DNA from: Desulfosporosinus acidiphilus SJ4
Lineage (GTDB): Bacteria; Bacillota; Desulfitobacteriia; Desulfitobacteriales; Desulfitobacteriaceae
Reading direction: 5' to 3'
DNA: 64,000 nucleotides
Assembly: GCF_000255115.2 (NCBI RefSeq)
Contig: NC_018068.1
Location: forward strand, 2,637,977-2,701,976
Numbering within the stretch: position 1 is the stretch's first letter; every line of letters starts with the position of its first letter. A program made the translations under genes and the position numbers. Shown piece by piece: positions 1 to 64,000 of this stretch. The notes beneath the pieces were generated by a model, which ran no database searches, had not been told where the DNA came from, and saw nothing but the letters and a program-made list of their open reading frames with translations.

Positions 1-122
1 ATTATAAAGGGATTTCTCGGCAGGAATTCGAGGGGATCAGGAAGCATGGTGGATGAGAGCATACAGAAACCATTGAACGATACCTGCGTGAAGGAAAGGA
101 TAGGATACTTTGGGAGAGTTAG
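1..122 (+). other. 3' end of an upstream gene (partial, uncertain)
   Basis: An open frame enters from the window edge, meets TGA at 54-56, then continues in the same frame to TAG at 120-122 with plausible charged coding sequence after the stop (ETIERYLREGKDRILWES). It would overlap the next gene's TTG start. It may be the tail of an upstream gene with a nonsense mutation, or two unrelated frames. No family is recognised. Confidence 0.25.
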
Positions 123-715
123 AGAAACATGTCCGCATATTTAATCTGATTGCACCTGTTTACAATAGATTCTTTCGTTGGCAGGTCAAGAATTATGGCT
201 CAATTTTAGATAAGTACACAGATTTTTTGAAGATTCCAGCAGGCGGTAAAGTGTTGGATATTGGTTGTGGCACAGGTGCTTTTACATATTGCTTAGCTGA
301 GCGTGGGTATCAGGCCGTGGGGGTGGATTTTTCCTCATCCATGCTCAGAGCAGCCAGGAAGTCCACCCTGGGGGAGTCTATCGAATTTAAGCAGGGGGAC
401 GTCACCAAGGGGTTAGATTTTCCGGACGCAAGTTTTGACCTAGTTCTCTCCTCATATGTTCTGCATGGCTTGAGTTCCAAATTGCGTCAAAGTATATATG
501 CCGAGGCCAACAGACTTTCCCGCGGCCAAGTACTTTTTTACGATTATAACCAAAAGCGCAGATTATTTACGGATATCGTTGAATGGGCCGAAGGTGGAGA
601 TTATTTTGGATTTGTACGCCAGGGGGAAAAGGAAATTAGAAGTAATTTCCATGATGTTCGGATAATAGATGTTGGTCCTCAGACTGCAATATATCTTTGC
701 TCGCCCCGACGTTAG
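110..715 (+). CDS. class I SAM-dependent methyltransferase
   Basis: A 201-residue protein with a Rossmann-type SAM-binding fold. Motif I (VLDIGCGTGAF) is at residues 48-58, the acidic residue after beta-2 lies in VGVDFSS near residue 72, and the motif IV region is LVLSSYVLHGL. The N-terminus (IFNLIAPVYNRFFRW) resembles UbiE/Methyltransf_11 relatives. The start is TTG, with a purine-rich aggaaaggata upstream. The methyl acceptor cannot be read from sequence. It slightly overlaps the frame of the following membrane-protein fragment. The fold call is firm; the substrate is unknown. Confidence 0.8.
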   Translation: MGELEKHVRIFNLIAPVYNRFFRWQVKNYGSILDKYTDFLKIPAGGKVLDIGCGTGAFTYCLAERGYQAVGVDFSSSMLRAARKSTLGESIEFKQGDVTKGLDFPDASFDLVLSSYVLHGLSSKLRQSIYAEANRLSRGQVLFYDYNQKRRLFTDIVEWAEGGDYFGFVRQGEKEIRSNFHDVRIIDVGPQTAIYLCSPRR

Positions 716-1037
716 ATATGGTCGACGGGAGCCAATTGTCCTTGAAGAATCAGGAGTTAATGCAAGTGACATTCAGCGAGTAGCATTTTCAGTACTTGGG
801 TTATTATTACTTGGCAATTCAATACCCAAGGTCGTCTCAGCATTTCTAAGTTTTTATACAATGAAAGTTCCGAATTCTACGGCAAGGCTATTTGGATCAC
901 TTGGATTTGCCGGAACGATTGCCCAATTTATCATTGGATTAGGAATATTTTTGGGTTCACAGGGTTTGGTTAACCTGCTCGATGGTATTAGACATGCCGG
1001 ATTAAATAGAGAGAAGCATTTTGAGGATAATGACTAA
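669..1037 (+). pseudogene. small membrane protein, probable 5'-truncated remnant
   Basis: The frame encodes about 122 residues. The first ~20 overlap the methyltransferase and look unnatural. From EESGVNASDIQRVAF onward it reads as real protein, with two or three hydrophobic helices (VLGLLLLGNSIPKVVSAFL, GFAGTIAQFIIGLGIFLG) and a hydrophilic tail. No start with a ribosome binding site precedes the good part, so it is probably the C-terminal part of a membrane protein. The N-terminal fragment at 41025-41225 could be the other half of the same family (inference). Confidence 0.4.
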
Positions 1038-1174
1038 TCCAATTTATTAAATTGTTTGAGAAGCCTGTTTAGATTTCCGTTGGTCTTATCATCAATTAGA
1101 TCATTGACAAAAGCATGTGTCCTATAGAACCAGCAGGAATATTATATACATGTATCGGGTTCCAATATTGTGAG

Positions 1175-1213
1175 CCGTTTGCGTATTAGATAGGGGACGC
1201 AAACGGTGTTTTT
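1175..1213 (+). terminator. rho-independent terminator
   Basis: A perfect 9-bp stem (CCGTTTGCG / CGCAAACGG, arms 1175-1183 and 1198-1206) is followed by TGTTTTT. It would end transcription of the plus-strand genes before it. Confidence 0.75.
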
Positions 1214-1302
1214 ATGACAAAGGAATTATGACTCCTTTTACCATTCAACAGTCGCAACGGCAAGCTTCCATGTTGAAACTGTAAAAGTAGGTGCGTTAAA
1301 AT

Positions 1303-1491
1303 TTGGAAAAGATAGTAGAAGAGAGACAGGAAATATGTTCAACCGTTTCAAAGATTGTTTCGTTAAAGATTTTCCGGCAAAAACCTAAGGAAATTACTGA
1401 GATCGGAGAAATTGTTGGATTTCAGTGTGAAAGTAGTAGTTCTAACTGTGAGTCACGCTGTACTTATAAAATGATGATGGAAGACTTTTAG
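1303..1491 (+). CDS. small ORF, doubtful
   Basis: A 62-codon frame from TTG with a Cys-rich end (FQCESSSSNCESRCTY). No convincing ribosome binding site and no family recognised. It may be a relic of a larger gene. The rest of 1214-1779 holds nothing else I can support. Confidence 0.2.
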   Translation: MEKIVEERQEICSTVSKIVSLKIFRQKPKEITEIGEIVGFQCESSSSNCESRCTYKMMMEDF

Positions 1492-1779
1492 CTTGTTATT
1501 ACTTTGGATTAATTACATCCCTAATATCCAACCTATCACCTCGACACCTCCGCTGCAGGATTATTTGTTTAAGAAGTTGTTCGAAGTAGCCAATGTTTTG
1601 GCTTGAAGTAAACAATTCAGTTCGATTCCACGATCGAATGAAGAAGTACTAGAGGGGCTTACTCACAGTTATTTGCAAATAGACAAAGATATTAATTCGC
1701 GTCATTGCTTAGTTCAAGAAACCGCCTTGCGTAAAGATTAACTGGCAGTCAAGAACTGGTTCCCTCAAAGGCTCGTTTT

Positions 1780-2002
1780 GAAGGGGTTCGAAATATAAGG
1801 AAGGACAAGAGTTCATTTCAAAGAATTGTAATAAGCCAGAAGGATTTTGTAGTTGGGCTTGGGCAGGACTTCAAGATAAGGTTGTGTATTTAGTATTAGG
1901 ACATGATTATCCTTGGGTAAAGCAGAAAGGAACCGAAATTTTTGTTGCGCCGATGGACTTCATCCGGTTCTTTATAAATTGGAAAGAATTGAACTTAAAT
2001 GA
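1780..2002 (+). pseudogene. TIGR04076-family relic, frameshifted
   Basis: Translation from 1780 reads YKEGQEF...KPEGFCSWAWAGLQDKVVY...GHDYPWVKQKGTEIF. This matches, almost residue for residue, the intact minus-strand gene at 45732-46058. A single missing T after the GTEIF codons shifts the frame; the remaining part (DGLHPVLYKLERIELK, stop 2000-2002) continues in the other frame. The N-terminal third is absent. It is a decayed paralogue of a gene in the cassette-like array. Confidence 0.75.
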
Positions 2003-2110
2003 TACGCAATGGAATATATATTTGGGGTTTCCTAAGTACGTTGGTTTTTAATCGTTTATGCCAATGGGCAGAGTAGGAGCGGCCTTCATTCTTGTTCCCT
2101 TTTTTACTGG

Positions 2111-2293
2111 TTATTATCCAACGTCGTAAGCAAAAACATCCTTCTAGGCGTATTTGCCGGATTCATGGTGGTGGTTGGCTCGCTGATTATCTTCTACCAT
2201 CCCGCGAAGAAGCCCGCGCAGGGGCAGTTGAACACCAGGCCCGTAGCTTCGTCCTACCAACGTAGAGAACACAAAGCAAGGGAATCAGAGTAA
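2111..2293 (+). pseudogene. C-terminal fragment of a membrane protein
   Basis: An open frame gives one strong hydrophobic helix (LLGVFAGFMVVVGSLIIFY) followed by a basic, Pro-rich tail and TAA at 2291-2293. There is no start codon with a ribosome binding site. The pattern suggests the end of a multi-pass membrane protein whose front is lost. A TauE/SafE-like exporter is a weak guess. Confidence 0.35.
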
Positions 2294-2599
2294 ATCAACG
2301 TATTAGACATAACTAAGAACCCCTCGTTTCCAAAAAGACAGAGAGGCTTAATACCCATCTTTATCGGATTCTAGAAGATTGTATCGTAAATGACCTTCGC
2401 TGAGGACCCATTTACCGAACTTCGCCAAAGGCTAATAATAGTAAGTTCCGATAAACCAAGTTAAGGAACAAAAAGTAGGATTATGGGAAGTTAAAAATGG
2501 TGAGAGACATCATATGAAAGACGTCGGCTCTTCTTTTTACTCATTAGGTTTCTTATTTCACTTCCGAAGTACTTCTTCTAATTTACCATATAAAATACA
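2294..2599. other. intergenic, no gene seen
   Basis: No coding frame or strong hairpin can be supported here. The padR promoter starts at its right edge. Confidence 0.5.
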
Positions 2600-2647
2600 T
2601 TGACAACTGTTAAAGAATACACTATTATTCAGTTATACTTAGTAAGT
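2600..2647 (+). promoter_or_regulatory. padR promoter with probable operator
   Basis: A near-consensus sigma-A promoter: TTGACA at 2600-2605, 17-bp spacer, TATTAT at 2623-2628. Just downstream, at the expected start of transcription, lies the palindrome ACTTA-G-TAAGT (2637-2647). PadR regulators commonly repress their own operon from such sites, so this is a likely autoregulatory operator (inference). Confidence 0.65.
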
Positions 2648-2676
2648 TGAACGTAATAAGTGGGGGAGAATAATTT

Positions 2677-2997
2677 ATGAGAAGCAATGATTTAGGACGT
2701 TTTTCGGACGCATCGTTTCTTATCCTTTCAAGTCTGGCAAATGGACCGAAACATGGGTACGCTATGATGGAAGATATTAAGCTATTCAGTGGTACTCAAC
2801 TGGAGCCAGGAACACTCTATGGTGCGATTTCGCGATTAGAGAAACAGGGATGGATTGAATCTCTGGTTACTGAGGAAAGGCGTCGCCCTTATCGCATTAC
2901 TGGTGCAGGGATAACAGCTCTTCGGGAACAAGTTGCAACATTAGAACAAGTTGCAATGGTTGGAAAAAACCGATTAGCAACACTGGAGGGATTTTAA
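2677..2997 (+). CDS. PadR-family transcriptional regulator
   Basis: 106 residues, the short PadR type without a long C-terminal helix domain. The winged helix is clear: SFLILSSLANGPKHGYAMMEDI, then the recognition part PGTLYGAISRLEKQGWI, then the wing RRRPYRIT. GGGGGAGA sits upstream of the ATG. The stop overlaps the next start (TAATG), so the two genes are translationally coupled. A PadR regulator followed by a membrane protein of this kind is a recurring pair in Firmicutes. The inducer is unknown. Confidence 0.85.
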   Translation: MRSNDLGRFSDASFLILSSLANGPKHGYAMMEDIKLFSGTQLEPGTLYGAISRLEKQGWIESLVTEERRRPYRITGAGITALREQVATLEQVAMVGKNRLATLEGF

Positions 2998-3863
2998 TGC
3001 GTTGGTTATTAAAACTCTATCCTCGTGTTTGGCGTGAACGGTATGAAGATGAAATGCTGATAGTGTTAGAAGAACACAAAATAACACCTACCACTATGTT
3101 TGACTTACTATTAGGGGCTATTGACGCTAATTTTAATTACAATGGTTTTACGGAGGGGATTTTCTATATGATCAATCGAGTTCGGTCAGGAATTGTGATG
3201 ATTTTTTGTTCATTTATGTTATATGGTATCGGATGGAGTTTACTTCAGCGGCTTAATGATCCCATTCCTAATTTTCAAGTAATAAATACAATTCATCCTG
3301 AATTTGGGGTTATTTATAAGGCAATTTTCATTGTTGGTTTTATCTCTTTTTTAGCCTTCTTAATAGGCGGTTTACCCATTTTATATATTTCGGTCAAACG
3401 AGCTTATAGGGAGGGAAAGCAAAATGTGTTAAGTCCATTTTGGGCAGCTCTTTCATGCCTGCTTTTATTCGTAATTTTAACAACAATCCTTGTGATTTGG
3501 CACCCGCAAGGCCATATTTATACCATTTTGATTGGGTACCTTTTACTTTCGGCTCTCTTTTTAGTTGTAGGAACTGTTGCTGTTTCATTTGTTATAGCAA
3601 GAACAGAGTTTAAATTGCCTGAACTCAAACTCGTTTATATCCCTGAAATCGTCATTTTGTTTGGTATGGTAGTATCAGTAATGCTATCAACCATCTTAAT
3701 CGCCAGGATCACTACTAACGCACCACAATTATTTATCACACAAGATGTAAGTAGCACAATGTTTATTACAGGAATCATTTTAATGTCACTCAGTACAATC
3801 TTTGCAGTAATCGGACTTAAACGCGGCACAATTGCACAAATCGACCAGTTTATACAAGAATAA
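2997..3863 (+). CDS. multi-pass membrane protein, PadR partner
   Basis: 288 residues. A soluble N-terminus carries the signature LLKLYPRVWRERYEDEML, which recurs in proteins encoded beside PadR regulators. About seven hydrophobic segments follow (e.g. IVMIFCSFMLYGIGWSLL, IFIVGFISFLAFLIGG, LLLFVILTTILVIW). The function is not known. The one-base overlap with padR implies the regulator senses or controls a membrane-linked response. Confidence 0.7.
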   Translation: MRWLLKLYPRVWRERYEDEMLIVLEEHKITPTTMFDLLLGAIDANFNYNGFTEGIFYMINRVRSGIVMIFCSFMLYGIGWSLLQRLNDPIPNFQVINTIHPEFGVIYKAIFIVGFISFLAFLIGGLPILYISVKRAYREGKQNVLSPFWAALSCLLLFVILTTILVIWHPQGHIYTILIGYLLLSALFLVVGTVAVSFVIARTEFKLPELKLVYIPEIVILFGMVVSVMLSTILIARITTNAPQLFITQDVSSTMFITGIILMSLSTIFAVIGLKRGTIAQIDQFIQE

Positions 3864-4018
3864 ATTCGTTTATAAACACTTTGAAATATAATCTAAGTCA
3901 ATCTGATTTCTAAGTAAATTTTATTGTACAATTGCAGTAACTTTTATTTGAATTTTGTATTTTTCATTCCGATAAATCTTTTATGCTTCTTGTTAATGCT
4001 GTTAAGGGGGATTATAAG

Positions 4019-4396
4019 ATGAAACTCACTAAACTGCCAACACGGTATTGGTTTACGATACTTCTTGCTTTAATTACAGCATTTATTTTTAGTCGGTTCA
4101 GTATTGCACAAGGGAAAGCGTTGCTAAATGCGGTACCTTGGGGTATCATAGTCCTTCTTGTGACAGCCTGGCTAGGGATAGGTAAAAGCGATGCGTTACG
4201 CCTTGGAGCTGTATTCGGGTTTCTAGTATCCTATTCATATTTGTGGTTTGACAACCAGAATATTCACTCTCTTACCCAGGTTTTAATACTCATCCCGCTT
4301 ATCGTTTTGCCGTCCTTGTTCGGGTTGCTCTGTGGGACAGGATTGGGGTATATGGGATGGCAAATAAGACGGATGTTCATGGCTAAGACTCAATAA
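4019..4396 (+). CDS. small four-helix membrane protein, unknown
   Basis: 125 residues from the ATG at 4019, preferred over the longer frame from 3983 because AAGGGGG precedes it at good spacing. Four hydrophobic segments: FTILLALITAFIF, GIIVLLVTAWLGI, LGAVFGFLVSYSYLW and VLILIPLIVLPSLFGLLC. The tail is basic. No family is recognised; it may extend the padR operon's membrane theme. Confidence 0.6.
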   Translation: MKLTKLPTRYWFTILLALITAFIFSRFSIAQGKALLNAVPWGIIVLLVTAWLGIGKSDALRLGAVFGFLVSYSYLWFDNQNIHSLTQVLILIPLIVLPSLFGLLCGTGLGYMGWQIRRMFMAKTQ

Positions 4397-4526
4397 GTGT
4401 GAGGTTGCAACGTTATGAGCAACAATATTGCAGCGAGAGACAAGGAGTTAATTCACAAAGATACTATTGATGTCATAAACTGCCAGTTACTCTTATACTC
4501 TTAGGTATAGAATGGAGTTAGCTAGA

Positions 4527-5222
4527 ATGAACAGCCTCAAGAATGTTGCATATACAGAAGAATACAAAAAATACAGAGACACTTTTAACTTTGTATTTGA
4601 TAATAAATACAAAGAGCAAGTTATAGAGCAACCGTTATCTGATGGAAAACATTCAGCAAGAATTACATTTTACAAAGATGAAACTTGTTCCATATCAAAA
4701 TATAGGGTCCTTGCTTCTAAAACTGAAATATTAAATAGCCAAAGTCAAATAGTAGCCAAATTTGAAAACGTAAACCAAAGCATTTTCTTTTATGCTTTTG
4801 AGCATTCGAATGGAAAAACATATCTACTCTTTAAAATTGATTTATACGGCTACAGCATAATGAATTTATCCAATTATGAGGTATATCATTTCGTGCCAGA
4901 TGTGAGTTTTCTGGGGCAAGAAGAGACTTTCATTTGGACGGGGGCCTTTTATTTCAATAAGAACAATATTCTCGTGGTTGATGGATGTTATTGGGCTTGT
5001 CCATATGCAACATTATTTATTAACCTTACAAATCCAGAGCAATTGCCCTATAAAGTAATTTATAGTTCGTATGAAATGGAAAATGAATTGAACATTGACA
5101 ACGACATAATACCCTTACGTTGGAATGAGGATGGTTCTATAGTTCTTCAATGTAGCATTAAAGATGACGATGAATTAATCGAAAGAGCTTTTGATGTAGA
5201 ATCCTTATTAGCCAAACTTTAA
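4527..5222 (+). CDS. hypothetical soluble protein
   Basis: About 231 residues. The frame opens at 4512, but the ATG at 4527 has GGAG nine bases upstream and is the better start. It has no signal peptide or membrane segment, is rich in Tyr, Phe and Asn, and shows beta-strand-like repeats (VLASKTEILNSQSQIVAKFENV; ILVVDGCYWACPYATLFINL). It resembles beta-propeller-like or immunity-type hypothetical proteins, but no family can be named. Confidence 0.6.
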   Translation: MNSLKNVAYTEEYKKYRDTFNFVFDNKYKEQVIEQPLSDGKHSARITFYKDETCSISKYRVLASKTEILNSQSQIVAKFENVNQSIFFYAFEHSNGKTYLLFKIDLYGYSIMNLSNYEVYHFVPDVSFLGQEETFIWTGAFYFNKNNILVVDGCYWACPYATLFINLTNPEQLPYKVIYSSYEMENELNIDNDIIPLRWNEDGSIVLQCSIKDDDELIERAFDVESLLAKL

Positions 5223-5320
5223 TTTGAATAATGTAAGATTGGAAGGGTGTACTTACTTTGCATTATTCTTAATTCGTGAACTATAGGATAGCAAATAATG
5301 TTTGCCATAGGTGGTATAAT

Positions 5321-5689
5321 ATGGAGTCCATTATTCTTGTTGGCAATAAAAATTTAGAGTTATCAGTCATTGAGAGAATGGAGCATAACAATTGTATTAG
5401 GAAATACTATTCCAATATTTGGTTCGTCGTCGAATATGCAGACTCTCGGGTTTACTATCATATTGAACCCGAGCTAATTAAGGAATATGAAGTTGAATTA
5501 AAGGTCATTCCATTTAAACAACCCCAATTTATGCTTGTGGATTATATTTCTTTAGGCATTCTTAAAAATTTAATTCTCACTGAGTACAGTATGAAAAACA
5601 CTTGGATTGACAACAACCACGGTATAATACTTCCTATTCAGGATTTCATAACTCTGCTGAAGCAAAATCCATCTTGGGATTGGAGATAA
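5321..5689 (+). CDS. hypothetical protein
   Basis: 122 residues from ATG 5321. The frame opens upstream at GTG 5276, but that part is less protein-like and AGGTGG precedes 5321. Soluble, acidic, no motif recognised. It follows the preceding hypothetical gene by about 100 bp on the same strand and may be co-transcribed. Confidence 0.5.
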   Translation: MESIILVGNKNLELSVIERMEHNNCIRKYYSNIWFVVEYADSRVYYHIEPELIKEYEVELKVIPFKQPQFMLVDYISLGILKNLILTEYSMKNTWIDNNHGIILPIQDFITLLKQNPSWDWR

Positions 5690-5904
5690 TAACGTAACTT
5701 CTTTTGGTACTCGATAGCTTCAGGTTATTCTTAAACCCTACAGCTATAACAATCGCCCCATCTCTTTAAGGCGTAGGGCGGCATAAGTGAGATAATACAA
5801 AGCTCATTTCGAAGTAATTTGTTATGAATAGTATTGATAACCCATTAAACGTTGGATAAGTAAAAGAAGGGATAATCAAATGTATGACATCCTTTTTTCA
5901 GCCA

Positions 5905-6456
5905 TTATTTTATTACTTTACCTTCCTTAAACACGACTCCTACCGACTGGCCTAACTTAAAGTATCTAAAACCCATTCCTAAAGTCGGATTGATTTTTAG
6001 TGGGTCGGGTACATCACCTGTCAAGCAATCCTCACTTATAAATGTTGAAACTATTTCTCCAAAAAATACTGTAAAGCCACAGATAGGAACGGTTTGAATG
6101 ACTTTGCATAAAAAGTTCATAGGACATTCACTAATCATTGGAGCTTTTCCAATCTCATCATAGAACGATGAAAACAAATGTGATTTATCTATTGTTTTTC
6201 CTGATACTAAACCGCAATAATCTGTTTTTTCAATCATATCAGCAGAGGGAATATTGACACTGAAGTATCCATTTTCTCTGACGCCAATAGTAGAAAAATG
6301 GGTATCCTTTAAGGATATATAAAAAATCGGTCCTTCACACACTACTCCGAATGCCCCAATAGTGGTATAATTTGGCTTACCGTTAACATCAGCTCCAGCA
6401 AGCACAATAGGAGTTGAATTAACCATCGGGTAATTTTTAATTTTTATCTTTTCCAT
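5905..6456 (-). CDS. flavin reductase-like protein (FMN split-barrel)
   Basis: 183 residues from the ATG at 6456, chosen because GGAGG lies eight bases upstream; a longer frame exists. The N-terminal pattern (PMVNSTPIVLAGADVNGKPN, then TTIGAFGVVCEGPIFYISL) and RENGYFSVNIPS are typical of the FMN-binding flavin-reductase domain. SECPMNFLCKV follows. Likely an FMN-bound NAD(P)H oxidoreductase in the cytoplasm. No partner gene is adjacent. Confidence 0.8.
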   Translation of the reverse strand: MEKIKIKNYPMVNSTPIVLAGADVNGKPNYTTIGAFGVVCEGPIFYISLKDTHFSTIGVRENGYFSVNIPSADMIEKTDYCGLVSGKTIDKSHLFSSFYDEIGKAPMISECPMNFLCKVIQTVPICGFTVFFGEIVSTFISEDCLTGDVPDPLKINPTLGMGFRYFKLGQSVGVVFKEGKVIK

Positions 6457-6567
6457 GTTTATTCCTCCAAACATTAGTCTTGCTTGGCTGCCAGCATTTA
6501 TAATATCTGGTTTCCTCAAATAAGTATAGACTTTTTCTTTGCAATGAGTTATTATATTGTAAATGTG

Positions 6568-6604
6568 TGCCCTGAAGGTCTATTGATCTTCAGGGGCATT
6601 TTTT
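6568..6604 (+). terminator. terminator-like hairpin
   Basis: Arms TGCCCTGAAG (6568-6577) and CTTCAGGGGCA (6588-6598) pair with one bulge and are followed by six T on the plus strand. It lies upstream of the divergent flavin reductase, so it would stop plus-strand read-through or act as a leader hairpin on the minus strand. Confidence 0.55.
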
Positions 6605-6789
6605 ATACGTTTAAATTATAGTGCATTTTATAGACATATTTTTGTTATTTTGAATCCGCATATTCTAATTATTCTTAATTTGTTACAGTTTATTCATATT
6701 TACTGAACTTCCGCTAATCCATATTTTCCAAGATAATAACATTGTTCCATTAGGAGAAACGCCATGCTAACGTAAGATAAAAACAATAT

Positions 6790-7146
6790 CATCGGACAAC
6801 TTTTGTTTAACATCCCTGAGGTCAAAAAAAAAAATACCAGGAAGAAATAGCTTGGTGGGGTAATGATCAATTTCCAGGTTTACATAACATTTTTGGTAAT
6901 GTAATGAACAGCTTTGTGGTTAATCTATTAAAGAGTCACGGAAATGAAGAATTGAAAAATCGTATTTTTTCTTTCTATGAAGGTATGGCTACCAGTGATG
7001 ATGACGATATAAGGAATGTACTACAAGTAACCCTCTTAGAGTATTTGGGAGATGATAAAGAGATTCTTAATACAGCATATAGGTACATGGGTATATATAC
7101 AAAAAGACAATCCGATGAAATTGAAAGATTCTTAGGGCGAAAATAA
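6790..7146 (+). pseudogene. hypothetical protein gene, frameshifted in a poly-A run
   Basis: The frame from MNSFVVNLLKS (6904) has good coding character upstream of its ATG too: KYQEEIAWWGNDQFPGLHN leads straight into it. Further upstream, NIIGQLLFNIPEV lies in another frame, and the switch falls within a run of 11 A (6824-6834). A TAA also follows the ATG at 6763. The original gene of about 120 codons is therefore broken by a homopolymer slip. The product is acidic; family not known. Confidence 0.6.
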
Positions 7147-7208
7147 GTAAACTGTTTGGACTCCCTTAATGCTACAATTATCCATATACACATTAGGCTA
7201 TTAATGGA

Positions 7209-7745
7209 AGTGCGCAAGAAACGGCTTCTTCTTGAAAGATTAGTGCAGACTACAGTCTGCTGTCCCAGTAGTAGGGACATTCCCGTCCGAAACTGCGTCG
7301 GGGATAACTCCGGGGTGGGTTGCATGAGGAAAAGCCCAACTGGTTGCCTAGTATCCATGGCAACTAGGGGCGAGGGAAAGAATGGTATGGTTTATGATTA
7401 AGCATCGTCATTAGCAGCAGTGGCTGGGATATGTTAACCATTGTATTGCAGATTGGAAAACGCAGCTTCCCATGTGCGTATGTTACTGCCTACATATCTG
7501 CCGGTGTATTGAATAAACCTAACCCATCCGTGTCTAATAGAAACTGAACTTGGTATGTCCTATGGAGTCCGATTTCGGTAGGTCAACCGCAAGGAAGATA
7601 CAATCTCCAGAGGATAAAGGAGCGTTGGAAAAAGCAAATGTCGCTATGGTGCAAGCCAACAGGAATAAGAAACAACTGGGCGAATAATGTAAAATTACAT
7701 ACCTGAAAAGGTGCTGACATCCAACTGGTAATCAACACGGAATAA
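7209..7745 (+). mobile_element. 5' part of a group II intron (relic, no RT gene)
   Basis: The stretch starts GTGCGCAAGAAACGG, like bacterial group II intron 5' ends. It continues with many short self-complementary segments, an ACTGAACTTGG...GGAGTCC segment and AGGATAAAGGAGCG / AACAACTGGGCGAATAA, as in domains I-III before the reverse-transcriptase ORF. No RT ORF and no domain V follow. I infer a truncated intron; covariance-model scoring would settle it. Confidence 0.5.
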
Positions 7746-7811
7746 AACGACTAAGCCGACTACAAACCCGCCGTTAAAGCTTAAAAAGTATTATATAACA
7801 ACTTACACTAC

Positions 7812-8005
7812 CACCCAATCCCCCTACATCGCCCGCGTTTTGCACCCCTCGCTACCCTTAACCCCAAATACCTGACTTCCTATAAAGACCAGCTCGCCAG
7901 TCAACCACCGAACTCCTTCAATCCAGCAGGATGGATGTTCTTACCTATCGGATAACTGAACTGGGAAGCTGAGGGATGGCTTAGATGTGAGTAGTTAAAA
8001 GAGGG
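7812..8005 (-). repeat. family A palindromic repeat, copy 1
   Basis: The reverse complement of the family consensus: CCGAACTCCTTCAATCC, then GGATGGATG...CTTACCTATCGGATAA, with CGCTACCCTTAACCCC at its outer end. It sits just before the plus-strand MBL gene, so it has the same orientation relative to its downstream gene as the copies in the 42-50 kb array. Confidence 0.8.
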
Positions 8006-8056
8006 ATAGTTTTTAAGTTTGGGTTCATGAGCTTTTACATAAGGAGGACCTTTTTT

Positions 8057-8773
8057 ATGGAGTTAAGACGGCTTACTGATAGAGTGTTTTATAGTATGCA
8101 TAACAAAGAGGTTGATAGGCCTGTATTAGGATATATATATGGGCGGAAATATTCATTAATGGTGGATTCGGGTAATTCAAAAAGGCATGTTCAATTATTC
8201 AATGACGCTATAAGTGATGAAAGATTAAGAAAACCAGACTTCATCGCAATTACTCATTGGCACTGGGACCATAGTTTTGGTATGAATGCAGTCGAAGGGA
8301 TCACATTTGCTAACAAAAAAACGAATGACAAATTGGCAGAAATGGCGAAGTGGAAATGGACCGATTCGGAAATGAAGAAGAGGTTAGAAACAAAGCTTGA
8401 GATTGAATTTGCTGATAGTAGTATTCGAAAAGAGTATCCAGTACTTTCGGAGATACAAGTATCGACTTCCGATATCTCATATGATGGAAAAATGGAAATT
8501 GACCTAGGAGATATAGTTGCTGAATTACATCCTATCGTATCTCCACATAGTGAAGACTGTAGTTGCATTTTTATACCTCAAGAAAGAGTGTTATTTATAG
8601 GCGATGCTGTGGGAGTGGATTATTATAATAATTGCTATTTAGATAAAGGTAAATTACATTGTTTAATTACAACGATTGAAAACTATGATTTTGATATATG
8701 TGTAATGGGACACGCTGAACCAGTAAGTAAATTAGATATCCTTAATATCATGAGTTCTCTTCTGGAACGATAG
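8057..8773 (+). CDS. MBL-fold metallohydrolase
   Basis: 238 residues from the ATG at 8057, which has AAGGAGG at ideal spacing; the frame opens 30 bases earlier. Metallo-beta-lactamase metal ligands are visible: HWHWDH at residues 67-72, a His in IVSPHSEDC, Asp in FIGDAVG and His in VMGHAEP. No signal peptide, so a cytoplasmic hydrolase. The substrate is unknown. A single-gene unit preceded by a family A repeat. Confidence 0.85.
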   Translation: MELRRLTDRVFYSMHNKEVDRPVLGYIYGRKYSLMVDSGNSKRHVQLFNDAISDERLRKPDFIAITHWHWDHSFGMNAVEGITFANKKTNDKLAEMAKWKWTDSEMKKRLETKLEIEFADSSIRKEYPVLSEIQVSTSDISYDGKMEIDLGDIVAELHPIVSPHSEDCSCIFIPQERVLFIGDAVGVDYYNNCYLDKGKLHCLITTIENYDFDICVMGHAEPVSKLDILNIMSSLLER

Positions 8774-9182
8774 AAAAATACTTTAAGTTGCCATATTTCG
8801 GAACATTCTTCGTAAATTGAGGAAAAATTCTAGTGTTTAGAACCCACTATGATATGTCTCCTGGATAATCAACATCATTTTTATCGGATACAATATGTCA
8901 CTAAACAGGCTGCAAATACTATTTTGGTAATATATGGAGGGAAGAAGGAAAAGACGATTAAGTAGAAGTCAAGATAGTTTGTCAGCTACTTAAAAACAGT
9001 AATGTGGCGAATAATAATTGATTTTACAACCAACAAGCCAGCCCTGACCGATGAACTTCTAAATTTTCTTAAATAATGGGTGTATGATCAAGTGAATTTA
9101 GTATTGTTTATATTTTAAATACAAGTGTTTAGTTGGTAGAATATTATTATCATTAATAAAGTTATAAGAGGGAGGCCAGCTA
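8774..9182. other. intergenic, no gene seen
   Basis: AT-rich, with scattered stops in all frames and no strong hairpin. The only functional sequence I can point to is the GAGGGAGG ribosome binding site for the next gene at its end. Confidence 0.5.
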
Positions 9183-9782
9183 ATGAAAAAAGTAGTGCTA
9201 TTTGTTATTTTGGATAAATACGCTGATTGGGAAGCCGCTTATCTATCGTCGTTAATATTATCTTTAGGTCAAGATGAATATTCTGTGAAGACCGTTTCAT
9301 TAACAAAGGATATCATTCAATCCATAGGGGGATTTACCGTTCTTCCGGACTATGATATTCAATCAGCTCCAACAGATTTTGAGGGATTAATTCTAATTGG
9401 TGGAATGTCATGGAGAAATGAGTCTGCACAGCAGGTTAAACTTTTGGTACAAAATGCATTAAACAATAGAAAAGTTTTGGGTGGTATCTGCGATGCTTCG
9501 GCCTTTCTTGGTACAATTGGTGTTTTAAATAATGTTAGCCATACCAGTAATGATTTAAATGACTTAAAGCAATGGGCTGGAAATTCATACACAGGAGAAG
9601 AAAAATATATCATGCAACAGGCAGTAAGAGATAATAATATTATTACAGCTAACGGTACAGCATCTTTGGAGTTTGCTAAAGAAGTAATGCTAGCGTTGGG
9701 AGCTGCACCTGAAAACAGGATTCTTGAATTTTACAATTTTCATAAACTTGGGTACTACGGGGCACCTATGCCGAGCATGTAA
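9183..9782 (+). CDS. DJ-1/PfpI family protein
   Basis: 199 residues. The fold's features are clear: an N-terminal strand VVLFVILDKYADWEAAYL, the GGF turn, LILIGGMSW, and the nucleophile elbow GGICDASAF with the likely active Cys near residue 100. YdeA-like members act as glyoxalase/deglycase or stress proteins; the reaction here is not determined. A second member with the same ADWE motif is at 25823-26452. GAGGGAGG precedes the ATG. Confidence 0.85.
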   Translation: MKKVVLFVILDKYADWEAAYLSSLILSLGQDEYSVKTVSLTKDIIQSIGGFTVLPDYDIQSAPTDFEGLILIGGMSWRNESAQQVKLLVQNALNNRKVLGGICDASAFLGTIGVLNNVSHTSNDLNDLKQWAGNSYTGEEKYIMQQAVRDNNIITANGTASLEFAKEVMLALGAAPENRILEFYNFHKLGYYGAPMPSM

Positions 9783-9996
9783 ATTTATGGGGGTAGATAG
9801 TTTATTGTACAAAATGAGCATTACGATGAGTTAAAATTATATGGATTCTGTCTTCCATTATTGATATTTTCTGAAATTTATGGTTGACTTTTATTAGCAG
9901 GATTACCATAAACACAATGATGTTGTAGCAATATTCGGATTAACAAACATCGTAACGTGATTTCTAACCAAAGGCTTATTTCTGGGGAGGGATATT

Positions 9997-10905
9997 ATGG
10001 TCAGTAGAAATCCTAGTGGCACAGCATTTATGATGGCATTTCTACGAGGATTTCACGCAGTTTATGATAATAAGAAAATATTTAATGATCCACTTGCTTA
10101 TGATTTAATACCCGAGGAAGTTCGGGAAGCATTTAAACAGCATTTAATTAAATCCGCCGCAGAAATGGCTCCTGAGCTAGCAAAAGAATGTACTGATGAC
10201 GCAACCTCATTACGCTTGGCTGTGAGAATCATGGCTGGTCCCGTCCTAGCCAGAGCACGATTTGTAGAAGAACGGCTTGAAGAAGGCATCCGGAAGGGTA
10301 TTAGACAATATATAATTCTGGGTGCAGGACTTGATACCTTTGCTTATCGTCGTCTTGATCTGACAGATCGCCTGCAAGTATTCGAGCTTGATTTACCTTA
10401 TACACAAGAACTAAAACGCCAATTATTAGGCCGTCTAAACCTTGAAAAACCGGAATTCCTGCACTACATTCCGGTAGATTTTACTGAGAGCAATCTATCT
10501 TCAGCCCTTTTAGAATCAAAATATGATTCAGGGCAAGTGAGTTTTTTTAGCTGGATGGGAGTGACCCATTACCTGCCACTTGAGTCTGTATTGTCAACAC
10601 TCAAGGCTATAATAAAGTTATCATGTAGCGGTAGTGAGATTGTATTCGATTATTACGATAAATTAGCTTTTGATCCTGACAAAGGTTCGAATCGTATTAA
10701 TTATATTATGAAAAATACAAAGACTATCGGAGAGACCATCATAACAGGATTTGATCCATCAAAACTTAGCATGGACCTTGCTCTTCAGGGATTGCAACTG
10801 CTGGATAATTTAGGTCCTGAAGAGATACAACAGAAATATTTCAAGGAATGTAATGAAGGCTATGCAGCAAGTGAACATGTACATTTGTCCCATGCTACAT
10901 GGTAA
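9997..10905 (+). CDS. TIGR00027-type SAM-dependent methyltransferase
   Basis: 302 residues. N-terminal SGTAFMMAFLRGFHA and DPLAYDLIPEE, then the SAM loop YIILGAGLDTFAYR near residue 107 and VFELDLPYTQELKR, are hallmarks of the leucine-carboxyl-methyltransferase-like family (LCM/TIGR00027) found in secondary metabolism. GGGGAGGG precedes the ATG. The substrate is unknown. A stand-alone gene with no biosynthetic partner visible. Confidence 0.85.
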   Translation: MVSRNPSGTAFMMAFLRGFHAVYDNKKIFNDPLAYDLIPEEVREAFKQHLIKSAAEMAPELAKECTDDATSLRLAVRIMAGPVLARARFVEERLEEGIRKGIRQYIILGAGLDTFAYRRLDLTDRLQVFELDLPYTQELKRQLLGRLNLEKPEFLHYIPVDFTESNLSSALLESKYDSGQVSFFSWMGVTHYLPLESVLSTLKAIIKLSCSGSEIVFDYYDKLAFDPDKGSNRINYIMKNTKTIGETIITGFDPSKLSMDLALQGLQLLDNLGPEEIQQKYFKECNEGYAASEHVHLSHATW

Positions 10906-11135
10906 ATTAAGGTCAGGTTATTGATTGGAGAGTATCCGAACTTGGTGGAAAGCCAATTTTAGGAGGTCTAATCGATATTATTTTACATTTATGAGAATAG
11001 TATAAAATGATCTTTCAGGATTAGCGCTGACCTAGAAAGTAGCTAATGAGAAAATCTCCTGAAGAGAAATATATTCAAATGGACAAGCTATATTTATACA
11101 GTAAGAACGAGGAAATCAAGGAGGGAGGTTGATAA

Positions 11136-11277
11136 ATGATTCTTACCGAAGATGATTTTGAATCAAATTTCGTTGAATATCTTAATCTTGCGACAAGAGA
11201 AACAAGAATTGACAATCATTAAGGATGGAAAGAAGATTGCAAAACTAATACCAGTAGAAATGGAGAAAACGGAATAA
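11136..11277 (+). pseudogene. Phd/YefM-type antitoxin relic
   Basis: With an excellent site (GGAGGGAGGT) the frame begins MILTEDDFESNFVEYLNLATRE, then shifts by one base and continues QELTIIKDGKKIAKLIPVEMEK. Together this is a complete, small prevent-host-death antitoxin. The extra base makes it a pseudogene, and no toxin frame follows. Confidence 0.65.
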
Positions 11278-11381
11278 CCGCAAAAACCTATTTTAAGTTA
11301 AATAGAACTAATTTGTTAAATATAAAACAGGATGCAACTCTTCATTAAAAAGGCATTTAACGCATAGTTGATAGAGGCTAA

Positions 11382-11431
11382 TTGAGCATGTGGTTAGGTC
11401 AATAATTCTAATAAGTTAATTACATGCTCAA
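11382..11431. repeat. inverted repeat, 10-bp perfect arms
   Basis: TTGAGCATGT (11382-11391) and ACATGCTCAA (11422-11431) flank a 30-base AT-rich loop. No T-run follows, so it is not an obvious terminator. Confidence 0.6.
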
Positions 11432-11811
11432 ATAACTATTAATAACGTAATTCGATTAGTAAAGCATTAATTGAATCTTTTAGAATCCCGAATTTAGTAC
11501 CTGAAAATGACTCGTATATATATATCGATACATATTCAAGGCTTTAAATGGCTCCTGTAGCCATAGTTTACTTAGATTAGGCTAAATCATATTAAGCAAA
11601 TATTTCTAAAGCCTTACAGAGGCTCCTAGAGGCTGGTTTTTTCGTGACGGTTATCGTAAACCTTATAAAAGAGTTCATATGAATAGTAATGTCAATCTCC
11701 AAACTGAAGCTTAATCTAGAAGATATCAAACCAGAAAGCCAAATATAGTAGTAGTTATCAATTGAATTTATATAACCGACATGATAATACTGATAATTGC
11801 TTAAACACTGA

Positions 11812-11880
11812 TAGCCTAAAAAATCGCTGATACGGACGAGTCAGTTTGTTAAAATCCGTACCATGATTTTTTCGGGCTAT
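11812..11880. repeat. long imperfect hairpin
   Basis: Nested pairs: TAGCC/GGGCTA, AAAAAATC/GATTTTTT and TACGGA/TCCGTA around a loop of about 18 bases. It could be a terminator, a small RNA or the end of a miniature element. The surrounding 11278-12429 contains no gene I can support, only degenerate family A pieces near 12110-12160 and 12240-12345. Confidence 0.5.
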
Positions 11881-12429
11881 TTTAGTCTACCCCCACCATA
11901 AATTATATTCTACTTTACATAATATCTATTATAGGACCCAAATAATTTATTCTCTCGAGCTACTTCTTTTCAAGTATTGACGAGCGACACAAAAGTTTAT
12001 ATTTCTTAAATTTATAAATGACACAAAAATTCAGAAGAACTGTAGTCTTTGTATCTTATTGCTTGAATCATTTATCAAGTTTCTTGATGATATGTAAGTT
12101 AGCTAGCCTTTATCACGGCGATGTTTCTTCTTGAGCTTAGAGGGGTTATTATTTATGCACGATATTATCTTGTATTAATTTTAGTAATTCAGCTGAAACG
12201 AATTAAAAAACTACTTTCATGATTCTTCCGAGACATTTAAATTTAGCCAGTCCTCTTCCCCATTCCTGGCGGCATTCACATACTTACTCCTGGCTAGGCT
12301 TTATCCAAGGATTGTTCTTGAACTTAGTAAGGTTCATCAAGTGGCAGCAATTTGGTCGCGTTGTAGCTTAAATTCTCACAACAGACTTTGGGGTATTTTC
12401 ACCCTACTTTTAAGCCTTCCCCTATGTCA

Positions 12430-12630
12430 TTATTGAAGATGGTTATTTGATTGCCGATGTAACTTAATCAGTTCATCCATCTTCTGTATCATTTCTTTAT
12501 CATTTTTATCTTTGCGTTTTAAATAACGTACCACATTAACTATTAAATAGGCTATAAGTGCAAAAAACACGATTGGAAATATAAAGATAAAGAGAGCAGT
12601 ATAATCAAATTGAATCGGGTTACCACCCAT
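12430..12630 (-). CDS. small single-helix membrane protein
   Basis: 66 residues with GGAGG upstream of the ATG. A single hydrophobic helix (ALFIFIFPIVFFALIAYLIV) is followed by a basic, Lys/Asp-rich amphipathic tail with coiled-coil character (KEMIQKMDELIKLH). This topology is common in small Bacillus-type hypothetical proteins. The function is unknown. A family A repeat lies upstream, as for the cassette-like genes. Confidence 0.65.
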   Translation of the reverse strand: MGGNPIQFDYTALFIFIFPIVFFALIAYLIVNVVRYLKRKDKNDKEMIQKMDELIKLHRQSNNHLQ

Positions 12631-12717
12631 TATGGCAATTCCTCCGTTCTATAATTTCAATTTAGCTCTAAAGCCCAATATTTTTACATTTACAACCTAC
12701 TTACCAATAGGTTCCTT

Positions 12718-12872
12718 TTAACTCCCGCATCCAACCCATCTCCCAGTCTCCCGTATCCGATAGGTAAGAACTTCCATCCTGCGGGATTGAAGGAGTTCGG
12801 TGGTTGACTGGTAGCTGGGGGGCACAAGAGGCTAGGGGATTTTGGGTTGATGGAGTGCCAGAATAAAGGTAA
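12718..12872 (+). repeat. family A palindromic repeat, copy 2
   Basis: Contains CTCCCGTATCCGATAGGTAAGAA, CATCCTGCGGGATTGAAGG and GAGTTCGGTGGTTGACTGG. The opening ACTCCCGCATCC arm pairs with the G-rich end. Plus orientation, next to minus-strand genes. Confidence 0.8.
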
Positions 12873-12941
12873 CAAACAACCTAAGTCGTTTTGATGCCAA
12901 TACTCTTTCAATAATTCGTGATATGTGCCAAATGGTGATTA

Positions 12942-13163
12942 CTATGACTCGAAGCCGAATGATCTAAAGGTTATTGCTATTGTCATGATAGTAAATACAA
13001 TAAAGCAACACATAAATATGACATGATAGCCTGCATGAGTTGCCAGAAATCCACAAAGCGGAGAAAAAACTATCATCATTAGCGTTTGAATCGTACTTAC
13101 TATTGACAGGGCAAGCGATCTCGATTTCTCCGGAGCATGATGCAACAATTGATCATTGAACAT
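12942..13163 (-). pseudogene. MFS transporter C-terminal fragment
   Basis: 73 codons encode the last two helices of a major facilitator (SLALSIVSTIQTLMMIVF, then GYHVIFMCCFIVFTIMTIAI). The other ten helices are missing and there is no proper start. A relic left after deletion; the degenerate family A piece at 13190-13250 lies at its truncated end. Confidence 0.6.
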
Positions 13164-13339
13164 TACCCTACTCAGTCCACATCATCAAGGCGGTCATTTC
13201 AGACCGCATGTTCTTCTTGAACTTGGCTAGGGGGCAAGTTGACTGGTGAATCACTATCATTCACTGGTTAGTAGAAACCAACCAGGATCGGCTCCACCCT
13301 TATCTTAAAAATTGATGCGGAAAATTAATAGATTTTCGT

Positions 13340-13534
13340 TTAAGGGATAATTCGCTTTACTCGACCCACTATTCCACACTCAAGGCGAACTTTTATTCCA
13401 TGAGGATGAGTAGGCGAATTAGTTAGAATGTCTTTTACAATACCTTCAGTTAATTTTTCCGTCCTTTGATCCTGTTTTTGAACTATTAAAAGGTGTGTAC
13501 CTCGTTTGATATTTACGCGATTATTTCCTTCCAT
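13340..13534 (-). CDS. ywbE: YwbE-family protein, copy 1
   Basis: 64 residues from the second ATG, since AGGTGG lies eight bases before it. The family pattern is complete: NNRVNIKRGTHLLIVQKQDQ, then RTEKLTEGIVKDILTNS, PTHPHGIKVRL and GRVKRIIP. YwbE (DUF2196) proteins are small beta-rich proteins of unknown function. A near-identical copy lies at 45295-45489; the two differ at about four residues. Both have family A repeat sequence directly upstream. Confidence 0.85.
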   Translation of the reverse strand: MEGNNRVNIKRGTHLLIVQKQDQRTEKLTEGIVKDILTNSPTHPHGIKVRLECGIVGRVKRIIP

Positions 13535-13569
13535 TACTATGACCACCTATAAATCCTTAATGTATTAAC

Positions 13570-13690
13570 CTCTATCCCCACACTCAAATCTTCCATGCAA
13601 CGCGCTCTCTCAGCCTCGGCCTGATCTCGCTGATTTCACTCCCGCATCCCTCCAGCTTTCCGGTTCGGTGGGGGGAGTCGCCCTTTTAAT
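13570..13690 (+). repeat. family A repeat, copy 3 (partial)
   Basis: Has the 5' half only: GCAACGCGCTCTCTCAGCC and CTCCCGCATCCCTCCAGCTTTCCGGTTCGGT. It breaks off before the CATCCTGCGGGATTG core. The following 13691-13860 carries a plus-strand coding remnant (GEEAESLEESYTPRIDTQW) that belongs to no recognisable gene. Confidence 0.7.
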
Positions 13691-13893
13691 CCGATACTGA
13701 TCGGCGAGGAAGCAGAAAGCTTAGAAGAGTCGTACACACCTCGTATAGACACCCAATGGTTAAAAATTCTGATCCGAAGGGAATAATTGAAACAGCGGCA
13801 TTCGTCGGACTGAATATTGCATCTGCAGTTAAATAAATAATTTGAATGAAATAGCCACACCTTGACTATTCAAGGCATGGATTGTTTTGACAA

Positions 13894-14319
13894 TTAATAG
13901 CTGATCAGAGCCGCCATTAAAACCCCAGTAGCCAAACTTAAACAAAACGAAAAGATCCCGACGCCCACATTCCCATTCGGTATTTCTTTCCGAATCGTAA
14001 TCCCCGGAGTCAAAAGTTCAAATAGATAATAAATTCCAACGAGAAAAACGATCCCAGTTAAAGCCCAAACCACCAAATCCCACAAGCTAACTGCATGATA
14101 GATCGCTGAAGCAAGCAAAAACGAAATACCGAGTATCTTACCCCCTAAATCGAAAGCGACAGCTTTAGCAGCTGCTACCTTTAACGGATTCTCCAAATCA
14201 TCACCATCAAACATGATTTTAAATTCCTGATAAGGTGTAGTTAAAGTGAATAAAAAGATAGCAAAAGCCATCAATGGTAAAGTGACTCCCAAGTACCTAA
14301 GGAAATTGATTAATAACAT
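13894..14319 (-). CDS. DUF350 membrane protein
   Basis: 141 residues from the ATG at 14319, preceded by GGAGAGAGGGG. Four hydrophobic helices, with the DUF350 pattern TTPYQEFKIMFDGD and NPLKVAAAKAVAFDLGGKILG. The family (YjfL-like) is of unknown function but often lies beside glutathionylspermidine-synthase-like ATP-grasp genes, as here. Last gene of the operon. Confidence 0.85.
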   Translation of the reverse strand: MLLINFLRYLGVTLPLMAFAIFLFTLTTPYQEFKIMFDGDDLENPLKVAAAKAVAFDLGGKILGISFLLASAIYHAVSLWDLVVWALTGIVFLVGIYYLFELLTPGITIRKEIPNGNVGVGIFSFCLSLATGVLMAALISY

Positions 14320-14343
14320 ACAATAGCCCCTCTCTCCCACTCC

Positions 14344-15582
14344 TTATTTCTTATATCCCGACGGCAAAAAGCACGATAGATTTCCTGTGATTCGCTCCCC
14401 GATTCTTGCACTGATCGCTGAGGCCTTTCCTCCGACGAGAAAAGATCCCCAGAGTAATCGTCCCTTATAAGGGCCGGTCACTGTCATGCTTTCCACTTCC
14501 TCCAGCTCCACGAATTTCTGATAGATCATCGGTTGCTCCCAATACATTTCATCCCTGTCTTTCTCTAGTACGCTACCATCCGCTTGAAAAATACTGACAG
14601 CTCCTCCTTCTCTCCCATAAATAGGTTTTGCCACAAAGGGTTCTTTCCCTAAAAAAGGATTTTCCAGATAAGTCGGGAGCATATAGCGCTCAATAATTTC
14701 ATGCTCAACCTCAGTATAGAACCTTTTTGCCTCATGCAAACCCCATATTAAAGCCTGCATTGCCTTAGTCTGGGCAATGAACGCTGCCGGGGGATTGATA
14801 ATCGCCAATCTTCCTCGGGCGATTAGATCAAGAACATGGGCTCCTGTGGGATATCCATCCTCATCCTTCTCCTCAGCCAATTTTTCCAGTGCATGAAGCC
14901 GGTACCAAACATCAATTTTCTGATACTCTCCTTCGATAAACGCACAGAGTTCATCCTCAATCACTCTGAGATTTTCCAGTGGGACAAATCGACCAGGCAG
15001 GTCCGACCTTTTCAATAAGTACTCCACTGTTCCCTTATCCTCTTCATGCCAATCCAAGGCGCTAAAAACGATATTTTCTATCGGGTAGCCTAACCCCTGA
15101 TAGCATTCGACAATCCCCTGAAAGGCATCTGTGAGGTCCTGCTCCATCCCTAAATTGGGGTTGCCTGCACCAAAAAACTCACACGCTTTACCATTTGTAT
15201 AAAATGCTTCGACCACACTTGTGGGGGTATCTGCATTAAATTCCAGCATTTTAATCCCCTGTGCGGTATGCGCAAAATCAAAGCGACCGATCGTCGTCGG
15301 AATTTCTGGCAAGATCGGGAGCCGAATCGCCTGAAACGTTTCCGTGGGGAGTCCCAACATTTCAAGCAAACTTTCTGGACTTTGCTGAACCATCACTACA
15401 GTTTTTGCATAGATCTTCCCGAGTCCATCCGTTGCCATAGCAATTTCCTGACGAAACTCCTCGTTAATATAGTGGATTCCAGCTAAGCCATATTCATTTC
15501 CATCGATCCAGTCCCAGGAGAAAACCTCGCGAATGGACCCGTAAAACTTTTCACGAACCTCTGGGTATTGACACCTCTTCAC
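14344..15582 (-). CDS. glutathionylspermidine synthase-like ATP-grasp ligase
   Basis: 412 residues. N-terminal pre-ATP-grasp part (GSIREVFSWDWIDGNEYGLAG), then RFDFAHTAQGIKMLEFNADTPTS, which holds substrate- and Mg-binding residues, and the ATP-grasp part EPFVAKPIYGREGGAVSIF with the nucleotide-binding Lys and the flexible Gly loop. YgiC/YjfC-type enzymes form an amide bond using ATP; the acceptor is unknown and glutathionylspermidine is unlikely in this group. Between the Gly/Ser-rich exported protein gene and the DUF350 gene. Confidence 0.85.
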   Translation of the reverse strand: MKRCQYPEVREKFYGSIREVFSWDWIDGNEYGLAGIHYINEEFRQEIAMATDGLGKIYAKTVVMVQQSPESLLEMLGLPTETFQAIRLPILPEIPTTIGRFDFAHTAQGIKMLEFNADTPTSVVEAFYTNGKACEFFGAGNPNLGMEQDLTDAFQGIVECYQGLGYPIENIVFSALDWHEEDKGTVEYLLKRSDLPGRFVPLENLRVIEDELCAFIEGEYQKIDVWYRLHALEKLAEEKDEDGYPTGAHVLDLIARGRLAIINPPAAFIAQTKAMQALIWGLHEAKRFYTEVEHEIIERYMLPTYLENPFLGKEPFVAKPIYGREGGAVSIFQADGSVLEKDRDEMYWEQPMIYQKFVELEEVESMTVTGPYKGRLLWGSFLVGGKASAISARIGERITGNLSCFLPSGYKK

Positions 15583-15628
15583 GGTTTAACTTTCCCCTTT
15601 CAATCTTAAACCCAATTTAATTTGACAC

Positions 15629-16117
15629 CTAGCTGGCACTGGCACCGCTGCTGCTTCCAATCCCACCATGACTACCACTCGAAATCCCGCTCTTAAAACT
15701 AGAAGAAGAGGAACTGGAACTTGTCGAACCCGATTTCCCCCATGGTGATATACCGGCAATTCCTGCACCTTGCGATTGTGTGCTTGAAGAACTTTCTGAT
15801 GAGCCGAACGCAGGGGCCTTCACGTTCCCGGACGTTCCTGAGGATACTCCCGAATTTACTCCTGAGAAATACCCAGAAGATCGTCCGCTAAAATACCCAA
15901 AGGGACCGAATGGACCAAACGGTCCAAAGAACCCTGAGAAAAGCCCTCCATGGGAGTCGTTCTCAACAATAACCGTCCCTCCTCCATTTGTTGCACCACC
16001 GATAATACCCTGCTGTTCTTGTTGGTCCTCAGATATTTCCTTTATTCCATAGCCCACAATACCAACTACGAGAGCCGTTGATAAGAAAATCCCGACCATG
16101 CGTTGTGTCCTGGTCAC
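15629..16117 (-). CDS. exported Gly/Ser-rich low-complexity protein
   Basis: About 162 residues from GTG at 16117 (AGAAGG upstream); a longer frame starts at 16141. A basic N-terminus and one helix (MVGIFLSTALVVGIVGYGI) suggest membrane anchoring or export. The mature part has a triple GPF repeat (GPFGPFGPFGYFSG) and then serine and glycine runs to the end. No catalytic domain. Its place before the ATP-grasp gene suggests it could be that enzyme's substrate (inference). E. coli yjf operons have a DUF1190 protein in a similar place, but similarity is not evident. Confidence 0.65.
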   Translation of the reverse strand: MTRTQRMVGIFLSTALVVGIVGYGIKEISEDQQEQQGIIGGATNGGGTVIVENDSHGGLFSGFFGPFGPFGPFGYFSGRSSGYFSGVNSGVSSGTSGNVKAPAFGSSESSSSTQSQGAGIAGISPWGKSGSTSSSSSSSSFKSGISSGSHGGIGSSSGASAS

Positions 16118-16183
16118 CTTATCCCTTCTTTCTAGGTACAATGCTAACTCTTAATGTAAACATTTGAGTTTAACCCTTATACT

Positions 16184-16642
16184 TTAAGCCTTAACAGGAG
16201 TTGACTTCTTTAAATATAGGCTGAAGACTTGCCGATCCTCATCGATTTCAAAGGAAGTCTTTTCCCATTCACTCCCTTGAAAGTTTATATATTGGCTAAC
16301 CGCATACATGAGTAAATCCTGCATATTCCCAAGTTCCAGAGTCTTAAGAAGGGGGTAATGCTCTGCCTCCTCCAGGAACTCCCGAAACTCCAACAAAATA
16401 TATCCCATCCCCGAAATTTGTCCTGGGCTAAAGGAATTCGGTTTTTCCTCCACCTTTTTCACATAAATCACTTGCAAATATTCTTCTTTAGCAGATGAAG
16501 TGAGCTCATAGACTGTAAATTCCTTTACGAAGTAATCACATAAACAGCGCGCAATTACCTCTTCTTTCGGTATGCTTTCATACCCAAAAAGTGCTGGAAA
16601 ACCCATTTCTTCATCCAGCAATCGGTACTCTAACTGAGCCAT
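16184..16642 (-). CDS. hypothetical protein, first gene of the ATP-grasp operon
   Basis: 152 residues, acidic, no membrane segment. Alternating strand-like stretches (EYLQVIYVKKVEEKP, ISGMGYILLEFREFLEEAEHYPLLKTL, QVFSLYLKKS). By position it could correspond to the YjfI/YjfK-type proteins (DUF2170/DUF2491) of yjf operons, but I cannot show homology. About 65 bp upstream of the Gly/Ser-rich gene, on the same strand. Confidence 0.6.
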   Translation of the reverse strand: MAQLEYRLLDEEMGFPALFGYESIPKEEVIARCLCDYFVKEFTVYELTSSAKEEYLQVIYVKKVEEKPNSFSPGQISGMGYILLEFREFLEEAEHYPLLKTLELGNMQDLLMYAVSQYINFQGSEWEKTSFEIDEDRQVFSLYLKKSTPVKA

Positions 16643-16717
16643 TCCTCATTCTCCTTCTACTTCCTTTTTTGTATTACTCTTTTATTTCCTATTCGCTTAA
16701 AAAATGGAATAATCCTG

Positions 16718-16905
16718 CTACAGAAAACCTAATTGTCTAAGCCATCCGAAGTGGGAGGCCGCCTCTTCAGATGAAATGCTGACAACTGGCAAGGTCTGCT
16801 GGCGATCGATTACGCCCGAATGTCGCGGAACGGCACGCCCGCATCGGCTACTCCATAAGCAAAATCAAAAAATGTCTCAGTGGCATTTGGGCTTGCCTGA
16901 AGCCC
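16718..16905 (-). pseudogene. NAD-dependent epimerase/SDR C-terminal relic
   Basis: On the minus strand, LQASPNATETFFDFAYGVAD leads into GVPFRDI. After a frameshift this continues as VIDRQQTLPVVSISSEEAA and SHFGWLRQLGFL, then stop. This is the well-known C-terminal part of extended-SDR sugar epimerase-like oxidoreductases. The Rossmann half is gone. Confidence 0.65.
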
Positions 16906-16912
16906 TTACCTG

Positions 16913-17203
16913 TTAACGAAGTGTAGGTAAGGGTGGTTCACCTTTCTCAACTAATGTTTTGTATTTACTTTCATTTCTCTTCCAATCAAACACACCTATC
17001 CCTAACCCCCACAAAAAAAGAAAAGCTACGCCAAATGGTGAGTTGGCAAGAAATCTATGGACATCTCCATGACCAAGTGTTGTTCCGATTATTCCGCCAC
17101 ATAGCCCTCCAACCGGAATAACAACGCTATGTAGAACTATATGTTTCAATGGCCCTTTCGTACGTTTTCTTTCCCACTTACGAATGAATTTCGCTGGTTC
17201 CAT
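16913..17203 (-). CDS. two-helix membrane protein, unknown
   Basis: 96 residues; GGAGG precedes the ATG at 17203. A basic cytoplasmic start (KFIRKWERKRTKG), helix 1 with a Gly-rich face (VVIPVGGLCGGIIGTTLG), helix 2 (FGVAFLFLWGLGIGVFDW) and a charged tail. Resembles small hypothetical membrane proteins. No partner evident. Confidence 0.65.
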   Translation of the reverse strand: MEPAKFIRKWERKRTKGPLKHIVLHSVVIPVGGLCGGIIGTTLGHGDVHRFLANSPFGVAFLFLWGLGIGVFDWKRNESKYKTLVEKGEPPLPTLR

Positions 17204-17348
17204 CAAAAATAACCTCCAATGAGCTGACGATCATTAAATCTTCTCCTACTTCCACACATGTGGTAAAGATAGTCTTAAAACGGGAAAATTAAATAACTTC
17301 TTAACTGCAGGTTAGGCCCCATTTTTGCCGAAATATTATTCATTTATT

Positions 17349-18125
17349 TTATTCGTCTAAAATAGCAACGGCTCTTATCCATCCACCACTTGCATTCTTG
17401 ATTTTTATCGGGAAACAACAAAAGGTAAAACCAAATGAAGGTAATTTTTCTAGATTGGTGAGTTTTTCAATATGGCAATACCCACATTCAATCCCTGCAA
17501 AATGACCTTCCCAAATAATTGATGGATCTTTACTTTGCACAAAATCTTTTGCAATCAAAGGCAATGGACGATCCCAACTCCATGCATCCGTTCCAACAAC
17601 CCGAACACCTTTTTCACATAACCACAGTGTCGCTTCTTTACCCATTCCGCACCCTTTAATTAAATATTCCGGTTTGCCCCAAAATTTATCTGCTCCAGTG
17701 TTTACAAGAACAATGTCGCCTGCTTTTAACTTATATCCAATATTTTTAAAGGCATCTTCCAAATCTTCAACTGTAACAAGATACCCATCGGGAAATTTGG
17801 TTAAATCCAGTTTGACACCATTACCCATACACCATTCAAGAGGAATTTCATCAATGGTTAATGCTCTTTGACCGTTACTCATTGTTGGATGATAATGCCA
17901 AGGTGCATCAATATGTGTTCCTGTATGCGATGATAGAGTCAATTGTTCAATAGCCCAGCCTTTTCCATCAGGTAAATCATTTGCTGTATCAATACCGGGA
18001 AAGAATGCGGCCATTTGTTGCGCACCTATATCATGGTTCATATATTGGATATTTGGTATCATTTCCTTCGGATCTGACGGTATATTATTTTCAATAGAAA
18101 TGCTTAAATCAATAAACTTTCTCAT
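17349..18125 (-). CDS. cyclase-family metal-dependent hydrolase
   Basis: 258 residues from the ATG at 18125, chosen because AGGAGG precedes it. The family motif HTGTHIDAPWHY (HxGTHxDxPxH), the metal-binding core of the kynurenine-formamidase-like cyclase fold, is present, followed by VLVNTGADKFWG, VVGTDAWSWDRP and EGHFAGIECGYCHIEKL. It probably hydrolyses an amide, ester or lactone; the substrate is unknown. No tryptophan-catabolic genes are nearby. Confidence 0.85.
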   Translation of the reverse strand: MRKFIDLSISIENNIPSDPKEMIPNIQYMNHDIGAQQMAAFFPGIDTANDLPDGKGWAIEQLTLSSHTGTHIDAPWHYHPTMSNGQRALTIDEIPLEWCMGNGVKLDLTKFPDGYLVTVEDLEDAFKNIGYKLKAGDIVLVNTGADKFWGKPEYLIKGCGMGKEATLWLCEKGVRVVGTDAWSWDRPLPLIAKDFVQSKDPSIIWEGHFAGIECGYCHIEKLTNLEKLPSFGFTFCCFPIKIKNASGGWIRAVAILDE

Positions 18126-18283
18126 TAGGCATCCTCCTGTAAAATTCATTATTAAAGACCAATGACTATTTGTCGTTATGTCCTCATTAATAAAAAAGTA
18201 TTGGCAGGTGATGGTCATGAAACTATTACCAATTGTCCTAATTCCACAATTATCCTAAATTACCTGCAATAAGAACACAAAAA

Positions 18284-18301
18284 GAGCGTCCAAAAACGCT
18301 C
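18284..18301 (-). terminator. terminator hairpin, shared repeat module
   Basis: GAGCGT/ACGCTC stem followed on the minus strand by TTTTTGTG. The preceding ~60 bases (AATTCCACAATT...CCTGCAATA) also occur beside the terminator at 47172-47189, so it is a duplicated terminator module. Confidence 0.7.
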
Positions 18302-18344
18302 ACTTTGGCTATTAACTGGAGTTTTTAGCAATAATATAGCTGTT

Positions 18345-18710
18345 TTAACAGGAAAAAAACGATTTTTTACAGAGAACATCGCACACTATGGCTGCATCAA
18401 CGAGCGCCGAATTATTTGGCGAAGAAATTTGTGACACCCCCTGCGGCACGGCTCCTTTCCAATCGGGACCGCAGATGAGGTAGGTTCCGGCCTCGGTTCC
18501 TGTGGTACGTTTACCGACGTAGGAAAAGGTAGTATTTTTCGACGAATCGGTGAACTGCACACTGTAATATCGGCCGGACATGTCCGGCACATGCAAGATT
18601 TGCGGTCCTTTACTGAGGTCTAACCAGCGGATCGTGATAATCGTGTCACGGTTCACGCCAGTAGTCGTTAAGTATGAGCCTGATGAATGAAGAGGGTTTA
18701 CCTCCTGATT
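18345..18710 (-). pseudogene. DUF1254 protein relic
   Basis: The translation QEVNPLHSSGSYLTTTGVNR, then DTIITIRWLDLSKGPQILHV, GRYYSVQF and GPDWKGAVPQG, follows the DUF1254 core (normally NRDTLY..WLDLS..P..L.VPD..GRYY). It diverges after SPNN with an altered end and lacks both the N-terminus and the DUF1214 half. A remnant of a roughly 400-residue protein. Confidence 0.65.
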
Positions 18711-18726
18711 GCTTTACCGTTTTCTT

Positions 18727-19506
18727 CTATCTTACATCTTTCACTAAAGTAACAATTCCTTCTTTCTCGCCAAGACATTTAACCAGTAACTTAAATGAAT
18801 CAATTTTATCAAATTGCGATACTTCAAACACCATAGAAACTAAAGACTTATTGTCCTCTGTACGCTCAACGCTCATTGCCCCAGAGTTTTGATAGGTTTT
18901 GCCACTTGAATCAATAAACTGTGTTTTAATTGTTTCGATAGTAATGGGGTCAACTGAATTGACCAGAAACTTGATTGCGAAACCCGTCGGCAGCATTTGG
19001 GGGATACTCGCATCAAGTGAACTCAGTAAAACATTGTATTCCAATACCCCATTGTTTAAATTAGAGATATCCGTATTCTCTTCATATCCGCCTATAGACT
19101 GATTAACATACCCCTCTCCGGAAATTACAGTCCCCTTACCATCTGTGATTAACAAATCCAAATGTATATTGGACGTTTTCTTAATTGCTTTGACATCTCT
19201 AAACTTAACCTTGATGGAAAGAGCCAGCCTTGACTTATCCACAGTAACCTTAGTTATTTTCGTCCCTATGCCATTACATTGATTAATTAAAATCCTCATA
19301 AGCCAGGTGTGGAAAACACTGGGATTTTTTAGCGACTGTAGGTTCTTAAACGCCGAAAGGATAGATTCCTGAATGGCATCTCCAATGTCTTCTTCGGACG
19401 ATAATCTTGTCCTGGCGACTTTATACATTACCGGAAGGTATAAAGTTATGGCTTGGACGAAGGCCTCTTTGTCCCCTTTCTGAGCCTTCTTAATTTGATA
19501 TTCCAC
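18727..19506 (-). CDS. chimera: ECF sigma region 2 fused to anti-sigma-type C-terminal domain
   Basis: 259 residues in one frame. Residues 1-78 are the sigma-70 region 2 of an ECF factor (QIKKAQKGDKEAFVQAI, ARTRLSSEEDIGDAIQESIL, HTWLMRILINQC). Region 4 is missing. From about residue 85 the protein becomes beta-rich (SRLALSIKVKFRDVKAI, HLDLLITDGKGTVISGEGY, DSSGKTYQNSGAMSVE), matching the extracellular end of DUF4179/DUF5643-type anti-sigma proteins, which are normally the next gene. A deletion from inside the sigma gene into the anti-sigma gene would make exactly this fusion. Function as a sigma factor is unlikely. Confidence 0.75.
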   Translation of the reverse strand: MEYQIKKAQKGDKEAFVQAITLYLPVMYKVARTRLSSEEDIGDAIQESILSAFKNLQSLKNPSVFHTWLMRILINQCNGIGTKITKVTVDKSRLALSIKVKFRDVKAIKKTSNIHLDLLITDGKGTVISGEGYVNQSIGGYEENTDISNLNNGVLEYNVLLSSLDASIPQMLPTGFAIKFLVNSVDPITIETIKTQFIDSSGKTYQNSGAMSVERTEDNKSLVSMVFEVSQFDKIDSFKLLVKCLGEKEGIVTLVKDVR

Positions 19507-19647
19507 CTAAACCTTTCTTTCCATAATTGTTCTGCATTTTTTCTTCTCTACATATTAGACTAAAAAACGCTTGAAATGGTTGCATTGGATTAACGTAGTT
19601 ATGTTGGCTATACGACTAATTCATAGAGTTTTAAACCAAAAAACGTT

Positions 19648-19696
19648 CTCCTTCCACCGTCAATGTAGAATGAGAACGCTTCTTTTTTATTGTTTC
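19648..19696 (-). terminator. bidirectional terminator after the permease gene
   Basis: CGTTCTC and GAGAACG arms flank a 21-base loop. T-runs follow on both strands (TTTTTT on plus after CTTC; GTTTTTTGG on minus). It lies just downstream of the minus-strand permease. Confidence 0.65.
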
Positions 19697-19739
19697 ACCT
19701 TCCCTGCCAACTTGGTATGATTAATTGCAGAATCCTTAA

Positions 19740-22334
19740 TCAGTTCATGTCATCCCGAAGTGCGTCAATAATATTTTCTTTTTTTATCTTGCTAATGGCA
19801 TACAGCATGGTAATAAACACCACAAAGAGCACACTGAACACGCTGATTCCGATACTGCCCCACGGAAACACAAAATTTATATTGTCTGCTCCGCCGGCGA
19901 CCATCCCTTTGTAAATCAGCCAGGAGAAGATGATTGCCAGGGGAAGCCCGACAAGCAGAGCCCTCTCGCCATAAAAGGCGCATTCAAAGCACATCATTTT
20001 ATTGAAATCGCGGTCGGACATCCCCACAGAGCGGAGCATAGCAAGCTCCCGCCGGCGCAGCTTGATATTTGTGGAAATCGTGTTGAACACATTGGCAGCC
20101 GCAATCAGCGAAATCATAATGATAAACGTATAAGCGAACACGTTGGCAATGAATATCATATTGCGGTTCTGATCAAATATTTCAGACGAATTCAAAAGGA
20201 GATACGAGGCTGTAATTCCTTCGCCCTGAATCATCATTTTCATTTCAGCCACAGACTGGGATGGATTCATTGACCGAAAGGTCATGCCCTTAACCCTGAT
20301 ATTCGACGCAGTCTCGGAGTGAACAAGCTTCTCCTTGAGCGAGTAGGGAGCCATCCCCATAATAGTATAAGGGCTCAGCATGGACATTCCTGTTACCGCT
20401 GGTGTATCAGGCGGCACGGTATTGACAATCGTAATGCTTACGTTTTGTCCATGTTCCGTTTTCGGCTCGCTATTTATTTTGGGAGCGATGGTAAAATACA
20501 GGGAAGAATTCTTGAATATATCCTTGATCTGGCCAACCTTCTCCTCCCAGTTGCTGTGGCCTTGCACTTTGGCGACAGCAATCAGTTTCGCGTTTTGCCC
20601 GGTATATTCCTTCTCGGACAAACCCAAGCCTTTGATAATTTTCAGATAGGTTCTGTCATCAAGAAACTGGATTTGCATTGGCAGATTGACCGTTTCGTTC
20701 GACGAATGTACTCCCGCGGATTCCCAGTAAGCGTCTGAAAGATCACTTGCTTTGGCAGAGCAGGAATACTTCATAACAACTTGATAGGAGCTGTCGGTAA
20801 TACCGGCGGCAGTTTTCAGTTTGTCGTAAAGCTGCAGCATTTTGCTGTCGTTCATATCCTGTGTGCCAAAACTGATGTCGTAGTTGCTAACCGCTTTTGC
20901 CTGCTCCGATGCCTGTTTCAAATACGTTACAAAAGCGCTGGCCGATACAAACAACACAATGCTTAAAACAAGTGACAGCACAATGCTGCGATAACGTCCC
21001 TTGTTTCTCTTGGAGTTTTTCAGCGCAAGCGTACCTTCCAGGCCGAAGATGTGCTGTGCCGGTTTTGAGGTTTTGATTGCTTTAGCTTCCACTTTCACCT
21101 CATTCGTCTGGCGAATACACTCCATCACAGGCATATTGGCAGCCTTGCGAGCCGGAATATAGGCCGAAATCAGAATCGTAACCATGCTGACCGCCGCTGC
21201 GCCGATAATCGCGGGGGCGGATACCGTCAATGTTAAAGGGACGTTACTGTAGAGAACGTTTCCAAAATTCTTGGCGACAAGGTCAAGCACAAGCCCCATG
21301 CTGCCTATTCCGACAATAACACCAATCGGTATGCCGACCGCACCGATACAAAGCCCCTCAAACAGCACACAATGGCGCAGTTGCTTCGCGGTGGCTCCCA
21401 CCGACGAGAGAATCCCGAACTGATATGTGCGCTCGTTCAAGGAGATGTTGAAGGAATTGTAAATTAAAAAAATCGAACCAATCATGATGATGAAGACTAC
21501 AATGCTCCCGCTGGAGTACAGAAGATCGTTAAACACCTTATCGCCCGGATCGTCCGAAAGACCCATGAAACGCAGCAAATCATTATTCAAGATGTAAGCA
21601 TGGCTTCCGGCTGTTTTTTGTGCATAAGCATGAACGTCACGCGGGTTTTTCAGCGTGACAAACAAGCTGAGATCGTCCGCTGTGCCTGGGGCATCTGCGG
21701 TTGTGATTAAGGTGTATCCCGGCGCGGAATTTTCCTCAAAGTGGGGCGTTTGACAGATGCCGACCACCGTGTAGGTTCTCTCGTCCTGCGGCACAAGAGT
21801 TTCACTCTCGGCGGTGTACGGATCACTCTGGCCGAGCTTCTCGTTTCCGTTCATGCGGTTCCCGACATCAAGGGTAAGCATGTCGCCCACCTTGAACTGA
21901 ACGCCGCCTTTTGTCATGACACTCCCCGAAACAAGAATCTCCCCGCCGTTTTTCGGCAGCCTTCCGGAAACCAGCTCGATGGGCAGGGCGGCAAAGGCTT
22001 TCTTGCTGAATCCGGCGATAAGAAGATACGGTTTTTTGGGGTTCTTCCCGCCTTCAAGTTTTGCGTAGCCGATATTTTCAAATGTTGCGGTATTTGAAAC
22101 ATTGTTGTTACTTGCCTGTTTGGCTACGAAAGAAGAATTCACATCCTCAAATTCTACGTCCCAACCGCCGTATTTCTGGGCCGCGCCGTTCGCCATATAG
22201 TTTAGCAGGGAAACGCCAAAGGAAGCCACTGCCGTAATCAGGGCGGCAGACAGAACAACGCCGATAATCGTTACAAATGTGCGCGTGCGGCTCTTTTTGA
22301 GGCCTTGCAGTGCTACTTTGTTGAAAATGTTCAT
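19740..22334 (-). CDS. ABC transporter permease, FtsX/MacB type
   Basis: 864 residues. N-terminal helix after GLKKSRTRTFVTIIGVVLSA, a large extracytoplasmic domain (residues ~50-270), then three FtsX helices (e.g. GSIVVFIIMIGSIFLIYNSF, with NERTYQFGILSSVGAT). A second extracytoplasmic domain and a second FtsX set (RRELAMLRSVGMS) follow. The ATG overlaps the end of the ATPase gene by 4 bp. Such permeases pair with a LolD/MacB-type ATPase to move or sense lipophilic or peptide substrates such as antimicrobial peptides (family knowledge). GC looks higher than in the flanks, suggesting transfer. Confidence 0.85.
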   Translation of the reverse strand: MNIFNKVALQGLKKSRTRTFVTIIGVVLSAALITAVASFGVSLLNYMANGAAQKYGGWDVEFEDVNSSFVAKQASNNNVSNTATFENIGYAKLEGGKNPKKPYLLIAGFSKKAFAALPIELVSGRLPKNGGEILVSGSVMTKGGVQFKVGDMLTLDVGNRMNGNEKLGQSDPYTAESETLVPQDERTYTVVGICQTPHFEENSAPGYTLITTADAPGTADDLSLFVTLKNPRDVHAYAQKTAGSHAYILNNDLLRFMGLSDDPGDKVFNDLLYSSGSIVVFIIMIGSIFLIYNSFNISLNERTYQFGILSSVGATAKQLRHCVLFEGLCIGAVGIPIGVIVGIGSMGLVLDLVAKNFGNVLYSNVPLTLTVSAPAIIGAAAVSMVTILISAYIPARKAANMPVMECIRQTNEVKVEAKAIKTSKPAQHIFGLEGTLALKNSKRNKGRYRSIVLSLVLSIVLFVSASAFVTYLKQASEQAKAVSNYDISFGTQDMNDSKMLQLYDKLKTAAGITDSSYQVVMKYSCSAKASDLSDAYWESAGVHSSNETVNLPMQIQFLDDRTYLKIIKGLGLSEKEYTGQNAKLIAVAKVQGHSNWEEKVGQIKDIFKNSSLYFTIAPKINSEPKTEHGQNVSITIVNTVPPDTPAVTGMSMLSPYTIMGMAPYSLKEKLVHSETASNIRVKGMTFRSMNPSQSVAEMKMMIQGEGITASYLLLNSSEIFDQNRNMIFIANVFAYTFIIMISLIAAANVFNTISTNIKLRRRELAMLRSVGMSDRDFNKMMCFECAFYGERALLVGLPLAIIFSWLIYKGMVAGGADNINFVFPWGSIGISVFSVLFVVFITMLYAISKIKKENIIDALRDDMN

Positions 22335-23041
22335 GAGCGAGCCGCCTGCCTCTCGTCCCGCACCACTTTACCATCCGAGATTCCGATGATACGGTCTGCC
22401 TGCAAAGCGATGTTTTCATCGTGCGTGACGATGATCAGGGTCTGATGGTACTTTGTATGGCTTTCTTTAAGCAGATGGATGATCTCATGACTGTTGCGGC
22501 TGTCCAAACTGCCGGTGGGTTCGTCGGCAAGCATCACAGCTGGGGCATTCATCAATGCGCGGCCGATGGCCACGCGCTGCTGCTGACCGCCGGAAAGCTG
22601 GTTCGGCAAATGTGTTCTCCGCTCATGCAGGCCAAGCAACTCCAACAGGTCATTCAACCTCTCCTCGTTGACCTTCCGACTGTCCATCAGAATCGGCAGG
22701 GTGATGTTTTCCACCACATTCAGTGTAGGAATGAGATTGTGAAACTGATAAATAAGTCCGACCTGCCGTCTACGGAAAATGGCAAGCTTTTCGTTGCTTT
22801 GGGCATAGACATCCTGCCCCTCAAGATACACCTTCCCCCCCGTTGGCTTATCCACACCAGCGATAGCGTGCAGTAGAGTGGATTTGCCGGAACCTGAGGA
22901 ACCGATGATTGCGGTAAACTCTCCCCTTTCGATGGCAAGCGAAACATGGTCAAGCGCGGTGACTTGGCTTTCGCCCTTACCGTAGACCTTGTATAAATCT
23001 TCAATTTTTAAAAACTCCATTATGTGAGCCTCCTTCGTCAC
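22331..23041 (-). CDS. ABC transporter ATP-binding protein
   Basis: 236 residues. Walker [11 protein letters not shown]-loop [10 protein letters not shown], signature [16 protein letters not shown], Walker [13 protein letters not shown] and H-loop VTHDENIA are all intact. Of the LolD/MacB/BceA group. It may start at M8 ([14 protein letters not shown]), where GGAGG precedes. It powers the adjacent FtsX permease; the 4-bp overlap implies translational coupling. Confidence 0.9.
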
Positions 23042-23102
23042 GGTTTACCCATATAATAAAGCTTTCAACTTACATCTCTGTGACTTTCAGGTGAGAGATT
23101 CG

Positions 23103-24092
23103 TCACTTTGGGAAACGAATGGCAAATATCGCGCCGCCCTGCGAGTGATTTTTAGCGGTAATCATCCCGCCCTGCCTCGTTATAATCATCTTGCAGAGAG
23201 CCAATCCGATCCCGTACCCCGTCGCACCAGCGTTTTTCCCACGATAGAACCTGTCAAACAGGCAGGGCAGATCTTCTTTTTCAAAGCCTGCGCCGCTGTC
23301 ATGGATGGCAATCTCGGTAAACAGCGGGTTGTCTGTGCAGGCAATCACAATCTTCCCGTTATCGCCTGCGCTTTCCATGCAATTTTTGAGGATATTTTGA
23401 ATGGCTTCGGAAAGCCAACCAGAATCGCCCTGAAGGATTATCCCTTTCGGCACGTCTATTTGCAAAGCAATATTGTGCAGCTCAAGTGGGATCAAAAACG
23501 GGTGAATCGCGGCGCTTATCAAAGTGTTCACATCGATCTCCTCACCTTTGAAAACCACAATGCCCGCATCTAGGCGGGATAATTTCAACAGGGAAGTAAG
23601 CAGCCAATCCATCTGTTCGAACAATTCCTTAGTTTCCCGTATCAATGCTTTCCGTTCATTTTTGTCAGGGTCATTCTCTAATAATGATAGAATAAGGTTT
23701 ACGGATGTGAGCGGGGTGCGGAGTTGGTGAGCTATGTCGGCCAGAGAATCGGCAAGATGTTCTTTTTCTTTTTTCAGCGCGTCGTTTTGCTCCCGAATAC
23801 GCAGCATCATCTTTGTAATCTCGTTTTGCAGAATAGAAAGTTCGCCCTCATCCGATTCACTAATATACAGATGATCAACATTATGAAGCACAAGATTGAT
23901 TTGATCTGAAATCTGCGCAATGCTTTTATATCGGGCTTTGGTAAATGCAAAAAGCGCTGTTCCAAAAGCGGCGGCAGAAGCAATGGCAAGCATTCCAGCA
24001 GCTTTATTGATTGTAAATCCCAGCGTTACAGCGGCGGCGGCGATTAAGGAGAACAAAATGGCGAACTGCCGAAACTCTTTATTCCGAAGCAT
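23103..24092 (-). CDS. sensor histidine kinase
   Basis: 329 residues. Two N-terminal helices with almost no extracellular loop (FAILFSLIAAAAVTLGF, MLAIASAAAFGTALFAF), so it has an intramembrane-sensing architecture. H-box DIAHQLRTPLTS (phospho-His near residue 122), N-box IQNILKNCMES, G1 DSGAGF, F-box LFDRFYRG and G2 GYGIGLAL. It phosphorylates the response regulator, whose gene it overlaps by 14 bp. As in Bce systems, the transporter may be the real sensor (inference). Confidence 0.9.
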   Translation of the reverse strand: MLRNKEFRQFAILFSLIAAAAVTLGFTINKAAGMLAIASAAAFGTALFAFTKARYKSIAQISDQINLVLHNVDHLYISESDEGELSILQNEITKMMLRIREQNDALKKEKEHLADSLADIAHQLRTPLTSVNLILSLLENDPDKNERKALIRETKELFEQMDWLLTSLLKLSRLDAGIVVFKGEEIDVNTLISAAIHPFLIPLELHNIALQIDVPKGIILQGDSGWLSEAIQNILKNCMESAGDNGKIVIACTDNPLFTEIAIHDSGAGFEKEDLPCLFDRFYRGKNAGATGYGIGLALCKMIITRQGGMITAKNHSQGGAIFAIRFPK

Positions 24093-24765
24093 ACCCGTCC
24101 CCTAATCTATATCCTGTCCCACGAACGGTCAGAATGATTTGCGGGCTTGCTGGGTTGTTCTCTATCTTCTCCCGCAACCGTTTGATGTACACGGTCAATG
24201 TATTGTCATTGACAAACTCGCCCGCAGCGTCCCACAATTCGTCAAGTAGTCTGCTCCTTGTGATAATACTTTTTGGGTTGTTAATAAACACCAGCAGCAA
24301 GCGGTATTCTAAGGCTGAAAGAAAAACCTCGCTGCCATCCTTTTTCACGACGCCGCTTGCCATATCGACATAAAGACCGCAGAGTTCAAAGACCGATGGA
24401 GAGCGTCCGCTTTTTCGCAGGGCTGTTCTAATTCGTGCAATCAATTCACGCGGACGAAAAGGCTTGGTGATATAATCGTCCGCGCCCATGTTCAGCCCCG
24501 TAACAACACTCGCCTCATCGCCGGAAGCAGTCAGAAAGATGACGGGAACATCTTGCGTTTCCTTGATTTCCGTGCAAACCGTAAAGCCATTTCCGTCAGG
24601 TAAAGAAATATCAATCAACACTAAGTCAAATTTATTCACGGCAAGCGCCGCATGAGCATCACCCCGCGTAGGGGCGTGAGTGACTGAAAATCCCTCCGAG
24701 CTGAGCAATTGCATAAGGTTTTTAGCGATTGTCTTATCGTCCTCAACCAAAAATATCCGTTTCAG
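24079..24765 (-). CDS. OmpR-family response regulator
   Basis: The receiver has the acidic pocket VEDD and the phospho-acceptor Asp in LVLIDISLPDGNG, then a C-terminal winged helix ending RGTGYRLG. In-frame coding (KRIF) extends five codons upstream of the TTG at 24750 to a CTG at 24765, which has GGATGG at good spacing. MKRIFLVEDD is the usual beginning, so CTG is probably the start, perhaps mutated from ATG. First gene of the regulator-kinase-ATPase-permease block. Confidence 0.85.
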   Translation of the reverse strand: MKRIFLVEDDKTIAKNLMQLLSSEGFSVTHAPTRGDAHAALAVNKFDLVLIDISLPDGNGFTVCTEIKETQDVPVIFLTASGDEASVVTGLNMGADDYITKPFRPRELIARIRTALRKSGRSPSVFELCGLYVDMASGVVKKDGSEVFLSALEYRLLLVFINNPKSIITRSRLLDELWDAAGEFVNDNTLTVYIKRLREKIENNPASPQIILTVRGTGYRLGDGYASE

Positions 24766-24879
24766 TTATTTTCACCATCCTTTAATTAACCAGCAATTTA
24801 GCTTCTGTATAAATTTTACAGCCCTTTACTTAAACATTTTTAAGTTTTATGCTCTAGTTGTCTTATTCCCCTAAAAAAG

Positions 24880-25336
24880 GATATACCTTCGCTTACTCCA
24901 CAATTTCAGTTTCTTATTTAATTGCGCATTTCTATGAACTACAAAAACTAATTCGGATCTATACTTCAGCAGATATTGTCCTTTCAATAAAAGCCTTACC
25001 ATTTCTCGTTGAGTTGTGAAATGGTTCTCATCGCCTTACTAGAACAGCCGTATGATATTTGCTTGGTCATAGTCCCAAATCTCAATTGCCTCCATCTTAT
25101 TAGCCCCCTTTTTGCCAACCGTAAACTTTATTGTTATTGTTTTTTGCTCGGACAATTGCATTGATACGATTGACTTGTTTTAGTCCGTTGAGATCTATGA
25201 CTTTAAGCGTATCTCTGATTGCATCAGCCTGCGGCAGCTTTGTTCCTTGGGGATGCAGTTTACTAAACTCGTGATTCTTTAGCTTTAGATTCAGTTCGTT
25301 GAAGCTTTTTATCCTAAGCAAGAAACCAAAAAGCAC
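24880..25336 (-). pseudogene. IS4-like transposase relic
   Basis: 25100-25336 encodes SFNELNLKLKNHEFSKL and GTKLPQADAIRDTLKVIDLN, typical of the N-terminal region of an IS4-type transposase, stopping before any catalytic Asp. Coding-like sequence on the same strand continues to about 24880 (HFTTQREMVRLLLKGQYLL) in another frame, which may be further debris. No inverted repeats could be assigned. Confidence 0.5.
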
Positions 25337-25479
25337 AGATAGAACTAGCCATTAAATTCAGGCGGCTTCTGGTTTCTTATTGTGAGTATAATCAGGTGAA
25401 CCTTACGGTGTCCACAATAAGGGGTTTCTGAACCTTTTAGATGTCCATTTCTATGTGTACATTTTATAGATCTCGCTTA

Positions 25480-25790
25480 AATTTTTCAACGATTCCTTAA
25501 ACCTTTTACGATTCCGGTACAAAAACAGAAAAAGCGCCGCCTTAAACAATACTCAATCTACCCTAAAACGCCGAAAAGCCCAGCACTGCTGGACTTTTTA
25601 TGTTCATGAATTGTATCAATTATTGAGTACTTAGTTGAGATGATGAGACTAAAAACCAGATTCTTTGATACAATTTAACGATACAACTCCCGCTTGAGGA
25701 TCAAAGGGGTGCAATTGCTCAAAAGGGGGTGCATTTTTCTGTGGGAGTGCACAGTACCTAAACGCGGGCTCACTTTAATATTCTCCTTAA
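25480..25790 (+). repeat. family B repeat, copy 1
   Basis: Core elements: ACGCCGAAAAGCCCAGCA, GCTGGACTTTTTATG hairpin, ATTGTATCAATTATTGAGTA, TTTGATACAATTTAACGAT, then two GGGGTGCA-type motifs. It shares most of its length with copies at 32884 and 36630, and its left half with the sequence next to the tmRNA at 60828. Confidence 0.8.
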
Positions 25791-25822
25791 TTGAACATAA
25801 CAGATCCACGCTTATTCCCTCA

Positions 25823-26452
25823 TTATTGGATTGAATTCATCAACTCATAAAAACATTCGGATTCATGAGTCCTATAAAGATTATACCAGGCATCTAATGT
25901 CTTAGTAGAAAACACGTCCAAGGCTTTCAAGACATGTACGGAAAATTCCAACGGAGCTATTCCGGAAGCAGTTATCAGTTTTCCGTCAGTTACCGCAGAC
26001 TCCTGCTTATAGTGATTTTCTCCTGCATAGTTAGGACACATCATTTTAAGATATCCCAAATCATTACTTGTATGATTTCTTGAATCTAGAAGTCCATTTT
26101 GAGCAAGTGACATTGTCGCACCACATATCGCCGCTACAATTATATTCTTATCGATACATTGTTTAGCTAAACTTAATATTGGTTGATGAATTGTTTCCAT
26201 CCACGTTTCACCACCAGGTAAAATCAAAGCGTCAGTTTCTTTTATGTTGCATTCTTCCAAATCAATATCAGGTAGTATTCTCAACCCGCCCATTGTAGTA
26301 ATATAATTCTTTTCAAGTCCTAAAGTTACTACTTTAACTGGTGATATATCCTTCCTAAAATACCTTCCTGAGTTTAACTCTGCAGTCAAAAATCCAACTT
26401 CCCAATCGGCCATTGTATCAAATACATAAAGATATACAACATTATTATTCAT
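25823..26452 (-). CDS. DJ-1/PfpI family protein (second)
   Basis: 210 residues from the ATG at 26452, chosen because GGAGG lies eight bases upstream. VVYLYVFDTMADWEVGFL, GGLRILPDIDL, DALILPGGETW and the nucleophile elbow AAICGATMSL (Cys near residue 103) match the family. Related to 9183-9782. The WYL regulator upstream on the same strand probably controls it or a shared stress response (context inference). Confidence 0.85.
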   Translation of the reverse strand: MNNNVVYLYVFDTMADWEVGFLTAELNSGRYFRKDISPVKVVTLGLEKNYITTMGGLRILPDIDLEECNIKETDALILPGGETWMETIHQPILSLAKQCIDKNIIVAAICGATMSLAQNGLLDSRNHTSNDLGYLKMMCPNYAGENHYKQESAVTDGKLITASGIAPLEFSVHVLKALDVFSTKTLDAWYNLYRTHESECFYELMNSIQ

Positions 26453-26537
26453 ACGCATGTCCTCCATTTTTTTATTTTTCAAGCGTTAATCAAACATCCA
26501 TCCATGATAAAGAACGATGTTTAACTTCATAATATAA

Positions 26538-26570
26538 TAGCTTCACTGACAACCACTGTCAGTGAAGCTA
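26538..26570 (-). terminator. perfect 14-bp inverted repeat after the WYL regulator
   Basis: TAGCTTCACTGACA (26538-26551) and its exact complement (26557-26570) flank a 5-base loop, with an AT-rich tail on the minus strand. A likely terminator or processing hairpin between the regulator and the DJ-1 gene. Confidence 0.6.
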
Positions 26571-27533
26571 TCATAATTGATAATATTCCATTAATTCGGA
26601 TGCAACAGAAACAAGCTTTTTCTTTAAACTCTGCGGTTCCATCACTTGAATAGCCTTTCCATAAGATAAGAGAAAATGGGGTACATATGCATGAAGTGCT
26701 CTTTCGTCTAATAAAAAAACTGCTTGATTTGATGTACGCTCTTTCAGGTGATGACCTAAAAACCAATGAATACACAAATCGTCCAAAGCTTCTGACCTAC
26801 CACAAATAATTACTGAGGCCAACCCATCCTTACTTTCAGAATCCGGTAAAAGATTTTGAATTAAAAATTTCCTAGCAGAAAAGGCTTCCGGCCTTTTAAA
26901 CATCATTTGCGTCCGTTGTATCCGAAAAATCCGTTCTGCCCGAAAGACTCTGATTTCATTTCGAAGATGGCAAAATCCAACCGTATACCATTTATTGTTC
27001 CAATAGAGCATTCCATAAGGGTCAATCACTCTTGGCCGGGGTTGTTCATCATGGCTTGTACGGTATTCAATTTCAACAGAATATTCGTTTGCTACAGCCC
27101 GCTCCAGTTCTTCCAATGTCAGCTTAACAGACGGGGCAATATCACGGTTTAACACTTCGAAACCGGCTAAGTGGCGCTTGAGGATACTTTCCTGTTCCTG
27201 GTTTGAATACATTTTTAATTTTTGTGTTGCATTGTTTAATGACTCACTGAAAGGGTATCCCGCTTCGTTGGCAAATACGGCGGCATGAAGCAGTGCTTTT
27301 TGTTCTTCAATATCGAAAAACAAAGGTGCATGGATAAAATTACTCAGTAAACTATATCCACCGTTCTGTCCTGCATCAGATACAATCGGTACTCCGCTTG
27401 CGCAGAGCGAATCAATATAACGGTAAACAGTTCGTATATTTATCTCCAATTTTTCCGCTATTTGCTTCGCAGTTATTTTTGATCCAGAATTAAGCATCCA
27501 TATAATCGCCAGCATATTATCGTTTTTTGCCAT
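26571..27533 (-). CDS. YafY-type WYL-domain transcriptional regulator
   Basis: 320 residues. N-terminal HTH_11 (SKITAKQIAEKLEINIRTVY, then RYIDSLCASGVPIVSD) followed by a WYL domain (VEIEYRTSHDEQPRPRVIDP, YGMLYWNNKWYTVGFC, IRVFRAERI) and a C-terminal WCX-type extension. Such proteins respond to a ligand bound by the WYL domain; the ligand is unknown. Upstream of and co-oriented with the DJ-1/PfpI gene. Confidence 0.9.
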   Translation of the reverse strand: MAKNDNMLAIIWMLNSGSKITAKQIAEKLEINIRTVYRYIDSLCASGVPIVSDAGQNGGYSLLSNFIHAPLFFDIEEQKALLHAAVFANEAGYPFSESLNNATQKLKMYSNQEQESILKRHLAGFEVLNRDIAPSVKLTLEELERAVANEYSVEIEYRTSHDEQPRPRVIDPYGMLYWNNKWYTVGFCHLRNEIRVFRAERIFRIQRTQMMFKRPEAFSARKFLIQNLLPDSESKDGLASVIICGRSEALDDLCIHWFLGHHLKERTSNQAVFLLDERALHAYVPHFLLSYGKAIQVMEPQSLKKKLVSVASELMEYYQL

Positions 27534-27613
27534 TGGACATCCTCCTTTCCTTTAGGACATTTCCATCCTTCCTTTTTCTCATTATTTCCTAACAAAAGGA
27601 ATCCACATTTCCC

Positions 27614-27649
27614 TTCACGCCACTATTATAGCATTATCAGTAGCGTGAA
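27614..27649 (-). promoter_or_regulatory. WYL regulator promoter with inverted-repeat operator
   Basis: On the minus strand TATAAT (27625-27630) lies inside an inverted repeat with arms TTCACGC (27614-27620) and GCGTGAA (27643-27649). A regulator bound here would cover the -10 box, so autoregulation is likely. No good -35 is seen. Confidence 0.55.
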
Positions 27650-27785
27650 CCTTTATTAATATCAGAATCGGAATGTAACACAACGTCATTATGCCACATT
27701 AGAATTACCAAATACATCTATATATGCGCGGAAAGTTAAACGATCTATAATATTTCTAAAGGATAAAGATGTTAAGCCTAAGCAC

Positions 27786-28186
27786 ATGAAAATTAGGCGA
27801 CTTTGGCTACCGGATACCAGGATAAGCAATCACCAGGTATTACAACAAAAAGGACATTCTCCGAAAGGATTGAAGGTAGCCATTTACTGTCGGGTCAGCA
27901 CCTCCCACGAAGATCATGCCCACAGCCTTGCGAACCAAACTTCCTATTTTAGAGATCTGGTTGATAGCCATTTGGATTGTGACTCGTGGGCATTTATGCT
28001 GACGTGCGTTCTGGAAAAAACACCTTTGGACGCCCAGGGTTCCAGAGAATGCTGGAAGACTGCCATCCTGCTATTATCTCGGAGGAGAAGTTTGATCGCG
28101 TTCAAGCGGAAAAGTCACGTAGAAGCAATATCGAAACCGATGGTGTTAAACGCAAAAGCGCTCACTGCAGTATGAAAAAAGGTTAG
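27786..28186 (+). pseudogene. large serine recombinase relic
   Basis: KVAIYCRVSTSHEDHAHSLA holds the catalytic Ser context of resolvase/invertase domains. In the next frame GIYADVRSGKNTFGRPGFQR continues it, then jumps to EDCHPAIISEEKFDRVQAEK from the recombinase zinc-ribbon region. So there is one frameshift and an internal deletion of roughly 200 codons. A second scrap of the same 5' region (CTACCAGATACCGGGATGAG...) lies at 33220-33330. Confidence 0.7.
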
Positions 28187-28383
28187 CAATCTTGAATAAG
28201 TTGAGCTATCCTGCTTGAATGTGTACCTATAGTTACACGATGTGATAATGGGAAGGTATTCAAGAGTTTATCTCAAAGAAAATGACGTTAAGACTTAAAG
28301 TCTTAACATCATTTTGGCTTAGCTCATGAGCTTATTAAAGAATTAACATTCCCGATTCGTTCTTAAATCTTAAAACTACTGCT

Positions 28384-29262
28384 TTAACGCAATCGAGGAA
28401 AAAGTTCTTTTGCATTTTCAGACATTATCTTGCTCTTTTCACCTTCGTCGAATCCTCGGTAACTTTTGAGCTGTTGTATGCTTTCTGTTACTGGCCCCTC
28501 ATATCTTAAGGGAGCATCCGTACCGAAAACAATATGCGAAGTACCAAACAGTTCTTTTAGTGTCGCAAATACGTATGGCGCGGTTGAAAGCGCTACATCA
28601 TAGTAGAGTGTTTTCAAAGAAGACATTACTTCGTCGGAAGTCAATGGCATTGCTTTGTTTTCCTGTGCAACCGTACTTACGCGATAAGCAATATACGGTA
28701 AAACTCCTCCCGCATGAGAGACAATCCATTTTATATTAGGATACTTCTGAATCTTGCCCCTGTAAATGAGGTCTATCATGGCACGTGATGTTTCAAACGG
28801 ATACTCATAGGTGGATAAATCAGTGACAAGCAGTGATGGGATCTCTCCGCCAGCCTTGGTGGGATGAAGCAGTACAGTGGCCGACCTCCTATTGAGCTCC
28901 GCAAGGATCTCATCCATGCGGTCATCACCGATATAGATTCCGCTCGCATTGCTTGGCATACAGAATCCGTCCGCCTTCAATGTATCGCAGGCATATTCGA
29001 TCTCCCTCAATGCAGCATCTACATAAGCACTCGGCAAACACGCCAACATTCCGTAGCGCTTTGGATCTTTTGCCGCAAGACCGGCTATCATATCATTTAT
29101 TCCACGGGTTTGCTCGGGGGCCCCTGCTACTGGTAAAGATAACAGTGCGTTTGTAAGCCCCATGCGGTCCATTGACTCCTTGTCAAGTTCTAAGCTCCAG
29201 TCCGGCATTCCGGCAAGGTGCTGTTTTCCAATTAAATGATGATGTACATCTATAAAAGACAT
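28384..29262 (-). CDS. amidohydrolase (ACMSD-like TIM barrel)
   Basis: 292 residues. Metal-binding start FIDVHHHL (HxH), then VLLHPTKAG, WIVSHAGGVLPYIAYR and HIVFGTDAPLRYEG, the last giving the conserved Asp. This is the amidohydrolase_2 pattern of decarboxylases and lactone hydrolases. 13 bp downstream of a second amidohydrolase in the same operon, so the two probably act on related compounds. No secretion signal. Confidence 0.85.
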   Translation of the reverse strand: MSFIDVHHHLIGKQHLAGMPDWSLELDKESMDRMGLTNALLSLPVAGAPEQTRGINDMIAGLAAKDPKRYGMLACLPSAYVDAALREIEYACDTLKADGFCMPSNASGIYIGDDRMDEILAELNRRSATVLLHPTKAGGEIPSLLVTDLSTYEYPFETSRAMIDLIYRGKIQKYPNIKWIVSHAGGVLPYIAYRVSTVAQENKAMPLTSDEVMSSLKTLYYDVALSTAPYVFATLKELFGTSHIVFGTDAPLRYEGPVTESIQQLKSYRGFDEGEKSKIMSENAKELFPRLR

Positions 29263-29275
29263 ATGAATTTCCTCC

Positions 29276-30511
29276 TTATATTGTAGTTAGTCTTGTACCC
29301 TGGCGCCAAACTGCCTTAATTGATAACGTGTCTGAGATATTCGTCGTCGGATCGCCTTGTACCAGTAACAGATCTGCGAGAGCACCATTCACTATGCGGC
29401 CGCGGTTATACACTCCGAAGCGGCGTGCGGGGATGGAAGTTGCTGTTCTCAAAGCCTCAATCGGAGTCAATCCAGCTTTGACCATCATTTGCAGTTCATG
29501 ATGCAGGCTGGCACCATGTACCATTCCACCAACATTCGGCTGTGTAGGATCACTGCCAGCTAAAATATCGACTCCAGCGTCATGGAGGGCCTTTACAGTT
29601 GCCAGCAGATCTTCCGTCTTGCCCTGAGGCCAGGAGGCTATATGCTTATTAAGTGCTATTTTCCATTCGTCGGTCAATTTAGAACTTACACGTATATCAT
29701 TGCCAAATCGTTCTGTGTCGCTGTCTCCTATTGTAGAAGCACCGGCAACGATCGTTGGGCATACAAACACCCCTGAACTTATAATGGTATCAATGATTTC
29801 TTTACTAGGCTTGTCAACAAAGAGATGCATTAGCCCGTCGATTCCAGCTTTAATCGCACGTTCGGTAGCTTTTAAAGACATCGTGTGTGCTACAGCCATT
29901 TTGCCCTGACTGTGTGCAGCCTTACAGGCAGCCTCAATGACTTCATCGCTGAGGTCGGGGATGCCAGGATGACCAAAAACCGTTCCGTCTTCGATCATAA
30001 CTTTAATATAGTCAGCGCCTTGCGCTACACGCTTAGCTACACATCTGACTGCCTCTTCAGGCGTAGTAGCGTGTCTATCCATAGTCGCTCCCGGTCCAGC
30101 TGCAGCTGACAGAGCTTTCATCTTTTCTTTAACTTCAGGGGTTAAAAGTTCCATTGGATGACCATCGGGGGCTGAAATTGAAAGATTTGATTTCAAGGCA
30201 TATGCCAAATCTCTTTTTTCGTCGATTTCTTTTTTCTGATCATCCGTATAAAACCCCTGCATTTGGTATGTCATGGTAACACCAAATGTTATTGCCGACC
30301 TCAAATCTTTAAGATTGGGATGGGAGTGAGCGTCGATTAATCCCGGAAGCAGCGTACAGCCTTTTGCATCGATAATCTCAGCACCCTCGGGAGCAGGACC
30401 TCCAACATTAATAATCTTTTCATCGTTGATTGTGACAGATTGCTTGTCGATTACTCGCTCGCCATCAAAGATTTTTACGTTGGTAATGAATGTGATTTTT
30501 TCTTTATTCAT
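29276..30511 (-). CDS. imidazolonepropionase-like amidohydrolase
   Basis: 411 residues. Beta-sandwich start (ITFITNVKIFDGERVIDKQS), metal motif LLPGLIDAHSHPN, the carboxylated-Lys region GADYIKVMIEDGT, GKMAVAHTMSLKATERAI, and C-terminal AGSDPTQPN with the catalytic Asp, followed by IPARRFGVYNRGRIVNGALA. Related to Xaa-Pro dipeptidase/imidazolonepropionase-like hydrolases. First gene of a two-gene operon whose promoter carries PhoB-like direct repeats. Confidence 0.85.
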   Translation of the reverse strand: MNKEKITFITNVKIFDGERVIDKQSVTINDEKIINVGGPAPEGAEIIDAKGCTLLPGLIDAHSHPNLKDLRSAITFGVTMTYQMQGFYTDDQKKEIDEKRDLAYALKSNLSISAPDGHPMELLTPEVKEKMKALSAAAGPGATMDRHATTPEEAVRCVAKRVAQGADYIKVMIEDGTVFGHPGIPDLSDEVIEAACKAAHSQGKMAVAHTMSLKATERAIKAGIDGLMHLFVDKPSKEIIDTIISSGVFVCPTIVAGASTIGDSDTERFGNDIRVSSKLTDEWKIALNKHIASWPQGKTEDLLATVKALHDAGVDILAGSDPTQPNVGGMVHGASLHHELQMMVKAGLTPIEALRTATSIPARRFGVYNRGRIVNGALADLLLVQGDPTTNISDTLSIKAVWRQGTRLTTI

Positions 30512-30579
30512 GCTAATAACCTCTTTTCAAACGTAATATTTCTAACCCCTGTTTGAACCTGTTTGGTGTCTACAAGCAT

Positions 30580-30636
30580 AGTATAGGACTGCAATTTAAA
30601 CCGAACTTAAATGGAGTTTAAACGCAATGTAAACAG
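30580..30636 (-). promoter_or_regulatory. amidohydrolase operon promoter with direct repeats
   Basis: On the minus strand four TTTA-type boxes recur at 11-12 bp spacing (GTTTACATTGC, GTTTAAACTCCA, TTTAAGTTCGG, TTTAAATTGCAG), followed by TATACT (30580-30585) as -10 with no clear -35. This layout is typical of promoters activated by OmpR/PhoB-type regulators, such as the one encoded next door. Confidence 0.6.
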
Positions 30637-30645
30637 AAAATAAAA

Positions 30646-30673
30646 ACCACAGTCAATAAATTCAGACTGTGGT
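30646..30673 (-). terminator. terminator of the two-component operon
   Basis: ACCACAGTC/GACTGTGGT 9-bp stem with a 10-base loop. On the minus strand it is followed by TTTTTATTTT, just downstream of the kinase stop. Confidence 0.8.
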
Positions 30674-30689
30674 AATTGATCTATTAGTT

Positions 30690-31745
30690 CTATTTGGGCA
30701 GCAAAATAGTAAATTCCGTACCTTTTCCAATTTCACTCATAAGGGATATTTTTCCTCCATGTAAATCAATAATCTTTTTTACGATTGAAAGCCCAAGTCC
30801 GTTGCCGCCCAAAGAACGGTCACGAGATTTATCTGCTTTGTAAAACCGCTCAAAGATTCGCGGTTGATCTTGCTGAGAAATACCTATACCTGTATCGGAG
30901 ATTTTACATTCAGTTATGTTTTTATTGCTTGATAATTTAACGCCTATACTGCCGTTTTCCGGTGTAAATTTAATAGCATTATGAAGCAGATTTATCAATA
31001 CCTGACTTAATAAATCCTCATCACCGCATATTATCGTTCTTTCAAGTGAAACGTCAAGAGTGATATTTTTCGCCGACCACTGAGGTTCTAACATAAGCAA
31101 AATATTTTCAATTTGCTTATCGATTGGATATTGCTTTAAATCTAAATAGTGATTTTCCGATTCCAAATTAGACAATCTTAATAAATTTTCGCTGAGTTTA
31201 GATAATCGTTTGCTCTCCGCTTCTATTATAGTGGCGTAGTGTGATATTTGGCTCTGGTTTAAATTTCCTTTTTTCAGCAGTGAGGCAAACCCCGATATAG
31301 AAGTTAACGGTGACTGTATTTCATGCGATACATCTGATATAAAATCCTGACGAAGTTTTTCCAGGGAACCAAGTTCTCTTGCCATTCTGTTAATATTGTC
31401 AGCTACTTCATTAAAAGGGTCGAGTTCGCTTGTTGTAACAAACACATTAAAATCACCGGAAGCTATCTTATTCATGGCCTCAACAGCTCCGCTTAATATT
31501 TCAGAACGGGAAAGGTCAAATTTTCTAGTTTTATGAGTAAAGTGCCATTGCAAATTTAAATAAATTTTAAAACCTAGAAAAAATATCACTATGGAAACGA
31601 AACTTTGAGCAATAAAGGTTAGATATGATGGGATAATTTCTGATTGCCTGAAAATAAACGTAAAACTATAATATCCACAAGTAAGGCTAAATAATGCTAG
31701 AAGAAAAATCAGCAACACTGAAGCAAAAGACCAGGCTCCTCTCAC
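30690..31745 (-). CDS. sensor histidine kinase
   Basis: 351 residues. Two helices (FASVLLIFLLALFSLTCGYY; LTFIAQSFVSIVIFFLGF) with a short outside loop, a HAMP-like region (GDFNVFVTT...FNEVADNINRMARELG), H-box FISDVSHEIQSPLTS, N-box LINLLHNAIKF, G1 ISDTGIG, F IFERFYKAD and G2 GGNGLGLSIV. Overlaps the response regulator by 4 bp. The signal is unknown. Confidence 0.9.
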   Translation of the reverse strand: MRGAWSFASVLLIFLLALFSLTCGYYSFTFIFRQSEIIPSYLTFIAQSFVSIVIFFLGFKIYLNLQWHFTHKTRKFDLSRSEILSGAVEAMNKIASGDFNVFVTTSELDPFNEVADNINRMARELGSLEKLRQDFISDVSHEIQSPLTSISGFASLLKKGNLNQSQISHYATIIEAESKRLSKLSENLLRLSNLESENHYLDLKQYPIDKQIENILLMLEPQWSAKNITLDVSLERTIICGDEDLLSQVLINLLHNAIKFTPENGSIGVKLSSNKNITECKISDTGIGISQQDQPRIFERFYKADKSRDRSLGGNGLGLSIVKKIIDLHGGKISLMSEIGKGTEFTILLPK

Positions 31746-32419
31746 TTCGCTGCCTCCAATCTGTAACCAAGCCCCCGAATTGTAGTAATTCTGAATTTGT
31801 AAACGTCAGACGGAAATCTCTCTCTAAGACGGTTGATATGAACGTCAAGTGTTCGCTCGTTTCCATCAAAATCAAGACCCCAAATATCTTCAATTAACTT
31901 ATCGCGAGAAAGGGTTTTACCAGGATAACTTCCAAGCAGAAATAAAAGCTCAAATTCTTTCATGGGTATATCACATTTTTCATGATTGATAATGATAGCA
32001 TAACTACTTTTATCCATGACTAAATCACCAATATTAATAGTTTGTGAAGCAGCTACTTTATAACGCCTCAGAAGTGCTTTTATTCGAACAATCAGTTCAT
32101 CAACTTCAAAGGGTTTTGTTAAATAATCGTCCGCACCAATTTCAAAACCCCTGACTTTTTGGGAAAGTTCACTTTTGGCGGTCAGCATTAATACAGGCAT
32201 ATCCTCATAATATCTACGAACCTGTTTGCAAAATTCGTAGCCATCCATTTGAGGCATCATGATGTCAAGTACACAAAGGTCTATTTTTTCTTCTCCAAGT
32301 TTTTGTAAGGCATCCCTTCCGTTTACAGCTTCAGTCACAGAAAATCCTTCATTTTTTAATACAGTGCAAATAAGTTCTCGGATATAACCGTCATCATCTA
32401 TAACTAAAACCTTATTCAA
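31742..32419 (-). CDS. OmpR-family response regulator
   Basis: 225 residues from the TTG at 32419, preferred because GAGGGTG precedes it and NKVLVIDDDG is the normal beginning; a longer frame opens at 32449. Phospho-acceptor Asp in DLCVLDIMMPQMDG, switch Lys in LTKPFEVDEL, and a winged helix ending TTIRGLGYRLE. It probably binds the direct-repeat promoter at 30580-30636. Confidence 0.9.
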   Translation of the reverse strand: MNKVLVIDDDGYIRELICTVLKNEGFSVTEAVNGRDALQKLGEEKIDLCVLDIMMPQMDGYEFCKQVRRYYEDMPVLMLTAKSELSQKVRGFEIGADDYLTKPFEVDELIVRIKALLRRYKVAASQTINIGDLVMDKSSYAIIINHEKCDIPMKEFELLFLLGSYPGKTLSRDKLIEDIWGLDFDGNERTLDVHINRLRERFPSDVYKFRITTIRGLGYRLEAAK

Positions 32420-32883
32420 ATCTTTCACCCTCTTTTTGTAAGTATACACGACGAATGTAAATACAATATAAACAAAATTTCTCTTTCCAACCCACCCTTA
32501 GCTTATTCGTGCTGTCGTTGGTATTCACCTGTCCTAGATGCTGCTTGGAAGAGTTCGCTAGCACGGGCACGAGAGTGCCATTGCCCTTGGACCTCCATCT
32601 TGCAGTCGCGGAGCAATGAGGCTTCCGACCAAGTAATGAAGATTCGACTCTACATAGCGTCAAAGTAATCATTTAACACAAAAATAGAAGATTAGGTGCT
32701 TGATAAATCGGTATATGTGCTTACCCATTTTTTCTATTTTGCCTACTCAGCTTGAGGTTTTAGCCTGCCTATCTATATTCGCCATCCCTTTTTATTCATA
32801 CCTAAAATCAGCAAAATATCCTCCGAATTTAGATATATTTTTTACTTCTACAACAATTTCCACTTTGATTTACACTTTATAAC

Positions 32884-33180
32884 GATTCCATAAACCGTTT
32901 AACGATGACTATACTTTTTAACGAAAGGTAGGAATCGTTAAAAAGTATAGTGCATCATTTAACGATTTGGGTTCAAAAACAGAGAAAGCACTGCCCTAAA
33001 ATGCTGAAAAGCCCAGCATTGCTGGACTTTCTATGTTTAATAATTGTATCAATTATTGAGTACTTATTTGAGATGATTAGGCTAAAAAACACATACTTTG
33101 ATACAATTTAACGATTCATCTTTCGATTAATAATCCAAGGGGTGCATTTGCTTAATGGGGGTGCGGCAACTTCTTGGTAC
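32884..33180 (+). repeat. family B repeat, copy 2
   Basis: Carries the AAAAGCCCAGCATTGCTGG hairpin, TTGTATCAATTATTGAGTAC, TTTGATACAATTTAACGATT and two GGGTGC motifs. Followed at 33220-33330 by a scrap of the same recombinase gene as at 27786. The remaining 33331-33492 shows no gene. Confidence 0.8.
32909..32950. repeat. perfect 16-bp inverted repeat within family B copy 2
   Basis: CTATACTTTTTAACGA (32909-32924) and its exact complement (32935-32950) flank a 10-base loop. TTTAACGA recurs through the family B copies, so this may be a recombination or protein-binding site. Confidence 0.65.
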
Positions 33181-33492
33181 AATCTACAAAAAGGATTTCA
33201 ATAACGATTATAGAATACTCTAGCTACCAGATACCGGGATGAGATTCGCCAGACATTCCTGTCTCGAAAGGAATGAAGGTAGCTGAAAGAATGCCGCAAT
33301 CATAAAATTGAGATGATCAGGATCAAGAAGGCGAACTGATCCTCGACGAGTAAGAAGCTAAAATCGTACAAAATAATAGTTGCAAAGTCGATTAACGGTA
33401 TAGCGACTTAATTAACCAAATTGTTCAAAACATTAAATGTTCATTGGTAATGGATAGGGTGAAATATAAGCAATAAAGAATGTTGTGTAGAA

Positions 33493-34704
33493 TTACGATC
33501 TGACTTTTTCCTTCAGACAAAGCTTTTTATACACTTTAAAATACACCCATATTGCATTTATCATCAACAGTGCGCTGGTTACAAAAAAGACATATTGAAT
33601 TCCTAAATGGGCTGCCACTTGCCCGCCTAATACAGAGCCACCAAATATGCCCAGATATCCAGCGGACATGGTAAAGCCAAAAACTCTACCTACAAGCGAA
33701 TCTGGTGTAATCTTCTTAACAAGGGTATTAACAGAAGGGTTCAACCCAGCTATCGCTAATCCCAATAAAAAGCGCAGCCCTATCAATTGCCATGGATTCT
33801 TTACAAAGGCTTGTGGTATATAAATGATTCCGGCAACAATGAGTGCAATTAAAATAACTTTATGCGCACCTATTTTATCAGAAAGTCTGCCCAGTCTCGG
33901 TGCTGAAATGATGTTTGCCAGCCCTGAAGCTGAGAACGCTAATCCGGCCAACAGTGCAACATGAGTAGCAGCAGTACCTTTGGTTAATTGAGTGACGTAA
34001 ACAGTTACAATGGGTTCTATAGAATATAACCCTAGAGCTAAAATAAAAAAGGTTACAAGCAGAATAATCGTCAAACTCTTTTCAGGAATATCCTCCCATA
34101 TCTTCTTGATACTATTGGCCTTTTTATCCTGACGGACAAAAGATTCTTTAACAAATAAAGCGGTCATAATAAATGCAATCAGCAACAAGGCCCCTGTTAT
34201 AAAAAATACTGGTTGAAACCCAAGGTTTTCTTCGATAAAACCGCCAATAACAGGACCTAGCAAAGAACCAGCAATACTTCCTGTTGAAAGTGTGCCTAAA
34301 GCATATCCTGCGTGTTCTTTGTCCGTTTGAGTTGCAATCAAAGCAGTACAAGCAGTGCTAAAACCTGTGATAACACCCTCCAATAATCTTAACCCGATCA
34401 GTACATATACATTCGGCGCAAATCCCATACAACCAATAACTAATGCCATACCAAGGCTTGCCCGCAAAATCATTGGCTTTCGCCCAACTTTGTCGGCAAA
34501 ATGACCCCAAATTGGTGAGAAAACGGCTGAAATTAAATAGGTAACACCAAAAGTAACGCCTGAAAGTTGGGCAATGGAAGATGTACTATTAACACCCAAA
34601 TGCTGAATATAAAGCGGTAATACAGGGGCAATCTGACTCATCCCGATAGCTGCTACAAAAATTCCAAACCAGCAAACGAATAAATTTCTTTTCCAAATTG
34701 GCAT
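33493..34704 (-). CDS. MFS drug-efflux-type transporter
   Basis: 403 residues with twelve hydrophobic helices and the MFS loop 2-3 signature GHFADKVGRKPMIL, repeated in weaker form as GRLSDKIGAHKV between helices 8 and 9. The motif GFSTACTALIA and a Gly/Pro-rich helix 5 (GSIAGSLLGPVIGGFI) indicate the drug:H+ antiporter-1 (TetA/NorA-like) group. 34 bp downstream of an MBL gene on the same strand. Confidence 0.85.
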   Translation of the reverse strand: MPIWKRNLFVCWFGIFVAAIGMSQIAPVLPLYIQHLGVNSTSSIAQLSGVTFGVTYLISAVFSPIWGHFADKVGRKPMILRASLGMALVIGCMGFAPNVYVLIGLRLLEGVITGFSTACTALIATQTDKEHAGYALGTLSTGSIAGSLLGPVIGGFIEENLGFQPVFFITGALLLIAFIMTALFVKESFVRQDKKANSIKKIWEDIPEKSLTIILLVTFFILALGLYSIEPIVTVYVTQLTKGTAATHVALLAGLAFSASGLANIISAPRLGRLSDKIGAHKVILIALIVAGIIYIPQAFVKNPWQLIGLRFLLGLAIAGLNPSVNTLVKKITPDSLVGRVFGFTMSAGYLGIFGGSVLGGQVAAHLGIQYVFFVTSALLMINAIWVYFKVYKKLCLKEKVRS

Positions 34705-34738
34705 GAATATAACTCTCCTTGTTCAAAGCTGTCTGATC

Positions 34739-35392
34739 TCAATCATATTGAAGGATAACAATCTCTTTATCTTCTTTGTATTCTTTTATATTGGCCTTAT
34801 CAATGTCCAGTTCCTTACACTTTTTAGCCTTTAACCCAGAAGCAGCAATGAATTTATCGACCTTTTCAAATATAAAGCCAAGCAGCCCAAACGCTTTTGT
34901 CCTGTAATGCATCGGGATCACAATTGCTGGATTCAGTTGCTTCATGACTTGAACAGCACCCAATGCATCAATGGTGGCGCGTCCACCAACGGGAAGCAGG
35001 AGTATGTCTACAGTTCCTATTTCGTTAATCTGAGTATCTGTTAGCACATGTCCCAGATCGCCGCAGTGGCAGACATTGATTCCATCAATACTAAAGATAT
35101 ATACCGTGTTTTTCCCCCTCTTGGTCCCCAAAGCTTTATCATGAAATGTTGCTACCCCTTTTATAGCAATATCATTCACCGCAAAAGTACCCAGTTCGTT
35201 AACATGGGTGAAGCTGTCTTTGACTGCATTAATATTATTATGATCGCTGTGATTGTGACTGGTAGATACAATATTCGCTTCAATTTCAGGTAACTTATAA
35301 CCCAACATATTTTTGAACGGGTCAGTGAGTATTTTTGTGCCATTTCCCGAAGTTATCAGAAAACATGATTGGCCTAACCATTTGATTTTCAA
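34739..35392 (-). CDS. UlaG-like MBL-fold hydrolase
   Basis: 217 residues. KIKWLGQSCFLITSGNGTKI, metal motif SHNHSDH, then VCHCGDLGHVL, LPVGGRATID and IPMHYRT, the pattern of the UPF0173/UlaG-like metallo-hydrolases. It lacks a signal peptide. Upstream on its strand is an inverted repeat with CCGTAT/ATACGG arms (35430-35465), a possible operator. Probably co-transcribed with the MFS gene. Confidence 0.85.
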   Translation of the reverse strand: MKIKWLGQSCFLITSGNGTKILTDPFKNMLGYKLPEIEANIVSTSHNHSDHNNINAVKDSFTHVNELGTFAVNDIAIKGVATFHDKALGTKRGKNTVYIFSIDGINVCHCGDLGHVLTDTQINEIGTVDILLLPVGGRATIDALGAVQVMKQLNPAIVIPMHYRTKAFGLLGFIFEKVDKFIAASGLKAKKCKELDIDKANIKEYKEDKEIVILQYD

Positions 35393-35484
35393 TTTTCGAC
35401 ACCCCTTTTTATAGTTCTCAATATATTTACCGTATGCAACGGCATTTAACGTTTAGTATACGGCAAACTGGTTTGGTGGAGTGA

Positions 35485-35740
35485 TTAGCCAATCTTCAGC
35501 CTTGCAGCAGTCAAAATAGCCATCCACTCATCTACTGTCAAAACATCCGCTTGACGGGGGAAGACCTTCTCCATTAACACCCAGTGAACTTCCGGATCTG
35601 CGTCCAGACAGGCGTCGGAAAGTACGATTAGGCCATAATCTTTATCCGCCGCTTCGCGCAAAGTTCACAGAATGACACCGCTTGTTGAAATTCCACTTAG
35701 GACTAAGGTATCAATTTGTCGAGACCGGAGAATGATTTTG
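35485..35740 (-). pseudogene. isochorismatase-family hydrolase relic
   Basis: The minus strand reads LRSRQIDTLVLSGISTSGVI, then an in-frame TGA, TLREAADKDYGLIVLSDACL, DPEVHWVLMEKVFPRQADV and TVDEWMAIL. This is the C-terminal half of a cysteine hydrolase; the usual GISTSGVVLST continues across the TGA where Ser is expected. The front half, including the active-site Asp and Lys, is missing. Confidence 0.7.
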
Positions 35741-35781
35741 CAAGATGTTTTACAACTCCTTTTCTTTATGTTAATATAAGT

Positions 35782-35817
35782 GGGGAGTTCTCCATATAAT
35801 ATAATGGAGATCTCTCC
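35782..35817 (+). promoter_or_regulatory. TetR operator overlapping its promoter
   Basis: Arms GGGGAGTTCTCCAT (35782-35795) and ATGGAGATCTCTCC (35804-35817) match as an inverted repeat at 12 of 14 positions, with an 8-bp AT spacer that contains TATAAT. It lies 35 bp before the tetR start, so autorepression is likely. Confidence 0.7.
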
Positions 35818-35851
35818 GCTTGTCAATAAGTTTTATGGATGTGATGATATA

Positions 35852-36460
35852 ATGAATAATTCAAAAGCACCCCAAATTCGCACAGAGCGCCGTGATGCTG
35901 CTGAGAATCGTCAGCGCATTCTGAATGCAGCCATTAAGCTCTTTGAGCAAAATGGTGTTGAAAAAGTAAGTATGAATCAAATTGCCATCGAAGCGCAGGT
36001 CGGGTCTGGAACTCTTTATCGGCGTTACAGAAACAAAGGTGAATTATGTCTTGATTTAATTAAAGAAAACGTTGATCAACTTTTTGATGATATAGAAAAC
36101 TACCTGGAACATAACTACTCTAATCCTCCAAGTCGACGCTTAAAAGGAATTCTTAGTTTATTTATCCGTTTTCGAGAAAGAAAGGCACAATTGCTTACAG
36201 GAGTAGAGGATTTATCGTCAACTAATTCACTCAGGTCAGGAATGCAGAGTCCACTATTCAACGAATTGCACCAACTTTTAGTGGAACTATTTGACGAGAT
36301 GAATACAACTGAACAGACCAATTTCAACAGTGTTTTTAGGGCGGATATGTTGTTGATGGCTTTAAAAAGAGATTCCTATTCATTTCAAAGAGATGTACGT
36401 GGATATGCGCCAGAGATAATTTTGGAGCAACTTTGCGCATTATTTTTCGGGATTAAATAA
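35852..36460 (+). CDS. TetR-family regulator
   Basis: 202 residues from the ATG at 35852; earlier in-frame ATGs lie within the operator/promoter. N-terminal HTH: RQRILNAAIKLFEQNGVEKV, NQIAIEAQVGSGTLYRRYRN, KGELCLDLI. The C-terminal ligand domain is like SACE_7040-type regulators. It stands alone but faces away from the MFS/MBL pair and could control it. Confidence 0.85.
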   Translation: MNNSKAPQIRTERRDAAENRQRILNAAIKLFEQNGVEKVSMNQIAIEAQVGSGTLYRRYRNKGELCLDLIKENVDQLFDDIENYLEHNYSNPPSRRLKGILSLFIRFRERKAQLLTGVEDLSSTNSLRSGMQSPLFNELHQLLVELFDEMNTTEQTNFNSVFRADMLLMALKRDSYSFQRDVRGYAPEIILEQLCALFFGIK

Positions 36461-36629
36461 TAACTCATTATGGTTCAGCTTAACAAAAATTATTTTGCCA
36501 ACTCATCTTCTGATATTAGCCTTCTTATTTTTACTTACTATTCCTATTTCTTTCATGCCCATAATCAGAGGATATCCTCTAATTTGGCTATAATTATATC
36601 TCTTCCTAATTTACTCACTTGATCCTCTA

Positions 36630-36910
36630 CCTTACACCTTTTAACGAAAGGTAGGTTTCACCCTTCAGGGGGGTGCATCTTTTAACGATTCGGATGCAAA
36701 AAACAAAGAAAGCACCGCCTTAAACGATGTTTTCTCTGCCCTAAATAGCCGAAAGGCCCAGCATTGCTGGACTTTCTATGTTCATTAATTGTATCAATTA
36801 TTGAGTACTTATTTGAGATAATGAGGCTAAAAGACATATTCTTTGATACAATTTAACGATCCACCTTCGCTTGATGCTCAAGGGGGGCTTTTGTGCTTTT
36901 GGGGGTGCAA
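36630..36910 (+). repeat. family B repeat, copy 3
   Basis: TTTTAACGAAAGGTAGG, the CCCAGCATTGCTGG hairpin, ATTGTATCAA (36788-36797) pairing with TTGATACAAT (36843-36852), and GGGGTGCA at the end. 36461-36629 and 36911-37107 show no gene. Confidence 0.8.
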
Positions 36911-37107
36911 AATATTATTCAATTCCCCAGACCCGGTTAATCGCAAAACTCTGAGCAGAAACTACGGTCTCAACGTTTGTTTTCCCAGTAAAGTAATACT
37001 GATATGCGGAATTATCATTATGCGTAAAGGTAAGACCCCCAAAAAACAGGGGGATCGTTTTGAAATCCAGCTTTATACCTTTAGGCAATAATTATTCTAC
37101 TTCCCAC

Positions 37108-37764
37108 TTAAATCCACTCTTCTGGATAATTCATATTTTCTTGGAATTTCTTGAGGAACAAACCAACATGATATCCATCTGCTACAGCGTGATGTACCGT
37201 GATGGATAATGGCATCATTTTTTTATTGGCTTTATCAAAGAATTTCCCTGCTTGTAATACAGGGGAAAAATTACTTTCGTTACCATAGGAAATAGGCGTG
37301 TAATTTGTAAACTGTATCCATGGCAACATACCTATCATGCAATTATTATCGGGCATTACATCTGGTTTTGCTATAATCTCATGATTGCCAGCATATTGCT
37401 TTTGGTCTTCGATGTAATTCCGATAAAAAGTTTCAAAATCCGAGTTGTATTCAGTCCACATGCTAGATATGGTATTATCGTCTTCATGAAAGCAAGCATA
37501 GGTCGGATGCAAAACCTCATAATATCCCAATTGACCATCTTTTTCTGCAATTCGAAATTCTTGTTGTTCTGCTATTAGCCTTGAAACTAAATACAGGTAA
37601 GCAGGAAAGAACTTTTTATTAGCTCTTTTTACCATATTATAAGTGCTTGTAATATCTACTTCCACGCTGAGGCTATACCTTGTGGGAAGCATCTTTGTGA
37701 AATAATAAAAGTATTGTTTTCTATCCCAAGTGTTAAGATCAATTGGATGAAATTCAGTATTCAT
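37108..37764 (-). CDS. chloramphenicol acetyltransferase-like protein
   Basis: 218 residues from the ATG at 37764 (AAGGAAAGGAA upstream), the usual CAT length. Near the C-terminus SITVHHAVADGYHVGLFL supplies the catalytic His and Asp-Gly of the CAT fold (HHAVxDG). RKQYFYYFTKMLPTRYSLSV at the N-terminus and PISYGNESNFSPVLQAGKF hold substrate- and CoA-site residues. It would acetylate chloramphenicol or a related alcohol in the cytoplasm; resistance is not proven. Overlaps the DUF2087 gene. Confidence 0.85.
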   Translation of the reverse strand: MNTEFHPIDLNTWDRKQYFYYFTKMLPTRYSLSVEVDITSTYNMVKRANKKFFPAYLYLVSRLIAEQQEFRIAEKDGQLGYYEVLHPTYACFHEDDNTISSMWTEYNSDFETFYRNYIEDQKQYAGNHEIIAKPDVMPDNNCMIGMLPWIQFTNYTPISYGNESNFSPVLQAGKFFDKANKKMMPLSITVHHAVADGYHVGLFLKKFQENMNYPEEWI

Positions 37765-38056
37765 CGTTAACTTTCCTTTCCTTTGTGTTGATTGGCACTT
37801 TCCAGTAGATGGAATCGTCTCGCTCACGGCATAGAAGACCGTTATCAACGAGTTCTCGTCTCAGTAGAAAGTAGTCCTCAAAAGTATGCCACTTGTTGCA
37901 GATATCATTCACATCTCGTTCCGTATAACTACAGTCAATCTCAAATTTTTCAGCCAAATACTCCAGCAATGCATATCTCACCTTCTGTTTTTGTGGTAAT
38001 TGCGTTATTCTACCTGAATCATCAAGGAATCGTTTAATATTAAGCTTTTGTTCCAT
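37754..38056 (-). CDS. DUF2087 domain protein
   Basis: 100 residues. Pattern KRFLDDSGRITQLPQKQKVR, LEYLAEKFEIDCSYTERDVN, FEDYFLLRRELVDNGLLCR and DDSIYW is DUF2087, usually found attached to regulators or beside acetyltransferases. Probably nucleic-acid binding (winged-helix-like), but the role is unproven. Its end overlaps the CAT-like start by 11 bp, so the two are coupled. Confidence 0.85.
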   Translation of the reverse strand: MEQKLNIKRFLDDSGRITQLPQKQKVRYALLEYLAEKFEIDCSYTERDVNDICNKWHTFEDYFLLRRELVDNGLLCRERDDSIYWKVPINTKERKVNDEY

Positions 38057-38271
38057 GCTATTACCTCATCACAAATTTATAATTTCCCATGAGAAATACC
38101 TCTTTATATTTGTAGGAAGAGGACAACCTAAGATCGTTCCCATTTAGAGATCGCTTTGCCGCTGATGTTTATCATATCGGCACCTGTTTTTGTGTCATGC
38201 CTTTTTTTTACGCAAATGTTAATCAGTGTCGCCTTAAGATGTCAGTTAAGTGTACCAATTGCTCAAGCTCA

Positions 38272-38944
38272 TTACTTGCCACCCGAAATTACTTTGATAT
38301 ATTCCTCAACAGTTAATAGCTCTGAATTTAGCCCGGATATTACTTCATCTGATAATTTAGTTTTTGATGCAATTTGAAATCCGGCTTGCTTAACATAGGA
38401 GAGATATTCTTGCACTTTTGACTGTATGTCATCCCTATTCATTCGAAGAAGCATACCGTTATTTCGGTATATTTCCAGTATCGGATTTGCGGATTTCATC
38501 ACTTCGTGCATAGTATGAAAATTGTTTTCTCCCGGAAAACCTGAATTAGAAATAATCACAACATCCGGAAATTTTGACAGGCTATTTTTCATATCAAAAT
38601 TGCCGTCACTTTCCACAACATTCGGGCTTTTTATTGGAATTAATCTATCTAAGAAGTTTTTGAGGCATGCTGTCATATTCCAAAGGTAAACCGGGGTAGC
38701 AAAACATACAATGTCTGAACACTTATACATTTCCAGCAGTTCATTCATATCATCCTGGTGGACACATTTTCCTGGTGTTTGGAACCAGCAGGAAAAGCAC
38801 CCAGTGCAATGATTGATTTTTTTATCAATCAAAAAGATATTTTCGGTTTCCGCACCTGCATCCCGTGCACCTGCCAAGAAAGCTTCCACCATTACATTTG
38901 TATTGCTGTTTTTGCCTCGGGGACTGCCGTTAAAAAATTTTCAT
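38272..38944 (-). pseudogene. flavodoxin-like NAD(P)H reductase, frameshift near its start
   Basis: The clear start is the ATG at 38944, with AAAGGAGATGG upstream and overlapping the TetR stop. After MKIF the FMN loop [19 protein letters not shown] is only in frame if one T is removed from a run of six. The open frame alone begins at 38892. The rest is a normal iron-sulfur-flavoprotein-like reductase ([35 protein letters not shown]). Either a slip mutation or a sequencing error. Confidence 0.7.
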
Positions 38945-39510
38945 ATAACCATCTCCTTTATGATATTTAACTGCTGATCTACTATTTCTTCAGTTATTGT
39001 GAGAACAGATGAAGATGTCTTCAAGCCATCAAAAAAATAAATAATATGCATTGCTACAACAGAAACATCAAAATTCTTGAATTCTCCTGTTTCTTGACCA
39101 TATCTGAATAGAATACTCAGTAATTCAACTGATAACTCTACTCGTTTATCAAAATAAGCACGTTGTTCAGATTCGACAAAAGCAAATTCGTGTGTAGCGA
39201 AAAACAACCCTTTATTGTCACTGAAAATGGCGTTTCTCTCATGAGCTAAATAATGCTCAAAGATTACTTTGGCGGGTACTCTTTGACTGATCGCTCGCTT
39301 CACAGCATTTCTATCATCATCTATATCTCTGTCAAGCATGGCTATAAAGATCTCTTTCGTGGAAGAGAAATGACGATATAGCCCCCCTCTGCTCAAACCG
39401 CAGCAGTCACAAATGTCTTTCATCGTAATAGCAAGATAGCCTTTTTTAGAAAATAATTGCATTGATGCGTCGATGATATTTTGCTTAGTATTAGTTCCTT
39501 TGGTTGACAT
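38941..39510 (-). CDS. TetR-family regulator
   Basis: 189 residues. HTH: TKQNIIDASMQLFSKKGYLA, MKDICDCCGLSRGGLYRHFS, STKEIFIAML. The C-terminal domain resembles AcrR/QacR-like sensors. It leads an operon with the flavodoxin-like reductase; the stop overlaps the next ATG (ATGA). Two operator-like palindromes lie in its promoter. Confidence 0.9.
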   Translation of the reverse strand: MSTKGTNTKQNIIDASMQLFSKKGYLAITMKDICDCCGLSRGGLYRHFSSTKEIFIAMLDRDIDDDRNAVKRAISQRVPAKVIFEHYLAHERNAIFSDNKGLFFATHEFAFVESEQRAYFDKRVELSVELLSILFRYGQETGEFKNFDVSVVAMHIIYFFDGLKTSSSVLTITEEIVDQQLNIIKEMVI

Positions 39511-39534
39511 TGCAATTCACCTTTCCTACACATT

Positions 39535-39587
39535 AGCGACACGCATGTCGCTTTTATAATTATGCAACACAAGTGTCGCTTTGTCAA
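39535..39587 (-). promoter_or_regulatory. tetR promoter with two operator palindromes
   Basis: On the minus strand TTGACA (39582-39587), 17 bp, CATAAT (39559-39564). AGCGACA-CGCA-TGTCGCT (39535-39552) lies just after the -10, and a related GCAACAC-AA-GTGTCGC (39564-39579) lies in the spacer. Both fit binding by the adjacent TetR protein. Confidence 0.75.
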
Positions 39588-39949
39588 GCCTACAATAATA
39601 GCATACCGGTTTTGAAACCATACACATGCTTAGAAAAAAACAAGCAGTTCGAATAAACTCCATTTGCAGAAATGGAGTTGACATCGGATCCTAAATGTTG
39701 GGTAATAATTATATTTTAAAGAACAGTTTTGCCATTATGCCGTTTACATTATTATTATATTTTTTTACAACAGAGCCAACAAAAATCCTAAGCCGTAAAA
39801 CCCAGGACTGTCCTCGTTGCTGTCTCTGCCCGGAAGTAGGATGTTTGAGTTTATATTTTATTAACGATTCCTCAAACCTTTTAACGATAAAAATCTCGCA
39901 CAGCGCCTTCCATTTGTTTAGATTCTGCAAGGGTAGCACCACTGTGCGA

Positions 39950-40080
39950 ACGTCAAGAAAAAAGTGAGCCATTCGCCAGAAAAAATTTGAGCCACTAACG
40001 CTAGAAAAAAAGTGAACCGTATTATGAAAAACGCTGGAAAAATATTGAGCCATTTATCCGTTAAGTTTGTGCCAGTAAAA
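39950..40080 (-). repeat. IS21-type terminal repeats (relic end)
   Basis: Three to four degenerate units of the form CGCYRGAAAAAA...TGAGCCA, spaced ~35-40 bp (AAAAAGTGAGCC, AAAAAATTTGAGCC, AAAAAGTGAACC, AAAAATATTGAGCC). Such multiple sites form the ends of IS21 elements. 39588-39949 to the left holds a hairpin (AACTCCATTTGC/GAAATGGAGTT near 39657) and no gene. Confidence 0.6.
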
Positions 40081-40161
40081 TCGGAATGAGGGCGTAGCCC
40101 GAATGGAGATTTTACTGGCTCCGCGCCCGCCAGCCTCTAGTGCGTTTCACTTAATGTCTGC

Positions 40162-40902
40162 TCAAGCCGGTAAGAATCCTTTACATTCATGTTCAAAATA
40201 TGACCGGAAGGTTACTCGATCGATTAAAGCAGCTACCATAATTTCATTTTCAAAAAGATCGGTCCAACTGGAAAACTCAAGATTTGTAGTTATGATGACA
40301 CTGGCCCTCTCGGAGCCCTCAGAGATAACTTGAAACAGCATCTCTGATTGATGTCGGTTAAACGTAAGGTAACTAAGCTCGTCGATCACAAGCAAATCAA
40401 CTTTAGCAAGACTTTTCTCTAGCTTGGATAAGCGGTGAAACTGTATAGCTTCAGCTAAGGTACTGGCCAAATTGACTGCCGTATAGAACTTAACGTTAAA
40501 GCCTGCATAACAAGCTTTTAAACCAAGTCCTATGGATAGGTGGGTTTTCCCCGAGCCAGGATTACCAATCATAACGATGTTTTGCCGCTTTTTTATGTAA
40601 TCACATGAAGCGAGCTCCCAGATGAAGGATTCAGAAACATGTTCGAGTCGTCCAAATTGAAACTCATCCAGAGTCTTCATGACAGGAAATCAAGCCTTCT
40701 TAATTCGGCGATTTTGTCCAACTGCTTGCCGTTGTATGACTTCAAGTTTCATGGTTTCGCAGAGAAATTTGTCATATCCCTCGCCTGGAGAGAGTTGTCG
40801 TATAACATTTTCATAGCCCATAAAGGCAGGGGTTCTTAACTGCTTTGCATAAAGCATTATGGTCTCTTTAACAGGGTTAATCTCGGTTCGCGAATTACTC
40901 AT
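40162..40902 (-). pseudogene. istB: IS21-family istB relic
   Basis: Starts MSNSRTEINPVKETIMLYAK at 40902, reads to RRIKKA, hits an in-frame TGA, then continues FPVMKTLDEFQFGRLEHVSE with Walker A GNPGSGKTH, Walker B LLVIDELSY and sensor TNLEFSSW. The normal C-terminus (HILNMNVKDSYRLEQTLSET) is in a different frame after a shift near 40205. So there is one nonsense and one frameshift mutation in the transposition ATPase. Confidence 0.8.
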
Positions 40903-40990
40903 ACCGCAGCCCCCCTGTTCATCAAGGTATCATACTTGTCGATTTGCGGTTTTGAAACCGCGATATTGATTCGGGGGGTGAACTTTTCTG
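40903..40990 (-). pseudogene. istA: istA C-terminal scrap
   Basis: Directly upstream of the istB relic, the minus strand reads INIAVSKPQIDKYDTLMNRG followed by stop, in the position and style of an IstA end. Everything before it is gone, so this IS21 copy is cut at about 40990. Confidence 0.55.
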
Positions 40991-41024
40991 GTGTCCATAT
41001 GCAGATCCGTTAACATATACTCGC

Positions 41025-41225
41025 TTAAAAGGAGTCCACTTCCCCTCTCTTTTCAACATGTACTATAACAATTTGATTTGGCATTTCGACTATTCGGCTT
41101 GGCATGGGACCACCTAAAGCATTTATTATAACAGGAATAAAGCTAACAAAGTTGACTAAGCCACTTATGATATTCATAACGCCAACCAGTTTCAGCCCAA
41201 TTGTGAAAATTCGTTTCTCATCCAT
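41025..41225 (-). pseudogene. small membrane protein, probable 3'-truncated gene
   Basis: From an ATG at 41225 with GGAGGGG upstream it encodes MDEKRIFTIGLKLVGVMNII, one helix (SGLVNFVSFIPVIINALGG), then unnatural sequence to the stop. It looks like the N-terminal part of a multi-helix protein cut off by the IS21 relic's end. The C-terminal fragment at 669-1037 may be from the same family. Confidence 0.45.
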
Positions 41226-41420
41226 AGTGTTTCCCCTCCATACCAATGTCTACTTTTACTCATTCATAACTATTAAAACATGTCAAATTAAGTAAGACTC
41301 AGATGCTATTGATTTATACTGAAAACTGACCCCCTATTTTCACTGAATATTGCCCCCCTCCAACTAAATAGTTATCCTTTTCTCTGAAGTAAATTAGAGA
41401 AAGGACGACCACTGGAGGGA

Positions 41421-41549
41421 ATGAAAGATGTGCAAGACTGGATCGCAGTAAAACGGTTATACAAAAGTGGTATGAAAATCAAGGCTATCTCAAGGCAATT
41501 GAACATGTCAAAGAATACGGTCAAAAAGGGATCGTATGGACTTAATTAA
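41421..41549 (+). pseudogene. istA: istA N-terminal scrap of another IS21 element
   Basis: GGAGGGA precedes ATG; the frame reads KDVQDWIAVKRLYKSGMKIK, AISRQLNMSKNTVKK (the IstA helix-turn-helix), then runs out. Repeated ACTGAAAACTGACCCCC / ACTGAATATTGCCCCCC motifs just upstream (41318-41360) are terminal sites. Confidence 0.65.
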
Positions 41550-42145
41550 TTATCCAATTTGCCTGAGTTTTTGCATCCACCAAGACTCTTCTCTTAATTG
41601 CTTGATATCCAATGCCATTATTACATAATCCTGCCTAAGTTCTATTCTTTCTGATATGCCGGTGTACACGAGATCAATATGCAACCTAAAGTCCTTTACA
41701 TTTTTACCTTCTTTTTGTTCAAATTTATGAACTATATTGATCACATTAGGGACAGATTCCCAATATGCCATTGCTGATCCACCACCTGCTGGCATCTCCC
41801 ACCACGAAGAAAACAGAGGCCATGCCTCTTTACAACAATTTGTTAACTGCCTGTCACCTAAATCTGAGAATTCTGGGGGATTGAACAAACTATTTATTGG
41901 ATTCAGAACACCATTACTAAGATTAGAGCTTCTTTCATGTATTAACTGTGTCCACCAACTTTCCCACTGTCTAGAAAGATTACAATCAGAATAATCACCC
42001 AACTGTTTATATGCCAAAGTAGTACCCTGCCCGAATACATACTCTTAGAAATAAACCCGAAACAACAACCAACATATAACGCGAAATTCATAGCCACATC
42101 ATGTGTTATTGTAACGGCCCAAGAAGGACCACCTTTTCGCATCAT
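41550..42145 (-). pseudogene. hypothetical protein gene, one-base frameshift
   Basis: With GGAGG upstream, the start MMRKGGPSWAVTITHDVAMN, FALYVGCCFGFISK (42145 down to about 42048) must lose its frame by one A to join EYVFGQGTTLAYKQLGDYSD and the long frame ending at 41550. The joined product is ~197 residues, Trp-rich (WESWWTQL, FSSWWEMPAGGGS), soluble, unknown. First member of the cassette-like array. Confidence 0.6.
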
Positions 42146-42224
42146 TAAGTTTTCCTCCATACGCTTGTATAATTTTGTAGTTTCAAACTATATCTGTAAG
42201 CTAATATATTTTAGTCCCAACCAA

Positions 42225-42352
42225 TGTAACCCCTCACTATCCCCCATCCACCAGGCAACCACATCCCATTCTGCGGAATTGAAGGAGTTCTTTGGTTGAC
42301 CGGCGGTTGGGGGTTTATGGAGATTTGGGTTGAGGGGTAGCGGGAAAACAAA
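42225..42352 (+). repeat. family A repeat, copy 4
   Basis: GTAACCCCTCACTATCCCCC at the left, ACATCCCATTCTGCGGAATT and GAAGGAGTTCTTTGGTTGAC in the core, and GATTTGGGTTGAGGGGTAGC at the right; the outer C-rich and G-rich arms pair. Confidence 0.8.
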
Positions 42353-42358
42353 TAGAAA

Positions 42359-42847
42359 TCAAATTTCTTGCGAAGGGGTTAGATACTTTTCATAGAATAC
42401 TAACGTCATTTTCCTATTAATAGTCTCCATTTTACCAGTTCGTTTATATCCCAATTTCTCATACAGATGGCAATTTCCTTTTTCCTGCAATAGTGTATCT
42501 AGTTCCCACGCTCTTGCATCACAGTATACCCTTTCAATTATTTCAAAGACTTTCTGAGCAAACCCTTTTCCTTGGTATTCAGGTAAGATAAAAATAGGAC
42601 TGACACGGTAGCGTTGGTCTCCCATTTTTATTATTCTAATAGCGCCAACAGTAACCCCGTCATTTTTTATAACATAATAATCTGTAAAAGACTGATTAAG
42701 TCGGGTCACTATTTTCTCAATTGGCTCATTGGCAGGACTGGTTTCAAAGTCTTGATATTTTTCAAGTAAAGGCATAAACGAATTTGTTTGCATCACATGA
42801 ATAGTTTCTGCATCTTTCAACTCAGCTTTAGTTAAAGATATGTTCAT
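42359..42847 (-). CDS. GNAT acetyltransferase
   Basis: 162 residues from the ATG at 42847 (AGAAGGGA upstream). Acetyl-CoA loop PIFILPEYQGKGFAQKVFEI (motif A, Q/RxxGxG/A) after VGAIRIIKMGDQRYRV; the C-terminal ENCHLYEKLGYKRTGKM-like segment (NCHLYEKLGYKRTG) is the motif B end. The substrate is unknown. A single-gene unit between two family A repeats. Confidence 0.85.
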   Translation of the reverse strand: MNISLTKAELKDAETIHVMQTNSFMPLLEKYQDFETSPANEPIEKIVTRLNQSFTDYYVIKNDGVTVGAIRIIKMGDQRYRVSPIFILPEYQGKGFAQKVFEIIERVYCDARAWELDTLLQEKGNCHLYEKLGYKRTGKMETINRKMTLVFYEKYLTPSQEI

Positions 42848-42899
42848 TGGCAATCCCTTCTTATTTTTATGTACCTATCTTTGAACGAGGCATATTTTT

Positions 42900-43045
42900 G
42901 TGCTCTCCCAACTCCCATCCCTCCACCCAATTTCCGTATCCGTTAGGTAAAGACATCCATCCTGCGGGATTGAAGGAGTGCGGTGGGTTGACAGGGGTTT
43001 ATGATGATTTGGGGTTGAGAGGTAGCGGGAGTGTTGGGTGGACTG
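42900..43045 (+). repeat. family A repeat, copy 5
   Basis: CTCCCATCCCTCCACCC, CCGTTAGGTAAAGACATCC, ATCCTGCGGGATTGAAGG, then GATTTGGGGTTGAGAGGTAG and CGGGAG closing the arm. Confidence 0.85.
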
Positions 43046-43061
43046 GAATTAATCCACTTTT

Positions 43062-43676
43062 TTATCCAATACTAAATAAATATCCAGAAATAAAAGCTGC
43101 TTGTAATGCCCTGACTTCTTCAGTAAAGTGTACATGATCATAATAGATATTGTTTCCTAGACTGCTAGTGAATAAAAATAAATCAATAATTGGTATTTGC
43201 AAATTGTCCATTATTTTTTCTGCCAAATGGTTATAGAGTTCAACATCTTTGCCATACCTTAGAAATCCTTCAGATCTACGATTATGGATTATATCAATAA
43301 CTGGGGTAGTCGTGATCCAAAACATTCTTTGTGACATTTTCAAGGTAACTTCACAAATTTGTTTTAAATTCTCCTCATAGCGCTCTTTCTCAGTTTGAAT
43401 TTGGTTAGCATTACGATCTACCCTTATATCATGTAAACCACAATTCACGAGCAATATGTCGTAATATACACCTTTTTTCTCTTCATCTCTTAAATACTCC
43501 AGGACCATATTACTGTCACCCGCATTAGCCCCATTCGGCTTATCCAAATCCTTGAGAGCATCAATAACCTGGTCCTTTTGTTGATACTTAAACTTACTGC
43601 TTATCATTTTTTCCAAAAATGGGCTGTAGTGTATCGAGATGCTATCGCCAAGGACAAATACTCTTTTCTTTTCCAT
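43062..43676 (-). CDS. SGNH/GDSL-type hydrolase
   Basis: 204 residues from the ATG at 43676 (AAGGTG upstream). Block I VFVLGDSISIHYSPFLEK has the nucleophile Ser, block III is LLVNCGLHDI (Asn-Gly... oxyanion position), and block V YYDHVHFTEEV gives the catalytic Asp and His. An esterase or lipase-like enzyme acting on an ester or acetyl group. Cytoplasmic; substrate unknown. A single-gene unit of the array. Confidence 0.85.
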   Translation of the reverse strand: MEKKRVFVLGDSISIHYSPFLEKMISSKFKYQQKDQVIDALKDLDKPNGANAGDSNMVLEYLRDEEKKGVYYDILLVNCGLHDIRVDRNANQIQTEKERYEENLKQICEVTLKMSQRMFWITTTPVIDIIHNRRSEGFLRYGKDVELYNHLAEKIMDNLQIPIIDLFLFTSSLGNNIYYDHVHFTEEVRALQAAFISGYLFSIG

Positions 43677-43779
43677 ATATTTCACCTTGCTACTCAGTCA
43701 ATTAACTTAGCTTCTATGTTTAACCTTTTCCCCAATCCGATCTTCGAATCTCGTCTGCCTTTAAAAAACTCCTCTCCAC

Positions 43780-43945
43780 CATAACAATCCATAAACCTAT
43801 CCCTCCACCTTTCCGGTTCGAATATGTGATAGGTAAGGACATCCATCCTGCGGGATTGAAGGAGTTCGGTGGCTTTGACGGGTGAGCTGGGGTTTATGGG
43901 TATTTGGGGGTGAGGGAAACTGGGGGCGCTGGGGTGTCTACATAA
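43780..43945 (+). repeat. family A repeat, copy 6
   Basis: CCCTCCACCTTTCCGGTTCG, GATAGGTAAGGACATCCATC, CTGCGGGATTGAAGGAGTTC, GGGTGAGCTGGGGTTTATGG, GGGGGTGAGGGAAACTGGG. Confidence 0.85.
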
Positions 43946-44411
43946 TTACAGTTATACAACAATCTGTATTCAACAATTTATCAAAATCAAAATTAGCGAT
44001 ATCTACAAAGTTACATTCCTCTTGTAATATCTCATCCATTTTGTCGTTTCCGAACCATAGTGACCAAAGCTCAAAGTAAGTACCTTCTCCAAAGTTATCC
44101 TGTAAATATTCTTGAAACTGTTTTTTCCACTTAGAGTTAAATCTTCCACCTAGCCAATAAATGTATTTCTTTTTAATATATTCTCCTGTTTCATGAGGAG
44201 GATTTGAACATTTCGATATTTGTAACCCTGTAGTATCGGCGTCTTTCGGAATTACTAATGCTTTACTATCATCAGAAAGTTTATCTAGATCCCAAAATGA
44301 TTTTGGTCTAGGACTCATGCTCTTTAAGTCCTTAACCGTCAGCCTTAGGACGCCAGATAAATCTATTTCTGGCAATTCAACGTCAGCTGCAATAAACATA
44401 AACCTACTCAT
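43938..44411 (-). CDS. hypothetical protein
   Basis: 157 residues, soluble. FMFIAADVELPEIDL at the start, then SPRPKSFWDLDKLSDDSKAL, and C-terminal GEGTYFELWSLWFGNDKMDE. The pattern resembles small immunity-like or unannotated Firmicute proteins; no family named. Its end lies at the edge of repeat copy 6. A single-gene unit of the array. Confidence 0.6.
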   Translation of the reverse strand: MSRFMFIAADVELPEIDLSGVLRLTVKDLKSMSPRPKSFWDLDKLSDDSKALVIPKDADTTGLQISKCSNPPHETGEYIKKKYIYWLGGRFNSKWKKQFQEYLQDNFGEGTYFELWSLWFGNDKMDEILQEECNFVDIANFDFDKLLNTDCCITVIM

Positions 44412-44454
44412 TGAATCACATCCGTTCTAGAATACTCTGGGCATGGCTGAAATG

Positions 44455-44560
44455 TCTTCTAACGCATCCCTCCAGCTTTCCGGTTCGGTTATCCGATAGG
44501 TAAATACATCCATCTGCGGGATTAAAGGAGTTCGGTGGCTTTGACAGGTAGATATGCTTT
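44455..44560 (+). repeat. family A repeat, copy 7 (3'-shortened)
   Basis: TAACGCATCCCTCCAGC, CTTTCCGGTTCGGTTATCCG, ATAGGTAAATACATCCATC, GCGGGATTAAAGGAGTTCGG; it ends soon after, without the G-rich arm. Confidence 0.8.
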
Positions 44561-44626
44561 ATTTCAATTAGAACTGGAGCATATTTCCCAAAAATCTTAG
44601 GAATAATCAACTACTTGAAGTAGGGT

Positions 44627-45229
44627 CTAAATAATTGTTACTCCCAAAATTTGTACTATATCAACAGCTTGCATGGCGTTTATCTTGGCACCCTTAAGTT
44701 CACTAAATGTATCGGATAATGTAATCCCCTCAATAATACAATCTGTTAGGTCAATTCCTTTGAGAGAAGTTCTAAAGAAATCCGCACTTTGAAAATCGAC
44801 TGCTTTTAGCTTAATCTTTTTGAACTTTACCTCTGATATAAATGCTTCTTTAAAGTTACAATCACTTATCGCACAGCTTACCCATACTGATATTGTATAA
44901 TTTGCGTAACGGAATGAACAATTAGATAACACTACCTCTTTGAAATGACCTTGACTAAAGTTACTTCCATCGCCTTTACTTTCTAATATCTTTGATTTCT
45001 TCCAATAGCTATCTTCAAAGATACAGTTTGAGAAATCGGAATTCATAAAGGCTACGTCATAAAAGCTAGCACGTGAAAAATTGCAATTAATAAATTGACA
45101 CTTGTCAAACTGTACCGACTCAAATTCAATCTTTGAGATATCAGCATCCTTAAGAACCTCATTTACAAAACTTACATTCTTAATATAGTTATCATCTAAC
45201 CTTGCTTCTGAAATTGTTTTTTCTAACAT
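44627..45229 (-). CDS. pentapeptide-repeat protein
   Basis: 200 residues from the ATG at 45229. Repeats of A/C-x-F/L-x-x are clear: IEFESVQFDKCQFINCNFSR, ASFYDVAFMNSDFSNCIFED, then VVLSNCSFRYANY, AVDFQSADFFRTSLKGIDLT. They form a right-handed quadrilateral beta helix. Qnr and MfpA, relatives in fold, mimic DNA to protect gyrase; whether this one does is unknown. A single-gene unit of the array. Confidence 0.85.
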   Translation of the reverse strand: MLEKTISEARLDDNYIKNVSFVNEVLKDADISKIEFESVQFDKCQFINCNFSRASFYDVAFMNSDFSNCIFEDSYWKKSKILESKGDGSNFSQGHFKEVVLSNCSFRYANYTISVWVSCAISDCNFKEAFISEVKFKKIKLKAVDFQSADFFRTSLKGIDLTDCIIEGITLSDTFSELKGAKINAMQAVDIVQILGVTII

Positions 45230-45294
45230 AAAATGCCTCTTATATTTCAATATCCTTGATGATGAAATTTATCAAATTCTAGTTATTTTTACGT

Positions 45295-45489
45295 TTAAGG
45301 AATAATCCGCTTTACTCGACCCACTATTCCACTCTCAAGTCGAACCTTTATTCCATGAGGATGAGTAGGCGAATTGGTTAGAATATCTTTTACAACACCT
45401 TCAGTTAATTTTTCCGTTCTTTGATCTTGTTTTTGAACTATTAAAACGTGCGTACCTCGCTTGATATTTACACGATTATTTCCTTCCAT
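45295..45489 (-). CDS. ywbE: YwbE-family protein, copy 2
   Basis: 64 residues, near-identical to 13340-13534 (differences such as HVLIV/HLLIV, EGVVK/EGIVK, LESGI/LECGI). Start chosen at the ATG with AGGTGG upstream. The DNA similarity includes about 15 bp on each side of the gene and then stops, which suggests movement of a gene-sized unit. Confidence 0.85.
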   Translation of the reverse strand: MEGNNRVNIKRGTHVLIVQKQDQRTEKLTEGVVKDILTNSPTHPHGIKVRLESGIVGRVKRIIP

Positions 45490-45529
45490 TACAATGACCA
45501 CCTACATATCTTTTTTCTATTTAACATGC

Positions 45530-45705
45530 GGTAACCCCCGTCACTCCATGTAAACCCATCCCCACACCTCCCCCAGGTATCCACCAAGTAAGCACATCCC
45601 ATCCTGCGGGATTGAAGGAGTCCGATAGTTGACGAGCGAGCTGGGCTTTATGGGGAGGCGGGTATTTGGGCTTGAGGGTAGCGGGATACGGGCGGAAGTG
45701 GTGCG
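45530..45705 (+). repeat. family A repeat, copy 8
   Basis: CGGTAACCCCCGTCACTCC, CCCCAGGTATCCACCAAGTA, AGCACATCCCATCCTGCGGG, ATTGAAGGAGTCCGATAG, TTGGGCTTGAGGGTAGCGGG. Confidence 0.85.
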
Positions 45706-45731
45706 AGTGACTTACAGTGGCATCAGGAAAG

Positions 45732-46058
45732 TTATGACTCGGTTCCTTCTATTCTCTCCAATTTATAAAGTACTGGATGAAGTCCATCGGCACAACAGAA
45801 TATTTCGGTTCCTTTCTGCCTAACCCAAGGATAATCATGCCCTAATGCTAAATAAACAACCTTGTCTTGAATCCCTGCCCAAGCCCAACTACAAAATCCT
45901 TCAGGTTTATTACAATTTTTTGTTATGAACTCTTGTCCTTTTTTATATTTTGAACACTTTGTTGGAACTCCTTCTGAAGCGTACTTTTCATGGATATCGC
46001 CAACATCGAGTTTTTTGAGAACCGAAATTTTAACGTCATAATATTTTGTTGCTCCCAT
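45732..46058 (-). CDS. TIGR04076-family protein
   Basis: 108 residues from the ATG at 46058 (GAGG eight bases upstream). YDVKISVLKKLDVGDIHEKY, CSKYKKGQEFITKNCNKPEG, FCSWAWAGIQDKVVYLALGH, IFCCADGLHPVLYKLERI is the TIGR04076 pattern with its conserved Cys and Trp. Function unknown; members often lie near redox enzymes. A broken copy lies at 1780-2002. Confidence 0.8.
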   Translation of the reverse strand: MGATKYYDVKISVLKKLDVGDIHEKYASEGVPTKCSKYKKGQEFITKNCNKPEGFCSWAWAGIQDKVVYLALGHDYPWVRQKGTEIFCCADGLHPVLYKLERIEGTES

Positions 46059-46119
46059 CTCTTTAACCTCTTTCATGAATTCTGTCGACTTATACCTCTA
46101 ATTCAACCAGAATACTATC

Positions 46120-46258
46120 ACCTCACCAGCTCACCAAGTTTCAAAAGGGGCCTTCTTTTGGAAAGCGGGGGAATTGACTTGGCACCAGACTCCTGGCTAA
46201 CCTTTAAATCAAATGACGGCTTCTTGAACTTGGCGAGGGTGGGCTGGTGTGGGGGTGA
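46120..46258 (+). repeat. family A-related repeat, copy 9 (variant)
   Basis: Opens ACCTCACCAGCTCACC and closes GGCGAGGGTGGGCTGGTG, which pair. The middle has ACTCCTGGCTAACCTTT and GACGGCTTCTTGAACTTGGC, a variant core also seen at 12240-12345, 13190-13250 and 50300-50330. Confidence 0.65.
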
Positions 46259-46269
46259 TATAACTTGCT

Positions 46270-47043
46270 CTATTTTCCTTTGGCAGTCTGCTCCTCTAAT
46301 TGTTGGTAACCCTTTATATCAACAGGGATAAATATTTTGTAATTGACTTGATTTATCAGCTTATCTGTATAATCTTGCCATGTCTTATAAGCTTCATTCT
46401 GCCCGGCTGGAATCGAGTGTAAAACTAAGTTTCTAAGTTTCACTCTTCCTAAAAGAATTTGCGTAAATTTTATCGTTTCGGGAGAATTGATGTAATCCGT
46501 GGAAGTACTAAAGCCATTGTCATTTATTGTTTTTGTATACGCTTTTTTGGCAGGGTCGCTATCTGGTAGCGAATCCATAGATTTTTTCTGTTGTTCCAAA
46601 TATGAGCTAGCTTCGTCTGGAGTTACCTGCAATCCTTGGCGCATTACCTCATTATCAATTAACGCATTTTTTACTAGAAGACCCAATGCTATTTTTTCGT
46701 AGAAGAATTCATCCTGGGGCTTTTTAATATTGTTAACAAAGTCATTCTGCTTAATTAAAACTTCCCGCGTAAGCTGCAAACCGGTTATTTTGGTATCCCC
46801 TACCTCTGCAACTACATTTGGATACTTTGTATTTTTTATATTCTTAAGATCAGGGATTGCTATATTCGTAGTACTTCCGACAATGGGCTGTGCTATTTGG
46901 GTATGACTATTATTTTGTGATGTCATGCTTTGTACCGCTTTAAGTATGTTTGTTGGGACTTGTTGTTCAGCTTTTTGACCACAACCGATTAAAATTTGAC
47001 TTAACAGAAGTAAAAGTACAATAGATACTAAAATTCTCTTCAT
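46270..47043 (-). CDS. SurA/PrsA-like lipoprotein
   Basis: 257 residues from the ATG at 47043. Lipoprotein signal with lipobox LIGCG (Cys 21), then a SurA N-terminal chaperone-like domain: VVAEVGDTKITGLQLTREVL, FFYEKIALGLLVKNALIDNE, RQGLQVTPDEASSYLEQQKK. The parvulin PPIase domain is lacking, so it is probably a membrane-anchored chaperone outside the cell membrane. A single-gene unit of the array. Confidence 0.8.
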   Translation of the reverse strand: MKRILVSIVLLLLLSQILIGCGQKAEQQVPTNILKAVQSMTSQNNSHTQIAQPIVGSTTNIAIPDLKNIKNTKYPNVVAEVGDTKITGLQLTREVLIKQNDFVNNIKKPQDEFFYEKIALGLLVKNALIDNEVMRQGLQVTPDEASSYLEQQKKSMDSLPDSDPAKKAYTKTINDNGFSTSTDYINSPETIKFTQILLGRVKLRNLVLHSIPAGQNEAYKTWQDYTDKLINQVNYKIFIPVDIKGYQQLEEQTAKGK

Positions 47044-47171
47044 CAACTAAATCCCTCTTTTCTAGCTGACGTTCACCCTTCATTCTTATCAGCCAGGCGT
47101 GGTGGTTAAATCAGGTATCTTAATCTTAATTCCACAATTGCCATCTGTTTCCTGCAATATGAATGTAAAAA

Positions 47172-47189
47172 GAGCGTCCGAAGACGCTC
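47172..47189 (-). terminator. UUCG-loop terminator, shared module
   Basis: On the minus strand GAGCGTC-TTCG-GACGCTC followed by TTTTTAC: a perfect 7-bp stem with a stable tetraloop. It and its flank resemble the module at 18284-18301. Confidence 0.8.
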
Positions 47190-47249
47190 CGTTAATTTTG
47201 CCATCAACACTCTCGGATAAAACGACAACAGTACCCCCTTATGCAAGAC

Positions 47250-47405
47250 TCGATGCAACGCATCCCTCCAGCTTTCGGTTCGGTTATCCGCTAGGTAAGG
47301 ACATCCATCCTGCGGGATTGAAAGAGTTCGGTGGTTGACTGGTGGCTGGGGTTTATAGGAATTTGGGGTTGAGGGTAGCGGGGGGCAGGATGACGTGGGG
47401 GGGAT
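47250..47405 (+). repeat. family A repeat, copy 10
   Basis: GCAACGCATCCCTCCAGC, GGTTCGGTTATCCGCTAGG, ACATCCATCCTGCGGGATTG, GTTCGGTGGTTGACTGGTGG, ATTTGGGGTTGAGGGTAGCG: one of the best-preserved copies. Confidence 0.9.
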
Positions 47406-47462
47406 TGAGTTTAGATACATTTTGTTGGCAAATTAAACTTTTCTTAGTTAATCAATAGTTTT

Positions 47463-48053
47463 TTATATTCCCACCCTGCTTTTTACATAGTCGAGAATTT
47501 CAGTCTGTTGTTCCTTCTCAACTTTGAATGGTATCTTTATGTCTTGAGTCATCCACAAATATTTTTTAGTTACATTAAATGTCAATAGTTCTTCTTTAAA
47601 ATTATATGAAGAAACATTACTCCACTTTGTAGGTATTCCCCATTGGTAGATGCATTTATCGCCTAACCCCTCTTTTTCCATATTGTGATAACCGAACATT
47701 AGTGGTAACATGCCCAGCATATATAGAAATGAGATATCAACAGTTCTTAAAATCGCTTCGAATATTAAAATTGCTACCAGGATGAAAAACCCAATGACCT
47801 GAACTTTTTTATTAGTCCTTTTCAAGACATACTTTAATTCCCCATATCGCATTCTTTTAAGCCTGATACTTATAAAATCATAAACAATGATAATACTTAA
47901 AATTATTTCAATAACTATAGGTAGCAACGTCCCAATCGTTAAACCAAATATTTTAACGCCTAACACACCATTTATGCCTAAGTAAAATGTCCCGAAAAAT
48001 GATAATACCGAAACCACAAGAATGATAAGTATGGATATAATCTTTATTTTCAT
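47463..48053 (-). CDS. multi-pass membrane protein, unknown
   Basis: 196 residues; GAGGGG precedes the ATG. Five hydrophobic helices (IISILIILVVSVLSFFGTFY; LTIGTLLPIVIEIILSIIIV; VQVIGFFILVAILIFEAIL; FLYMLGMLPLMFGY), then a soluble C-terminus (YQWGIPTKWSNVSSYNFKEE) resembling DUF5673-like proteins. Single-gene unit of the array; terminated by the module at 47172. Confidence 0.7.
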   Translation of the reverse strand: MKIKIISILIILVVSVLSFFGTFYLGINGVLGVKIFGLTIGTLLPIVIEIILSIIIVYDFISIRLKRMRYGELKYVLKRTNKKVQVIGFFILVAILIFEAILRTVDISFLYMLGMLPLMFGYHNMEKEGLGDKCIYQWGIPTKWSNVSSYNFKEELLTFNVTKKYLWMTQDIKIPFKVEKEQQTEILDYVKSRVGI

Positions 48054-48114
48054 TTACACCCCTCTTCCTTTTCCGACTTTCAATCTCATCCTTCAGAAGA
48101 CGTCTCCTTTTATA

Positions 48115-48268
48115 GACTCCATCCACCTATCTCCCGTATCCACTAGCTAAGCGCATCCCCTCCTTCGGGATTGAAGGAGTCTGGTTGCTTGACTGGTAGC
48201 TGGGTTTTATCACATTGGTGGGGATTTGGGGTTGAGGGATAGCTGGGTGGTGCAAGTGGCTTGAGTAA
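48115..48268 (+). repeat. family A repeat, copy 11
   Basis: CTCCATCCACCTATCTCCCG, CGCATCCCCTCCTTCGGGAT, TGAAGGAGTCTGGTTGCTTG, GATTTGGGGTTGAGGGATAG. The rest of 48269-48608 has more C-rich/G-rich pairing (CCCAGC near 48457 with GCTGGG near 48545) but no gene. Confidence 0.8.
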
Positions 48269-48608
48269 ATAACTGCCGGGCATCTTGCCCAGAATATTGC
48301 CGCTTTGAGTTGTACGCTAATTGACGGAATTGGCGTCCGGACCAGTTCTAACCGCTATCCTTTCCTAATTATACCACCGTACCTCGACAAATTGTAAAAA
48401 TCCAGAGCAATACGCCCTGGATTCGCAAAGCCGTTTAGATCATTTGGTTTTTAACCCAGCTCTCGCAGGTGGGGGGATTTTTAGGTTTCCCCTAGCAGTG
48501 GAGGCCTGACTTAATAAGTAAGTTTATCAAATTCCCGAAATTTAGCTGGGGGCGCTGGTGGGCCTGGAGTTAGTAGGGATCAATGCGACGGTTGAATGGT
48601 AAAAGGAG

Positions 48609-49064
48609 TCATAATTCCTTCGTCATAAAAACACTATTTGGGTCCTCTACGTATTCCGAAAACGGCTCACAATATTGGAACCCAAAACTTATATATAATC
48701 TTCTAGCCGGTTCGAAAGCATTTATTGAACCCGTTTCCAAACTCAATCTCTGATATCCGCGCACCTTGGCCTCTTCAATAATATTTTGAAGAACGCCCTT
48801 AGCAATACCCTTTCTGCGATGCGATGAGGAAGTTCGCATTGATTTGATCTCTCCGTGTTTTCTATCCAGTTCTTTTAGAGCCCCGCACCCAACTAATTCA
48901 TCACCCTCCCAGGCGCTCCAAAAAGTAATTTCAGGTTTTCTTAGGGATTCAAGACCAAGTGCATGCATACTCCCCGGCGGAGACTGAATGGCCATACTCT
49001 GTAGATGCTCTCTCACTAATTCAGCAACTTGTGGCCCGGATAAATCATCTATTTTAAGATACAT
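48609..49064 (-). CDS. GNAT acetyltransferase
   Basis: 151 residues; GGAGG precedes the ATG. VGCGALKELDRKHGEIKSMR, then the acetyl-CoA loop SSHRRKGIAKGVLQNIIEEA, and LSLETGSINAFEPARRLYIS, FGFQYCEPF. Similar to the YafP/PhnO-like group with the ETG motif. Substrate unknown. A single-gene unit of the array. Confidence 0.85.
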   Translation of the reverse strand: MYLKIDDLSGPQVAELVREHLQSMAIQSPPGSMHALGLESLRKPEITFWSAWEGDELVGCGALKELDRKHGEIKSMRTSSSHRRKGIAKGVLQNIIEEAKVRGYQRLSLETGSINAFEPARRLYISFGFQYCEPFSEYVEDPNSVFMTKEL

Positions 49065-49182
49065 AGAAATACCTCCAATGTATGGAACTTAGTTTATTGA
49101 CTCGCTTGACCAGCAGATAGCTTTGATAATGGCGGCTATTTCTCCTTAAGATTAGCAAGTGGCAGGATTATTTACCTTCACG

Positions 49183-49454
49183 TTACTTTACTGAATAAAT
49201 AAACCGTGGAATTAGTCGTCCTCTTTTAAGTAAAGATTCAACTTCTCCGCAATAAATCGCGCCCATTTTTATATAGAATTCCTTGGCTTGTGGACTTGTA
49301 ACAATGCTAAATCCATTAACTCTTCAGTCACTTTATAAATTGACTGAAACTTTTCCATGTAGCTGGAATCATATCCCCAATATGCTTCAGATCTCACGGC
49401 AATATTTGTCAAGATTTCAGATTCACCGGTTTTTGCATTTCGAATGTTTAGCAT
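49183..49454 (-). pseudogene. GNAT acetyltransferase relic
   Basis: N-terminal part MLNIRNAKTGESEILTNIAV, RSEAYWGYDSSYMEKFQSIY, then a frame change and a jump to the C-terminal part PQAKEFYIKMGAIYCGEVES, GRLIPRFIYSVK, stop at 49183. The acetyl-CoA-binding middle is deleted. No family A repeat separates it from the gene to its left. Confidence 0.65.
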
Positions 49455-49499
49455 TTTTTCTCACCGTTCTTATAATGTTCTCATTTCTCTTTTCTAACC

Positions 49500-49660
49500 G
49501 GGTGACGGCCTGCTTCCGGCAATCCCACACTCCCAACACTCTATGTGACGCATCTCTCAGCCTCCACCTTCCCAGTTCAGTGAGCGCCTTTGGTTAGGTA
49601 AGGACATCCTGAAGCAATGACAGTTAGGGATAACTTGGCTTTGTGGAGTTCGAGGAGTTG
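49500..49660 (+). repeat. family A repeat, copy 12 (variant)
   Basis: CTAACCGGGTGACGG, CTCTCAGCCTCCACCTTCCC, GAGCGCCTTTGGTTAGGTAA, GGACATCCTGAAGCAATGAC, AGTTAGGGATAACTTGGC. It shares the AGCGCCTTTGG segment only with copy 13. Confidence 0.7.
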
Positions 49661-49683
49661 GGTATTAACTGTGCAACCGAAGA

Positions 49684-50103
49684 TCAAGCCAAATAATCTG
49701 AGTCATATGGATACTTAGCAAATGCAGTTTTATGATGCTTAAACCCTAACTTTCTATAGAACTCCTCGTTCCCAAAAGTCGATGTCAAATGAATGCATAG
49801 GTGCTCGTTTTCTTTTAGCAATCCAGCAATTAGACCTTTACCGATTCCTAATTTCTGATATTCCGGCAAGACACCTACATCAAAGATCATTCCATAACAA
49901 ACTCCATCCGACAACATCCTGGCCGCTCCAATTAGTTTCTCATTTCTCCAAGCTGTTACTACCTTATAGCTTTGTTCAAATGCCTTACAAATCTTGTCAT
50001 GATCCTTCTTTTTACCGTAGCCAGCAACTAATCCAACCTCATCATATATTTGAAAGAGCTGTTGCCAATCGATACAGTCTATACCAATCTTGTAGTTAAA
50101 CAT
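49684..50103 (-). CDS. GNAT acetyltransferase
   Basis: 139 residues; CGGAGTGAG precedes the ATG. KIGIDCIDWQQLFQIYDEVG, then AARMLSDGVCYGMIFDVGVL and the loop PEYQKLGIGKGLIAGLLKEN; C-terminal FYRKLGFKHHKTAFAKYP. Small single-domain GNAT with unknown substrate. Last gene of the array on the right. Confidence 0.85.
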   Translation of the reverse strand: MFNYKIGIDCIDWQQLFQIYDEVGLVAGYGKKKDHDKICKAFEQSYKVVTAWRNEKLIGAARMLSDGVCYGMIFDVGVLPEYQKLGIGKGLIAGLLKENEHLCIHLTSTFGNEEFYRKLGFKHHKTAFAKYPYDSDYLA

Positions 50104-50149
50104 GCTTTCTCACTCCGATTTAAAACTTTGCTCATTCTATCTGGATTTT

Positions 50150-50362
50150 TAACCAGCCCCAACATGCAACCCATCCTTTCAGCTTTCCGGTTCGGTTAGC
50201 GCCTTTGGATAGGTAAGGATATCCCGGAGCATTAGCTGTTAGGGTTTCTTTGTATTATCACTCCCAGCGGCAGTCGCCACTCGCGACCGTCAACTAGGCT
50301 TTATCGGAGGCGGCTAATTCTTCTTGAGGTTAGCGGGGGCGCGGGTGTGCGTGGGGGATTTT
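50150..50362 (+). repeat. family A repeat, copy 13 (variant)
   Basis: GCAACCCATCCTTTCAGC, TTTCCGGTTCGGTTAGCGCC, GGATAGGTAAGGATATCCCG, GGCTTTATCGGAGGCGGC, TTCTTCTTGAGGTTAGCGGG. It joins features of the main core and of the copy 9 variant. 50363-50903 beyond it shows no gene. Confidence 0.75.
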
Positions 50363-50903
50363 GCCGAAAAAATAATTCAAAAAGTTATCAAATAAAAGTA
50401 TTATGTTAACAGCTTCTTAATATCCGATAAATTTCTAATTGCATGATAAATTCTTTGTCTAAACATGTAATATAAACAAACACTACGTTCCGGTGGTAGA
50501 AAATTGTATCGACGTCACACCCCTAAATATCCCAAAACCTTTTATCCTCAGCAAAAGCAAAGCACAGGCAGAATAAGTTGGTCTGTGCTATAAGTTGGTT
50601 TAACTCTTCCGTCAGAAAGGTTACTTAAACCTCGTTCAATTTGGTAAATATTTTTCATATACCTTACCAATTTTGCAATGTATTATTCTCATTTTATCCC
50701 CTCTTTCCCCCTGATTTTAGCAGAATGAAATGGCTGATAAAAGGTAAACTCCTAATTTAGTACACTTTTTAAATCGATAAATATACCTGCGAAATCAATG
50801 GCTTGGCTGCGGTAGGGGCTAAAGTGCTGCACAAAAAGCAAATATTGCCACGTCTAAGTTTAACCAAAGCAAATTCCTGCGGAAATCCGTTTTTAAAAAA
50901 GCG

Positions 50904-50945
50904 TTTGTCGTGATTGACATGATCAGGAACGCGTTTTGATATAAA
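50904..50945 (-). terminator. terminator of the 53-residue gene
   Basis: On the minus strand GCGTT...AACGC with an inner TGAT/AATCA pairing, followed by TTTTTTAAAA. It overlaps the end of the small gene. Confidence 0.5.
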
Positions 50946-51084
50946 TAACTAAAGCAATGGAAGAAAGGATAATTGCCAAGAGCCATCCGACGACTGGAGC
51001 ATAATAAAAAATCCCCTTTACTATATACGCGACAGTTAACGATAACAAACTGAGCCCCATAAAAAGTTTACCGAAATTTTTCAA
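50923..51084 (-). CDS. small two-helix membrane protein (possible immunity protein)
   Basis: 53 residues from TTG at 51084, with GGGGGAGA upstream. KNFGKLFMGLSLLSLTVAYI is helix 1; PVVGWLLAIILSSIALVIYI is helix 2; it ends KTRS. Short two-helix proteins next to Cys-rich peptides are often bacteriocin immunity proteins. That is only a context-based guess here. Confidence 0.5.
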   Translation of the reverse strand: MKNFGKLFMGLSLLSLTVAYIVKGIFYYAPVVGWLLAIILSSIALVIYIKTRS

Positions 51085-51159
51085 ATGTCTCCCCCATTTT
51101 AGCGAGTTATAACTTTATTTAGTTTTTTGGGAGTTATTATGTGAGGCGGAACTTATGGT

Positions 51160-51339
51160 CTACATTATAGTTCCATCCTCACATAAAACTCCATTACAAT
51201 TACAAGTTAAACCTAAAATAATATTTCTCGATTAAGATTATAGCGTATGAGCACAATAACCTGCACAAAAAGATCCTATACTGCCATAACCAGCAACTGC
51301 TACAGCCGCACAAGCAGCACATCCAGGTGGATGGATACC
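51160..51339 (-). pseudogene. Cys-rich bacteriocin-like peptide remnant
   Basis: Beyond the broken IS3 orfB the minus strand reads HPPGCAACAAVAVAGYGSI and GSFCAGYCAHTL, stop (51238-51240). After a second TAA in the same frame, RNIILGLTCNCNGVLCEDGT runs to TAG at 51160. The Ala/Gly-rich run with CxxC and CxxxC spacing is what one sees at the C-terminus of some bacteriocin precursors. The front of the gene, with any leader, is replaced by IS3 sequence. Confidence 0.45.
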
Positions 51340-51497
51340 CTTGACATGCTTGTGTCATTCCTGTATCGTCTAATTTTTTCTTGAATATTTTATTCGTATA
51401 TTGAAAGCCACGGTCACTATGAAAGAAAGGTTTGGCATTAGGATACGTTTTGTGGGCTATATCAAACGTTTTAAAAACCAGTTGATTATTGTTGGAA
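51340..51497 (-). pseudogene. IS3 orfB fragment, distal part
   Basis: Reads NNNQLVFKTFDIAHKTYPNA, KPFFHSDRGFQYTNKIFKKK, LDDTGMTQ; HSDRG holds the second catalytic Asp of the DDE domain. One base is lost before MSRVS, and the last third with the catalytic Glu is absent. Confidence 0.75.
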
Positions 51498-53059
51498 TGT
51501 CCAATTACATGAGTTAGTTTCATAATTCATACCCCTTGATATAAGCGGGCTTTTTACCCGTAAAAAAAGGAGTACCTCCCCAAAATCTCGAAAGTGTAAG
51601 TGACCAAACAAACACCGAGAGGTTGAAAGGAGAACTCCCAATGTTTAGTATTCGCCAAGAACGTCTATTTTCCTTGGAAGAAATCTTAGAAATGTCACCG
51701 AAAGAATCGTATCCGCTTCTATTGGAACCGCTGAATATTACTCCTTTGTTGAGAGTGGTTTCAAAAAGGGCATTTTTGGGAGCTCCAACCACGCTTAACT
51801 ATTCAGCCATGATCTATTCTTTATTCATTCGAGTGATCGAACGAATTCCTACGATCAAAGATTTACGAAAACGATTAAAAAACAGCTTGGAATTCCGTTT
51901 CGACTGCGGCTTTACGATGGCTGATGCAGTTCCTAGCGAGTCCTCTTATACTCGAATGATTCAAAAAATCAAGGGTTCTTCTGCTTTGGAAAAAATTCAA
52001 AATGAACTAGTCTCTCAGGCGTTTCAAGAAGGCTTCATCGATGGGGATGTTATAGCCATCGATGCTACTCATATTGAAGCGAGAGACCGTAAACCTGAGA
52101 AAAAGAAAGACGAAGAGATTCCGGTCAAGCAAACCTCCAAAAAACGCGGACGAAAACCCAAATCGGAACGGGAGAAATGGCTCAAAGAACAACAGGAACT
52201 GGAAGAGAATCGACCCCTCTTTGAGAAGAAAATTGAAGCTCAACTTCCTCTTGATTTCAAGACGATCGAACAGCAAATCCCGCAAGATCCTCACTGGGGA
52301 ATTAAGAAAAACTCCGAGGGCAAAAACGTCTTTTGGTTCGGGTTCAAAGGTCATCTTCTCGTGGACTGTAAAAGCCAATACATTTTAAAGTCCTTACTTT
52401 CCTCGGGAAATGTCAATGATGGCAAAATGGCGATTCCTCTACTCAAGGCTCTTCATGAACTTCACCCCCAGCTGAAGCCTTCCTATTCGCTTTTGGATGC
52501 TGGTTACGATTACAGCTCAATTTACCAACAAGCAAAAGCCATGGGGTCAAGGGCCCTGATTGATTACAATCCACGCAATGAACAACTACCTGAAGACAAG
52601 GACAAATACTTTTGCCCTAAGTGTCAAGAAGGTCATTCCTACCGATATGATAGCTATGATTCCCGATACGACACGTTGAAATATACTCAACCCAAGGAGT
52701 GCAAAGAGTGTCCTCTGAAAGAAAACAACCAGTGTCAAAAGGTATTCAAGGTTAAGGTTTCCTCAGACCCCAGAAAATACACCGTTCCAGCCAGAGGAAG
52801 TGGGCGCTACTTTGAACTCTATAAACAGAGAACAGCCGTAGAACGTGTTAATGCTTATCTCAAAGAGTACTTTCAGTTAAACAACATTCGACATCGAGGA
52901 AACGTAGCCAAAGTCGATTTCGAGTTTTCTATCCTGACCTATACCCTCTGCAAATTAGCCGTAGACCGATTGAACAAGTTCAAACGTATAGCTGCAGCAT
53001 AAATCTTCAAAAAATGTTACTAACGAAATTCTGAAGGTCTGAGCTTTAACAATTAAACA
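51498..53059 (+). mobile_element. IS1182-type insertion sequence
   Basis: Ends TGTCCAATTACATGAG (51498) and, on the other strand, TGTTTAATTGTTAAAGC (53059), a weak inverted repeat. Joining the flanks restores the IS3 orfB codons H-N-S-N exactly, so no target duplication is visible. Carries one transposase gene. Confidence 0.75.
51641..53002 (+). CDS. IS1182-family transposase
   Basis: About 453 residues from the ATG at 51641, before which AAGGAGAA gives the site; the frame opens at 51623. MFSIRQERLFSLEEILEMSP and the DUF772-like part (SLFIRVIERIPTIKDLRKRL, SLEFRFDCGFTMADAVPSES) lead to the DDE domain: GDVIAIDATHIEARD (first Asp), YSLLDAGYDYSSIYQQAKAM (second Asp), and TAVERVNAYLKEYFQLNNIR (Glu). 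A Cys cluster (CPKC, CKECPL) is a zinc-ribbon-like insert. Full length, apparently intact. Confidence 0.9.
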   Translation: MFSIRQERLFSLEEILEMSPKESYPLLLEPLNITPLLRVVSKRAFLGAPTTLNYSAMIYSLFIRVIERIPTIKDLRKRLKNSLEFRFDCGFTMADAVPSESSYTRMIQKIKGSSALEKIQNELVSQAFQEGFIDGDVIAIDATHIEARDRKPEKKKDEEIPVKQTSKKRGRKPKSEREKWLKEQQELEENRPLFEKKIEAQLPLDFKTIEQQIPQDPHWGIKKNSEGKNVFWFGFKGHLLVDCKSQYILKSLLSSGNVNDGKMAIPLLKALHELHPQLKPSYSLLDAGYDYSSIYQQAKAMGSRALIDYNPRNEQLPEDKDKYFCPKCQEGHSYRYDSYDSRYDTLKYTQPKECKECPLKENNQCQKVFKVKVSSDPRKYTVPARGSGRYFELYKQRTAVERVNAYLKEYFQLNNIRHRGNVAKVDFEFSILTYTLCKLAVDRLNKFKRIAAA

Positions 53060-53581
53060 TTATGAAATTGACTCACATAAGAAACAATACTTTTATCTGC
53101 CAGATCAAGGATGGCACTGAGATAAGCCTTGCGTTGAAGGCTAAACTTCATTTCAGTAACGTCAGTGAGCCATTTTGTTCCGAATTCATTGGATTCGAAC
53201 TCTCTGTTTAGAACATTTTCTGCTGTGATTTCAGGCGTTGATTTGATGTAATTCTTTCGTTTCCTGCGACACACCGATTTTAGATTTAGGATATGCATGA
53301 GTCTATATACCCGTTTATGATTAACACGAAGATGATGTTCACGATTAAGTTTCGTGGTCATCTGGCGATATCCAAGGATACCGTTCCGTTCCTCATAGGC
53401 CTCCTTAATGATTGGAAGTAGCTCCTTGTTGAACTTCTCATTATCGCTTTCTTTCCTGTTCAGCCATTTATAGTATGAAGACGCTGGATACCAATAATTT
53501 CACAAAGTTCCCTTATAGGATATGATTTTGTGTCATGAAGATTACGTACGGCGTAATAGATCGTTTCATGTCTTACTTGGC
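53060..53581 (-). pseudogene. IS3 orfB fragment, proximal part
   Basis: HTH_21-like YEERNGILGYRQMTTKLNRE, KRVYRLMHILNLKSVCRRKR, then the integrase core ESNEFGTKWLTDVTEMKFSL (first Asp) and LDLADKSIVSYVSQFHN, cut by IS1182. Upstream, IRELCEIIGIQR is out of frame with SYYKWLNRKESDNEKFNKEL by one missing base. Confidence 0.8.
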
Positions 53582-53962
53582 TTAAAACCGCCACCTTTCT
53601 ATCTCGTCCAGCTTTTTTAGTAAATCAATCTCCATTTGCTTTCTTCTATTATCAGTCTCAAGTAACTTGTTCTGTGCCCGTAGTTTCTCTACTTCGGACA
53701 TCTCATCTTCCGATTTTCTTTTACCGCGTTTATCCTGAAGTGCCTCCACACCATCTTTTAAGTATTTATTGGTCCAGGAATAAACCTGCTGATAGGATAC
53801 CTGAAATTTCTGTGCCGTTTCAGCGTAATTATATTGATGTTCTATGCAGTAATTAACGACTTCAATCCGTTCATCGTTAGTCGTTGTTCGTCCTTTAGTC
53901 ATGATTAGTGTTCCCCCTGTTCCAGAAGACATTAACTTCTCATGACTATTATACTTTAAAAT
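53582..53962 (-). pseudogene. IS3 orfA, distal part
   Basis: Continues orfA after the IS21 insertion: ILKYNSHEKLMSSGTGGTLI, MTKGRTTTNDERIEVVNYCI, ETAQKFQVSYQQVYSWTNKY (second helix-turn-helix), and a leucine-zipper tail VEKLRAQNKLLETDNRRKQM. Stop at 53582. Confidence 0.85.
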
Positions 53963-54116
53963 CCAGTAACTGTTTTTTGCAAGAACTTTTTCCTAAAAGT
54001 TGCAAGTAATTTTTCCATAGTATTGCAACTCCATTTTCCACAATGTTGCAAGTTCTATTTCCCCACTTCTTAGCAGGGAAATAGATTCTTTGCAGACATT
54101 TGTCACCTCAATGTGG

Positions 54117-54503
54117 TTAATAAGGCAATGATTCGGCTTCATATTTAACCCGTTGTTTCACCATTTGGGAGGGTTCTAGGCCGTGTTCTAAAAGTTTGTG
54201 TTCCAGTTCAGAAATGTACTCCTTAAGAATGCAGATCTCACGGAATTTTTCAATGCACAGGTCTTGTAGGTATTCACGTTCTTCAGCCCAGCGTTCGGAC
54301 GGGCTTTTTACTGTAACATCCAACGTCCCAGCTTCATAATCATGGATGTCTTTCTGGATATTAGCGTAAAGATCCTGTTCGGTAAATTCATACGGAAACG
54401 GCTCGTTTGCATAGTTCACAAGTAAATACTTTTTAAGGTCAGCAGGAAAAGACCTCCTGAATTTATGTTCAAGATCTCTAATCACCGTTTTGTTAATGAT
54501 CAT
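54117..54503 (-). CDS. IS21 passenger protein, unknown
   Basis: 128 residues, acidic, helical. IINKTVIRDLEHKFRRSFPA, DIHDYEAGTLDVTVKSPSER, and a long C-terminal coiled-coil-like helix (EREYLQDLCIEKFREICILK, EYISELEHKLLEHGL). It follows istB after one base, so it belongs to the element. Perhaps an accessory to transposition; no family recognised. Confidence 0.6.
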   Translation of the reverse strand: MIINKTVIRDLEHKFRRSFPADLKKYLLVNYANEPFPYEFTEQDLYANIQKDIHDYEAGTLDVTVKSPSERWAEEREYLQDLCIEKFREICILKEYISELEHKLLEHGLEPSQMVKQRVKYEAESLPY

Positions 54504-54504
54504 G

Positions 54505-55272
54505 TCATTGATCCTCCGATTTATCTGTTGAGGCTATCGATTGGTAAAGCTCATTGATGCTGGACTCCCTTAGCCGGTTATTCTCTCCTGGAAAGAGGAG
54601 AAGATAACAATGATGCATGAGCCGGCCGACAAGGGCAGCGGTCATTTGTTCATCATAGAGTACATTGACCCACCGGGAAAACTCCAGGTTTGTGTTCAGG
54701 ATGACCGATTTCTGCTCATGGATCTCAGAAAGATAGTCAAAGAGTAACTGGGCACCGGTGCGGTCATAAGGTACATAGCCCCACTCATCGAGGATAATGA
54801 CGGATGCTTTATTCAATTTTTTCAACAGTATTCCAAGGGTCCCGGCCTTCTTGGCTTCCGAAAGCTGGTTGACCAGGGCTGCCGTACGGTAGAATCGGAC
54901 GGGAATACCTTTCTGGCAGGCGGTTACACCGAGCGCAGTGGAAAGCATAGTTTTTCCCGTTCCTGTTCGGCCATACATTATGATGTTCTTCTTTTCTTTA
55001 ATAAAGTTCAACGATTTTAGGTTTTCCGGTGTCAGACCGGAGGGAAGCGTTATTTCATCAAATCGGAATCCGTCAAAGGTCTTAATGCTATAAAAGCCTG
55101 CACTGTTCATCAGTTTAGCTATACGCCCTTGTTCACGGTTCTTTAGTTCTGCGGACAAGAGTTTATGTAAATAGTCCTGATGGGATTGTCCTTCCGTCGT
55201 CTGAGCCATATCGGCGAGATTGTGGCTCAACTTTAGTTTCTTACAGCAGTAAATGATCTCTTCTTCAAGCAT
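54505..55272 (-). CDS. istB: IS21 transposition ATPase IstB
   Basis: 255 residues, normal length. AAA+ features: Walker A MYGRTGTGKT, Walker B SVIILDEWGYVP, sensor I NTNLEFSRW, Arg finger region VGRLMHHC. It selects target DNA and stimulates IstA. Overlaps istA by 8 bp. Looks intact. Confidence 0.9.
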   Translation of the reverse strand: MLEEEIIYCCKKLKLSHNLADMAQTTEGQSHQDYLHKLLSAELKNREQGRIAKLMNSAGFYSIKTFDGFRFDEITLPSGLTPENLKSLNFIKEKKNIIMYGRTGTGKTMLSTALGVTACQKGIPVRFYRTAALVNQLSEAKKAGTLGILLKKLNKASVIILDEWGYVPYDRTGAQLLFDYLSEIHEQKSVILNTNLEFSRWVNVLYDEQMTAALVGRLMHHCYLLLFPGENNRLRESSINELYQSIASTDKSEDQ

Positions 55273-56060
55273 TTACGTTACCTCCCTTTCTTAGGAAGAC
55301 ATCGTAAGTGACGAGGTTCGTTGGCATCTGAGCGACCTTTGGTATTTCCGGACTCAAGGGCATCGGCGGAAGTTCCGGTACATCAGCATAAATACGACGG
55401 TAGAGGTTCTTAAGACTGTCCGCATCCGATGCGCCGTAACAGAGCGCCTGGCCGACGGTATTGAGTGCACTGTCAAAGCCGGTTCTGCCCGTCAGTTCAG
55501 CTAGAACTTTAAGAACTTTACCGGTTTCCGAGTTGGTGCAGCCTTCAAAGAACTGTTTCATGGCAGTCGGCATAAGGTCATAGATACCGGAATATTTCAA
55601 GGCCCGTGGACGTATAGAAAGTTGTCTGAGATAGGGAAGCCAGTCCATACTCTGTTGTTTATTATCGCCATAAAGACGGCGGTGTCTTACAATTTCACGA
55701 AGGTTTTCATCCATCACAATGACGTGCGATGAGGTCAGTTTCAAGTTAACCGCAACGTTTGCATGTTTCGGCGAAACCGAATACTCATGCATTCCTTTGT
55801 TCAGATAAAATTTGCCCCAGTTATTGGTAGTAACCGTTCCTTTGCCGCTGAGATCGAACTCGATATCAGGAAGGGCATGGCAGTGTTTTAAATCCTCAGC
55901 AAACCGTTCCTCAATCGTATCATTATGGCGGTAATGTTCCCTCATGGCATCTTCCTCACACAGCTTGAGAAGCTGCCGGTTGAAATCAGAGAGCTTCATG
56001 AAATGCGGTAGCGGAACAAGGAAGTTGCGTCTCTGGTAACCCACTTTGTTTTCCACATTG
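55265..56060 (-). pseudogene. istA: IS21 istA, C-terminal part
   Basis: Begins in the middle of the protein at NVENKVGYQRRNFLVPLPHF, right after the RIT element, and runs to the normal end (LVTYDVFLRKGGNVNA). NVENKVGYQRRN holds the catalytic Glu of the IstA DDE domain. It rejoins the N-terminal part at 59560 as GHEKG-NVENKVG. Confidence 0.9.
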
Positions 56061-56234
56061 CCTTTTTAATGTAAAGCTTTACATTAAAAAGGTTATGGAA
56101 AGTGTGAGATAATGTAAAGTAAGGTGGTTAAATACTCAATTACACTGAGAATTTTGTCGCTTTACTTTACATTATTGTCCTCTATAGTTGATTCAAGCGG
56201 TGTGCTTAAATCAATTAAGGGGGTATTAGCTTTA

Positions 56235-57485
56235 ATGAAGGAAAATCAAATGACACTTGAGATATTGACGGGTGAAGTCGTCAACTATCTCCAAAAACTT
56301 GCCTATTCCGATTCGAGAATTAGTCAATATCGTTCCGCATGGCAAAAAGTAGCCGTATTTATGAGAGACAATGATCTACAATACTATAATGCGTCTGTTG
56401 GTGAGGCATTCATTTACCACCTAATTGGAACCAGAGGCTATGATAATCTTGACCGTTGGGAGAAAACTATTATCCAATGCGCCAACGTACTGACAGAATT
56501 CCTAGAGACTAGAACTGTGAAATTCAGAAGGAACCAGAAATTCCGGGAACTGCTTGGATCTATCGGTAAGACTATGTTATCTTACATTGATTACAAAAAA
56601 TCTTATGGAATTTCACGAGAAACGGTTGAAGAGTACAAGAGCAATTTGCGGCGTTTGCTCAATTATCTTAATGATCATGGAATTACAGAGCTAAATTCAA
56701 TAAATCAGTTGTTTCTTCTGAATTATGCTAATCAGATGGGCTTCTTTACTCCCTATACCAGACATAGGAACCTATCAATCGTTAAAGGGTATCTCCGATA
56801 TATTTATGATCAGGGACTAGCCGAAATAGATTGTTCCCGGTTGCTCCCAAAGGATAAATATGTTAAGCAGCCAAAACTTCCTTCGACTTATTCCCAAAAA
56901 GAAGTCAAAGCTTTATTAGCTGCTATTGATAGGAGTAGTCCAAAGGGAAAACGGGATTATGCAATGGTATTAATTACAGCACGTTTGGGACTCAGAGCCT
57001 CCGACGTTTGTAATCTTACCTTTGAAAACATCCTATGGGAAAAGAATCTTATTGTCCTGTACCAACAAAAAACCAAATCCGGAATAGAACTTCCACTGCT
57101 AACCGAAATCGGTGAAGCCATCATCGACTATTTAAAATACGGAAGACCTAGTTCAAATGTACCCTTCATATTCCTTCATGTAACTCCCCCGTATGACAGG
57201 CTCAACCGATCAACCCTCCATAGCATCGTGTGCTTTTATCTAAGAAGGGCAGATATTCATTACGAAAAGGAACGTAAACACGGTCCCCATGCACTCCGTC
57301 ACAGCCTAGCCGGAGTCCTGCTTGAGAAAAAGACACCTTTGCCTGTCATTTCCGAAGTACTGGGGCATAAGAACACAGAAAGTACCCGGATCTATCTTAG
57401 AATTGATATGAACTCTCTGCGCCAGTGTGCCTTGGAAGTGCCGCCTGTCTCACGCTCTTTTTATGAAAGAGGTTCGGGCAGATGA
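56235..57485 (+). CDS. RIT tyrosine recombinase A
   Basis: 416 residues from the ATG at 56235 (AAGGGGGT upstream; the frame opens at 56124 within the terminal repeat). N-terminal SAM-like DNA-binding part, then the catalytic residues: Arg in TARLGLRASDVCNLT, Lys in QQKTKSGIELPL, HALRHSLAG (HxxR), GHKNTESTRIYLRID (His and Tyr). The C-terminus overlaps recombinase B by 4 bp. Confidence 0.9.
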   Translation: MKENQMTLEILTGEVVNYLQKLAYSDSRISQYRSAWQKVAVFMRDNDLQYYNASVGEAFIYHLIGTRGYDNLDRWEKTIIQCANVLTEFLETRTVKFRRNQKFRELLGSIGKTMLSYIDYKKSYGISRETVEEYKSNLRRLLNYLNDHGITELNSINQLFLLNYANQMGFFTPYTRHRNLSIVKGYLRYIYDQGLAEIDCSRLLPKDKYVKQPKLPSTYSQKEVKALLAAIDRSSPKGKRDYAMVLITARLGLRASDVCNLTFENILWEKNLIVLYQQKTKSGIELPLLTEIGEAIIDYLKYGRPSSNVPFIFLHVTPPYDRLNRSTLHSIVCFYLRRADIHYEKERKHGPHALRHSLAGVLLEKKTPLPVISEVLGHKNTESTRIYLRIDMNSLRQCALEVPPVSRSFYERGSGR

Positions 57486-58453
57486 GCAGATACAAGGGCA
57501 TATATGCTATTTTGATTAAGCAATACATCGATCTCAAAAGAAACTTGGGCTATAAGTTTAAAGATGCTGAAAGCACCTATTACATCTTTGATCAGTTTAC
57601 CATCAGAAACGGGGAGACCGAGATTGGCATTACTAAGGAGCTGGCCGATAAGTGGGCAGTGAAACGCCCGAATGAGTCGGATAGTACCTGTTACAAAAGA
57701 GTTATGTATCTGATACAGTTTTCCTCTTTCCTCAATGATTCAGGGTATCCTTCATATATTCCTCGGCTACCTAAGGCTTACAAAAGCACTTTTACACCAT
57801 ACATTTTCTCCAAAGAGGAGATGAGGTCCGTCTTTGCAGCCAGTGAACGATTAAAATTGGATAACTTTATGGATTCGGCAGTCAATGTAATTCCTGCACT
57901 TTTACGCATGTTATACGGTACGGGAATTCGCATCGGTGAAGCGGTATCTCTAAAAGTGAAAGACGTAAACCTAACTGAACAATACCTAATTATCCGGAAA
58001 AGCAAAAATGGCAAGGATCGGATGATTCCTTTCTCTGATTCACTTGCTAACGTTTGCAGGCAATACAGAGATTCCTTACAAGTCGTACAGGGGCCTGAAG
58101 ATTACTTTTTTGTGAAACGTAATGGGCGCAGATGTAATCCGAAAGCTATCTATGAATGGTTTAGGAAAGTCCTCTGGGAAGCAGGTATTCCTCATGGCGG
58201 GAAAGGTCAGGGGCCACGCTTGCACGATATCCGCCACGTTTTTAGCGTACATTCGCTGGCGGCAATGGCAAAGGCTGGTTTAGACCTTTATTACTCTCTT
58301 CCAATACTCTCTGAATATCTAGGACACCAGTCCCTGGAGGCAACCGAAAAATATGTTAGGCTGACATCTGAGATGTATCCTGAGATAATTTCCAATGTTA
58401 ACAATATCTGTGCTTATGCTTTTCCTGAGGTAGACTGCCATGAAACCAACTGA
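57482..58453 (+). CDS. RIT tyrosine recombinase B
   Basis: 323 residues. Catalytic Arg in YGTGIRIGEAVSLKVKDVNL, Lys in SKNGKDRMIPFS, LHDIRHVFSVHSL (HxxR), LGHQSLEATEKYVRLT (His, Tyr). Its start ATGA overlaps A's stop and its end overlaps C by 14 bp, the coupled arrangement typical of RIT elements. Confidence 0.9.
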   Translation: MSRYKGIYAILIKQYIDLKRNLGYKFKDAESTYYIFDQFTIRNGETEIGITKELADKWAVKRPNESDSTCYKRVMYLIQFSSFLNDSGYPSYIPRLPKAYKSTFTPYIFSKEEMRSVFAASERLKLDNFMDSAVNVIPALLRMLYGTGIRIGEAVSLKVKDVNLTEQYLIIRKSKNGKDRMIPFSDSLANVCRQYRDSLQVVQGPEDYFFVKRNGRRCNPKAIYEWFRKVLWEAGIPHGGKGQGPRLHDIRHVFSVHSLAAMAKAGLDLYYSLPILSEYLGHQSLEATEKYVRLTSEMYPEIISNVNNICAYAFPEVDCHETN

Positions 58454-59459
58454 TTTCTCGAAGAGATTGACCGATTTCCTGATCTGTTATCTACCCGGTG
58501 AAAAAGGTGTTAGTAAAAATACCATTGCATCCTATAAAGATACGTTTATTCTCTTTCTAACATTTATGAAAGATGAGAAAGGAATTCCAGCCAACAAGCT
58601 GTTACTCAAACAATTAACTAAAGAAAATATTGTGGATTTTCTGGACTGGATTGAGGAATCCCGGCATTGTTGTACAGCAACACGAAATGTACGCCTTGCT
58701 GCCCTGCATTCTTTTTTTCATTACCTACAATACCAGTGCCCAGAAAACCTGCTGGAATGGCAGAGAATACTCTCTATTCCGGTAAAAAGGACAGAAAAGA
58801 CATCTATTAATTATCTTTCATTGGAAGGTATCCGGTTACTTCTTGAAGAACCGGATCGTTTAACCCGTAATGGGCGAAGAGACCTTGCATTATTGTCACT
58901 TATGTATGACAGTGGCGCACGTGTCCAGGAAATCATAGATTTGACACCTTCTATGGTGCGCTTTGATGTACCTTGTACAATAAAATTGATTGGAAAAGGT
59001 AATAAGGCTAGGATCGTTCCGCTTCTTGATGCACAGATGAAATTTCTCAAAATGTATATGGCAGAGCAAAAGCTTCTGGAACCATATGCGAATATGTACC
59101 CATTATTTAGCAACAGCCGGAAGGAAAAGCTCACTCGTGCCGGAGTAAATTACATACTAGCCAAATATGCGATGCAGGCCAGGACCAAAAATCCATCCAT
59201 GATACCAGAAAAGTTAAGTTGCCACACTTTAAGGCACTCCAAGGCCATGCATTTGCTTCAGTCGGGTGTCAATCTGGTATATATACGTGATATTCTTGGA
59301 CACACATCTATCCAGGTCACAGAGGTTTATGCTAGAACAGATTCCCGTCAAAAGCGCGCAGCAATTGAAAAAGCTTATACGGATGTAACACCAGAAGCAA
59401 CACCGATATGGTTAGCCAATGACGATTTATTAGAATGGCTAAAGTCTTTTTCTAAATAA
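58440..59459 (+). CDS. RIT tyrosine recombinase C
   Basis: 339 residues. N-terminal core-binding domain (SKNTIASYKDTFILFLTFMK), then Arg in YDSGARVQEIIDLTPSMV, Lys in IGKGNKARIVPLL, CHTLRHSKAMHLL (HxxR), LGHTSIQVTEVYARTD (His, Tyr). All catalytic residues present, so the trio looks functional. Confidence 0.9.
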   Translation: MKPTDFSKRLTDFLICYLPGEKGVSKNTIASYKDTFILFLTFMKDEKGIPANKLLLKQLTKENIVDFLDWIEESRHCCTATRNVRLAALHSFFHYLQYQCPENLLEWQRILSIPVKRTEKTSINYLSLEGIRLLLEEPDRLTRNGRRDLALLSLMYDSGARVQEIIDLTPSMVRFDVPCTIKLIGKGNKARIVPLLDAQMKFLKMYMAEQKLLEPYANMYPLFSNSRKEKLTRAGVNYILAKYAMQARTKNPSMIPEKLSCHTLRHSKAMHLLQSGVNLVYIRDILGHTSIQVTEVYARTDSRQKRAAIEKAYTDVTPEATPIWLANDDLLEWLKSFSK

Positions 59460-59559
59460 TACTGTGTAGATAATGTAAAGTAAAACGGCGCAACTACCTG
59501 TAAAAATGGTACATCCACGACCTTACTATACATTATCTCACACTTTCCATAACCTTTTT

Positions 59560-60286
59560 CATGACCTTCGCCAGGGTTCATGAAGACCGCTTGGAACCGG
59601 TAGTGTTCCTGAAAACGGTCAAACCGTTCCGTGGTCTCACGCCCGCCACCTCGGAGGACTTTGGTGACAATGGTTTTGGTATTGTCAAACCATAATTCTT
59701 CAGGGACTCCACCAATGTGCCGAAAAATAGCGTCAAGCCCCTCCAGGAGACATTCCATATTTTCACCATAAAAGAGTTGCAAGTAACCTTTGTTGCTATA
59801 GGGAAATGACACTTCAAGATACTTTCCTGTTTTTCGGGTACCATTTTCATAAAAGTCGGCTGTCCCAAAATCGACTTGTGCCTCACCTGGACGGTGCTCT
59901 AGCGGAAGGAATCCGCCTTTGGCACTATTGAAAAGCTCCTTGTGCTTTACGGCATAGTAGTTGGCAACGGTCCTATATGAGCAATTAAAACCAGCGAACT
60001 CCTTCTTAAGACGGTTAAAGACTCTCTTGGCAGTATGCCGCTGTTTTCGAGGTGCCTGTTTATCCTCTTCAAGCCACTTATCAATGGTTGACTTGTAGGG
60101 ATCTAGTTTAGGACAGAAACGTTGATTTGAAGCCGGCTTGGGGGCTGGTTTGTTAAAATCCGTCTTATCGACATACTTCTGTACCGTCTTCCAGTCCAAG
60201 TGTAGAGTATCTGCAATTTGAGAAATGTTTTCTCCTTTCACGAAGTAACGGAATCTGATATCATGAACCTTGTCCATTGTAAGCAT
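59560..60286 (-). pseudogene. istA: IS21 istA, N-terminal part
   Basis: From the ATG at 60286 (AAGGAGG upstream): HTH RYFVKGENISQIADTLHLDW, a second HTH-like region, then the DDE core beginning EHRPGEAQVDFGTADFYENG (first Asp) and VPEELWFDNTKTIVTKVLRG (second Asp). It reads NPGEGHEKG and is then broken by the RIT element. Confidence 0.9.
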
Positions 60287-60448
60287 TCTCCTTTCCTCCT
60301 TGTATCCTCTCTTCAACAGATACAAGGATATAGGCTATGGTTTATGCCTGCAATGGATTTTGCAATACTATGGAATTTCCAATTGCAACACTCTGGAATT
60401 TTAACTTGCAACTTTCGGTACTTTTATCTTACAACAAACACCAGTAAC

Positions 60449-60743
60449 GTAACTGGCAAGTTGATTTAATACCATATTTCCTACATATATCCATGTAGGA
60501 ACCACCGCCCACCAAATAATCTTTGACAGCTGAAGTTCTAAGTTCCACAGAATAGGCAGTATTCTTAGATGTATTAATTAGTCCATTTGGACCTAGTGAA
60601 TGGTATGTTTGAAGCCATTGCTGGGCGGATTTAAAATCAACACCTAGAAGACTTGCTAAATGAGATAGTGTATCTTCTCCACGAAGATACTTTTCAATTG
60701 CCGCTATTTTTTCTGACCCTGATACTCTTGATCTATGGGACAA
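60449..60743 (-). pseudogene. IS3 orfA, proximal part
   Basis: RVSGSEKIAAIEKYLRGEDT, LSHLASLLGVDFKSAQQWLQ (first helix-turn-helix) and SYMDICRKYGIKSTCQLRYW, where the IS21 insertion breaks it. GAGGAGC precedes the ATG at 60743. Confidence 0.85.
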
Positions 60744-60827
60744 AAAAAGCTCCTCCTTATGATAACAGTTTTATTATTTTAACTGTCTACCATAAAGGGA
60801 GCATATCACAAAGTGATGCTTAAATTA

Positions 60828-60901
60828 CCCATAAACGCCGAAAAGCCCAGCATTGCTGGACTTTTTATGTTATTAATTGTATCAATTATTGAGTACTTAT
60901 T
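60828..60901 (-). terminator. terminator region of the tmRNA gene (family B copy 4)
   Basis: On the minus strand the tmRNA end is followed by AAATAAGTACTCAATAATTG and AAAGTCCAGC-AAT-GCTGGGCTTTT, a hairpin with a T tract. The same sequence, in the same orientation, forms the left half of family B copies 1-3, which diverge just where the tmRNA 3' end would start. Confidence 0.75.
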
Positions 60902-61252
60902 TGGCGGAGACGAGGGGATTTGCGCCCCTGTATCGAAGAGCTGCCACAAAAGCGTCTACGCGTGTGTCCTTTAATTTAACCTTCACCGTTAATGACTCCT
61001 AAAGGCAAGGATTCATTTCAGACTAGCTCGATCATCTTAGCTAATGTCTTCGAGCATTGAATTTGAGCGTCCTACTAAATTGACACCCTGGCCCTTCATC
61101 GTAGGTCTTGAAAGCAGGATGCTAACAGCACTTAGGCAGCTAGGGCGTAATTATTTTCGTTAACTATTTTGGTCCACCGTTTAACGAGACCAGGTGGAAT
61201 CTCGACGCGCAACTTTTGTCACTGCTTCCCCGAGCGAGTCCAAAACGCCCCC
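60902..61252 (-). ncRNA. ssrA: tmRNA (ssrA), possibly degenerate copy
   Basis: The minus strand begins GGGGGCGTTTTGG and ends CCCCTCGTCTCCGCCA, the tmRNA acceptor stem. In between lie GTTGCGCGTCGAGATTCC, the tag frame AACGAAAATAATTACGCC...GCTGCCTAA (NENNYALAA), pseudoknot-type hairpins and GGACACACGCGTAGACGC. Length 351. Oddities against the usual sequence: the D-loop TTCGAC reads CTCGCTC, the T-loop TTCAAAT reads CGCAAAT, the end is GCCA not ACCA, and AACGAA follows ATAGTT directly, so the GCA resume codon seems deleted. Either a diverged functional tmRNA or a decayed copy. Confidence 0.8.
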
Positions 61253-61433
61253 ATATGAAATGTTACTTGCATAATACCCTTTCAACTTTTCTTCCATAAC
61301 CAACCTTCCGAGGCTTAAGATATAGCGATTAGTGGTAGTTAAAAATTGCCAATGTGCCTGGATAAATTGTTGTGAAATGATATCAGTGTTTCCCGTTTTT
61401 ACTGTTCCAGCCCATTCTCTTGTCAAAAGTTAT

Positions 61434-62549
61434 TTAGGGCTGGGCCGTGAATTCCTCGTGAACTTTTTTAAGTAAAATGGGTATATTTAGACCCTGTGGG
61501 CATTGTTCCATACAAAGTTCGCAAGATATACATTGATCGGCACCGGAACCTGAAGGCAACAAACTAATACGATAGACCCCTTTGTCTACCCAGTGGGATT
61601 TCATAAGCTGGTTACTATTATAGAGACGGAATATTTCAGGAATACTGACACCTTGGGGGCAGGGCATACAATATCTGCAGCCTGTACAGCCAATGCTATT
61701 TTTCGACTCAAAAATTCCCCTTATCTTTTTAATGAGATTTTGATCCTCTTCTGTCATTACATTCGGTGCGGAATCGTTAAAGATTCTCAAATTATCTTTT
61801 AACTGTTCCAAAGTATTTGTTCCACTCAAAATGACCGATACTTCAGGCATATTATAGAGCCAGCGGAAACACCACTCAACAAGTGAACGTTTTTCCGGAT
61901 AATGACTAATTAAATCGTATACTTCCTCGGGGACATTATTAAGCATGAATCCTCCTCTTAACGGCTCCATGATGACCATGGCGACTCCTTTATCCGCCGC
62001 ATATTTTAAGCCTTCGACCCCTGCCTGTAAAGTTTCATCCAAAATATTTAATTGGATTTGCGCCATCTCCCAGTCAAAAGTATCTACGATTTCTTTAAAT
62101 GCCGATAAAGTTCCATGAAAGGAAAAAGCCTTATGCCTTATTTTCCCTTTTTGAACCATCTTGTCTAGGAAACTAAAGCCGTCAAATTTTCTAACCTTCT
62201 CCCAATTATCATGACTTAAGTTATGCAGCAGATAAACATCAATGTATTCTGTTCCAAGACGTTTTAGTTCTTCATCCAAATATTTTTCAAAATCCTCATG
62301 CTTACTTATGTGCCAGATAGGGTTTTTCGTTGCTATGAAAGTTTTATTTCTGTAACCATCTTTGAGAGCTTTTCCAGTTATTATTTCGCTATCCTTATAC
62401 ATGTAAGCGGTATCAATGTAGTTCACCCCATGATCTAGTGCATACCTAACCATTTCAATTGCATCTTTCTCGCTCGATGGGAATCGCATACAACCCAGCC
62501 CAAACCTAGAAACGTTAAGTCCCGTTTTTCCAAATTGCGTATACTGCAT
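61434..62549 (-). CDS. aldo/keto reductase with C-terminal 4Fe-4S domain
   Basis: 371 residues from the ATG at 62549 (GGAGTG upstream). TIM-barrel AKR start YTQFGKTGLNVSRFGLGCMR, catalytic Tyr in NYIDTAYMYKDSE, Lys in TFIATKNPIW, His in VYLLHNLS. The C-terminal part has two Cys clusters, CTGCRYCMPCPQG and CISCELCMEQCPQG, for Fe-S clusters. Members of this anaerobe-typical group are probably ferredoxin-linked oxidoreductases; the substrate is unknown. Confidence 0.9.
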   Translation of the reverse strand: MQYTQFGKTGLNVSRFGLGCMRFPSSEKDAIEMVRYALDHGVNYIDTAYMYKDSEIITGKALKDGYRNKTFIATKNPIWHISKHEDFEKYLDEELKRLGTEYIDVYLLHNLSHDNWEKVRKFDGFSFLDKMVQKGKIRHKAFSFHGTLSAFKEIVDTFDWEMAQIQLNILDETLQAGVEGLKYAADKGVAMVIMEPLRGGFMLNNVPEEVYDLISHYPEKRSLVEWCFRWLYNMPEVSVILSGTNTLEQLKDNLRIFNDSAPNVMTEEDQNLIKKIRGIFESKNSIGCTGCRYCMPCPQGVSIPEIFRLYNSNQLMKSHWVDKGVYRISLLPSGSGADQCISCELCMEQCPQGLNIPILLKKVHEEFTAQP

Positions 62550-62701
62550 TTGACACACTCCATTTCCAATATTGTCTTTCAAATGAAGGTAATATCTGCG
62601 AAAACATGCCCAGAATATACACTACTAACCTACTACTGGCCTTTTGTTACTTTCCTTAAAGCGAGACCTTTGGCAATCACCGATTGCACAACAGAAGAAC
62701 A

Positions 62702-63103
62702 TCAGGCACCTGCCGGATTTTTAGTAAGACATTCGTGCCCAGTATTTGCCCCAGTATGCTTTTTAATATCGTCCAGAGAAGAGCAACATTTTGCGATCGC
62801 CACATGATATAAAATTTCATCCTCCGTAACGTTTGCACAATAACAAATTGAAACGGGAGGAGGAACTTCCTTAAGCCAGATCTTATTAATCAATTGTTCT
62901 TGGGGGATTGTCTTCTTATTTTGAGTATAATAGGCAACATCGCATTCGGGAGTTGTACAGAGGAAAAACTGTTCGCCTTCAACTTTAAAACCCTGTTTTA
63001 CCTGATGCTGAACTGTAATTTTGCGAACCTTCTGTCCTATACCATGACAAAGAGGACAAGTCGGAGCCATTTCTTTATCTTTATTCGTGTTAAGTTGAAT
63101 CAT
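62702..63103 (-). CDS. CopZ-like zinc / [2Fe-2S] protein
   Basis: 133 residues. N-terminal zinc-ribbon-like part with CPLCHGIG and CTTPECDVAYY, then a BFD-like [2Fe-2S] part with ICYCANVTEDEI and KCCSSLDDIKKHTGANTGHEC. This matches the N-terminal half of Archaeoglobus CopZ, which binds Zn and a 2Fe-2S cluster; here the copper-binding half is absent. Probably an electron-transfer or metal-handling protein. Confidence 0.8.
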   Translation of the reverse strand: MIQLNTNKDKEMAPTCPLCHGIGQKVRKITVQHQVKQGFKVEGEQFFLCTTPECDVAYYTQNKKTIPQEQLINKIWLKEVPPPVSICYCANVTEDEILYHVAIAKCCSSLDDIKKHTGANTGHECLTKNPAGA

Positions 63104-63158
63104 AGTTTATCATTTCCTTCTTTAGATCTAAAAATCTAAGTATAGGGGGTGTGGAAAG

Positions 63159-63674
63159 CTAAAGGCCAATATAGTTAGTAATGTGTGCTAAATGATGATT
63201 ACCATGCCAGGCATATAACCCAATTCCCTTTCTAAGGCTTACGTCTCCGGCCTCTGGATGGCGAAATTGACAATTAAGTTCGGTGCCTGATAACGACCTC
63301 ATTAAAAAAGCCCATCTTTCATGTAGAGTTTCGATAAGCTTCAGAGAAACCTCGACTGGTAATGTTCGTGCGTCTTCAAGCTCTGCCCATAACGCTTCGT
63401 TATACGGCATTATTGTAGGGTTATTCTCAGTCAGTGCGAGTTTGAATCTTATGTAACCATTCATATGACTATCTGCTATATGATGAACAACTTGCCGGAT
63501 CGTCCATCCCCCTGGCCTGTAGGATGAATTTAATTGTTCCTTACTCAAATCTTTAACCGAATCAGCAAGCAAACGTGGCAAAACCTCGATTTGAGCAATC
63601 AAATTCTCAACTTGATCCAGACTAACATCTTCTGACATATTAAATTGACCGATGGGATACCTAAGTTTATCCAT
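63159..63674 (-). CDS. DinB/YfiT-like putative metal-dependent hydrolase (BstA type)
   Basis: 171 residues. LRYPIGQFNMSEDVSLDQVE at the start is characteristic of YfiT/BstA. Metal-site His residues appear in VVHHIADSHMNGYIRFKLAL and YAWHGNHHLAHI. BstA transfers bacillithiol to electrophiles in Firmicutes; here the role is inferred. AGGAGG precedes the ATG. Confidence 0.9.
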   Translation of the reverse strand: MDKLRYPIGQFNMSEDVSLDQVENLIAQIEVLPRLLADSVKDLSKEQLNSSYRPGGWTIRQVVHHIADSHMNGYIRFKLALTENNPTIMPYNEALWAELEDARTLPVEVSLKLIETLHERWAFLMRSLSGTELNCQFRHPEAGDVSLRKGIGLYAWHGNHHLAHITNYIGL

Positions 63675-64000
63675 AACTGAACATGACCTCCTTTTGGTTA
63701 ATCAATGGATTGCCTCCTTCAGTTCCTCAACATCGTAAAATATCCTGGTTGATGTTCCACAAAAACTTGATAAGAGCCATTTTATAATGCCAAGTCAGCA
63801 TATTTTAAAAAGTAATCAAAGCTTACATTTGTTACCTTATTGATACCTACTACTCCTATACATGCTGTGGCTTTTATACATTTCCCTTCATAATAATATG
63901 ATTTGTAAATACTCCATTTCTAACCCCTATATAGTTCATTTATTAACATTTTATCATATAATTTATTTTTATGGGGTATCAGACTACTCGCCCCCCTGGC
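63675..64000. other. intergenic, no gene seen
   Basis: AT-rich to the window end with no supported ORF or strong hairpin. It probably contains the promoter of the bstA-like gene. Confidence 0.5.

Follow-up and report, generated by a model that had tools for sequence, protein, structure and literature searches.

The tmRNA gene at positions 60902-61252 (minus strand) of the window, that is, the whole stretch of 64,000 nucleotides of Desulfosporosinus acidiphilus SJ4 DNA analysed here, is most likely (at a probability of about 0.7) a second ssrA gene, an old Desulfosporosinus paralogue that seems to be little expressed and in early decay, with trans-translation probably carried out by another ssrA gene that is linked to smpB. 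Hereafter, the smpB-linked gene is denoted ssrA1, and the window gene together with its paralogue class is denoted ssrA2.

Two tmRNA genes in the host genome

The window gene is a complete one-piece tmRNA gene of 351 nt that matches the full covariance model of the family (RF00023, model positions 1-374) with 116 bits (E 2.6e-46), well over the curated cut-off of 47. The covariance search thus bears out the preliminary description of this DNA, which, from the letters alone, had called the gene complete from acceptor stem to acceptor stem. With the standard one-piece tmRNA, it shares the full model, the acceptor stem with the G3-U70 pair, the T arm, helix 2, the pseudoknots and a reading frame ending in ALAA and a stop codon, but differs from it in the D-loop (CUCGCU), the T-loop (CGCAAAU), the AAC resume codon, the nine-codon tag and the discriminator base G73. 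The acceptor stem consists of 7 bp and is followed by CCA; its 3' strand, CGUCUCC, together with G73, occupies 60905-60912 (minus strand), where the third pair, G3-U70, is kept and the fifth pair is G-U. Single-sequence folding of the gene was uninformative (z -0.51), and ARAGORN called no tmRNA gene in the window and none on the host ssrA1 either.

Two matches to RF00023 over the cut-off were found in the host genome. The other match, ssrA1 (C3:4770595-4770945), scores above the window copy, at 135.3 bits, and the only smpB gene found in this genome (a single PF01668 match, 217.3 bits, C3:4771135-4771560) lies just upstream of it on the same strand. Thus, the search for another ssrA and for smpB that the preliminary description had proposed yielded both, adjoining each other on C3, which refutes its suggestion that the window gene could be the sole ssrA and trans-translation in this organism unusual. 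The two genes are 90.3% identical over the length of the window copy (32 substitutions, 2 single-base gaps). They have the same resume codon and near-identical loops, but the window copy has no smpB nearby, has unrelated upstream sequence, carries the changes U54C and A12G, and encodes the tag NENNYALAA instead of the NEDNFALAA of ssrA1 (nine codons each). An assembly error, which the preliminary description had named as a possible source of the odd letters, or a sequencing error is a negligible explanation of the second copy: the copies have diverged, their flanks are unrelated, and two copies are present also in the single-contig genomes G006 and G010.

Resume codon, loops and 3' end follow lineage norms

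For comparison, we assembled a genus set of 36 copies, of which 35 are full and one contains internal Ns; they come from 28 of the 29 Desulfosporosinus genomes. In this set, “main or sole” denotes the copy linked to smpB or, where a genome yielded just one copy, that copy. The preliminary description had observed that ATAGTT runs straight into AACGAA, which is correct, and took the resume codon to be apparently missing, which is not. The only support for a sole, aberrant tmRNA without a resume codon comes from the Rfam alignment, where the window copy has a 3-nt gap at GCA, accompanying the nine-codon tag. The alignment of the 36 genus copies is gap-free at this site, with a UAAUU-GCA-AAC type and a UAGUU-AAC type, and AAC of the window copy occupies the place of GCA in its relatives, so that a missing resume codon was rejected. 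AAC serves as the resume codon of 21 of the 28 main or sole genes and of all 8 ssrA2 copies (GCA in the other 7 of the 28), and the nine-codon tag occurs with both types; given, furthermore, the second ssrA with its smpB, a lone tmRNA without a resume codon is almost certainly not what the window encodes. In the 26 other loci from the host order, UAGUUAAC was found in 4 and UAACUGAC in 5. According to the available text of two papers (PMC4236655, PMC8363625), the resume codon directly follows the UAG or UAA motif read by SmpB, in agreement with AAC (61161-61159) as the resume codon of the window gene. From there, the tag frame AAC GAA AAT AAT TAC GCC CTA GCT GCC TAA (61132-61161, minus strand) runs in frame to its stop and encodes NENNYALAA.

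The altered tRNA-like loops have a similar explanation. In the window gene, the D-loop reads CTCGCT in place of TTCGAC (segment GGACUCGCU, RNA positions 12-20, 61233-61241, minus strand), and the T-loop reads CGCAAAT in place of TTCGATT (T arm AGGGG-CGCAAAU-CCCCU, 60913-60929, minus strand). Throughout the genus set, the D-loop reads CUCGCU or UUCGCU, and the T-loop contains UGCAA in 35 of the 36 copies; only the window copy departs from this, having CGCAA. The same altered loops are present in the 26 other loci of the order (out of 32 matched genomes), whereas another order of the same class has the canonical CGAC and UUCGACU in 8 of 8 loci. Because all 62 copies examined in the host order depart from the canonical D-loop UUCGAC and T-loop UUCGA, sole copies among them, this departure was not counted against the identity of the window gene as a tmRNA. 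Most simply, the loop change, with G to A at position 12 and U to G at T-loop position 55, would have arisen once, at the base of the host order. By analogy with tRNA structure, these two bases would touch each other. Inspected for a co-change with the altered loops, the SmpB proteins appear ordinary by eye (30 rows, representing 29 genes, one fetched twice), those of the other order lying outside the fetched stretches. ARAGORN found a tmRNA in only one of 17 loci of the host order; these misses probably stem from the altered T-loop.

The GCCA end, that is, G73, is shared by 10 of the 28 main or sole Desulfosporosinus genes, including 8 of the 20 single-copy genomes. As A at the discriminator position is a key element of alanine-tRNA recognition, according to the accessible part of one source (PMC3968760), G73 may reduce charging, but then it would do so in many of these species. 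Having been found to be common to relatives, the GCCA end and the loop changes were discarded as signs of decay, with the exception of two letters: base 12, which is G in the window copy and A in the other genus copies, and the first T-loop base (60924), which is C here and U in the other copies examined. The preliminary description thus read the letters correctly, and the anomalies that it saw in them are, apart from U54C and A12G, mostly norms of the order or the genus; its own proviso, that closely related species carrying the same sequence as their sole, functional ssrA would undo its reading, comes close to being realised for the loops and the GCCA end.

ssrA2 is a paralogue lineage within Desulfosporosinus

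Two full tmRNA genes were found in 8 of the 29 Desulfosporosinus genomes. In the other 44 genomes of the host order, there was one match to RF00023 (at E 1e-20) in 32, none in 12 and two in not a single one, and, among 9 further genomes of the host class, one match in 8 and none in 1. Six genomes of at least 90% completeness (G037, G041, G045, G060, G061 and G075) gave no match at this threshold; it is possible that their tmRNA gene is missing, split or intron-bearing. The smpB gene is present in 12 of the 12 stretches with main or sole copies that were examined, but all 8 ssrA2 stretches lack it; it is found near most, not all, sole copies, being absent near that of G024.

By their upstream regions, seven ssrA2 copies group into a single clade (support 98/96) in a tree that left out the window copy and in which G001 and G003 were marked by the program as long branches of unsure place. 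The gene bodies, in contrast, are not separated: ssrA2 copies are on average 90.5% identical to one another, those of the other group 92.9%, and members of the two groups 90.9% to each other (19 copies; the body tree included 35 copies, G019, with its internal Ns, being left out of it as well as of the pair and private-change counts below). In G012, the body of ssrA2 is 98.9% identical to that of its own ssrA1, whereas the upstream regions are only 57.3% identical. This combination of a single promoter clade with mixed bodies appears to be best explained by a single ancient duplication and later gene conversion with ssrA1.

Dead or dying relatives of the window gene suggest that ssrA2 was lost repeatedly. 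Apart from the G003 copy, discussed below, there is a copy in G021 with the first 64 bases replaced and a 3' relic in G015 that covers positions 235-350 only; the window copy seems to fit an early stage of such loss.

The shared promoter is missing from the window copy

Upstream sequences were examined for 20 of the 36 genus copies. In the 19 other than the window copy, seven ssrA2 copies among them, a TATACT box precedes the gene by about 20 bases; at this place, the window copy reads TATTAT (61271-61276). It retains the leader common to the other ssrA2 copies, GCAAGTAACATTTCA, which is followed by TATTAT (leader and TATTAT together 61253-61276, minus strand) and then by foreign sequence. BLAST comparisons agree, with the homology between the window copy and the other members of ssrA2 beginning 19 to 24 bases upstream of the gene. 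Thus, by its leader, its 3' flank and the lack of smpB in the fetched stretch, the window copy belongs to ssrA2, but its homology to the ssrA2 promoter region extends only to about -19, the sequence further upstream having been replaced; among the 20 copies, it is the only one to have lost the shared promoter. A promoter scan found no site at the window copy, but it also missed the promoter of the host ssrA1, used as a control, and is therefore not informative; in the same scan, a site was found at the expected place for the G020 copy and none for the G010 copy. A transcript could come from the TATTAT box or by readthrough from the reductase gene upstream (see below).

On the 3' side, the flank at 60815-60901 (minus strand), with the palindrome CCAGCAATGCTGG, is shared to a varying extent with the ssrA2 copies of G010, G003, G006 and G020. 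The stem of the palindrome (60847-60859) was listed as terminator-like on the plus strand only, and the same scan called no minus-strand terminator at the window copy. An interspersed repeat of about 160 bases, present in the window at 25559-25637, 32999-33070 and 36748-36815 and also at C3:4747145-4747237, has a right half that resembles the ssrA2 3' flank. This interspersed repeat contains the inverted repeat TTGTATCAA...TTGATACAA; as a query, it matches 21 of the 29 genus genomes, ssrA flanks included.

Pairing is conserved, with private changes in the window copy

Ten changes are private to the window copy: A12G, C128U, C140U, U188A, a deletion at 192, C231U, G262U, C268U, U273G and U329C. 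The last of these is U54C, at T-loop base 54, which, like A12G, is unique to the window copy within the genus; U54C was seen in none of the other 35 genus copies, none of the 26 order loci and none of the 52 countable matches of a pattern scan of named genomes that allowed this change (these sets overlap). The ssrA2 copies of G001 and G003 have 9 and 21 private changes, respectively, the other five have 1-3, and 27 main or sole copies have 0-6, these counts varying with the closeness of the sampled relatives. Within stems, the private changes of the window copy include three conversions of G-C to G-U and one broken pair.

The PK1-PK4 pseudoknots are nevertheless preserved in the window copy, with 90 of the 96 listed pairs formed (5 broken, 1 gapped) against 89-95 (1-7 broken) in the main or sole copies, the list having been drawn up on the host ssrA1, which favours ssrA1. 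Compared with the ssrA1 consensus, which here stands in for an ancestor that it is not, the 30 substitutions in the window copy break only 1 additional pair, whereas shuffled substitutions break 8.19 on average, with 0 of 2000 shuffles as low; compared with its own ssrA1, there are 3 additional broken pairs, against a shuffled mean of 9.73 (fraction 0.0010). Because the pairing is kept far better than in the shuffles and the tag frame is intact, past selection is indicated, and for the greater part of its history the window RNA evolved under constraint. The pair-shuffle test is, however, blind to recent gene death. The ssrA2 of G003, in which G3-U70 is gone and CTA stands in place of the CCA end, still has only 3 additional broken pairs compared with 11.99 after shuffling; its acceptor stem is whole when an extra U is placed in its run, which comes on top of the 21 private changes. 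Pairing is thus a poor guide to decay, given that a gene that looks dead at the 3' end retains its pairs.

These results bear on whether the window gene functions as a second tmRNA that adds a tag of its own, shares the single SmpB and owes its transcription to a new promoter or to readthrough. Pairing far above that of the shuffles, the intact tag frame and the TATACT box in the seven other ssrA2 copies are compatible with this possibility, and recent loss of the promoter by itself would leave an almost functional RNA. We nevertheless consider it unlikely, in view of the loss of the shared promoter and of U54C, which was found nowhere else in the sets examined. The same two kinds of evidence, the replaced promoter and the private changes, point to a paralogue with low expression and reduced function, as we infer for the window copy, and they lend support to the decay that the preliminary description had offered as one of two outcomes should a second copy exist.

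Genomic surroundings and the mobile-element question

The other outcome proposed there, an element-borne tmRNA, has insertion-sequence genes nearby in its favour, but no element carrying ssrA could be delimited. Just downstream of the window ssrA2 is a gene for a transposase HTH protein (60429-60743, minus strand; PF13518, PF01527), which we take to be IS3-type orfA-like. Also downstream are istB (IS21-type) and a tandem set of three tyrosine recombinase genes (56124-59459) that, we presume, resemble a recombinase-in-trio element. Upstream lies the gene for an aldo/keto reductase with a 4Fe-4S domain (61434-62582, minus strand; PF00248). This reductase has a 90% identical relative in G017; the match stops at the end of the gene, so that the ssrA2 side is not shared at that locus. 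Elsewhere in the window, a chloramphenicol acetyltransferase family protein (PF00302) is encoded at 37108-37848.

In 13-kb stretches, the ssrA2 copies are found in differing gene neighbourhoods, upstream genes being shared by G001 and G017 only. A SIR2-STALD gene adjoins a TIR gene near ssrA2 in G017 (C3, L201 711-4028), a pair that is presumably Thoeris-like. With the exception of G001 and G017, the sequence common to the ssrA2 copies is limited to about 370-720 bp; there are no common element boundaries around the copies and no element ends around the window copy. A phage or plasmid origin was discarded, there being no match in phage or plasmid collections at blastn sensitivity.

Islands do use ssrA in the host. 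An apparent island of 23.4 kb is inserted at the 3' end of ssrA1 (G000 C3:4747145-4770595), with the displaced flank, including 13 bases of the ssrA 3' end, at C3:4747145; it encodes a serine recombinase, a helicase, a PLD-type nuclease, an AAA ATPase and HNH proteins. Similar ssrA end pieces occur in other species, and genomic islands in ssrA are described as well known in the available part of a 2025 database paper (PMC11915505). Unlike the 3'-end fragments of ssrA that such islands leave behind, the window copy is full-length. In G020 (C42), a serine recombinase gene and an amidase gene lie between ssrA2 and sequence resembling a displaced flank, and ssrA2 may thus also be an integration target. 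That ssrA2 is the cargo of a mobile element moving between chromosomal sites is suggested by the differing neighbourhoods, the insertion-sequence and recombinase genes beside the window copy and the serine-recombinase islands at the 3' ends of the host ssrA1 and the G020 ssrA2. This seems quite improbable, however, because the islands observed use ssrA as a target and none carries a whole ssrA, and because common boundaries, shared sequence beyond the short segment and phage or plasmid matches are all lacking. Phage-encoded tmRNAs, of which the same database, as far as its available text goes, lists 79 (PMC11915505), likewise represent a tmRNA besides the main one of the host, but the window gene differs from these in having its paralogues within the same genus.

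Evolutionary scenario and implications

An old, decaying paralogue accommodates these observations as follows. The window ssrA2 pairs and reads as a lineage-normal tmRNA, with G3-U70, AAC after UAGUU and the NENNYALAA tag, and the class keeps its own promoter in several species. In the host genome, unrelated sequence has taken the place of this promoter from about -19, and U54C, A12G and the other private changes have accumulated. Trans-translation would then be performed by ssrA1 together with SmpB, with ssrA2 little expressed and decaying.

A broader proposal, which we put forward tentatively, as a possibility with the odds against it, is that the genus maintains a two-tmRNA system, in which ssrA2, with its own promoter lineage, another tag in some species, a single shared SmpB, gene conversion and repeated loss, would coexist with a D-loop/T-loop contact rebuilt across the order. 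In that case, the tmRNA of the order would be unable to carry pseudouridine-55, because the base at that site is G. No report of the ssrA2 paralogue or of the loop change in this order was found in the accessible literature on duplicated tmRNA genes, Desulfosporosinus tmRNA, and resume-codon and T-loop variation (including the available text of PMC4131195 and PMC1168896), although the sequences themselves are very likely included in the tmRNA database.

The window gene itself is modest, a spare gene that is probably dying; greater interest attaches to the wider pattern, in which an ancient additional ssrA has a promoter of its own and the elbow contact is rebuilt across the order. Genome annotations that rely on ARAGORN may lack ssrA in the host order. 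If ssrA2 is active, a single cell would contain two tmRNAs, with a second tag in some species.
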